Assembly (NCBI GenBank): GCA_007692435.1 | Contig: RECA01000102.1 | Location: forward strand, 1-35,343 | DNA length: 35,343 nucleotides | Direction of reading: 5' to 3' | Source: Thioalkalivibrio sp. | GTDB lineage: Bacteria > Pseudomonadota > Gammaproteobacteria > Ectothiorhodospirales > Ectothiorhodospiraceae | Shown here: one piece after another, positions 1 to 35,343 of the stretch | Layout: the number at the start of each line of letters is the position of its first letter | Position numbering within the stretch: the stretch's first letter is position 1 | Translations under genes and position numbers: made by a program | The notes under the pieces: generated by a model | The model's database searches: none | Told to the model about the DNA's origin: nothing | The model's input: the letters and a program-made list of their open reading frames with translations, nothing else

Positions 1-74
1 CACGGCTGAACGCGGAAGCAAGCCACCACGGCTGAACGCGGAAGCAAGCCACCACGGCTGAACGCGGAAGCAAG
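1..74. repeat. 26-bp tandem repeat, about 2.8 copies, upstream of lipA
   Basis: A 26-base unit beginning CACGGCTGAACGCGGAAGC is repeated head to tail at 1-26 and 27-52, and partly at 53-74, where it runs into the palindrome GCGGAAGCAAGCTTCCGC. The copies are identical where complete. The array may extend left of the window. It belongs to the same palindrome-rich family seen after lipA (GGAAGC core). No function can be read from it. Confidence 0.85.
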
Positions 75-151
75 CTTCCGCAAGTGAAAGCGGGAGCAAG
101 CTCCCGCACTCCTAAGCGCGAGAGACCGAAGACTGTCCAGCCGAGGTGGGG
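64..151. repeat. Left arm of 88-bp inverted repeat flanking lipA
   Basis: Read in reverse complement, this stretch matches 1259-1346 at 81 of 88 positions by my hand alignment. The last 45 or so positions are identical. It contains the two hairpins GCGGAAGC-AA-GCTTCCGC and GCGGGAGC-AA-GCTCCCGC and a non-palindromic stretch (GAGAGACCGAAGACTGTCC). The match therefore goes beyond simple shared palindromes. Together the arms enclose lipA and its own upstream region. Confidence 0.9.
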
Positions 152-263
152 CGCGGCGGTAACCCGACCCGGCGCCCGGAGTCATGCACGGACCGACGAC
201 CGCTGGCATAGTAGCCCGGCAAGAATGCCGACAGCATCGGCAGAAACGCAGACGGAGCACGCC

Positions 264-1244
264 ATGCAGACCCCGAAACGAGTCCGGCAGGGAGAGAAGA
301 TGCGCGCCGAGGAGAAGGTTGCGCGGATCCCCGTGAAGATCACGCCCACCGAGCAGCCCCTGCGCAAGCCGCGCTGGATACGGGCGCAGAGCCAGGCGGC
401 TCCGGGTGTCCAGCGGATCAAGCGGATCCTGCGCGAGCAGCGGCTGCACACGGTCTGCGAGGAGGCGAGCTGCCCCAACCTCGGTGAATGCTTTGCGCAC
501 GGGACCGCGACCTTCATGATCATGGGCGACATCTGCACCCGCCGCTGTCCCTTCTGCGACGTGGCGCACGGCCGCCCGAATCCCCTCGATCCCGAGGAAC
601 CCCGGCACCTGGCCGAGACCATCCGCGCGATGGGCCTGCGCTACGTGGTCATCACCTCGGTGGACCGCGACGACCTGCGCGACGGCGGCGCGGCGCACTT
701 CGTGGCCTGTATACAGGCGGTGCGCGAGCAGAACCCCGACATCCGCATCGAGATCCTGGTACCGGACTTTCGCGGCCGCGCGGACACGGCCCTCGGCATC
801 CTGCGGCAGGCGCCCCCCGACGTCTTCAACCACAACCTGGAGACCATCCCGAGGCTCTACCGCAAGGCCCGGCCGGGCTCCGATTACCGGGTCTCGCTGG
901 AACTGCTGCGGGACTTCCGCGAGGAGCATCCGGGTGTACCCACGAAATCGGGACTGATGCTCGGCATCGGCGAGACGCGCGAGGAGCTGCTCGAGGTACT
1001 GCAGGATCTCCGCGACCACGGCTGCGAGATGCTGACCCTCGGACAGTACCTGCAGCCCAGCCGGCATCACCTGCCGGTCGAGCGCTACCTGGAGCCCGCC
1101 GAATTCGACGAACTGGCGGAACGGGCACGCGAGATGGGATTCCGGCAGGTCGCCAGCGGCCCCATGGTGCGCTCTTCCTACCACGCCGACCTTCAGGCGC
1201 AGGAGATCGTCGGCGCCGCACCCCTGGCGGCCGGCCAGGACTGA
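264..1244 (+). CDS. lipA: Lipoyl synthase LipA
   Basis: LipA is a radical-SAM enzyme that inserts two sulfur atoms into protein-bound octanoyl groups, completing the lipoyl cofactor of 2-oxoacid dehydrogenases and the glycine cleavage H protein. The auxiliary-cluster motif CX4CX5C is at Cys65, Cys70 and Cys76. The radical-SAM motif CX3CX2C is at Cys91, Cys95 and Cys98. The C-terminal RSSY motif is present. At 326 residues it matches the usual length. I chose ATG 264 because GGAG lies six bases before it and the cysteine numbering then sits three below E. coli LipA. ATG 300, after GGGAGAGAAG, is a possible alternative. The reading frame is open back to 84, but that part reads through repeats and looks non-coding. 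The gene points opposite to lipB, unlike the usual co-oriented lipB-lipA, and is enclosed by an inverted repeat. Confidence 0.97.
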
Positions 1245-1258
1245 GGGCCAGCGCCGCA

Positions 1259-1346
1259 CCCCACCCCGGTTGGACAGTCCTCGGTCTCTCAAGCTATGGA
1301 GTGCGGGAGCTTGCTCCCGCTTTCACTTGCGGAAGCTTGCTTCCGC
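1259..1346. repeat. Right arm of 88-bp inverted repeat flanking lipA
   Basis: This is the inverted partner of 64-151. Seven mismatches are visible, three singles in the lipA-proximal part and four clustered around 1291-1297. It begins 14 bases after the lipA stop codon and ends inside the palindrome array. Its hairpins (GCGGGAGC-TT-GCTCCCGC and GCGGAAGC-TT-GCTTCCGC) could also end transcription of lipA, and of lipB from the other side, although no U-tract follows. Confidence 0.9.
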
Positions 1347-1477
1347 TTTCGTGCCCAGGAGCTTGCTCCAGCTTTCATGCCCAGGAGCTTGCTTCCGCTT
1401 TCATGCCCAGGAGTGCTTCCGCGGCAGGAGGCGAGCCTCCTGCAGGGCAAAGCGGCGGCAAGCCGCCGCACTCCATA
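1295..1477. repeat. Palindrome array between convergent lipA and lipB
   Basis: At least six short palindromes follow one another: GCGGGAGC-TT-GCTCCCGC, GCGGAAGC-TT-GCTTCCGC, two imperfect CAGGAGC-TT-GCTCC/GCTTCC units, GCAGGAGGC-GA-GCCTCCTGC and GCGGCGGC-AA-GCCGCCGC. Spacers such as TTTCATGCCCAGGAG are repeated between them. The whole block is bounded by a perfect 12-base inverted repeat, TATGGAGTGCGG at 1295-1306 and CCGCACTCCATA at 1466-1477. This looks like a REP-type non-coding repeat cluster. It may serve as a bidirectional terminator between the two lip genes. Confidence 0.85.
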
Positions 1478-1516
1478 GGGGTCTTTATCCTCGGGGGGCG
1501 CGGCGCGCCGTGACCG

Positions 1517-2194
1517 TCAGGGTACCCGGGCGAGCACTCGGACCAGGGGTTCGGGAAGCACGTGCTCGGCCTCGGTCGGGCATCCCAGCAATTCCGCCAC
1601 CCGCGTCTCCAGCGTCGCCGCGACGCGTTCGGGATCGGCCCGCACGCCGAGGCGGTGCATCGAGGTGCTGAGCAGCCCTGGATAGCCGCAGGGATCCATC
1701 CGCTCGAACTCCGGGAGGCGCGGACGCACGTTCAGCGACAGCCCGTGCATGCTGAAGCCGTTGCGCACCCGCAGGCCGAGGGCGGCGATCTTCGCCCCGC
1801 CCACGTAGACACCGGGCGCATCGGAACGGGCCTCTGCCCGGATGCCGAACCCTGCAAGGCTGTCGATCACGGCCTGCTGCAACAGATCCACCAGGGCGCG
1901 CACCCCGAGACGGTGGCGGCGCAGGTCCAGCAGGGTGTACAGCACGATCTGGCCGGGACCGTGAAGGGTCACCTGCCCGCCCCGGTCCACCCGGATCACC
2001 GGTATCGCCCCGGGCGCGCGCAGGTGTGCGGGGCGCGCGTTGCGGCCGAGGGTGAAGACCGGCGGGTGCTCCACCCGCCAGAGCTCGTCGGGCGTGTGCT
2101 GCGCGCGCTCCTGCAGCTGCAGCTGCATCGCGCGCCATACCGGCACGTACGGCTGGCGGCCAAGCCGGTAACAGCGCAGCGACGTCGGGATCAC
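1517..2194 (-). CDS. lipB: Octanoyltransferase LipB
   Basis: LipB transfers octanoyl groups from acyl carrier protein to lipoyl domains, the step before LipA. The protein has 225 residues from GTG 2194. That start puts the catalytic pair at Lys135 (GGAKIAALG) and Cys169 (DPCGYPG), exactly the E. coli positions, which supports it. The frame stays open upstream, but that part lies opposite ybeD in another frame and is not LipB-like. The start lies five bases past the ybeD stop codon, so lipB is the last gene of the mrdA-to-lipB operon and is probably translationally linked to ybeD. lipA, normally next, is inverted here. Confidence 0.96.
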   Translation of the reverse strand: MIPTSLRCYRLGRQPYVPVWRAMQLQLQERAQHTPDELWRVEHPPVFTLGRNARPAHLRAPGAIPVIRVDRGGQVTLHGPGQIVLYTLLDLRRHRLGVRALVDLLQQAVIDSLAGFGIRAEARSDAPGVYVGGAKIAALGLRVRNGFSMHGLSLNVRPRLPEFERMDPCGYPGLLSTSMHRLGVRADPERVAATLETRVAELLGCPTEAEHVLPEPLVRVLARVP

Positions 2195-2199
2195 GCGGA

Positions 2200-2469
2200 C
2201 TAGAGCACCATCCGGACGCGAGGGCAGGCGCCCAGTGCCCGGTACAGGTCGTCCAGCTGCTCCTGGCTGGTTGCGGTCAGGGTGATGGTCACCCCGACGT
2301 AGTTGCCGGCCGACGACTCCCGGTGCACCACGTCCACGGTATCGGGGTCTGGCACGTGTCCGGCGATGCAGGCCTCCACCGCCTCGAGGAATTCCGCGTG
2401 GGCCTCGCCCATCACCTTGATCGGAAAACGGCAGGGGAAGTCGAGCAGGGTCTCGCGGTCGTCCGTCAT
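2200..2469 (-). CDS. ybeD: DUF493 family protein YbeD
   Basis: This is a small (89-residue) ACT-like alpha/beta protein of the DUF493/YbeD family, found beside lipB in many proteobacteria. Its biochemical role is not established. Family hallmarks are the N-terminal FPCRFPIKVMG segment and the SSAGNYVGVTITLTA strand. Its ATG overlaps the stop of dat by four bases (ATGA), and lipB begins five bases after its end, so the three are translated from one message. Confidence 0.93.
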   Translation of the reverse strand: MTDDRETLLDFPCRFPIKVMGEAHAEFLEAVEACIAGHVPDPDTVDVVHRESSAGNYVGVTITLTATSQEQLDDLYRALGACPRVRMVL

Positions 2470-3335
2470 TGGGCTGCTCCGGTTTCTCTGATTCCCATGG
2501 ACCTGTCGCGGGCACGGCGAAAGACCCCGAGGGCGCGCTGCCAGACCGGATACCCCCGCCCGCCTCCGACCGGGTGGCCGTCGAGGGTGGTCACCGGCAC
2601 CAGCTCCCGGGTGGAGCTGGTGACCCAGATCTCATCGGCCGAGCGCAGGGCCTCTTCGGACACCGGTGCCTCGCGGCAGTCCCATCCCGCGCCCCGCAGG
2701 CTGTCGACCAGGAATTGCCGCGTGATCCCGGGCAGGATCGCATGGCCGAGGGGCGGCGTGCTGACGCTGTCGCCGTGCACCGCGAAGACGTTGCTCGCGG
2801 CGCCCTCGGTGACCACCCCGTCGCGCAGCAGGATGGCCTCCACGGCCCCGGTCTCCACGGCCTGCTGGCGGGCGAGCACGTTGGCCAGCAACGCGACCGA
2901 CTTGATATCGCAGCGGCCCCAGCGCTGATCCGGCAGCGTGATCGCGGCGATCCCGGCCTCTGCGGGATCCGGCCGGGTCGGCACGATCGGGCTGACCATC
3001 GCGAACACGGTGGGGGTCGCGCCCGCAGGGAAGGCATGATCGCGCGGCGCGGCGCCCCGGCTGATCTGCAGGTAGACCGAACGGTCGCCGCCGGGATTCC
3101 GTTCCAGCAGCCTCTCGAGAAGCCGCGGCCAGCCCTCTTCCGGCCGGGGCTCCGGGATGCGGATACCGGCAAGCGACCGGCCCAGGCGCTCGAGGTGCTC
3201 GTCGAGCAGGAAGAACGCGCCGCCGTAACTCGGAATGACCTCGTAGACCCCATCGCCGAACAGGAAACCCCGGTCCAGCGGCGAGATGCAGGCCTCTCCG
3301 GGCGGCAGGAAGGCGCCGTTCAGGTAGACGAGCAC
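2466..3335 (-). CDS. dat: D-amino-acid aminotransferase (class IV PLP enzyme)
   Basis: A fold-type IV PLP aminotransferase of 289 residues. It probably interconverts D-alanine and D-glutamate with their 2-oxo acids for peptidoglycan precursors. Visible family features are the N-terminal YLNGAFLPPGEACISPLDRGF block, the PLP lysine at residue 145 (DIKSVALL), which is also the position in Bacillus D-amino-acid transaminase, and the late GAASNVFAV and TSSTRELVPV segments. It starts with GTG, six bases after dacA. Branched-chain aminotransferase or aminodeoxychorismate lyase share the fold. The cell-wall operon context favours Dat. Confidence 0.88.
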   Translation of the reverse strand: MLVYLNGAFLPPGEACISPLDRGFLFGDGVYEVIPSYGGAFFLLDEHLERLGRSLAGIRIPEPRPEEGWPRLLERLLERNPGGDRSVYLQISRGAAPRDHAFPAGATPTVFAMVSPIVPTRPDPAEAGIAAITLPDQRWGRCDIKSVALLANVLARQQAVETGAVEAILLRDGVVTEGAASNVFAVHGDSVSTPPLGHAILPGITRQFLVDSLRGAGWDCREAPVSEEALRSADEIWVTSSTRELVPVTTLDGHPVGGGRGYPVWQRALGVFRRARDRSMGIRETGAAQ

Positions 3336-3341
3336 GCCGGT

Positions 3342-4580
3342 TCAGAACGGCCAGGCGGAACGCAGGCCCAGCGCCGCACTGTCCCACAGCCAGCGGAAGA
3401 TGCCGCCGGACTCCACCGGCGCCAGGGCCACCAGCGGCTTGCGTTCCAGCACCTCGCCGCCGAGCGTCACGACCAGCTCGCCCAGCGTGTCACCCGCGTC
3501 GATGGGCGCCTGATGCGGACCCCAGAGTTCCATGGTCGCCTCGAGACGCTCGGCCTGCCCCTGCGGCAGCACCACCCAGAACGGCTCGGCCAGTCCGGCC
3601 TGCGCCGCGGTGTCCGCGCCCCTGTACACCCGCGGCTCGTTCAGCACGTCGCCCGCGTCGAAGAGCTTGCGGGACTCGAAGAAGCGCATGCCCCAGTTGA
3701 TCAGCGCCTGGGACTCGTTTGCGCGGATGATGCCGCCGCGCTGGTGGTTCGGGGCGTCGATCCCCATCACCACCGCGACCAGGCGGCGATCGTTGCGTTC
3801 GGCGGAGGACACGAGGTTGTAGCCGGCCCCGGAGGTCCAGCCGGTCTTCAGGCCATCGAAGCTCTCGTCCCGCCACAGGAGCAGGTTGCGGTTGGACTGC
3901 TCGATGTCGTTGTACTCGAAGGACCGCTCGCTGTAGTAGCCGTAGAGTTCGGGGAAGTCCCGGATCAGTGCCCGGGCCAGGCGGGCCATGTCCGCGGGCG
4001 TCGTGTACTGCGCCTCGTCACCGGGGAGCCCGTGCGGATTCGTGAAGTAGGATCGGTGCATGCCCAGGGCCCGGGCCTGCGCGTTCATCAGGTCCACGAA
4101 GGCCCCTTCCGATCCGGCCACCAGTTCCGCCAGGGCAGTGGAGGCATCGTTACCCGACTGCACGATCATCCCGCGCAGCAGGTCCTCGACCCGAACCCGT
4201 TCGCCCACCTCGATGAACATCCGCGAGGCGCCGTCCATGCCGGTGCGCCAGGCGCGTTCGCTGATCGTCACCGTGTCATCGAGACCGATCTTTCCCGCAC
4301 TGATCTCGCCGAACACCACGTAGGCCGTCATCAGCTTGACCAGGCTGGCCGGCTCGCGCTCGAGATCGGGATCCAGCGCCGCCACCGGAAGACCCGAGTC
4401 GAAGTCCAGCAGGATGTAACTCGCTGCGGTGATATCGGACGGCGGTCGCGGCGTCACGGCCAGCGCGGCGGCTCCGGTGACGCCCGCGCTGCCCGGCGTG
4501 GGCAGTGTCTGGGCCAGCGCCGGCAACGAGACGAACACCAGCAGCAGCGGGCCGGCGAGGCGGAGAATGGATTTCATCAT
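3342..4580 (-). CDS. dacA: D-alanyl-D-alanine carboxypeptidase (PBP5/6 family)
   Basis: A low-molecular-weight penicillin-binding protein that trims the terminal D-Ala from peptidoglycan pentapeptides in the periplasm. A signal peptide ends near residue 23 (LPALA-Q). The active-site motifs are SxxK at Ser79-Lys82 (SLVK), SxN at Ser142-Asn144 (SGN) and KTG at Lys245. A PBP5-type C-terminal beta domain follows, then an amphipathic tail (WLWDSAALGLRSAWPF) suited to membrane anchoring. It starts with two consecutive ATGs. The 268-base gap to mltB is where rlpA usually sits in related operons, so an internal promoter is possible. Confidence 0.95.
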   Translation of the reverse strand: MMKSILRLAGPLLLVFVSLPALAQTLPTPGSAGVTGAAALAVTPRPPSDITAASYILLDFDSGLPVAALDPDLEREPASLVKLMTAYVVFGEISAGKIGLDDTVTISERAWRTGMDGASRMFIEVGERVRVEDLLRGMIVQSGNDASTALAELVAGSEGAFVDLMNAQARALGMHRSYFTNPHGLPGDEAQYTTPADMARLARALIRDFPELYGYYSERSFEYNDIEQSNRNLLLWRDESFDGLKTGWTSGAGYNLVSSAERNDRRLVAVVMGIDAPNHQRGGIIRANESQALINWGMRFFESRKLFDAGDVLNEPRVYRGADTAAQAGLAEPFWVVLPQGQAERLEATMELWGPHQAPIDAGDTLGELVVTLGGEVLERKPLVALAPVESGGIFRWLWDSAALGLRSAWPF

Positions 4581-4848
4581 CGGACAGTCAACCTGAAGAT
4601 CGAGCGGTGAAAGGGATGGGGGACCGGGGCAGGCAAGCCGCGAGCCTGGCAGGAATGCTGCTCGGCCGCGCGACCGGTCCCGGCGCCGGCCATTCTATCC
4701 CGAGCCCGTGGTCTCTGCCCGCTTCGGGACGGATCGGCGCAGCAACCTGTTCGTGCCGGCAGACCCGGGACGCCGGGGGCTCACCATGCCTCATCCCGTG
4801 CCTCATCGACCACGACGCTATAATCCGGCAGCACGCCAGTCTACCGGG
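4581..4848. other. Non-coding gap between mltB and dacA (usual rlpA position)
   Basis: No convincing gene on either strand. Short open frames here show no protein-like composition or RlpA motifs. On the minus strand a weak promoter-like pair (TAGACT, then TATAGC after about 15 bases) lies just past mltB and could serve dacA, but the match is poor. The region is still G+C-rich. Confidence 0.5.
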
Positions 4849-5886
4849 TCATGGGCGCAGCGCCTCTGTTAGCTGGTGCACCGCCATCGCATAGAGGGGG
4901 CTCCGGTTGTAACGGGTGATCACGTAGAAATTCGGGTAGCCGAGATAGAACTCGTATCCGTCACGGCCGTCCAGCCGGATCAGCGAGAAGCGGCCGTCCG
5001 CGGGCACCTCGTCGACGGGACGGACACCGTGGGCCGCGAGTTCCTCCAGCGAGAACCGGGCCTGGTAACCGCCACCGAGCAGCGCCTCGTACGCATCCCC
5101 ATCGGCGCGGGCCCGGGCCACCACCGGCTCGCCGGTCTGCCAGTGGTGCTCGCGGAAGTAGTTGGCGACACTGCCAATCGCATCCGGCCAGGAGTTGATC
5201 AGGTCGCGCCGGCCGTCGCCGTTGAAATCCACCGCGTAGGCCCGGTAGCTCGACGAGATGAACTGACCCCGCCCCATCGCGCCCGCGTAGGAACCAAGCG
5301 TTTCGGTCAGGTCCAGGGACTCTTCCTGAGCCAGTTCCAGGAAGTGCCCCAGCTCGCTGCGGAAGAAGGCCTGTCGCGGCGGATAATCGAAGCCCAGGGT
5401 GACGAGCGCGTCGAGGACCCGGAAGCCGCCAAGGTTGCGACCGTAGTTGGTCTCGACGCCGATGATCGCCGCAATCAGCGCACGGTCGACGCCGAAGGCC
5501 TCTTCGGCCCGCTCCAGCCACTCGGCCTGCTCGTCCATGAAGACGCGGCCGCGCTCGATACGGAGATCGTTCACGAAGATGGGCCGATAGTCCTTCCAGG
5601 GTCGCGCCTCCGCGGGGCGCGAGATCAGGTCGAGGATGCGCTGCTGCGGCTCGACCCCGGCAAACAGCTGTTCCAGCGCATCCCGATCCATCCCGGCCTC
5701 GACCCGCTCGTCGATGAAGGCCTGGACCTCGGGTCGTTCGAGATACGGAGGATCCCCGGCGCGGAACTCGGACTGCGGGCCGGCAACACCGGGCAGCGAA
5801 CAGGCACCGAGAAACAGCACGATCAGGCACGAGGTGCAGGCATGGGCCAGCAGTCGGCCCGACCGGGCCGGCAGGATTGCGGTCAT
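4849..5886 (-). CDS. mltB: Membrane-bound lytic murein transglycosylase B
   Basis: MltB is an outer-membrane lipoprotein that cleaves the MurNAc-GlcNAc bond to form 1,6-anhydro ends, making room for wall growth. The lipobox is FLGAC with Cys29 as the lipidated residue. The family-GH103 catalytic glutamate is Glu145 in IGVETNYGR. The SYAGAMGRGQFISSSY and DFNGDGRRDL segments are typical of MltB. The length of 345 residues is usual. The start overlaps the rodA stop by four bases. The neighbouring elongasome genes imply co-expression with PBP2 and RodA. Confidence 0.95.
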   Translation of the reverse strand: MTAILPARSGRLLAHACTSCLIVLFLGACSLPGVAGPQSEFRAGDPPYLERPEVQAFIDERVEAGMDRDALEQLFAGVEPQQRILDLISRPAEARPWKDYRPIFVNDLRIERGRVFMDEQAEWLERAEEAFGVDRALIAAIIGVETNYGRNLGGFRVLDALVTLGFDYPPRQAFFRSELGHFLELAQEESLDLTETLGSYAGAMGRGQFISSSYRAYAVDFNGDGRRDLINSWPDAIGSVANYFREHHWQTGEPVVARARADGDAYEALLGGGYQARFSLEELAAHGVRPVDEVPADGRFSLIRLDGRDGYEFYLGYPNFYVITRYNRSPLYAMAVHQLTEALRP

Positions 5887-7001
5887 CTATTCACCAGTCG
5901 CTGTCGGGAATGAACGGCCATCAGGATACCGAAGCCCGCCATGAGCGTCACCAAAGACGTGCCGCCGTAGCTGATCAGCGGAAGCGGGATCCCGACCACG
6001 GGCAACAGACCCGTCACCATGCCCATGTTGACGACCATGTAGACCGCAAAGGTCAGGCTGATACTGCCGGCGATCAGCCGGCAGAAGCGTTCCTGGGCCA
6101 TCGCCGCGATCCACAGCCCGCGGCCCACGATCAGGAAGTACAGGACCATCAGCAGCACCACCCCGAGGAAACCGAACTCCTCGGCGTAGACCGCGAACAC
6201 GAAGTCGGTGGAACGCTCCGGGAGGAACTGCAGCTGCGACTGGGTGCCGTTCAGCCAGCCCTTTCCGTAGAGGCCGCCCGAACCGATCGCGATCTTCGAC
6301 TGGATGATGTGGTAGCCGGCCCCGAGCGGATCCGATTCCGGATTCAGCAGCGTCAGTATCCGCTGCCTCTGGTAGTCGTGCATCTGCGTCCACAGCAGTG
6401 GAATCACGGCCGCGATCGCGAGTCCCAGACCGAGGAACCAGCGCCAGTTCAGGCCGGCCAGGAAGATCACGAGCAGTCCGGCGGCACCCACCAGCAGCGC
6501 GGTGCCCAGATCCGGCTGACGCATGATCAGCAGCACCGGCACCACGATCAGCACGCTGACCACCAGCAGGTCCAGGAATCTCGGCGGAGCGTTGCGCAGC
6601 GACAGGTACCACGCCACCATCAGCGGCATCGCCAGCTTCATGATCTCCGAGGGCTGGAATCGGATCACCCCGAGATCCAGCCAGCGGCGGGCCCCCTTGC
6701 CGACATCCCCGAACAGCACCACCGCAAACAGCAGCCCCAGTCCCGCCAGGAACAGCCAGGGCGAGAGCGCACGCAATGTGCTGATCGGGATCCTGGCCAC
6801 CACGAGCAGCGCGAGCACACCCAGCGCGATCCGACTGATCTGCCGCTGCAGCGCCTCCACACTCTCGCCCGACGCGCTGAACAGCACCGCGAGGCCGAGC
6901 ATCAGCAGCACCGCGATCAGCACCAGCAGCGTGCCGTCCAGACGCAGGCTGCGCAGCAGCCACTGGGAGGTGGTCAGCTCACGCCCGGTGACGCTGATCA
7001 T
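5883..7001 (-). CDS. rodA: Peptidoglycan glycosyltransferase RodA (SEDS family)
   Basis: RodA polymerises glycan strands from lipid II together with PBP2 during cell elongation, in the inner membrane. The 372-residue protein has about ten hydrophobic helices. The SEDS blocks are present: the region KLAMPLMVAWYL, the AIGSGGLYGKGW loop, LPERSTDFVFAVYAEEFG, and the end motif GIPLPLISYGGTS. I chose ATG 7001 because it overlaps the mrdA stop (ATGA) and gives the standard length. The frame remains open upstream only as an antisense artefact within mrdA. Confidence 0.97.
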   Translation of the reverse strand: MISVTGRELTTSQWLLRSLRLDGTLLVLIAVLLMLGLAVLFSASGESVEALQRQISRIALGVLALLVVARIPISTLRALSPWLFLAGLGLLFAVVLFGDVGKGARRWLDLGVIRFQPSEIMKLAMPLMVAWYLSLRNAPPRFLDLLVVSVLIVVPVLLIMRQPDLGTALLVGAAGLLVIFLAGLNWRWFLGLGLAIAAVIPLLWTQMHDYQRQRILTLLNPESDPLGAGYHIIQSKIAIGSGGLYGKGWLNGTQSQLQFLPERSTDFVFAVYAEEFGFLGVVLLMVLYFLIVGRGLWIAAMAQERFCRLIAGSISLTFAVYMVVNMGMVTGLLPVVGIPLPLISYGGTSLVTLMAGFGILMAVHSRQRLVNR

Positions 7002-8884
7002 GGTGCTTCTCCCGAGGCCGCCATCCGGCCTCGGGACGCGAGATGAAAGTCGATCACCTCGCGCGCGATCGGGGCGGCGACGCGGCCGCCGCTGCCCCCG
7101 TGCTCGGCCAGCACGGCCACCGCGATCTCGGGGTCTTCGGCGGGTGCATAGGCGAGGAACAGCGCGTGGTCCCAGAGCAGGCGATCCAGCTCGGCCTCGT
7201 CGTACTCCTGATCCGGGGCGAGGCTGAAGACCTGCGCGGTACCGGTCTTGCCGGCGATGCGATAGCCCGCGGGCGGGTTGCTGCCGATACTGCCCCACGC
7301 CGTTCCGTGACGCGCGTGCACCGACTCGATCATGGCCTCGTGGATCGCGTCCCAGTGGGCGTCGCCGGCGTTCACCGGGGCCAGGTGCCGGACCGGCTGC
7401 ATGACCGTCTCGCCATTGCTGCCGTCGCGGAGCGCGCGCAGCAGCCGCGGCTGCACGCGCAGACCCCGGTTGGCCAGGGTGCTGGCGACATCCGCGAGCT
7501 GCAGGGGTGTCGTCAGCATGTAGCCCTGCCCGATCGCGGTGATCACGGTCTCGCCGGGGAACCAGGGCAGGTTCTGCACCGACCGTTTCCACTCGCGGCT
7601 CGGCAGGATGCCCGGACGTTCGCCGGTGGCATCGATGCCGACGCGGCTGCCGATGCCGAATGCGCCGAGCATCGGCGCCATGCGGTCGATCCCGAGCTTG
7701 TGGCCGAGGTCGTAAAAATACACGTCCGCGGACACGGCGATCGCGCGGGACAGATCGACCCAGCCGTGGCCACCACGCTTCCAGTCCCGGTAACGCCGCT
7801 CGTGCCCCGGCAGCTGGAAGTACCCGGTCGCGAACATCCTGTGCTCGGCCGTGGTGACCCCCTCTTCCAGGCCCGCCAGGGCCACCACCGGCTTCAGCGT
7901 CGAACCCGGCGGGTACTGTCCGCTGAGGGCCCGGTTGAACAGCGGCTTGTGCGGGTTCGACTGCAATGCCGCGAAGGCCCGGTGGGAGATGCCGTTCACG
8001 AAGGGATTCGGGTCGAAGCCGGGATTGCTGACCAGCGCCAGCACCTCGCCGGTGGCCGGGTCGATCACCACCACCGCCCCATCGTGCGGCGCCAGGGCCT
8101 GGCGGGCCGCGCGCTGCAGCCCCACATCGATGCTCAGCGTGAGGTCCTGCCCCGGCTCGGGCGGGTTGACAGAGAGTTCGCGAATCACCCGTCCCTGGGC
8201 GTTGACCTCCACCTGCCTGTGACCCGTGGTGCCGTGCAGGATGTCCTCGTAGTAGCGTTCGACCCCGGTCTTGCCGGTGTGCGAGGTGCCGGCGTAATTG
8301 CGGGCGTCCAGCCGCAGCAGGTCCCGCTCGTTGATGCGCCCCACGTAACCGACCACGTGGGCGAAATCCTCGCCCAGGGGGTAGTGGCGGACCGGTCGTG
8401 CCTCGATCTCCACACCGGGCAGCTCGGGTCGCGCCACCGCGATCCGAGCCACCGTCTCGTCGTCCAGATTCGCCTTCAGCAGCACCGGCTGGAACGGCCG
8501 GCGCTGCCTCACCGAAGCCCGAAAGCGCTCGATCTCCAGCGATGACAGCTCAACCAGCCCGGAGAGGCGTGCCAGCAACTCGTCCAGGTCACCCGCCTGC
8601 TCCACGGTGACCTCCAGCTGGTAGGCCGGCCGGTTCTCGGCCAGCAGAACGCCGTTGCGGTCGAAGATCAGGCCGCGTGTCGGCGGCATCGGTTCGATGC
8701 GCAGCCGGTTGTTCTCGGACAGGGTGGTGAAATGCTCGTGGGCGCCGACCTGCAGGGTGAACAGACGCACCCCGAGTGCCAGCAGCAGCAGCGACAGGAT
8801 CAGCATCGCAACGAGGACGCGGACGGAGAACCGCCGCTGATCCCGCCCTTCCTCGTCGTAGGAATCCTGCCGGTCAATCAACAT
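6998..8884 (-). CDS. mrdA: Penicillin-binding protein 2 (peptidoglycan transpeptidase)
   Basis: PBP2 is the class B transpeptidase of the elongasome, cross-linking strands made by RodA. The 628-residue protein has a cytoplasmic tail, one membrane helix at about 22-43, a pedestal domain from about residue 60 (PTRGLIFDRNG), then the transpeptidase domain. The motifs are SxxK at Ser328-Lys331 (STLK), SAD at Ser385 (the PBP2-type variant of SxN) and KTG at Lys546. The next gene, rodA, overlaps by four bases. Upstream lies ppa, rather than the rsfS-rlmH pair seen before mrdA in many gammaproteobacteria. Confidence 0.97.
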   Translation of the reverse strand: MLIDRQDSYDEEGRDQRRFSVRVLVAMLILSLLLLALGVRLFTLQVGAHEHFTTLSENNRLRIEPMPPTRGLIFDRNGVLLAENRPAYQLEVTVEQAGDLDELLARLSGLVELSSLEIERFRASVRQRRPFQPVLLKANLDDETVARIAVARPELPGVEIEARPVRHYPLGEDFAHVVGYVGRINERDLLRLDARNYAGTSHTGKTGVERYYEDILHGTTGHRQVEVNAQGRVIRELSVNPPEPGQDLTLSIDVGLQRAARQALAPHDGAVVVIDPATGEVLALVSNPGFDPNPFVNGISHRAFAALQSNPHKPLFNRALSGQYPPGSTLKPVVALAGLEEGVTTAEHRMFATGYFQLPGHERRYRDWKRGGHGWVDLSRAIAVSADVYFYDLGHKLGIDRMAPMLGAFGIGSRVGIDATGERPGILPSREWKRSVQNLPWFPGETVITAIGQGYMLTTPLQLADVASTLANRGLRVQPRLLRALRDGSNGETVMQPVRHLAPVNAGDAHWDAIHEAMIESVHARHGTAWGSIGSNPPAGYRIAGKTGTAQVFSLAPDQEYDEAELDRLLWDHALFLAYAPAEDPEIAVAVLAEHGGSGGRVAAPIAREVIDFHLASRGRMAASGEAP

Positions 8885-8976
8885 GGGCTACGAAATCGCG
8901 GATGCCTTCACCTCGTCATCGGGCGTTCGTACCGGCCGGCCCGTTGCGCGGCCACCGGAACGGGGCCGGATCGCTG

Positions 8977-9513
8977 TCAGACCTTGCTCTTCTGATAGCG
9001 CTTGTAGCTGGCCATGATCTCGCCCCTGGCCGCCTCCGCGTCCGACCAGCCCTCGACCTTGACCCATTTATTCCGCTCCATCTCCTTGTAATGCCCAAAG
9101 AAATGGGTGATCTGGTCGAGCAGTTCCCGCTGCACGTCCTCCGGCCCCTGGATGCGTTCGTACTGGGGGTCCAGCTTGGTGACTGGAACGGCCAGGACCT
9201 TCGAGTCCGGTCCCGCCTCGTCGGCCATCTTCAGTATCCCCACCGGCCGGCAGCGCACGACCGCCCCGGGAACCAGCGGTACCGGCGTGATCACCAGCAC
9301 GTCCAGCGGGTCGCCATCCTCGGCCAGCGTGTGCGGAACGAATCCGTAATTGCACGGATAGAACATGGCCACCGTCATGAAGCGATCGACCATCAGCGCG
9401 CCGCTATCCTTGTCGATCTCGTACTTGACGGGTTGCCCCAGTGCCGGAATTTCAATGATGACATTGAAATCGTTCGGCAAATCCCGACCTGCGACGATTT
9501 TGTTCAGATCCAT
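8977..9513 (-). CDS. ppa: Inorganic pyrophosphatase
   Basis: A family I soluble pyrophosphatase that hydrolyses pyrophosphate and pulls biosynthetic reactions forward in the cytoplasm. The metal-binding core is clear: [10 protein letters not shown] with its aspartates, the upstream [16 protein letters not shown] block, [12 protein letters not shown], and KWVKVEGW near the end. From ATG 9513 it has 178 residues, and MDLNKIVAG matches the usual family start. ATG 9546, which follows GGGGAAGG at good spacing, would add 11 residues and cannot be excluded. It is separated from mrdA by 92 bases and divergent from lptD. Confidence 0.93.
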
Positions 9514-9578
9514 GCCCGCGTCCTCGTAGCTGATTTGACGAGCCATTATAACGACCTTCCCCGCCAGAGGAATCGCCC

Positions 9579-9607
9579 TTGCGGGTCCCGTTCGCAGCAG
9601 GTATAAG
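9579..9607 (+). promoter_or_regulatory. Candidate sigma-70 promoter for the lptD operon
   Basis: TTGCGG (9579-9584) and TATAAG (9602-9607) are separated by exactly 17 bases on the plus strand, in the divergent ppa-lptD spacer. The -10 matches the consensus at five of six positions, the -35 at three. Transcription would start near 9614 and leave an untranslated leader of about 180 bases. I looked for a sigma-E (GGAACTT-type) promoter, expected from E. coli lptD control. GGAACCC occurs near 9626 but has no fitting -10. Confidence 0.4.
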
Positions 9608-9797
9608 TCGCTCGTCAGGCAGGCGGAACCCGAGGCTTCTCCGCTGCGGCCGGGGCGCCCTTGGGCGGGCCCGGTCGGCGTTGCGGGCGGCGCCACCGTG
9701 TGCGCCATCCGCACGGCATGAACGCCCCGTCAGGCACCGTGCACGCCCGCCACAGGAACCCATTGATGCATTGCTCCGGACACAGCGCCCGCAGACC

Positions 9798-12017
9798 ATG
9801 ACGGCGAAGCGATCGCACTCCCGGAGGCGCGTCCCGTCGGCCGTTGCCCTGGCCCTGGCCCTGAAGCTGGCCCTGATCCCGGTCGCCGGGCAGGCGGACT
9901 ACCTGTCTTCGTGCCGGGTGCCCGCCCCGTCCTTCTGGCCGGAACTGCGTTCCCTGCCACCCGAGGTGGTCGAGATCGAGGCCGACGAGATCGAGGCCAT
10001 CGGGGGCGAACGGGTCCGCGCGCGCGGCGAGGTCCGCGTGTTTGCAGACGGCCGTCGCCTGGATGCGGAGGACATTGATTACCGGCTCCCCACCCAGACC
10101 GTGGAGGCCCGGGACCAAGCCCGGCTGTTCGACGGCGAGTTCCTGGTCGAGGCCGACTCGGGCCACTACCGGATCGATGACGAGACGGGGGCGTTCGAGG
10201 ACATCGACTACTGGCTGCGTTCGCGACGCGCGCGCGGCAGCGCGGACGAGGCCGCCCAGGACGGACCCGGACGCGTGCGCCTGAGCGGGGGCAGCTTCAC
10301 CACCTGCCCGGAGGGCGATGACAGCTGGTGGCTCTACGCGGACCGCATTCGACTGGACCAGGAGAGTGGCCGCGGCCACGGCTACAACGTCACGCTGCGC
10401 TTCCTGAACGCGCCGATCTTCTACACCCCCTACATCAATTTTCCGATCGACGACCGCCGCCAGTCCGGCGTCCTGACGCCCTCGGCCGGATACAGTTCCC
10501 GCTCCGGACTGGATGTGGCCGTGCCCTGGTACTGGAACATCGCGCCCAACTACGACGCCACGATCACGCCGCGCCTCCTGTCCCGGCGTGGCCTGATGCT
10601 CGACACCGAGTGGCGTTACCTGCGCCCGCGCATGAGCGGCCAGATCGACCTTACGGCACTGCCCGGTGACCGGGTGGCCAACGAAGACCGTTATCTGGCA
10701 CGCCTGCAGCATCGCGCATCGCTCGGCCCCGGGTTGTCGCTGCGCGTCGATGCCACGGACGTGTCCGACCAGAAATACTTCCAGGACTTCGGCACCGACG
10801 CGTTCTCCTCCAGCACCGCGGTGGTGGAACGACGGGCCGACCTGATCTACAGCCGGCCGGGCATTCGGCTGACCGGAAGGGTCCAGGATTTCCAGTCCCT
10901 GGACCCCACCCTCGCCCCGGGCCGGGAACCCTACCGGCGACTGCCGCAGATCCTGCTCGAGGCGGGCGAATCCCGGGAGAGCGGCCTGTTCTGGGATCTC
11001 CGCTCCGAGCTGGTCCAGTTCGACCGGCGCGACTCGGTCACCGGCCTTCGCGTGGACGTGGAACCCGAGCTCGGCTTCCGCCACGACGCCGGTGGCTACT
11101 TCATCGAACCCCGCATTGCCCTGCGCTATACGGGTTACGACCTCGACGAGGTGGAGGCCGACGTGGACAGGAGGCCGACGCGGACGATACCCCGGGTGAG
11201 CATCGACAGCGGGCTGATCCTGGAACGCTGGCTGGAGGACGGCTCGCTGCAGACGCTGGAGCCACGCGTGTACTACGGTTATGTCCCGTTCCGGGACCAG
11301 GACGGGATTCCGCGCTTCGACACCTCCGAACGCGAGTTCAGCTTCGACAGCCTCTTCACCACCCGGCGCTTCGTGGGTGCGGACCGCGTTGGCGACACCC
11401 ACCAGGTCACGACCGCCCTGACCAGCCGCATCATCGATCCACGTACCGGCACGGAACGGCTCAGCCTCTCCGCCGGCCAGATCACCTACCTGGAGGATCG
11501 CCGCGTCAGGCTGCGGCCGGGGGATCCGCCCTTGCGGGGCAACCGCTCGGATCTGGCAGCCGAGGCACTGGCGCGCTTCGGCCGCAGCTGGCAGGCACAG
11601 ACCTCGGTGATCTTCGACACGGACCGCGACAGCGCGCGCCTCGCGACGCTGGGCATCGCGTACACTCCGCACGACCGGGCGCGACTGAATCTCGGATACC
11701 GGCTCCGCGAGGACCGCATCGAACAGACCGACATCTCCGGATTCTGGCCCCTGAGCGATCGCCTCCAGGCCATCGGGCGCTGGAACTACAGCCTGCTCGA
11801 CGAACAAACCATCGAACTCCTGGGCGGGCTCGAATATCGAACCTGTTGCTACGGCCTGCGCGTGGCGCTGCGCCGGCACCTGACCGACTTCGAGGGCGAG
11901 TACAATAACTCGATCTATTTTCAGTTGACGCTGGACGGATTGACGCGCCTGGACACCGGGCTCGAAGATCTCATGCGCGAGGGAATTACCGGATATGAAA
12001 CCATCGACCATCGTTAG
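9798..12017 (+). CDS. lptD: LPS-assembly protein LptD
   Basis: LptD is the outer-membrane beta-barrel that inserts lipopolysaccharide into the outer leaflet together with LptE. From ATG 9798 it has 739 residues. A signal peptide ends near AGQA-DY at residue 33, followed by an OstA-type N-terminal domain (about 50-190) and a large barrel rich in alternating aromatic strands. The four cysteines needed for the inter-domain disulfides are present: Cys39 (SSCRVP), one in TTCPEGD, and the adjacent pair in RTCCYG. No good ribosome site precedes ATG 9798, but the open frame upstream to 9579 has no protein character. The end overlaps surA by 23 bases. Confidence 0.95.
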   Translation: MTAKRSHSRRRVPSAVALALALKLALIPVAGQADYLSSCRVPAPSFWPELRSLPPEVVEIEADEIEAIGGERVRARGEVRVFADGRRLDAEDIDYRLPTQTVEARDQARLFDGEFLVEADSGHYRIDDETGAFEDIDYWLRSRRARGSADEAAQDGPGRVRLSGGSFTTCPEGDDSWWLYADRIRLDQESGRGHGYNVTLRFLNAPIFYTPYINFPIDDRRQSGVLTPSAGYSSRSGLDVAVPWYWNIAPNYDATITPRLLSRRGLMLDTEWRYLRPRMSGQIDLTALPGDRVANEDRYLARLQHRASLGPGLSLRVDATDVSDQKYFQDFGTDAFSSSTAVVERRADLIYSRPGIRLTGRVQDFQSLDPTLAPGREPYRRLPQILLEAGESRESGLFWDLRSELVQFDRRDSVTGLRVDVEPELGFRHDAGGYFIEPRIALRYTGYDLDEVEADVDRRPTRTIPRVSIDSGLILERWLEDGSLQTLEPRVYYGYVPFRDQDGIPRFDTSEREFSFDSLFTTRRFVGADRVGDTHQVTTALTSRIIDPRTGTERLSLSAGQITYLEDRRVRLRPGDPPLRGNRSDLAAEALARFGRSWQAQTSVIFDTDRDSARLATLGIAYTPHDRARLNLGYRLREDRIEQTDISGFWPLSDRLQAIGRWNYSLLDEQTIELLGGLEYRTCCYGLRVALRRHLTDFEGEYNNSIYFQLTLDGLTRLDTGLEDLMREGITGYETIDHR

Positions 12018-13467
12018 GGACACGCGCCTCCAGCCGGGCGACCCCGACGGTCTCCGGGCGGCGATTGAACCGCTGCAAGGGGAACCCGCCCCCGGAGGGC
12101 CGCGACACCCGTTGCGACGCCCTGGAGCCCCCCGCACTGACGCCCCGAGCCGGCTCGTTCCCGGCGGCTTCGTCGCATTCTTTCTGGTGCTCTGGCTGCT
12201 GACGGCGGGTAGCGCACAGGCCCAGTTCCAGACGGAGGACCGGCTGCTGGACCGCATCGTTGCGGTCATTGGCGACGACGTGATCACCGAGCGGGAGCTG
12301 GTCGAGCGCATGAACCTGGCCGCGCAGGAACTGGCGCAACGCGGCGCACGCCCACCCAGCCAGGGCGCGCTGGCCCGGCAGGTGATGGAGCGTGTGGTCG
12401 TGGAACGCATCCAGCTGCAGGAGGCCAGGAGAGTCGGGATCAGCATCGACGAGATCACCCTCAACCGCACGATGGAAGACATCGCCGCCGAGAACAACCT
12501 CACGCTGCTGCAGCTCAGAAACGCGCTGGCCGCGGAGGGCATGGACTTCGCGACCTTCCGACAGCAGATCCGCGACGAACTCACCATCGCCCAGCTGCAG
12601 CGCCGCCAGGTGGACAACCGACTGCGCGTGGGCGAACAGGAGATCGACGATCTGATCGCGGCGGAGAGCGGCGCCATCGACCGCGACGTCCGTTACCAGC
12701 TGTCGCACATCCTGGTGGCCCTGCCCCAGGGTGCGGACTCCGCCACCATCGCGGAGGCTCGCGAAAAGGCCGAAGACCTGCGGGCCAAGGCACGCGCGGG
12801 CGAGGACTTCGCGCGACTGGCCATCAGCCACTCCGACGCCCCCGACGCACTGGAGGGCGGCGACATGGGCTGGCGCGGTGCGGCCGACATCCCGACGCTC
12901 TACGCGCGCAACGTGATCCTGATGCGTCCCGGCCAGGTGAGCCAGGTCCTGCGTTCACCCAACGGCTTCCACATCGTGAAACTCCATGACCGCGACGCGG
13001 GCTCGGAACTCCAGGTCACGCAGACACGCGCCCGGCACATCCTGATCAGCCCCGACGAGATCCGCAGCGAACAGGAGGCCCTGACCCAGGCCAGGAGCCT
13101 CTACAACCGCATCCGCGAGGGGGCCCCGTTTGCGGACCTCGCCAGGGCCCATTCCGACGACAGCGGCTCGGCCGCGCAGGGTGGCGAACTGGGGTGGCTG
13201 AGTCCCGGCGAAACGGTTCCCGCCTTCGACGACGCGATGAACGAACTGGCGGTGGGCGAGATGGGCGGACCAGTCCAGAGCCCGTTCGGCTGGCACATCA
13301 TCGAGGTCCTCGAACGGCGCGACGTGGACGCGACCCGCGACCTCCTCCGGGCCCGGGCGCAGGAGGTCCTGCAGAACCGCAAGCGTGAAGAAGAGACCGA
13401 ACTCTGGCTGCGCAGACTGCGCGACGAGGCCTTCGTCGAGTACCGGGTCGAGGGGCTCGGTTCCTGA
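11995..13467 (+). CDS. surA: Periplasmic chaperone/peptidyl-prolyl isomerase SurA
   Basis: SurA escorts unfolded outer-membrane proteins, LptD among them, across the periplasm. An N-terminal chaperone domain follows the signal peptide. Next come two parvulin domains starting at about residues 235 (YQLSHILVALP) and 345 (TRARHILISPDE), and a C-terminal helix (LWLRRLRDEAFVEYR). The annotated ATG leaves a 54-residue stretch before the hydrophobic signal core (FVAFFLVLWLLTAG), which is oddly long. An in-frame TTG at 12112, preceded by GGAGGG at 12094-12099, would give a normal signal peptide. I keep ATG 11995 because of the coupling with lptD, but the start is uncertain. Confidence 0.93.
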   Translation: MKPSTIVRDTRLQPGDPDGLRAAIEPLQGEPAPGGPRHPLRRPGAPRTDAPSRLVPGGFVAFFLVLWLLTAGSAQAQFQTEDRLLDRIVAVIGDDVITERELVERMNLAAQELAQRGARPPSQGALARQVMERVVVERIQLQEARRVGISIDEITLNRTMEDIAAENNLTLLQLRNALAAEGMDFATFRQQIRDELTIAQLQRRQVDNRLRVGEQEIDDLIAAESGAIDRDVRYQLSHILVALPQGADSATIAEAREKAEDLRAKARAGEDFARLAISHSDAPDALEGGDMGWRGAADIPTLYARNVILMRPGQVSQVLRSPNGFHIVKLHDRDAGSELQVTQTRARHILISPDEIRSEQEALTQARSLYNRIREGAPFADLARAHSDDSGSAAQGGELGWLSPGETVPAFDDAMNELAVGEMGGPVQSPFGWHIIEVLERRDVDATRDLLRARAQEVLQNRKREEETELWLRRLRDEAFVEYRVEGLGS

Positions 13468-13489
13468 TCCGGTGGCGGCGCGCATCCCG

Positions 13490-14533
13490 ATGCCCGACCA
13501 GACGATACGCCTGGCCCTGACCGCGGGTGAGCCTGCGGGCGTGGGCACCGACCTCCTGCTCCAGCTCGCAAGCCGTCCGAGCGGGGCCCAGCGCGTGGTC
13601 ATCGGGGATCCGACGGTCATCGAGCAGCGGGCCCGGCAGCTCCGGCTGGACGTCCGTCTGCGCGAATTCGAGCCGGACCGGCCCGCGCGCCCCACCCCTG
13701 CGGGCAGCCTGGAGTTGAGCCCCGTCAGGACCCGAAACCCGGTACGGCCGGGCCGGCTCGATCCGCAGAACGCCGAACACGTGCTGGCGCTCCTGGAGAC
13801 CGCCGCGCGTGGCTGCATGGAGGGGCTCTTCGATGCGATGGTCACCGGCCCGGTGCACAAGGGCGTGATCAACGAGGGCGGGCACGCGTTCACCGGCCAC
13901 ACCGAGTGGCTTGCGGCGCGCGCCGGCATTCGCCGACCGGTGATGATGCTGACCGGCGGCGGCCTGCGGGTTGCATTGGCCACCACCCACCTTCCGCTGC
14001 GCGCGGTTCCCGATGCGATCACCGCCGAACTGCTGCACGAGGTGCTCACGATCCTCGACCACGACCTTCGGCGCGACTTCGGCTGCACCAGACCGCGCAT
14101 ACTGGTCTGCGCGCTCAACCCGCACGCCGGCGAGCAGGGCTTGCTGGGAACCGAGGAGCAGACCGTCATCGCGCCTGCCCTGGAGGCACTGCGGGCGCGC
14201 GGCCTGAACCTTCGCGGGCCGGTACCGGCGGATACCGCCTTCACGCCGGCCGCCCTCGCCGACGCGGACGCGGTGCTGGCGATGTACCACGACCAGGGGC
14301 TGCCGGTGCTGAAACATGCGGGCTTCGGCGAGGCGGTGAACGTGACCCTGGGCCTGCCGTTCATCCGCACATCCGTGGATCACGGGACCGCCCTGGACCT
14401 CGCGGGCACCGGCCGCGCCGATGCCGGCAGCTTCCTCGCCGCGGAACGCCTGGCGCTGGAGCTTGCCGACATCCGGCGCGGCGGCCACGAGGGCGCCTCG
14501 AGTGACCCCGCCCGCGCCCGGGCCCCGACGTGA
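13490..14533 (+). CDS. pdxA: 4-hydroxythreonine-4-phosphate dehydrogenase PdxA
   Basis: PdxA oxidises 4-phosphohydroxy-L-threonine in the DXP-dependent branch of pyridoxal 5'-phosphate synthesis. The 347-residue protein aligns end to end with E. coli PdxA in memory. It shows TAGEPAGVG at the start, TGPVHKGVIN, the metal-site FTGHTE, ALATTHLPLR, ALNPHAGE, AMYHDQGLPVLK, and the end block TSVDHGTALDLAGTG. An in-frame GTG at 13472 would add six residues. ATG 13490 gives the family start. The stop overlaps rsmA by four bases. Confidence 0.95.
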   Translation: MPDQTIRLALTAGEPAGVGTDLLLQLASRPSGAQRVVIGDPTVIEQRARQLRLDVRLREFEPDRPARPTPAGSLELSPVRTRNPVRPGRLDPQNAEHVLALLETAARGCMEGLFDAMVTGPVHKGVINEGGHAFTGHTEWLAARAGIRRPVMMLTGGGLRVALATTHLPLRAVPDAITAELLHEVLTILDHDLRRDFGCTRPRILVCALNPHAGEQGLLGTEEQTVIAPALEALRARGLNLRGPVPADTAFTPAALADADAVLAMYHDQGLPVLKHAGFGEAVNVTLGLPFIRTSVDHGTALDLAGTGRADAGSFLAAERLALELADIRRGGHEGASSDPARARAPT

Positions 14534-15441
14534 AACCGTCGCTGGCGCCGCGGAAGCGCTTCGGACAGAACTTCCTGCACGACCCGGCGGTGCTGGGGCG
14601 CATCGTCGCGGCCATCGCTCCCGACAGGCCGGATGCGATGATCGAGATCGGCCCCGGTCGTGGCGCCCTCACCCGCCCCCTGCTCGAGCGGCTTGAGCAC
14701 CTGGAGGTGGTGGAGCTGGATCGCGACCTCATCCCGGGACTGCGCGCACTCGCGCCCCCGGACCGGCTGACCATCCACTGCGCAGACGCCCTGAACTTCG
14801 ATTTTGCCGCCAGGGCCCCCACTCACGGGAGATTGAGGATCGTCGGCAACCTGCCCTACAACATCTCGACCCCGCTGCTCTTCCACCTGCTCGAACAGGC
14901 CAGCGTGGTCCGCGACATGCACTTCCTGCTGCAGCGGGAGGTCGTGGAGCGGATGGTCGCGGTGCCGGGCAGCAAGCGCTATGGGCGCCTTGGCGTGATG
15001 CTCGCGGCCCGGGCGGACGCGAAGCAGCTGTTCACGGTCGGGCCCGGGGCGTTCCGGCCCGCGCCGAGGGTGGATTCCGCGCTGGTCCGCATCGAGCCGC
15101 TGACCACGCCGCGGGTTCCGGAGGCCCTCAGCGGTTCCTTCCGCCGGGTCGTCAACCAGGCCTTTGCCAACCGCAGAAAGACGTTGCGGCGGGCGCTGGC
15201 CGGCCTGGTGGAACCGGCAGACATCGCGGCATCCGGCATCGATGACGGACTCAGACCCGAGCAGCTGGACATTGCCGACTTCGTCGCGCTGGCCCGAGCG
15301 GCGGAACGCCGGGCCGGCCGGCAACCGGGCCCGAATACTGACCCGAATACTGACCCGAATACTGGCCCAAATCCGGGCGGCGGCCCGGTTTCCACGCCGG
15401 GTACGCAGGCCGCGGGCCTGAAGCAGGTGGAGCGGACATGA
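14530..15441 (+). CDS. rsmA: 16S rRNA dimethyladenosine transferase RsmA (KsgA)
   Basis: RsmA dimethylates two adjacent adenines near the 3' end of 16S rRNA during small-subunit maturation. The motifs RKRFGQNFL, the SAM-binding EIGPGRGALT, and the catalytic NLPYNIS are all present, followed by the C-terminal helical domain with NRRKTLRRAL. The family core ends near residue 265. This protein has about 35 extra residues, a low-complexity tail containing three PNTD/PNTG units encoded by a 12-base tandem repeat. It overlaps pdxA and glk by four bases each. Confidence 0.95.
   Translation: MKPSLAPRKRFGQNFLHDPAVLGRIVAAIAPDRPDAMIEIGPGRGALTRPLLERLEHLEVVELDRDLIPGLRALAPPDRLTIHCADALNFDFAARAPTHGRLRIVGNLPYNISTPLLFHLLEQASVVRDMHFLLQREVVERMVAVPGSKRYGRLGVMLAARADAKQLFTVGPGAFRPAPRVDSALVRIEPLTTPRVPEALSGSFRRVVNQAFANRRKTLRRALAGLVEPADIAASGIDDGLRPEQLDIADFVALARAAERRAGRQPGPNTDPNTDPNTGPNPGGGPVSTPGTQAAGLKQVERT
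15331..15366. repeat. 12-bp tandem repeat in the 3' end of rsmA
   Basis: Three copies of CCGAATACTGAC lie end to end (15331-15342, 15343-15354, 15355-15366), the last with one change, followed by a degenerate fourth. They are in frame and encode Pro-Asn-Thr-Asp repeats in the C-terminal tail of RsmA. Such short repeats can change copy number by slippage without breaking the frame. Confidence 0.85.
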
Positions 15442-16445
15442 ATCTGGTCGTGGCGGACATTGGCGGCACCAAGACGCTGGTTGCCCTTGCGCGCGAGGAG
15501 AAAGGCGCCTGGCAGTTCACGCACAGGAAGCGGCTGGCGAGCGGTGAGCACCGGAGTCTGCCGGAACTCCTGGATGTCTGGCTCGGCTCGGAACTCCCGG
15601 ACCACGTGGAGATCTCCGGCATCGGTCTTGCCCTCGCCGGCCCGGTAACCGGCTCCGGGCAGCAGACCCAGGCCCGCGTCACCAACCTGGACTGGCCGCC
15701 GCTCGATGCCGGGGAACTCGGCCGCCGCTTCGACGCTCCGACGGTACTGGTCAACGATTTCGCCGCGATTGGTGCCGGACTGGACGCATTGGGAACCGAA
15801 GACACCGTGACCCTGCAGTCCGCCGAAGCCGACCGCGACGGGCTGCGGCTGGTGGTCGGGGCGGGCACCGGTCTTGGCACCTGTCTGGTCGGCCCCCCGC
15901 CCGACTCCAGGCTGTATGCCGGAGAAGGCGGGCACGCCGACTTCGCCCCCGCGGATGCATGGCAGGCCGCCCTGGCCGACTGGGTGCGTCAGGGCGAGGG
16001 CCGCTGCACCCGCGAACACCTCCTCAGCGGCCGCGGGATCGCGCGGCTGGCCACCTTTCTGAATCGGGAGATCTCCGACCATGACCTGGATCGGGCCCTG
16101 GAGGCTGAGGACCCCGCAGCGGCGATCAGCCGGCTGGCCGATGAGGGGCACGGGCCGGCCTTGCGGGTGATCCAGCACTTTGTCAGCATCTACGCGGGAC
16201 AGATCGGGGATCTCGCGCTTGCGGCCCTGCCCCGTGGCGGGATCTTCATCGCCGGGGGAATCGCCCCCCGTCTGCGGGAGCATTTCCAGACCCCCACCTT
16301 TATCGGCGCCTTCCGCGACAAGGCCCCGATGCAACGACTGATGGAGGGCCTGCCGCTCCACCTGATCGTCCACCCTGAACCGGGCCTGCTGGGCGCTGCC
16401 GTAACCGCGCACCGGGCCGTGGCAACCGCCGGAGGGCATTCATGA
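15438..16445 (+). CDS. glk: Glucokinase
   Basis: A cytoplasmic ATP-dependent glucokinase of the bacterial Glk type, 335 residues. Visible motifs are the N-terminal phosphate loop ADIGGTKT, LALAGPV, the sugar-contacting VNDFAAIG with its catalytic aspartate, the second phosphate segment GAGTGLGTC, EGGHADFAP, and FIAGGIAPRL near the adenosine site. A ROK kinase would carry a CxCGxxGC zinc motif, which is absent. The gene sits exactly between rsmA and apaG, overlapping both by four bases (ATGA), although these two are adjacent in E. coli. It therefore appears to have been fitted into the operon and to be translated with it. Confidence 0.9.
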   Translation: MNLVVADIGGTKTLVALAREEKGAWQFTHRKRLASGEHRSLPELLDVWLGSELPDHVEISGIGLALAGPVTGSGQQTQARVTNLDWPPLDAGELGRRFDAPTVLVNDFAAIGAGLDALGTEDTVTLQSAEADRDGLRLVVGAGTGLGTCLVGPPPDSRLYAGEGGHADFAPADAWQAALADWVRQGEGRCTREHLLSGRGIARLATFLNREISDHDLDRALEAEDPAAAISRLADEGHGPALRVIQHFVSIYAGQIGDLALAALPRGGIFIAGGIAPRLREHFQTPTFIGAFRDKAPMQRLMEGLPLHLIVHPEPGLLGAAVTAHRAVATAGGHS

Positions 16446-16822
16446 GTTCCTCGGAACATCGCATCGAGATCGAAGTGGCTACCGCCTACATCGACGACCA
16501 GTCCGACCCGTCGGAATCCCGGTTCGTCTTCGCCTACCACATCACCATTCGCAACACGGGCGAGGCGGCGGTACAGCTGTTGAACCGTCACTGGATCATT
16601 CGCGACGCGCGCGACCAGACCCAGGAGGTCCGTGGCGAGGGCGTCGTCGGCAAGCAGCCCAGGATCCCGCCCGGAGAGGAGTTCGAGTACACGAGCGGCA
16701 CCGTGCTCGAGACACCGGTGGGAACCATGGAAGGCAGCTACGAGATGCGCGACGATTCCGGATTCACCTTCAACGCGCCGATACCCCCGTTCACCCTCTC
16801 GGTGCCCCACTCCCTTCATTGA
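16442..16822 (+). CDS. apaG: ApaG (Co2+/Mg2+ efflux-associated) protein
   Basis: A 126-residue single-domain ApaG protein with a fibronectin-III-like beta sandwich. Its exact function is unsettled, though loss of it has been tied to metal sensitivity. Recognisable parts are YHITIRNTGE, RHWIIRDA, GVVGKQPRIPPGEEFEYTSG, and the GTMEGSYEM strand. It overlaps glk by four bases and is followed after 24 bases by apaH, keeping the classic apaG-apaH pair. Confidence 0.95.
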   Translation: MSSSEHRIEIEVATAYIDDQSDPSESRFVFAYHITIRNTGEAAVQLLNRHWIIRDARDQTQEVRGEGVVGKQPRIPPGEEFEYTSGTVLETPVGTMEGSYEMRDDSGFTFNAPIPPFTLSVPHSLH

Positions 16823-16846
16823 TACAAGAGGCCGCCCGAAACCGCG

Positions 16847-17671
16847 ATGGCCGTTTATGCGATAGGTGACCTGCAGGGGTGCCAGGAACCCTTCGAACGC
16901 CTCCTCGAGCGCGTATCCTTCGAACCGTCCCGCGATCGCCTGTGGCTGGTGGGCGACCTGGTGAACCGGGGCCCGGAATCCGGCGCCTGCCTGCGCCTGG
17001 TCCGCGACCTGGGCGAGGCGGCGGTGGTGGTGCTGGGGAACCACGACCTCCACCTCCTCGCCAGCGCGGCCGGCTTGCGGCCCCTGCGGCCGAAGGACAC
17101 CCTGAAGCAGGTCCTGGACCGGCCCGACGCCGCCGAACTGCTGGAATGGCTTGCCGAGCGGCCGCTGATGCACCACGACCCGAGGCTCGGCTGGACGCTG
17201 GTGCACGCGGGCATACCCCCGGCGTGGAACCTGGACACCGCCCGGCACGAAGCGCGCCGGGTGGAGCACGTGCTGCGCGACTCCGGCGCCCGGCATGCCT
17301 TCTTCGAGGAGATGTACGGCAACAGCCCCGATCGCTGGAGCGACGCCCTCGAGGGCGTGGACCGGCTCCGCTACACCGTCAACGCGCTCACCCGGATGCG
17401 TTTGGTAACACGCGACGGGGCACTGGACTTCGAGGAGAGCGGGCCGCCGGAAGAGGCCGCCGGTCGCCTCAGACCGTGGTTCAAGGTACCCGGCCGGCTC
17501 ACGGCCGGTCAGCCCATCGTGTTCGGGCACTGGTCCGCGCTCGGCTACCGGCAGGGCCGGGACTGGCTCTCGCTGGACAGCGGCTGCGTGTGGGGCCGCA
17601 GGCTGACGATGGTCCGGCTCGACGACGCGAGCCCGAAGAGCGCACCCGTCTGGCACGAGTCCTGCCGCTGA
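16847..17671 (+). CDS. apaH: Symmetrical bis(5'-nucleosyl)-tetraphosphatase ApaH
   Basis: ApaH cleaves diadenosine tetraphosphate to two ADP, lowering this stress nucleotide and removing Np4 caps from RNA. The calcineurin-type metallophosphatase motifs are all there: GDLQGC, GDLVNRGPES, GNHD, VHAGIPP and GHWSALGY. The length of 274 residues is standard. It is the last clear gene of the lptD operon; 90 bases separate it from the next open frame. Confidence 0.96.
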   Translation: MAVYAIGDLQGCQEPFERLLERVSFEPSRDRLWLVGDLVNRGPESGACLRLVRDLGEAAVVVLGNHDLHLLASAAGLRPLRPKDTLKQVLDRPDAAELLEWLAERPLMHHDPRLGWTLVHAGIPPAWNLDTARHEARRVEHVLRDSGARHAFFEEMYGNSPDRWSDALEGVDRLRYTVNALTRMRLVTRDGALDFEESGPPEEAAGRLRPWFKVPGRLTAGQPIVFGHWSALGYRQGRDWLSLDSGCVWGRRLTMVRLDDASPKSAPVWHESCR

Positions 17672-17761
17672 GCGTTTCACCCGCCGCAGCAGCGGCCCAC
17701 CACCCCAACCACGGCAAGCCGCGACCCCGCGTTCGGAGATCCGGCTTCCGGGGTTACACTT

Positions 17762-18433
17762 GTGCCGGGATCCCATGGCGCGGGCACTGCATTGATCAAC
17801 GGAAGGCCCAACACTGAGAACTCGCGGCCCGGAATCTTGGCGGCCACGGGATGGCTGTTGCTGCTCCCGGTGGGGATCGCGCTGCTCGGCTACCTCTGGC
17901 TGTCGGCTGCGACGCACACGGGATCGCCAACCTGGATCGAACAGCTGGTCCTGGTGTCGCCGGTGGCCTTCACGGCCTACTGGTTGCTGGGGTGGTCCTC
18001 GCAGGCACACGACCCGCCCCGGCGGATCCTGCTCGGCATCACCGTGCTGCTGACGCTGCCGGCCCTCGTCCTGGTCTTCGCCGTGGAGCCCTGGCAACGC
18101 GCCGAGATGCAGCGGCAGAATGCTGTGTTTTCCAACCAGGCTCACCTGGACGCGGCCCTGGAACGGCATGACTGTCCGAACGGGGACACCCTCGTGGTCG
18201 CGCCCTGGCTGTTCGTCACCGAAGGGGAGGGACTCCGGCGCCTGGTCGAACTGCGAATCGTCCCATCGCAGCGGAGGGCATCCTCGCAACTGCTCGTGCG
18301 CACCACCGCGCACGGCGACCTTGCGCAACGGCAGACAACGGCCGACCTGCATCAGGCGGCAGCCGCCTGCGTGGGGAGCGCAGGCGCGCTGGACGCCCTT
18401 GTTCAGCGGATGGCCGAGGGCACCTTCGAGTAA
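17762..18433 (+). CDS. Hypothetical membrane protein with two helices and a soluble C-terminal domain
   Basis: I do not recognise this 223-residue protein. Two or three hydrophobic segments lie between residues about 25 and 108 (GWLLLLPVGIALLGYLWL, LVLVSPVAFTAYWLLG, ILLGITVLLTLPALVLVF). A mostly soluble C-terminal half follows, with two cysteines (HDCPNGD and AACVG). The annotated start is GTG 17762. In-frame TTG codons at 17792 and 17837 are alternatives. A weak promoter-like pair, TTCGGA (17732-17737) and TACACT (17755-17760) 17 bases apart, would need one of the later starts. It stands alone between apaH and the TRAP operon. Confidence 0.6.
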   Translation: MPGSHGAGTALINGRPNTENSRPGILAATGWLLLLPVGIALLGYLWLSAATHTGSPTWIEQLVLVSPVAFTAYWLLGWSSQAHDPPRRILLGITVLLTLPALVLVFAVEPWQRAEMQRQNAVFSNQAHLDAALERHDCPNGDTLVVAPWLFVTEGEGLRRLVELRIVPSQRRASSQLLVRTTAHGDLAQRQTTADLHQAAAACVGSAGALDALVQRMAEGTFE

Positions 18434-18650
18434 GCGCCGGCGTCCGGCGATCGTCAGATCGGTGTTGTCTCGAGGGACGTCCCGGAGGCGCCCAGCCCCC
18501 TGGGCGACCGGGTTTGGCCCAGGACCGGATCGCCGAGAGGGCTCACCAGGCACGACCGGCGCACAGACATGGTGCGCCTGTTCCGTCCCTGTGCGAGCGA
18601 TGACGATTGGAATTTGAAACCACGGGTCTCGGTGACGATTCGGTACGGGC

Positions 18651-18768
18651 TGCCGGCGCGCGGCGCAGATCTGTTCGTTACAACCGTCAATCGGCGCCGA
18701 TCTGCACGGCTCGGTGTGCCGGCGCGCCTCGCGAATGGGCGTGGTCGTGCCCGGCACCATAACGGTGC
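18651..18768. promoter_or_regulatory. Candidate activator-binding region upstream of the sigma-54 promoter
   Basis: The 435-base gap 18434-18868 has no gene that I can support. Inside it are the perfect palindrome ATCGGCGCCGAT (18690-18701), the inverted repeat GCACC-N5-GGTGC (18754-18768), and a direct repeat TGCCGGCGCGC at 18651-18661 and 18717-18727. They lie roughly 75 to 190 bases before the predicted transcription start, where enhancer-binding proteins act at sigma-54 promoters. Which one, if any, is the real site cannot be told from one sequence. In 18434-18650 I see nothing. Confidence 0.4.
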
Positions 18769-18787
18769 AGCCTATTAATAGCTTTTG

Positions 18788-18800
18788 TTTCAACCTCTTG
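18788..18800 (+). promoter_or_regulatory. Candidate IHF site
   Basis: TTTCAACCTCTTG fits the IHF consensus WATCAANNNNTTR with one mismatch. It lies in a short A/T-rich patch between the upstream palindromes and the -24/-12 promoter. This is the usual place for IHF to bend DNA so that a distant activator can touch sigma-54 polymerase. Confidence 0.4.
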
Positions 18801-18815
18801 CATATCCCAGGACAC

Positions 18816-18831
18816 TTGGCACGCCGGTTGC
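18816..18831 (+). promoter_or_regulatory. Sigma-54 (RpoN) promoter of the TRAP operon
   Basis: TTGGCACGCCGGTTGC carries the invariant GG and GC with exactly ten bases between them and matches the TGGCAC-N5-TTGC consensus. The predicted start of transcription is about 18843, giving a leader of about 26 bases before the binding-protein ATG. A sigma-54 promoter implies control by an ATP-dependent activator such as a DctD- or NtrC-type protein; none is encoded in this window. Confidence 0.85.
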
Positions 18832-18868
18832 TGAAGCCCTCTCGTGTTTCACAACCGGAGAGTCAGAG

Positions 18869-19990
18869 ATGCCCGTCGATAGACGCAGTTTTCTCAGGAT
18901 GGGGGGTGGCGCGGCCGCAATCGCCGCCGGAACGGTGGGTGCGCCCGCCATCGTCAAGGCGCGCGAGACCTTCAACTGGCGAATGACCACCACCTGGCCC
19001 GCGGGCCTTCCCTTCTATCAGGTCGGTCCGGGCAGCGCGACCGACTTTGCCAAGCGCGTCGAGGAGATGTCGGATGGCCGCATACGCATCCGCGTCTATT
19101 CCGCGGGCGAACTGGTGCCGGCCTTCGACGGCTTCGAGGCCGCCTCGCAGGGTCGGCAGGTCCAACTGAACCACGGCTGCGCGTATTACTGGTCGGGGTT
19201 TTCCTCCGCTGTGGAGTATTTCACCACCGTTCCCTTCGGCATGACGTTCCAGGGCCACAATGCCTGGCTGCAGGATGGGGGCGGCTACGATCTGTATCAG
19301 GAAGTCTACGAACCCTTCGACCTGGTTCCCCTGGTGGTGGGTTGTACCGGCGTCCAGCCCATGGGCTGGTTCCGCGAGCCCATCGAGTCACTTTCAGACT
19401 TCAACAACCTGAACATCCGGATGCCGGGTCTGGGCGGCGACATCTACAACGCCATCGGTGCAAATGCGCGCCTGTTGCCCGGGGGCGAGATCTTCCCCGC
19501 CCTCGAGCGCGGCGCGATCGACGCCGCAGAGTGGGTCGGGCCCTTCCTCGACCGGGAACTCGGTCTTCACAACGCAGCCAGCTACTACTATTCGTCGGGC
19601 TGGCATGAGCCCGCCACCAGCACGGAAGTCGTCGTCAACCGGGAGGCCTGGGACTCCCTTCCCAACGACCTGAAGGCGATCATGCGCAATGCGGCAGCCG
19701 CCTGCAACATCACGTCGCATGCGTGGCTGGAGGCCCAGAACGCCGCTGCACTGGACGACCTGATCCAGAACCACGGAGTGCAGTTCGGCCCGGTACCGGA
19801 CGACGTAATCCAGGCACTGCTCGAGGCCACCGACGACATCCTCCACGAAAGGGCGGCCAAGGACCCACTCGTGCGGAGGGTTCACGAGAGCTATTTCCGG
19901 TTCAAGGCCAACCACGATCGCTGGCAGCAGAACTCGGAGAGCGCCTTCCAGCAGCAGATCCGCGATCTCGGGCAGCAGATCCGCATATGA
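18869..19990 (+). CDS. TRAP transporter substrate-binding protein (DctP type, Tat-exported)
   Basis: The periplasmic receptor of a tripartite ATP-independent transporter, 373 residues. It starts at ATG 18869 behind GGAG. A twin-arginine signal, DRRSFLR at residues 4-10 followed by a hydrophobic AAAIAAGTVG stretch, points to export in folded form. Arg184 in NLNIRMPG is in the place of the TRAP arginine that pairs with the ligand carboxylate. The blocks LLPGGEIFPALERGAIDAAEW and the preceding NAIGANA resemble the 2-oxoacid/mannitol-chloroaromatic subfamily (TakP-like), so an organic acid ligand is likely. A hairpin follows the gene before the permeases. Confidence 0.93.
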   Translation: MPVDRRSFLRMGGGAAAIAAGTVGAPAIVKARETFNWRMTTTWPAGLPFYQVGPGSATDFAKRVEEMSDGRIRIRVYSAGELVPAFDGFEAASQGRQVQLNHGCAYYWSGFSSAVEYFTTVPFGMTFQGHNAWLQDGGGYDLYQEVYEPFDLVPLVVGCTGVQPMGWFREPIESLSDFNNLNIRMPGLGGDIYNAIGANARLLPGGEIFPALERGAIDAAEWVGPFLDRELGLHNAASYYYSSGWHEPATSTEVVVNREAWDSLPNDLKAIMRNAAAACNITSHAWLEAQNAAALDDLIQNHGVQFGPVPDDVIQALLEATDDILHERAAKDPLVRRVHESYFRFKANHDRWQQNSESAFQQQIRDLGQQIRI

Positions 19991-20065
19991 CGGCCACGAC
20001 GATACAACGCTCCGCAGGGGTGAAGGACGGTCACCGGTCGCAGTGATCGCGCTCGACGATGAAAC

Positions 20066-20091
20066 CCCCTCTCCCGCATTCGGGAGAGGGG
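20066..20091 (+). terminator. Strong hairpin between binding-protein and permease genes
   Basis: An 11-base perfect stem CCCCTCTCCCG/CGGGAGAGGGG with loop CATT lies in the 193-base spacer. No T-run follows, so it is probably not a full terminator. It more likely protects the 3' end of the upstream message or thins transcription, so that receptor outnumbers permease. The same stem sequence resembles dispersed REP-like elements seen in other G+C-rich gammaproteobacteria. Confidence 0.6.
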
Positions 20092-20183
20092 AGAAGTGCG
20101 CGACCTTCACCTCAACGCGGGCACGATAAAGCGGGACGCCACTGGCGCGTGTCCCGAACGCCCGAAGCCAACGAGGGCTCTGC

Positions 20184-20729
20184 ATGTTGCGATGGTGGCT
20201 GTGGACGGAAAGACTGCTGGCGGGACTGACCAGTCTGTCGGCAGTAATCTCCGGAGCAAGCATGGCGCTGCTGATTGCGCTGGTGTTCGGCAACATGGCG
20301 GGCCGGTACGTATTTGGCGTGGGCACCACCTGGCTCCAGGAACTGGAGATGTACGTGCTGGCCCTCACGGTGATGACCAGCATCGCCTATGCGATGCGCC
20401 ACGATGATCACGTGCGCATCGACATCTTCTACAGCCAGCTGAGCCACACCGGACGGCTCTGGCTGGATTCGCTCACCATGCTGTTCATCGCACTGCCGAT
20501 TGCGGTACTGGTGCTGTACTACTCCTGGCCCTACGTGCAGACCTCCTGGGCGCGCGGGGAACGTTCACCCAACGCCGGCGGTTTGCCGTGGCGCTTCCTG
20601 CCCAAGGGCATGATCCTGGTCGGCTTCGCTCTCATCTTCGCGGAAGCCCTCCGCCAGGCCATGTCGGGTTTCCGCCGCCTCTTCTTCCACTACCGGCGCC
20701 CGGGACAGCCGGTCGCCCCAGGGTCCTGA
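20184..20729 (+). CDS. TRAP transporter small permease (DctQ type)
   Basis: A 181-residue four-helix membrane subunit that pairs with the large permease. The helices are at about 12-36, 50-70, 88-112 and 140-162. The family segment FGNMAGRYVFGVGTTWLQELEMY in the first half, with the conserved E of the WxxE region, and AMRHDDHVRIDIFY are typical of DctQ. It starts at ATG 20184 after GAGGG. The large permease begins three bases after its stop. Confidence 0.93.
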   Translation: MLRWWLWTERLLAGLTSLSAVISGASMALLIALVFGNMAGRYVFGVGTTWLQELEMYVLALTVMTSIAYAMRHDDHVRIDIFYSQLSHTGRLWLDSLTMLFIALPIAVLVLYYSWPYVQTSWARGERSPNAGGLPWRFLPKGMILVGFALIFAEALRQAMSGFRRLFFHYRRPGQPVAPGS

Positions 20730-20732
20730 ACC

Positions 20733-22058
20733 GTGCCCCTGGAATACATCGCGCTGATGATGGTCATCGGCTTCTTCGTGCTGGTGCTCACGGGCATGCC
20801 CGTGGCCTTTGCCATCGCGGCCGTTGGTTTCTTCTTCGGCTTCATCGGCTTCGATGGCTGGCTGTTCGAAATCCTGCCCGGGCGCATCTACGGGACCTTC
20901 ACCAATTACACCCTGCTCGCGATACCGCTGTTCATCTTCATGGGCGTGATGCTGGACAAGACCCGGGTGGCCGAACGCATGCTCGAGGTCATCGGCTACG
21001 CGAGCGGTGCAATGCCCGGCGGCATGGCGCTGGCCGTGATCGGGGTCGGGGTCCTGCTGGGGGCTGCCACCGGGATCGTAGGGGCAGCCATCGTGACCCT
21101 GACACTGATGGCGCTGCCCACTCTGCTGCGCCGGGGCTACAGCCGCACGGTGGCCTGCGGAACCATCTGCGCCGCGGGGACGCTGGGGCAGATCATTCCA
21201 CCCAGCCTGGTGCTGCTGGTTCTGGCGGATACCATGAACCTGTCCGTGGGCAGTCTCTTCGCCGCGGCGCTGATGCCTGGCCTGATGCTGGCCGGCATGT
21301 ATGTGCTCTACCTGCTGGCCCTCGCCTGGTTCTACAGCGCGGATGTGCCCGCGATCGATGCGGACGAGCGGGCCAGCTTGAGCCGCCGGGAGATCGTCCG
21401 CGATCTGTTTACCGCAGTGCTGCCCCCGGCCCTGCTGGTGGTTGCCGTGCTGGGAGCCATCATCGGCGGCATCGCCGCTCCGACCGAGGCGGCCTCGGTC
21501 GGAGCCGTTGGTGCGGTGCTGATCGGCATCATCATGCGGCGCCTGAGCTGGCCGGTATTCCAGGACGCCCTGCTCTCTACCGTTCGCGTCAGCGCGATGG
21601 TCTTTTTCGTGCTGATCGCCTCCCAGGTCTTCGCGCTGGCCTTCCGCGGCCTCGACGGCGAGTTCCTGGTCGAGGCCATGTTCGACTGGGTTCCCGGCGG
21701 CGCCTATGGCACGTTGCTGTTCATGCTTCTGATCATCTTTCTACTGGGATTCTTCCTCGAATGGATACAGATCACCTACATCGCCATCCCGCTGTTCCTG
21801 CCCTTCCTCCTCGCCTACCCGGAATTCTCCCTGGTCTGGGTCGCGATACTGATCGCGATGAACCTGCAGACCTCCTTCCTCACCCCGCCCTTCGGCTGGT
21901 CGCTGATCTTCATGAAGGGTGTCGCGCCACCGGACATCCGCACCACCGAGATCTACCGTGGCGCGGTGCCCTTCGTGATCATCCAGCTGCTGGCCGTGGC
22001 CGTGCTGATACTGTTCCCGGGGATCGCGCTCTGGCTGCCCGAGGTGATCGGATGGTGA
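20733..22058 (+). CDS. TRAP transporter large permease (DctM type)
   Basis: The ion-coupled transport channel of the TRAP system, 441 residues with about twelve hydrophobic helices. DctM hallmarks include TGMPVAFAIA near the start, FTNYTLLAIPLFIFMGVML, the GAATGIVGAAIVTLTLMALP repeat region, CAAGTLGQIIPPSLVLLVL, and the C-terminal LTPPFGWSLIFMKG. The start is GTG, three bases after the small permease. The next gene follows after four bases, so the hydrolase downstream is part of the same transcript. Confidence 0.95.
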   Translation: MPLEYIALMMVIGFFVLVLTGMPVAFAIAAVGFFFGFIGFDGWLFEILPGRIYGTFTNYTLLAIPLFIFMGVMLDKTRVAERMLEVIGYASGAMPGGMALAVIGVGVLLGAATGIVGAAIVTLTLMALPTLLRRGYSRTVACGTICAAGTLGQIIPPSLVLLVLADTMNLSVGSLFAAALMPGLMLAGMYVLYLLALAWFYSADVPAIDADERASLSRREIVRDLFTAVLPPALLVVAVLGAIIGGIAAPTEAASVGAVGAVLIGIIMRRLSWPVFQDALLSTVRVSAMVFFVLIASQVFALAFRGLDGEFLVEAMFDWVPGGAYGTLLFMLLIIFLLGFFLEWIQITYIAIPLFLPFLLAYPEFSLVWVAILIAMNLQTSFLTPPFGWSLIFMKGVAPPDIRTTEIYRGAVPFVIIQLLAVAVLILFPGIALWLPEVIGW

Positions 22059-22062
22059 CCGC

Positions 22063-23697
22063 ATGAGCCGCCTGCTGGTTGAACGCGCGCCATCCGGACC
22101 CCTGTCAGGGGCCGTGGTCGCGCCGCACCACCTGGCTGCCCGCGCGGGTGCCGAGGTGCTGGCGGAGGGTGGCAACGCGATCGAGGCCATGATCGCTGCG
22201 GCCGCGAGCATTGCGGTGGTCTACCCCCACATGAACGGCCTCGGCGGCGACGGATTCTGGCTGTTGCAGGCGCCGGGCGAACCCGCCCAGGCGATCGAGG
22301 CCTGCGGGTATGCGGTGGCCGGCGCCGATCCCGCGTGGTACCGGGAACGGGGCCTGGACACCATCCCGCATCGCGGCGGCCCGGCTGCCTGCACCGTGGC
22401 GGGCACCGTGGCCGGCTGGGAGGTCGCGCACGACTGGTCGCGGCGGCACTGGGGCGGCCGCCTGCCCCTGCGCCGACTGCTGGAGACCGCTCACGAACAG
22501 GCGGTACAGGGGTTTGCCGTCAGCACCTCGCAGTTCCGGACCCTCGAGGAAAAGGCCGATGAACTGCGGGGACGCGCGTCCTTCGAGTCGGCCTTCTGCC
22601 CGGAAGGCCGGATCCCCGCCGCCGGAACCGTCTTCCGCCAGCCTGACCTCGGCGCGGTGCTCGAACAGCTGGGTCGCGCCGGATGCGGCGACTTCTACCG
22701 CGGCGAGATCGCCGCGACGCTCGCCGCGGGTCTGGGGGCACAGGGAAGCCCGCTCCAGGCCGACGACCTTGCCGGCTTCACCGCCCGTCTGGTCTCCCCA
22801 CTGGAGCTGGCCACACCCGTGGGAGCCCTTCTGAACCTGCCGCCCCCGACGCAGGGGATCGCCTCGCTGCTGATCCTCGGCATCTACCAGCAGCTCCTCG
22901 CCAAATCGCCCCACCCCGCCGACGGGACCGACCACGTGCACACCCTGGTCGAGGCAACCAAGGCCGCCTTTCGGGTGCGGGGCGCCCTCGTGACCGACCC
23001 CGACCACCTCCCCGAGGATCCGGCGCGGTACCTCACTGGCGATGCCATCGCCCGTCTGGCCGCCGAGGTGAATCCGTTGCACGCGGCGCCCTGGCCAAGC
23101 CCGCCGGGCGGCGGGGACACGGTCTGGCTCGGCGCGATGGACGCCTTCGGCAACCAGGTCAGCTTCATCCAGAGCCTCTATCACGAATTCGGATCCGGGG
23201 TGGTCGCGCCGGGAACAGGCATCGTCTGGCAGAACCGCGGACACAGCTTTTCGCTGGATGCCCGGTCCCTCAACCCGCTGCAACCGGGTCGGCGCCCCTT
23301 CCACACCCTGAATCCGGCCGGCGCCCGGCTGCTGGACGGCCGTTCGCTCGTATACGGCACGATGGGCGGTGAAGGCCAGCCTCAGACGCAGGCCGCCATC
23401 TTCAGCCGCGCCATCCTCCACGGCCAGGACCTTGCCCGCGCGATCGCGTCGCCGCGCTGGCTTCTCGGCCGTACCTGGGGCCACGGCACGGACTCGCTGA
23501 AGGTCGAGGACGACCTGCCCGCCGGGGTGGTCGCCGGTCTCCGCGCCCGCGGCCACGAGGTCGACGTGGTACCTGCCTGCAACTCGATGATGGGACACGC
23601 GGGCCTGCTGCTGCGGGATCCCGAGGGATGGGTTCACGGCGCCTCGGACCCACGCTGCGACGGTGCGGTGGCCGGGATCCCGGCATCCGACCACTAA
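22063..23697 (+). CDS. Gamma-glutamyltransferase-family Ntn hydrolase, no export signal
   Basis: A 544-residue member of the gamma-glutamyltranspeptidase family, which cleaves itself and then hydrolyses gamma-glutamyl or related amide bonds. The likely cleavage nucleophile is Thr353 in GGGDTVWLGAMDAFGNQVS. The MNGLGGDGFW block near residue 60 and FHTLNPA and YGTMGGEGQPQTQAA near the end are family marks. There is no signal peptide, so it should act in the cytoplasm on imported substrate, unlike classical periplasmic GGT. Cytoplasmic relatives include YwrD-type proteins and HpxW oxamate amidohydrolase. Its position right after the TRAP permease suggests that it processes the transported compound. 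Confidence 0.88.
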   Translation: MSRLLVERAPSGPLSGAVVAPHHLAARAGAEVLAEGGNAIEAMIAAAASIAVVYPHMNGLGGDGFWLLQAPGEPAQAIEACGYAVAGADPAWYRERGLDTIPHRGGPAACTVAGTVAGWEVAHDWSRRHWGGRLPLRRLLETAHEQAVQGFAVSTSQFRTLEEKADELRGRASFESAFCPEGRIPAAGTVFRQPDLGAVLEQLGRAGCGDFYRGEIAATLAAGLGAQGSPLQADDLAGFTARLVSPLELATPVGALLNLPPPTQGIASLLILGIYQQLLAKSPHPADGTDHVHTLVEATKAAFRVRGALVTDPDHLPEDPARYLTGDAIARLAAEVNPLHAAPWPSPPGGGDTVWLGAMDAFGNQVSFIQSLYHEFGSGVVAPGTGIVWQNRGHSFSLDARSLNPLQPGRRPFHTLNPAGARLLDGRSLVYGTMGGEGQPQTQAAIFSRAILHGQDLARAIASPRWLLGRTWGHGTDSLKVEDDLPAGVVAGLRARGHEVDVVPACNSMMGHAGLLLRDPEGWVHGASDPRCDGAVAGIPASDH

Positions 23698-23729
23698 AGG
23701 CATCAGGCCCGAAATCAGGAGTACAACGG

Positions 23730-24554
23730 ATGCCATGGAACGAGGTCCTGCTCCTCGCCGTCGGCCTGGGACTGACCGGGGTCATCGCCGGCCTGATCGC
23801 CGGGCTGCTGGGGGTCGGCGGCGGGATCGTGATCGTGCCGGTACTCTACTGGCTGTTCGGACCCCTGGGCGTCGACGAAGCAGTACGCATGCACGTGGCG
23901 GTCGGCACCTCGCTCGCGATCATCGTGCCCACCTCCCTGCGCTCGGCCTGGGCCCACTACGGCCACAAGGGCGTGGACACGGAGCTGCTGCGCACCCTCC
24001 TGCCCGGCCTGCTGGCAGGTGTACTGATCGGCGTCGCGCTGGGGGCGGTCGCATCCGGACGCGTTCTCACCGGACTGTTCGGCGGGGTCGCCATCCTGGT
24101 CGCCGCGAACATGCTGCGCGGTGGCCAGCCGCCGGCGCTGACACGCAAGCCTCCCGGCGGCGTGGCGCCAACGGCGATCGGCGGCTTCGTGGGCACCGTC
24201 TCCACGCTGATGGGGATCGGCGGCGGCACCCTCACGGTGCCGATCCTCAGTGCACTGCGCTACCCGATCCACCGCGCCGTCGGCACGGCCGCGGCAGTCG
24301 GGACCGTGATTTCCGTGCCCGGGGCCCTCGGCTTCGTCTGGGCGGGGTCCGGCGTGGGCGATCGGCCGCCGTTCAGCCTCGGCTATGTCAACCTGTTGGG
24401 CCTGGCGCTGATCGCCCCGCTCAGCGTCGCCCTGGCTCCGGCGGGCGTCCGCATGGCCATTGCCCTGAACACCCGGCGGCTGAAACAGGCCTTTGCGGTC
24501 TTCCTGCTGCTGACCGCGTCGGGGATGCTGTACAACACCATCGTGCCGGGTTGA
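23730..24554 (+). CDS. TauE/SafE family permease (putative anion/sulfite exporter)
   Basis: A 274-residue membrane protein with about eight helices and the two internal repeats of the TauE/SafE (DUF81) family, marked by GLLGVGGGIVIVPVL near residue 24 and MGIGGGTLTVPIL in the second half. Members export sulfite, sulfoacetate or other small organic anions; most are uncharacterised. ATG 23730 has AGGAG eight bases before it. It follows the GGT-like gene by 32 bases and is probably the last gene of the sigma-54 operon. It could expel a breakdown product of the imported compound; that is inference. Confidence 0.88.
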   Translation: MPWNEVLLLAVGLGLTGVIAGLIAGLLGVGGGIVIVPVLYWLFGPLGVDEAVRMHVAVGTSLAIIVPTSLRSAWAHYGHKGVDTELLRTLLPGLLAGVLIGVALGAVASGRVLTGLFGGVAILVAANMLRGGQPPALTRKPPGGVAPTAIGGFVGTVSTLMGIGGGTLTVPILSALRYPIHRAVGTAAAVGTVISVPGALGFVWAGSGVGDRPPFSLGYVNLLGLALIAPLSVALAPAGVRMAIALNTRRLKQAFAVFLLLTASGMLYNTIVPG

Positions 24555-24599
24555 GGCCGAAGACGCGCATCACGCAGGCAACCACCGGAACGCGATCAT

Positions 24600-25043
24600 C
24601 TACAGACGCGGTCCTCCGCGCCGGTGCTTGACCCGGGACATCAGCAGCTTGCAGTCCAGCGAGGTGATCCAGTCTCGACCGAGCAGATGGCGGCTCAGAA
24701 AGCGGTCCAGATCGGCGGTGCTGTCGGTCAGGGTGTGGATGTGCAGGCTCTTCATGTCGCTCATGATGTAGAGGCTGATCACCTCGGGCGTCGCAGCAAG
24801 TTCCTGTGCCGTATCCTCGAGGCGCGCAGGCGTGACCTGGACGTCGAGAAAGGCGGAGATGCGCTTTCCGAGCTTGTCCGGATTGAGAATGACCGTGAAC
24901 TGCTCGATCACACCCTCCACCTCCAGCTTGCGCACCACGTCACGGGCGTAGGCTCGGGAGCAGTCCAGTTCGCGGGCGATATCGGTGTAGGACATCCGCC
25001 CGTTCTTCATGAGCAGTCGCAGGATCCGCGTTTCGATGCTCAT
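24600..25043 (-). CDS. Lrp/AsnC family transcriptional regulator
   Basis: A 147-residue protein with an N-terminal winged helix-turn-helix (MSYTDIARELDCSRAYARDV, residues about 17-36). A C-terminal ligand-sensing region follows, divergent but with the alternating strands of the RAM domain. ATG 25043 gives the family length; the frame is open further upstream, without protein character. It converges on the TauE-like gene (45 bases apart) and diverges from polX. Lrp/AsnC proteins usually sense amino acids, so control of the neighbouring TRAP/GGT-like operon or of itself is plausible. Confidence 0.85.
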   Translation of the reverse strand: MSIETRILRLLMKNGRMSYTDIARELDCSRAYARDVVRKLEVEGVIEQFTVILNPDKLGKRISAFLDVQVTPARLEDTAQELAATPEVISLYIMSDMKSLHIHTLTDSTADLDRFLSRHLLGRDWITSLDCKLLMSRVKHRRGGPRL

Positions 25044-25205
25044 CAGCGCCGCCTGGGAAGTCGATGCCCAGAGGGTACCCCCGCCTCCAGCATGGCACAA
25101 CGCAGGGGACGGGTGTTCATGCGTCGCCCATGTGCCATCACGCGCTTCACGACAGGCTTCAGAGGTGCGCAGAATGCCATGTGATGCACTGAGTGGGAGA
25201 AAGCG

Positions 25206-26927
25206 ATGCCGATCCACAACAAGCAGGTGGCAGAGCAGTTCAATCGCCTGGCCGACCTGCTGGAGATCCAGGGGGAGAACCCCTTTCGTGTCCGTGCCTA
25301 TCGCAACGCCGCGCAGACCGTGGAATCGCTGCCTCGGGATGCGCAGGAGATGCTGGAAGACGGCGAGGACCTATCCGAACTACCCGGTATCGGCGATGAT
25401 CTGGCCGGCAAGATCGAGGAAATCGTCAAGAACGGTGAACTGGCATTGCTGAAGGAAACCGAGGAGGAGACCACCGCGGAACTCGGCGAGATGATGAAGC
25501 TTTCCGGCGTCGGTCCCAAGCGGGTGAAGGCCATCCACGACGCACTCGGCGTCGAGTCGCTGAAACAGCTCAGGGAAGCCGCCGAGAAGCATCAGGTGCG
25601 GGAGCTCAAGGGGTTCGGCAAGAAGACGGAAGACATGATCCTGCGCGAAATCGATCGCAGGAAGGACCACGAGGAACGCACGAAACTGTCCTCCGTCGAC
25701 CCCATCGCCCGGTCACTCGAGAACCATCTCTCCGGGGTCGAAGGGGTAAAAAAGGTCGTCATCGCGGGAAGCTATCGGCGTCGGAAGGAAACGGTGGGGG
25801 ATCTCGATATCCTGATCACCTGCGAGGACGACTCCCCGGTGATGGATCGCTTCGTCGGCTACGACGAAGTCGCGGAGGTCGTGGAGCACGGAGAGACGCG
25901 CTCGATGGTGATCCTGCAGTCTGGCCTGCAGGTGGATCTGCGGGTCGTGCCGGAGGTCTGCTACGGGGCCGCCCTGTACTACTTCACGGGTTCGAAGGCG
26001 CACAACATCGCCGTGCGCAGGATTGCGCAGGGCAAGAAGCTGAAGATCAACGAGTACGGCGTGTTCAGGGGCGAGGACCGCATCGCCGGCGCGACGGAGG
26101 AGGAAATCTTCGAGCAGGTCGGCCTGCCGTTCATACCGCCCGAACTCCGCGAGAACCGTGGCGAGGTGGAGGCCGCGAAGGCCGGCAAGCTGCCGCAACT
26201 GGTCACGCTCGACGACCTGCGGGGCAACCTGCATGCCCACACGAAGGACAGCGATGGCAAATACACCCTCAGGGAAATGGCCGAGGCGGCGAAGAAATCC
26301 GGCCTCGAGTACCTGGCCATCACCGATCATTCGAAGGCCGTCGCGGCGGTCAAGGGACTCGACGGGAAGCGCCTGCGGCAGCAGATGGAGCGAATCGACG
26401 CGCTCAACGACGAGTTGAGCGGCATTCGCATCCTCAAGGGGATCGAAGTGGACATCCTGGAGGACGGCTCGCTGGACCTCGAAGACGACGTGCTGGGCGA
26501 ACTGGATCTCGTGGTCGGGTCGATTCACAGCAAGTTCGATCTGCCGAAGAAGAAGCAGACAGAGCGGGTGATTCGGGCCATGGACCATGCCTGCTTCCAT
26601 ATCCTGGGCCACCCGACCGGACGTCTGATCAACGAACGGGAGGCCTATGAGATCGATATCGAGAGGATCATGGACGCTGCACTGGAACGCGGATGTCACA
26701 TGGAACTCAACGCGCAGCCCGATCGCCTGGACCTGCACGATGCCCACTGCAAGCTGGCCAAGGAGAAGGGTCTGAAGGTGGCGATCTCGGTGGACGCGCA
26801 CGCGACCACCGACCTCGAGTTCCTGCGTTTCGGCATCGACCAGGCACGCCGCGGCTGGCTCGAGGCGGACGATGTACTGAACACCCGCAAGTGGGGAGAC
26901 CTGAAGAGGCTCCTGAAGAGGGACTGA
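25206..26927 (+). CDS. polX: Family X DNA polymerase / 3'-5' exonuclease PolX
   Basis: A 573-residue bacterial PolX for gap filling and base-excision-type repair. Domain order: N-terminal helix-hairpin-helix part (PGIGDDLAGKI and SGVGPKRVK), the nucleotidyltransferase palm with GSYRRRKETVGDLDILI near residues 190-206 supplying two metal-binding aspartates, and a C-terminal PHP phosphoesterase domain. The PHP motifs are LHAHTKDSDG, ITDHSKA, GIEVDI, GSIHS, LGHPTGR and SVDAHATTDL. All metal-binding histidines and aspartates that I can identify are kept. The start has GGGAG upstream. Five bases after it begins the remnant of a DNA ligase gene. Confidence 0.96.
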   Translation: MPIHNKQVAEQFNRLADLLEIQGENPFRVRAYRNAAQTVESLPRDAQEMLEDGEDLSELPGIGDDLAGKIEEIVKNGELALLKETEEETTAELGEMMKLSGVGPKRVKAIHDALGVESLKQLREAAEKHQVRELKGFGKKTEDMILREIDRRKDHEERTKLSSVDPIARSLENHLSGVEGVKKVVIAGSYRRRKETVGDLDILITCEDDSPVMDRFVGYDEVAEVVEHGETRSMVILQSGLQVDLRVVPEVCYGAALYYFTGSKAHNIAVRRIAQGKKLKINEYGVFRGEDRIAGATEEEIFEQVGLPFIPPELRENRGEVEAAKAGKLPQLVTLDDLRGNLHAHTKDSDGKYTLREMAEAAKKSGLEYLAITDHSKAVAAVKGLDGKRLRQQMERIDALNDELSGIRILKGIEVDILEDGSLDLEDDVLGELDLVVGSIHSKFDLPKKKQTERVIRAMDHACFHILGHPTGRLINEREAYEIDIERIMDAALERGCHMELNAQPDRLDLHDAHCKLAKEKGLKVAISVDAHATTDLEFLRFGIDQARRGWLEADDVLNTRKWGDLKRLLKRD

Positions 26928-26932
26928 CGCCC

Positions 26933-27118
26933 ATGACACGGAACCGGGACTTCAAGAAGGACCCGAGCACGGAATTCAAGGACCTAGATGACCTTCGCAA
27001 GCATGAGGCAAAAGACGAGATCGACGCGCTTCGGGAAGGGATCGAATTCCACGATCACCGGTATACGGACCGCCGAGCGCAGTGTCTCCCTCAGCCCCGC
27101 TTCACGGCCTTTTCGTAG
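26933..27118 (+). pseudogene. 5' remnant of an NAD-dependent DNA ligase gene
   Basis: Sixty-one codons from ATG 26933 with GAGGGA upstream. The pattern DPSTEF, then DDLRKHEAKDEIDALREGIEFHDHRY matches the adenylation-domain front of NAD-dependent ligases, whose usual run is LRE-I-x-HDYRYYV. After Tyr at about residue 44 the family would continue with YV-DPxIsDAEYD. Here the frame changes into an unrelated tail (TDRRAQCL...) and stops at 27118, inside the antisense 3' end of the next gene. So over 90% of the gene is gone. The five-base spacing to polX shows that the two formed a repair operon. A real short protein of unknown role is the less likely alternative. Confidence 0.72.
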
Positions 27119-28434
27119 AGCCCCGGGAACCGGCCCTCCGGATCGCACTCGCGCTTGAGGGACTGGTAGGTGTCGCGGTCGTATTCCGACCAGAAGGTCG
27201 CCTCGTCGTAGGTGCTGCGCGAGTACAGGCTCTTCTTGCCACCGTGCCGGGCCACCAGTTTCTCGACCCGCGCGTTGTAGTGGCCGTCCGGCTCGCTGGA
27301 ACGAACCATGTCCCAGAATCCGAAGTTGATGTAGGGCGTATCGGTGCGCAGTTCGAACAGGGAAAAGCGCCCGTCGGGTACCACGAACGGGCAGAGCCAC
27401 ACCGGCCGGATGCCGATTTCGGCCTCGAATTCGGCAAGAAAGGCGGCGGCATTGGCGATCGGGATGTCGACGTCCTGGATCACCGACTCGGTCCGCGGGC
27501 GGAGGCTGGCAACCGCCTTCAGCGGCCAGTGGTGACTGGCGCGCATGATCTTCTGGTAGGTGATGCTCGACAGGCGCTTGCGCCCGAGCACGAGCCGCAC
27601 CGGCGCGAGGTGTGCGCCGAAGTTCCCGCTGCACCAGAACCAGTCGGTATCCCAGCGCCACAGGTAGTCATGGATCGTGAGGTAATCCTCGCGCCGCTCG
27701 CGCAGGCTGCGCCAGTACTGGCGCATCCAGGTGTAGTCGCTTGCCGATGTCCCCGCAGGCAGCGACTCGACGAAATCCGCTCGGGTGAGGACGAGGTCCT
27801 CCGGGCCGAAGTACACGCCGTCGAGGTAGGCGCAGGTCGGCCGGGTGCATTCTTCCCGGATTGCGGCAAACAGCGCGTCGGGATCGCTGTAGCGGGTGTG
27901 TTCGAGCCGAACGTACGGCATGACCGGGATCAACCCGATGCGAACCCGCGTTGCGTAGCCGAGACTGCCGTAGGAGTTGGGGAAGCCGTAGAACAGCTCC
28001 GGGCGCTGCTCCGGGGAGCAGGTCAGCACGCGACCGTCGGCCACCAGCACGTCGAGTTCGTGGGCCGTGTGGTGGACCAACCCGTAACGGAAGGCGCTCG
28101 ACTCGATGCCGACGCCGGTCATCGCGCCGCCGACCGTGATGCTCTTGAGTTCCGGCACGATCGCCGGGGCCAGGCCGTGCGGCAGGGTCGCATCCACGAG
28201 ATCGGCATAGGTCGTCATGCCCTCGACCTCAGCGACTCCGACCGTCTGGTCAACCTCGATCACGTGGTTGACCTGGGTCACGTCGAGTTCGGTGCGCTCG
28301 ATCGCCTCGCGCGGGCGGAACAGGTTGCTGGTGCGCTTGCGCAGGCGCACCGGCCCGCGGGACTCGGCGAGCGCCTGGCCCAGTGACTCTACACGCGCTC
28401 GGTGCGCGGCCCACTCTTCAGCGGCGCGGCTCAT
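27091..28434 (-). CDS. FAD-binding oxidoreductase, partner of the adjacent methyltransferase (TmsA/BfaA-like)
   Basis: A 447-residue flavoprotein of the VAO/PCMH type. The FAD-binding half shows EVDQTVGVAEVEGMTTYADL and VGGAMTGVGIESSAFRYGLV; the second half resembles DWF1/DHCR24-like reductases. It starts three bases after the methyltransferase gene, a tightly coupled pair. In actinobacteria and some proteobacteria such pairs make 10-methyl-branched fatty acids: the methyltransferase forms a methylene branch on an oleoyl chain and the flavoprotein reduces it with NAD(P)H. The same job is inferred here. It could act on another methylenated lipid. Confidence 0.8.
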   Translation of the reverse strand: MSRAAEEWAAHRARVESLGQALAESRGPVRLRKRTSNLFRPREAIERTELDVTQVNHVIEVDQTVGVAEVEGMTTYADLVDATLPHGLAPAIVPELKSITVGGAMTGVGIESSAFRYGLVHHTAHELDVLVADGRVLTCSPEQRPELFYGFPNSYGSLGYATRVRIGLIPVMPYVRLEHTRYSDPDALFAAIREECTRPTCAYLDGVYFGPEDLVLTRADFVESLPAGTSASDYTWMRQYWRSLRERREDYLTIHDYLWRWDTDWFWCSGNFGAHLAPVRLVLGRKRLSSITYQKIMRASHHWPLKAVASLRPRTESVIQDVDIPIANAAAFLAEFEAEIGIRPVWLCPFVVPDGRFSLFELRTDTPYINFGFWDMVRSSEPDGHYNARVEKLVARHGGKKSLYSRSTYDEATFWSEYDRDTYQSLKRECDPEGRFPGLYEKAVKRG

Positions 28435-28437
28435 CGC

Positions 28438-29568
28438 TCAGCGCACCGGCACATAACGCGCCACATCTCCCTGACTGAGCACCAACTGCCAGAGGTTGAG
28501 ACCCCGCCACCGAAACGCTCCGGCCGTACTGTTCAGGTAATAGCGCCACATGCGGTAGAAGCGCTCGTCGAGGCCATCGCGCCCCTTCAGCTCCGGCCAC
28601 GCAGCCAGGAAGTTCGCCTCCCAGGCCTTCAGGGTACGGTCGTAGTCCGGGCCGAAGTTGTGCCAGTCCTCGAGCACGAACAGGCCTTCCTTGGCACGCG
28701 TGAGCTGGGCTTCCGAGGGGATCACGCCGCCCGGGAAGATGTACTTGGTGATCCACGGATCGGCCGTCGTCCGGCTCTGGTTGCCACCGATGGTGTGGAT
28801 AAGCGCCAGGCCGCCCGCCTTCAAGCGCGACCGGGTCAGTTCGAAGAAGCCGCGGTAGTTCTTCGGTCCGACGTGTTCCATCAGCCCCACGCTCACCACC
28901 CGGTCGAACGGTGCCGGTTCGTTCGTCGCCTCCCGGTAGTCGCGCTGGTGGATGGTGACGGGCAGGCCTTTGCACAGGGTGCGCGCATACTCGACCTGCT
29001 GGCGGCTGATGTTGTAGCTGACGACCTCACAGCCGTGCTCATCCGCCAGGTACCGGGCAAGCTCGCCGAATCCGCCGCCCAGCTCCAGCACGCGCATGCC
29101 CGGCTCCAGGTGCAGTTTGCGGGCGATCAGCGCCAGCTTGGCGCGCTGCGCATCGTCCAGCGTGGGCTCGCTTCCGTCGGCGCCGTAATAGGCGCAGGTG
29201 TACTGCATGGTGGGCCCGAGCATGGCCTCGTAAAGGCGGTTCGAGAGATCGTAGTGCTGTTCGGCCACCTGTCGCGAACGGCGGCGATTCTGCAGGTTGC
29301 CCATCCGACTCAGCACGATCCGACCCAGCATTGACAGTGACCGGAACTCGCGATCGAGTTCCGCCCGAAGCACGCGGGTGAAGAATTCGTCGAGCCGCTC
29401 GACATCCCACCAGCCATCCATGTAGGCCTCGCCCGCACCGACGGTGCCCTCGGCCAGCACGCGTTCATAGACGCGATCGTCGTGGACCTGCAGGTCCCAG
29501 GGCCGTGCACCGCCGATCTCGATATCGGCGACACCCAGCAATGCGGCCACTTTCTCTCTTGCGGACAT
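28438..29568 (-). CDS. Cyclopropane-fatty-acid-synthase-family methyltransferase (TmsB/BfaB-like or Cfa)
   Basis: A 376-residue SAM-dependent methyltransferase acting on double bonds of phospholipid acyl chains. It is close to E. coli Cfa along its whole length (YMDGWWDVERLD, QYTCAYYG, EHVGPKNYRGFF, DWHNFGPDYDRTL). Of the residues around the catalytic bicarbonate of Cfa, Glu231, His258, Ile260 and Tyr309 are kept. Cfa Cys139 in the GCGWGG motif is Gly165 here (LELGGGFGEL). The start is ATG 29568 behind GAGAAG. With the FAD oxidoreductase gene three bases downstream, a methylene or methyl-branch product is as likely as a cyclopropane. Confidence 0.9.
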   Translation of the reverse strand: MSAREKVAALLGVADIEIGGARPWDLQVHDDRVYERVLAEGTVGAGEAYMDGWWDVERLDEFFTRVLRAELDREFRSLSMLGRIVLSRMGNLQNRRRSRQVAEQHYDLSNRLYEAMLGPTMQYTCAYYGADGSEPTLDDAQRAKLALIARKLHLEPGMRVLELGGGFGELARYLADEHGCEVVSYNISRQQVEYARTLCKGLPVTIHQRDYREATNEPAPFDRVVSVGLMEHVGPKNYRGFFELTRSRLKAGGLALIHTIGGNQSRTTADPWITKYIFPGGVIPSEAQLTRAKEGLFVLEDWHNFGPDYDRTLKAWEANFLAAWPELKGRDGLDERFYRMWRYYLNSTAGAFRWRGLNLWQLVLSQGDVARYVPVR

Positions 29569-29860
29569 GATTCTTCTCGCAGCCGGGATCGAATGCGCTT
29601 GAGCCCTGGCCGGTTCGGGGCTCGCGGACACTCCCGGCCGGAGCAACCAGTGCAAAGAGTACCCGGCCCTTCCCCCCATCGGTCAAGTGGGATTCACGCC
29701 CCGTGCCCATGAGCCAAACCGGGAAGGCATGAAAGGGCCGTGGGTCGGAACGCCGGACAGCGTCAATGCGAAGCACCCTGAGCGTTAAGTTTGACCACGC
29801 AGCCCCGGCTAGTGAGCATCTACACTCTAGGAAGGCTCACCCCAACGGGGAGGAAAACAC

Positions 29861-30334
29861 ATGGCCGTCAGCAAGACTCTTGAAGGGTTCCTCCAGGCGC
29901 AAGAGGTGGATTACCGGACCGTCCGGCACGGGCACACCGAGTCCGCGACTCGGACTGCCCAGGCAGCCCACGTTCCCGGGGATCATCTCGCGAAAGGCGT
30001 TGTCCTGGTGGTGGATGACGGCAGCTATCGTCTCGCGATCCTGCCAGCAACCCACCGGTTGCATCTGGGTCGCCTGCACCGGTTGCTGGGCGAACATGTG
30101 GGATTGGCGACCGAAGCCGAGGTGGCACGGCTTTTCGGCGATTGCGAACGAGGTGCCGTGCCCGCCCTGGGGGCGGCTTTTGGCCTGGAGTCTCTGGTGG
30201 ACGAAACTCTGCTGGAGCAGGATACCGTCTACCTGGAAGGCGGCGACCACGAGAGACTGGTACAGCTGGGCGGATCGGATTTCCTCTCCCTGTTGGGCAA
30301 TCCCCTCCGCGGCGAATTCAGCGAGCACATCTGA
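29861..30334 (+). CDS. YbaK/EbsC-type aminoacyl-tRNA deacylase domain protein
   Basis: A 157-residue free-standing editing domain of the YbaK/ProX superfamily, which hydrolyses mischarged aminoacyl-tRNAs. The conserved lysine is in HLAKGVVLVVD. GAVPALGAAFGLESLVDETL and DTVYLEGGDHERLVQLGGSDF are typical late blocks. The start is well defined by GGGGAGG eight bases before ATG 29861. It is divergent from the methyltransferase gene. The tRNA target cannot be told from sequence. The frame just past its stop codon carries an Hsp20-like remnant. Confidence 0.85.
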   Translation: MAVSKTLEGFLQAQEVDYRTVRHGHTESATRTAQAAHVPGDHLAKGVVLVVDDGSYRLAILPATHRLHLGRLHRLLGEHVGLATEAEVARLFGDCERGAVPALGAAFGLESLVDETLLEQDTVYLEGGDHERLVQLGGSDFLSLLGNPLRGEFSEHI

Positions 30335-30484
30335 GCGCCCCGCACGTACGAATGTGGCGTGCCGGTGGGTTACCGTAGTTCGGTGGAGGTGCCGGGCATA
30401 GAGGAGGACGCGATCGACCTGTCCATTGACGGCGACGATCTGAACATCTCCAGCGAACCGCCGCCCGGTATCCGAGAGGCCTGA
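30335..30484 (+). pseudogene. Fragment of a small heat-shock protein (Hsp20/alpha-crystallin)
   Basis: From the stop codon of the YbaK-type gene the same frame stays open to TGA 30482-30484. The last 38 codons read like the strand pair of an alpha-crystallin domain: SVEVPGIEEDAIDLSIDGDD, then LNISSEPP. Hsp20 proteins show here a VPG, acidic, hydrophobic run followed by L-x-I-x-(G)E. Nothing of the rest of an Hsp20 is present on either side. A possible start is GTG 30359. It is most simply a remnant left by deletion. It might still be translated as a short peptide. Confidence 0.5.
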
Positions 30485-30627
30485 CCTTGGCCCCGCAAAC
30501 GGGTCGCTACGTGGTGCCCCAGTCGCCGGGCGACCGAAAGACCCGGAAAAATACCCCGGGAAGCCGGGGACGATCATTGGAATATGTTCGGCGCCGGGAT
30601 TTTCCGCGCACGATGGAGCAGAGATCC
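30485..30627. other. Leader region of hspQ
   Basis: No gene. A hairpin CCCCGG-GAAG-CCGGGG lies at 30554-30569 and is not followed by a T-run. I found no sigma-32 promoter (CTTGAAA-N14-CCCCAT type), although hspQ is heat-inducible in E. coli. Confidence 0.4.
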
Positions 30628-30948
30628 ATGACTACACGCACACTGTTCAGTTTGGGCGAGCTCGTCCAACACAAGAAATTCGGCTATCGGGGCGTAGTCG
30701 TCCAGGTGGACCCGGTTTTTGCGGGCACCGAGGAATGGTACGAGGCCGTTGCCCGAAGCCGCCCGCCAAAAGATCAGCCCTGGTATCACGTACTGGTGGA
30801 TGGCCAGACCCACAGCACCTATGTGGCTGAGCGCCACCTCGACGCCGACACCACCGGCAAGCAGATCGAACATCCGGACCTGGGGCAGTTCTTCGATCGC
30901 TTTCTAAACGGGCGATACAGACGCGGCACGAGTTCCGGAACCCACTGA
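30628..30948 (+). CDS. hspQ: Heat shock protein HspQ
   Basis: HspQ is a small hemimethylated-DNA-binding-type protein (YccV domain) that, in enterobacteria, adjusts Lon protease activity. Of the 106 residues, the core reads FSLGELVQHKKFGYRGVVVQ, then PWYHVLVDG and STYVAERHL, all characteristic. I chose ATG 30628, with GGAG nine bases upstream; an in-frame ATG at 30613 would add five residues but lacks a ribosome site. It stands alone as a transcription unit, next to an Hsp20 remnant. Confidence 0.92.
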   Translation: MTTRTLFSLGELVQHKKFGYRGVVVQVDPVFAGTEEWYEAVARSRPPKDQPWYHVLVDGQTHSTYVAERHLDADTTGKQIEHPDLGQFFDRFLNGRYRRGTSSGTH

Positions 30949-31062
30949 AGCAAAGACAACGAGCGCCGCGCGCACGACTGCGGTCGCGATCCCACAGCCG
31001 GCCCTCCCTTCATATCGGGCCACAGGCGCGTATGATCCAGGAAACGACCGGAGGAAGATGAA

Positions 31063-31575
31063 ATGCGCTACATGCTGCTGCCTGGAATCGCCCTGGGCCT
31101 TCTGCTCGCCGGTTGCCAACCCAACGATGCCGATGTGCCGGAACCGACCGTTGACGAGGACGTTCAGGCCCCGGAAGTCGCTCCCTCGCCCCCACCCGAG
31201 CCCGAGGCTCCGCCTGTACACGAGCCAACGCCGGAACCGATGCTCGAAGGGGAAGGGACGGAAAATGGCCCCCCTCCGGCTGAAGAAGATGCGGAAGCGG
31301 CCCAGTTGTGGGATCGGGCGAGGGACCTCGCGGAACAGGCACGGCACCAGGCCGAGGAAGCTTGGCATGTCGGACGTGAGGAAAGCGGGAAAGCTTGGGA
31401 GATGGCCAGAGACGCAGCAGCGGAAGCCAGGATCGAAGCGCAGAAGGCCTGGGACGCGGCACGCGAATATTCCGAAGAAGCCTGGGTCGCAGGCCGCGAC
31501 GCGGCGGAAGACGCTTGGTCCGACGCGACCGCTGCCTGGAAGCGCCTCACCAACGGCGAAACGCCCGAGGAATGA
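31063..31575 (+). CDS. Hypothetical lipoprotein with Trp-patterned amphipathic helix
   Basis: I do not recognise this 170-residue protein. A lipoprotein signal with lipobox LLAGC places the lipidated cysteine at residue 18. Residues 19-75 are acidic and proline-rich, likely extended. Residues about 78-162 are alanine/glutamate-rich helix. Tryptophans sit at 83, 101, 112, 130, 141, 152 and 159, so the gaps are 18, 11, 18, 11, 11 and 7. All are near whole helical turns and so keep Trp on one face. AW-x2-(A/G)R(D/E) is the recurring unit. GGAGGA precedes the start. A membrane- or peptidoglycan-facing helix is a guess. Confidence 0.8.
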   Translation: MRYMLLPGIALGLLLAGCQPNDADVPEPTVDEDVQAPEVAPSPPPEPEAPPVHEPTPEPMLEGEGTENGPPPAEEDAEAAQLWDRARDLAEQARHQAEEAWHVGREESGKAWEMARDAAAEARIEAQKAWDAAREYSEEAWVAGRDAAEDAWSDATAAWKRLTNGETPEE

Positions 31576-32074
31576 TGCATGTCGGGGCCGCGCGAGCCGG
31601 GGGGCTGGCCCGACCCCGATGGCGCAGTGATCGTTGCCAGACCCCTGTCGGTCGCCACCTGTTCCGATCAATCCCCGCAAGGGACGTGCCCCCGCACAGG
31701 CTCTCAGGCTAATCGTCAGCCAGATGGTCTGCGTTTTCGGGCGGGTGTGTAACGGCACACCGATGGCCCTTGCGCTGTCGTGCGGGAACGTTTCGCCGGC
31801 TCGACCCTTGGACGGGTGTCATGCCCGTGGCGCATCGACTGAGATCCTGTGTGGCTTGAAAATCGGGAAACTCCACCGTCAAACGGAGTCCAACGAACGC
31901 GCGCTTTTGACGTTCCACCATGCCATGCAGCGAGGGGCCGGACCGTGAAGCTTGAACCGAACCCGCCACAGCTTCAGCCTTCTCGATCCGTTGTCGCGGT
32001 TCCGCATCCGCGGCCTGCACAGAGCCTCGGCCGGGCTCTCGTCCGAAAAGTGAAGCTCAACGGGAGGCTTTGAC
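31576..32074. other. 499-base non-coding stretch
   Basis: I find no protein-like frame on either strand and no tRNA or recognised riboswitch. The short open frames (for example 31849-32073 plus and 31709-32020 minus) are basic, low-complexity and lack ribosome sites. The region ends with GGGAGG at 32062-32067, the ribosome site of the next gene. It could hold an unannotated RNA or a decayed gene. Confidence 0.4.
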
Positions 32075-32947
32075 GTGATCAGAATGTACTCCAGGAGACT
32101 GATGCTGCCGTTTGTCGGCGTGGTCCAGATCGCAGAAACCGAGAAGGCGCGGGCCCTCAGTCTGGACGGCGACTACTGGTCGATTCAGTACAGGCTGCCG
32201 ACAAACCCGCAAGAGCAGACCGGGAGGCGCAGGGTCGATCCGGGGTCAACCTATACCCGCATCCTGGGTTATAACCACGCTGCGGTCGGAACCGTCCGGC
32301 AGGGCCGGCTGGAAGATCATCCCGTGCATCCCGCTCTGGATCTCGATGAAGTCCGCTCCGCCCGCAACCGGCTTTTCGAAGCGGTGACCGCTGCGCGCCT
32401 GCCCTTTGCGGCGGCGGACCACTATGAGTATTGGCTTCTGGACCCACGGGACGAAACCCCGCTCGCGCTGCTTTACACCAGTGTGGACGAGCAGGACCGG
32501 GCACTGACGCCCCCGCGCTCTGAATGGCACCCCATGCCTGCCGCCGAACTGAAGGTGGAGCCCCCCGAACCCCCGCAGTCATTCTATGTGCCGCCCGTCA
32601 ACTCTCGCCTGGAGGGAATGATCGCGGAACGAGCGGGCTCAAGGCCTCGGGCTGCCTGGTTCGAGCGAAAGAACCCGTCCGCGGGCGATTTCCCACCCTG
32701 CCTGGTCCGGGAAGACTGGCAGGACAAACAGCAACAGGTGCTTTGCGATCTTTATATCCGCAGGCTCGCTCCCCGGCTCTTGATGATTCATGGCCTGTCG
32801 CGTCCCGTGCGGCATCGTCTGGAACAGGCTGCTCGCGAGTACGTGTTCGACGTCGAGCGGTTCCATGCCCTGTATCCCGAAGTGGTCGACCACCGGGTCC
32901 TGACTGCCGCACGGGTCGAGGCCCGCATGCGCCGGGCCAACTCATAG
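32075..32947 (+). CDS. Conserved-looking hypothetical protein
   Basis: A 290-residue soluble protein I cannot assign. It starts at GTG 32075 with GGAGG seven bases before. Composition is normal for a cytoplasmic protein, with no signal peptide and no membrane helix. Visible features are an N-terminal basic, hydrophobic strand region (MYSRRLMLPFVGVVQIAE), a possible beta-rich part up to about residue 150 (DHYEYWLLDPRDETPLALLY), and an all-helical C-terminal half with KQQQVLCDLYIRRLAPRLL. Three cysteines or fewer and no obvious metal or nucleotide motif. The convincing ribosome site and codon usage make it a real gene. Confidence 0.7.
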   Translation: MIRMYSRRLMLPFVGVVQIAETEKARALSLDGDYWSIQYRLPTNPQEQTGRRRVDPGSTYTRILGYNHAAVGTVRQGRLEDHPVHPALDLDEVRSARNRLFEAVTAARLPFAAADHYEYWLLDPRDETPLALLYTSVDEQDRALTPPRSEWHPMPAAELKVEPPEPPQSFYVPPVNSRLEGMIAERAGSRPRAAWFERKNPSAGDFPPCLVREDWQDKQQQVLCDLYIRRLAPRLLMIHGLSRPVRHRLEQAAREYVFDVERFHALYPEVVDHRVLTAARVEARMRRANS

Positions 32948-33125
32948 ATCGATCCAGCCCACGTGGGGCGGCAAACGAACGGGGTAGGCAGCGTAGGCGA
33001 CGTCCGGATTGCGGAAACGAGGGGCAAAGCTGCTAGGCTACGGCGCAGGCCATTCCCTCAGGGATGCGCCCACATCGCCGCAGCCCGCCTGCGCTCCCTA
33101 CCCATACCTCCGCTCGGAGAATCCC

Positions 33126-33506
33126 ATGACGAAAATGAATACCCTGATCCTGGCCACCCTGCTGGCCCTGTTCGCCGCGGTACCGCTACAGGCCGATGAC
33201 GCAGCCACGAAGACCGTCGGCGAGGTCTACGAGGAGCGGGCGGCGCTGGAAGGCAAGCAGGTGACGGTCCAAGGCGAGGTTGTGAAGGTCAATGCCGGCG
33301 TCATGCAGCGCAATTTCATTCATATTCAGGATGGCTCAGGTGATGCACTCCATGACACCAACAATCTCGTCATCACCACGCAGGACAACGCGGCTGTTGG
33401 CGACAAGGTCAGCGTCACCGGCACGGTGGTCGTCGACCATGACTTTGGCTTCGGTTACCACTATCCGCTGCTGGTCGAGCAGGCCAGCGTCACCAAGTCC
33501 GAGTAG
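33126..33506 (+). CDS. Secreted OB-fold-like protein
   Basis: A 126-residue exported protein. A signal peptide is evident (LILATLLALFAAVPLQA, cut before DD near residue 23). The mature part, GKQVTVQGEVVKV, NFIHIQDGSG, LVITTQD, GDKVSVTGTVVVDHDFG, has the five-strand pattern of a small OB fold, as in periplasmic nucleic-acid-binding-type proteins. A signal peptide argues for a periplasmic ligand rather than DNA. ATG 33126 follows GGAG by six bases. It is a single gene, convergent with the aldo/keto reductase remnant. Confidence 0.8.
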   Translation: MTKMNTLILATLLALFAAVPLQADDAATKTVGEVYEERAALEGKQVTVQGEVVKVNAGVMQRNFIHIQDGSGDALHDTNNLVITTQDNAAVGDKVSVTGTVVVDHDFGFGYHYPLLVEQASVTKSE

Positions 33507-33548
33507 AGCCGCCGCCGGGCGTTCAGGCCGTGGCAGGCTGCAAGCTCT

Positions 33549-34155
33549 CTATCGACGGCGCATTGCAGCATCGGGCTGGGGTCCATACAGGGCCCCCATG
33601 TTCCCGTGCATGTGATCGACCCGCGAGGTCGCCGGCCGTGCGAGGTCGTGACCCCGATGTAGCGGATACGCCCCTGCTCCCTCTCCTGCCGCATCGTCTC
33701 CAGGTTATCCTGCGAGGAGAGGAGATTGTGCACCTGCATGAGGTCGAAGCGATCAAGGCCCCTTAGCAACCGGGATTCCGCCGTCTGGCCGGCGCCTCCG
33801 CGGGCACTCCGGGTCCATATCTTGGTCGCGGAGAACAGACCGCCATCGTCCTCAATGTGGCGAAGGGAATGACCGATGACCCCCTCCGAACTCCCATACA
33901 TCGGCGACGAGTCGACCATGCCACCACCGAGTTCGAGAAAAGCCCGCATCACTTCCGTGCGGGCCTCCCGCAGATCCGGGGAAGGACCTACGTTTCCATC
34001 GGCAGCATCTCTCCAGACGCCGGGATCGCCTTCCTGAAGGGCGCTCCGGCAACGGAGTTCATCGGAACCAGTCCGGCTCCGACCGCGGCACATCCCCCGC
34101 AGACTGCCCGCAAAAACCTGCGTCGACTCCAGCCGTCCCTCGCCCAACGTGTCAT
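33549..34155 (-). pseudogene. Decayed Tat-exported aldo/keto reductase
   Basis: Three pieces in different frames make one broken gene. Piece 1 starts at ATG 34155 and reads a twin-arginine signal (SRRRFLRAVCGGCAAVGAG), then KAIPASGEMLP, and stops at 33988. Piece 2, in another frame, holds the reductase core: LREARTEVMRAFLELGGG, VDSSPMYGSSE with catalytic Asp and Tyr, SATKIWT with the Lys, and DLMQVHN and RIRYIGVTTSH. Piece 3, again shifted, is the C-terminal block VDHMHGNMGALYGPQPDAAM ending at TAG 33549-33551. Roughly 95 residues that normally lie between pieces 2 and 3 are missing. No working enzyme can come from this. Confidence 0.8.
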
Positions 34156-34192
34156 ACCCATTCACCCATCGGCGAATGTCTCGCGGCAAATC

Positions 34193-34381
34193 TCACATGC
34201 CGCGAAGTCCCGGACCAACACCCAGAACCATCACGGCCAGCCATACCAGCAAGACCACGATCGGCAGCATTAGTGCGATCAGGAGGATCCTCCGTTCTCG
34301 AAATCCCCGCTCTCGAACACCGCCCAAAAACGCCACGACAAGGACCGCCAAGGCGGTCAGAATGACGATCAGTAGAAGCAT
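34193..34381 (-). CDS. Small two-helix membrane protein
   Basis: A 62-residue frame encoding two hydrophobic helices (LLLIVILTALAVLVVAFLGG and ILLIALMLPIVVLLVWLAV) separated by a basic loop, RERGFRERR. This is a common small inner-membrane protein pattern. It ends 37 bases before the start of the aldo/keto reductase remnant, on the same strand. The ribosome site is weak (AAGG about ten bases before ATG 34381). I cannot name it. Confidence 0.45.
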   Translation of the reverse strand: MLLLIVILTALAVLVVAFLGGVRERGFRERRILLIALMLPIVVLLVWLAVMVLGVGPGLRGM

Positions 34382-34514
34382 GGGCAGATGGGCCTTCGGA
34401 CCCCAGGCCTATAGAGACTTGCATAAGTGCTCGCAGCGTTGCAGCGACCTGAGCGCCCGTAACACGTCGCTGGAAAGTCTCGATAGTACGCGGGTACTTT
34501 TGCAAGGATTAATA

Positions 34515-34991
34515 TCAAGGCCAGTTCCAATCCCTTTCATATTTCCCTTCAAAGATACCCCTCAGGAAGTCTCTCGAATCGTCCCTGACACGTCTTTCAT
34601 AAGACATCCAAAGCATGCGCTCCGGAGAAACTCTTATAACTTCACCACTCGCAAGATAAACCCCGAAAGAAACGACAGCGCCGAAATTCCGTTCGGTTAC
34701 TTTTCGCACATCTTTGACGTCGAAAAAAACTCTCTTCAAGCCAGTCATGGTTGGACGGAATATCCCGATCGTGCCGTTAGTGATTTGCATAAATACATCA
34801 CGTCTTTGCCCTCGTAAATGAAGGTATATTTGAACAAACGCGAGAAATACAAAGAGCCCTTCTAAAACATAAAGAACTCGACTACCTCTATCCAATAGAT
34901 ATACGATAGCAATCAGGATCGCAACGCCGATCACAACATAAAAAACACGCTGCCTGCGAAAGTCAGCACTGACGGTATCTTTTCTGCTCAA
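34515..34991 (-). CDS. Hypothetical membrane protein in A+T-rich DNA
   Basis: A 158-residue protein with two membrane helices close together near the N-terminus (VFYVVIGVAILIAIVYLL and VLYVLEGLFVFLAFVQIYL), then a soluble, strand-rich domain of about 90 residues (ITNGTIGIFRPTMTGLKRV and AVVSFGVYLASGEVIRVSPE). The outline recalls PH-like membrane proteins, but I cannot assign it. Its start overlaps the stop of the preceding frame by four bases (ATGA), so the two are co-translated. G+C is 42% and 35% in the lines at 34801 and 34861, against 67% in core genes, so it was probably acquired. Confidence 0.7.
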   Translation of the reverse strand: MSRKDTVSADFRRQRVFYVVIGVAILIAIVYLLDRGSRVLYVLEGLFVFLAFVQIYLHLRGQRRDVFMQITNGTIGIFRPTMTGLKRVFFDVKDVRKVTERNFGAVVSFGVYLASGEVIRVSPERMLWMSYERRVRDDSRDFLRGIFEGKYERDWNWP

Positions 34992-35343
34992 TTCGCACCC
35001 ATTTTCGAGTCTAGATATATAATGAACCGATATATGCTGTCCGCGACACGTACAATATAGGATTGACTACGTGCCACCATGAACTCGGCCCTAGCCCACC
35101 ATTGGACCGCTGTCCGCAGATTCCCATCAAGTCGTTCGGACGCCTCATACAAGCCTAGTGAGGCCCAGAGTGAAAACACTACTGCGACGCCCTTCATTCC
35201 CAAGAAAACATATGTGACCGCACCAACAAACCCGATCGCTGGGGCCATTGCTATTGCTGCAAGAAGAAAGAACCCCGCTAAGGCAAGGAACCCCCCATTC
35301 GCGCCGCCGGCGATCTTCCATGCACCTGCACCCGTTTGGGGGT
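34988..35343 (-). CDS. Hypothetical membrane protein, 5' end outside the window
   Basis: The frame is open from the right window edge. The first internal ATG (35248) gives 86 residues, but the upstream codons continue without a stop and encode a hydrophobic helix (GGFLALAGFFLLAAIAMAPA). The gene therefore probably starts beyond the window. Two helices (the one above and FVGAVTYVFLGMKGVAVVFS) are followed by a soluble tail, RLDGNLRTAVQWWARAEF to KMGAN. The partner of the next gene overlaps by four bases. The function is unknown. Confidence 0.55.
   Translation of the reverse strand, partial: PQTGAGAWKIAGGANGGFLALAGFFLLAAIAMAPAIGFVGAVTYVFLGMKGVAVVFSLWASLGLYEASERLDGNLRTAVQWWARAEFMVARSQSYIVRVADSIYRFIIYLDSKMGAN

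Follow-up and report, generated by a model that had tools for sequence, protein, structure and literature searches.

A Cfa-clade methyltransferase coupled to a BfaA-family flavoprotein in Thioalkalivibrio, a probable operon for mid-chain methyl-branched fatty acids

Fatty acids with a 10-methyl branch, among them tuberculostearic acid and the 10-methylpalmitate of the Desulfobacter type, are used as biomarkers and are sought after as starting materials for lubricants. The methylene product from which they derive needs a prior 1,2-hydride shift, as labelling work on Mycobacterium has indicated. In the bfaAB (= tmsAB) system, BfaB carries out the methylenation and BfaA then reduces the product with NADPH (PMC5660069, PMC7791843); the T. 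curvata BfaA uses NADPH and not NADH (PMC7791843). The formation of 10-methylene acids has been shown experimentally for both BfaB and TmpB (PMC7791843, PMC5660069), the latter encoded by the tmpBA genes of gammaproteobacteria and Desulfobacteraceae, in which 10-methyl fatty acids are known outside the Actinobacteria (PMC7791843). In cyclopropane fatty acid synthase (Cfa), the SAM methyl is transferred to the double bond and a bicarbonate takes the proton, leading to the ring (PMC11387697).

The window, that is the whole 35,343-nt stretch of Thioalkalivibrio sp. DNA analyzed here, carries a methyltransferase gene followed directly by a gene for an FAD oxidoreductase, both being uninterrupted reading frames of the minus strand, with the following features:

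28438–29568, minus strand: methyltransferase gene (376 aa; ATG at 29568, TGA at 28438)
28879–28881, minus strand: Met230 codon of the methyltransferase, directly before the bicarbonate ligand Glu231 (E. coli Glu239) and equivalent to E. coli Cfa Phe238 by aligned columns
28435–28437, minus strand: three-base gap coupling the two genes (junction TGA-GCG-ATG)
27091–28434, minus strand: FAD oxidoreductase gene (447 aa; ATG at 28434, stop at 27091)
27628–27669, minus strand: family-diagnostic flavoprotein motif DYLWRWDTDWFWCS (residues 256–269, C-terminal part)

The direct coupling of a Cfa-family methyltransferase to an FAD oxidoreductase, as described in the first-pass annotation, is borne out by this junction and by Pfam matches to CMAS (PF02353, E 1.6e-73) and FAD_binding_4 (PF01565, E 1.1e-14). 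An alternative, longer in-frame start of the methyltransferase lies at 29679. With PolX on one side and a protein with an aminoacyl-tRNA editing domain on the other, the operon appears to comprise two genes. A promoter and terminator scan of the region returned no promoter and a terminator count at chance level. We also noted a small unassigned ORF (61 aa; 26933–27118) after PolX; its end and that of the oppositely oriented FAD gene overlap.

The flavoprotein shows full-length homology to the BfaA orthologues of Tsukamurella, Nocardia, and Nonomuraea (42–45% identity) and, in plasmid records, 42–50% identity over ~94% of its length to actinobacterial BfaA orthologues and a Variovorax protein, while other FAD proteins in these records mostly match only the FAD domain (~30% identity). 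The gene order in the Tsukamurella locus L028 (recR, ybaB, amidase, SRPBCC/cyclase, FAD protein, methyltransferase, dnaX) agrees with the bfaAB locus of Machida et al. (PMC5660069), which identifies the matched FAD proteins as BfaA orthologues. The window protein has the block DYLWRWDTDWFWCS in common with the Variovorax protein and actinobacterial BfaA proteins, with nearly every position invariant in 27 sequences, and the AlphaFold model of the protein has a pLDDT of 86.5. Judged by this homology, the flavoprotein is a member of the BfaA (= TmsA) family, and we propose a role as a methylene-fatty-acyl reductase. An identity as a sugar, sterol, or cytokinin oxidase was considered and rejected: the PDB sequence matches, to cytokinin dehydrogenase and DprE1, are largely confined to the FAD domain; fold matches to these same enzymes, at 15–20% identity, reflect the general superfamily; and the NCBIfam models of such oxidases fall well short of their cut-offs. 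A grouping with sugar or sterol oxidases, which the first-pass annotation had named as evidence against its reading, was not seen, and the FAD tree also speaks for BfaA-type membership.

The annotated match to the TmsB/TmsA and BfaB/BfaA systems holds for the flavoprotein but not for the methyltransferase, which shares 49% identity with E. coli Cfa and 31–36% with actinobacterial BfaB and the Variovorax partner (33–36% for BfaB alone). The methyltransferase scored 502 bits against the NCBIfam cyclopropane synthase model PRK11705 (cut-off 400) and matched PDB entry 6BQC at E 1.2e-111. Two trees, one of 113 sequences and one of 82, from which columns 237–240 had been removed, place it within a clade of 11 BfaA-linked enzymes (support 99/95), which is nested inside a 40-member E. 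coli-type Cfa clade (100/100). As in E. coli Cfa, all bicarbonate-site residues are kept (Cys125, Glu231, His258, Ile260, and Tyr309, equivalent to E. coli Cys139, Glu239, His266, Ile268, and Tyr317). By its placement in the trees, the enzyme belongs with the E. coli-type Cfa proteins and is not a BfaB/TmsB orthologue, and we propose that it is a converted cyclopropane synthase, acting as a 10-methylene-fatty-acyl-phospholipid synthase.

Besides its coupling to a reductase, the window enzyme differs from E. coli Cfa at positions 197, 237, and 238. An unbiased scan of 378 alignment columns, comparing reductase-linked with solo enzymes, returned as the best separating column that of E. coli Cfa Phe238, beside Glu239 (overlap 0.04; the runner-up, Thr197 to Asn, 0.21). 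MFEH is the motif at this place in established cyclopropane synthases (E. coli, L. acidophilus, and A. aeolicus), whereas the window enzyme has LMEH, with Leu in place of Met237 and Met in place of Phe238, and also has Asn in place of E. coli Thr197. The MFEH/Phe238 criterion for cyclopropane synthases was derived in the present comparison and is not a published one. In an enlarged set, the TmpA-linked genes of which were found starting from locus L136, Phe238 is present in 79 of 101 solo enzymes and in 0 of 158 linked enzymes (0/114 BfaA-linked, 0/44 TmpA-linked), counts that are non-independent because the tree requires about five trait changes. A phylogeny-corrected test offered four informative contrasts, a number that cannot reach significance alone, and all four lay in the expected direction (p 0.125). 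Within the Cfa clade, Met237-Phe238 occurs in 28/28 solo enzymes and Phe238 in 0/11 members of the window clade. The residue is likewise absent from every BfaB and TmpB protein compared, these being homologues and not the assayed proteins themselves.

The 22 solo enzymes that also have no Phe238 comprise three TmpB-clade genes lacking a detected neighbor, three UfaM-like genes (of which one, L281, adjoins DUF1365), and 16 actinobacterial paralogues. Given these, the loss of Phe is common to all reductase-linked enzymes yet is no proof of a reductase, and the simple rule that an enzyme without Phe238 has a reductase partner is false in one direction, as the actinobacterial solo paralogues show. 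At loci L325–L338, actinobacterial Cfa paralogues that stand unpaired carry the motif MGEH or MAEH, and some of them adjoin DUF1295-like genes. We infer that the aromatic residue beside Glu239, which the window enzyme lacks, would influence whether the cation closes or rearranges. We regard as evenly poised the broader proposal that Phe238 is a switch between cyclopropane and methylene products, lost several times and each time together with a flavin reductase of one of two unrelated types (BfaA or TmpA) exchanged between lineages. With this sequence clue at position 238, the choice of Cfa-family enzymes between ring and methylene is testable via single-residue exchanges and, given that automatic annotation would name the window gene a cyclopropane synthase, the signature could correct many database names.

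Within the genus, every locus with a complete copy of the window-type methyltransferase has the FAD gene directly downstream. Both genes of the pair are found in 8 Thioalkalivibrio genomes, which appear to include Thioalkalivibrio sp. AKL19 and ALE14; two further methyltransferase matches without the FAD gene are contig-end fragments. Across named loci of BfaA-type proteins, an adjacent CMAS-family methyltransferase on the same strand was seen in 59 of 80, and closely similar pairs were further found in Wenzhouxiangella, W. sediminis among them, and in MAGs from soda lakes. The pairing of methyltransferase and flavoprotein is not chance. The BfaA-linked methyltransferases occupy four positions: the BfaB proteins of Actinobacteria, a clade mostly from betaproteobacteria, the Cfa clade, and, in the case of L089, the TmpB clade. 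A single clade for all of them was rejected (p-AU 2.7e-5, with L089 excluded from the constraint). The FAD tree is incongruent with the methyltransferase tree, with the partners of Cfa-type methyltransferases at four places. Given that four methyltransferase clades stand beside BfaA-type reductases and that one origin is rejected, partners appear to have been exchanged, and exchange between lineages would be the simplest reading of both trees. A direct case of this kind is L089 (2702–5332, an uncultured Chromatiaceae MAG), where a BfaA-type reductase adjoins a TmpB-clade methyltransferase.

Taken together, the pair is very probably a two-gene lipid-modification operon making mid-chain methyl-branched fatty acids. 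In the first step, the Cfa-derived methyltransferase would use SAM to methylate the cis double bond of a phospholipid-bound acyl chain at its distal carbon, and the resulting cation would undergo a 1,2-hydride shift with loss of a methyl proton, instead of ring closure, to give a 10-methylene (or 12-methylene) chain. The FAD enzyme, by its homology to BfaA, would then reduce the methylene to a saturated mid-chain methyl branch with NADPH, the cofactor being assumed by analogy with T. curvata BfaA. The two-step logic of methylenation and reduction put forward in the first-pass annotation is supported, but its substrate and product, oleoyl chains and 10-methylstearate, are not favored: given the major mono-unsaturated chains in Thioalkalivibrio are 16:1 delta9 and 18:1 delta11 (PMC8092127), 10-methylpalmitate is expected as the main product, alongside 12-methylstearate. 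The novelty that it saw in such lipids outside actinobacteria also has to be reduced, since mid-chain branches are already known there from tmpBA (PMC7791843) and from 10-Me-C16:0 in Thioalkalivibrio (PMC8092127), and since BfaA-type pairs are common in Proteobacteria. The pair would be a third lineage combination for making 10-methyl fatty acids.

With bfaAB (PMC5660069, PMC7791843), the locus shares a full-length BfaA homologue, a two-gene operon, and a CMAS methyltransferase with the bicarbonate site kept. It differs in that its methyltransferase comes from the Cfa clade and is not orthologous to BfaB, the methyltransferase gene comes first, and residue 238 is Met and not Thr as in BfaB. 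The pair, most likely functional, would work like bfaAB, yet is no member of it by its methyltransferase. With tmpBA (PMC7791843), it shares the order B then A, the gammaproteobacterial setting, a likely C16 product, and the absence of Phe238 (Leu in tmpB-type genes, Met in the window); however, TmpA, a flavoprotein of the geranylgeranyl-reductase-like kind, has no relation to BfaA, whereas the window partner is of the FAD_binding_4 family, and most TmpB-type enzymes form their own clade. We noted a further tmpBA-type operon at L136 (1483–3602), in which an E. coli-type Cfa-like gene (motif ILEH) is directly followed by a geranylgeranyl-reductase-like gene; its methyltransferase lies in the Cfa clade beside a Phe-bearing solo enzyme (100/100).

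Three strong CMAS genes are present in the window genome in addition to the methyltransferase of the pair. One is a solo enzyme with MFEH (L010, contig C5, 1758–2936), present in nearly all congeners and probably the genuine cyclopropane synthase in Thioalkalivibrio. The second (L009, contig C176, 4796–8249) lies in a row with an amine-oxidase-type flavoprotein and DUF1365, a UfaD/UfaO/UfaM-like arrangement that makes it a candidate furan fatty acid cluster; its CMAS gene has MFEA in place of MFEH. The third is short and near a DUF1295-like membrane protein. Searching with a TmpB protein, we found CMAS-family genes in 29 of 30 genus genomes, the best copies retrieved being C5-type with MFEH except for TmpB-type genes in two genomes, one of which has an adjacent TmpA; no TmpA homologue was found in the window genome at E 1e-15. 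The window pair is patchy in the genus, in contrast to the ordinary C5-type Cfa found nearly everywhere, which accounts for the cyclopropane fatty acids of the genus. According to the lipid values taken from PMC8092127, T. versutus AL2 at 30 °C has 19.3% 10-Me-C16:0, 0.8% 12-Me-C18:0, and unsaturated 10-Me-C16:1, T. nitratis ALJ2 has no 10-methyl fatty acids, and both have ~40% C19 cyclopropyl acid. As far as these values go, the two profiles fit a near-universal cyclopropane synthase together with a patchy 10-methyl system. The TmpB-type genes of the two genus members could likewise make 10-methyl lipids, which counts against assigning them to the window pair.

The main alternative is that the methyltransferase is an ordinary cyclopropane synthase, with the flavoprotein acting on another substrate or with another methyltransferase of the genome. 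The score against the cyclopropane synthase model, the complete set of bicarbonate ligands, and the identity to E. coli Cfa are all what such an enzyme would show, yet against it stand the constant co-occurrence of the enzyme with a BfaA-type reductase, the coupling of the two genes, and the loss of a Phe238 that is invariant in the 28 solo Cfa of the same clade and missing in all homologues from the methylene-forming BfaB and TmpB families. With a separate MFEH-type enzyme already in the genus, we consider this alternative unlikely.

A furan-type pathway, in which methylation with a double-bond shift is followed by desaturation by the flavoprotein, would follow the known logic of the Cfa-like UfaM and the flavoprotein UfaD, which also act on phospholipid chains (PMC7380195). 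We rejected it for the pair on the partner families and regard it as highly improbable: UfaD is described as akin to phytoene dehydrogenases/desaturases and has an NAD-FAD-binding domain, which puts it in another family than FAD_binding_4, and UfaO has DUF1365 (PMC7380195), whereas the neighbors of the pair are PolX and the editing protein, with no DUF1365 or phytoene-desaturase-like partner, and the amine oxidase-DUF1365-CMAS cluster sits elsewhere, on C176. Just as improbable, in our view, is that a methylene or unsaturated methyl-branched acid is made and that its slow or regulated reduction yields a mixture shifting with temperature. The T. versutus values from PMC8092127 do shift in this manner, with 10-Me-C16:1 falling from 3.9% to 1.7% between 10 and 30 °C and 10-Me-C16:0 rising from 3.4% to 19.3%, but an ordinary precursor-product series explains this equally. 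The reading of the pair as a methylenation-reduction operon is the one we retain.

Several BfaA-type loci from various bacteria have no adjacent methyltransferase (L043, L045, L048, L051, L055, L058, L066, L069, L070, L077, L080, L081, L094, L097, L100, and L110), and their partner, if any, must be encoded elsewhere. At L099 (3671–3967) and L086 (3425–3949), short ORFs upstream of the BfaA-type gene resemble methyltransferase remnants and are apparently decayed partners. A complete bacterial-type pair is found on an archaeon-assigned contig (L062, 2793–5254, in a record named Woesearchaeota), which more likely reflects a binning error or transfer. Finally, in a Prescottella plasmid (L029, 261–8683), a region with a TetR and a Rieske gene is duplicated in inverted orientation; BfaB- and BfaA-type genes are part of it, the latter with an apparently broken reading frame.
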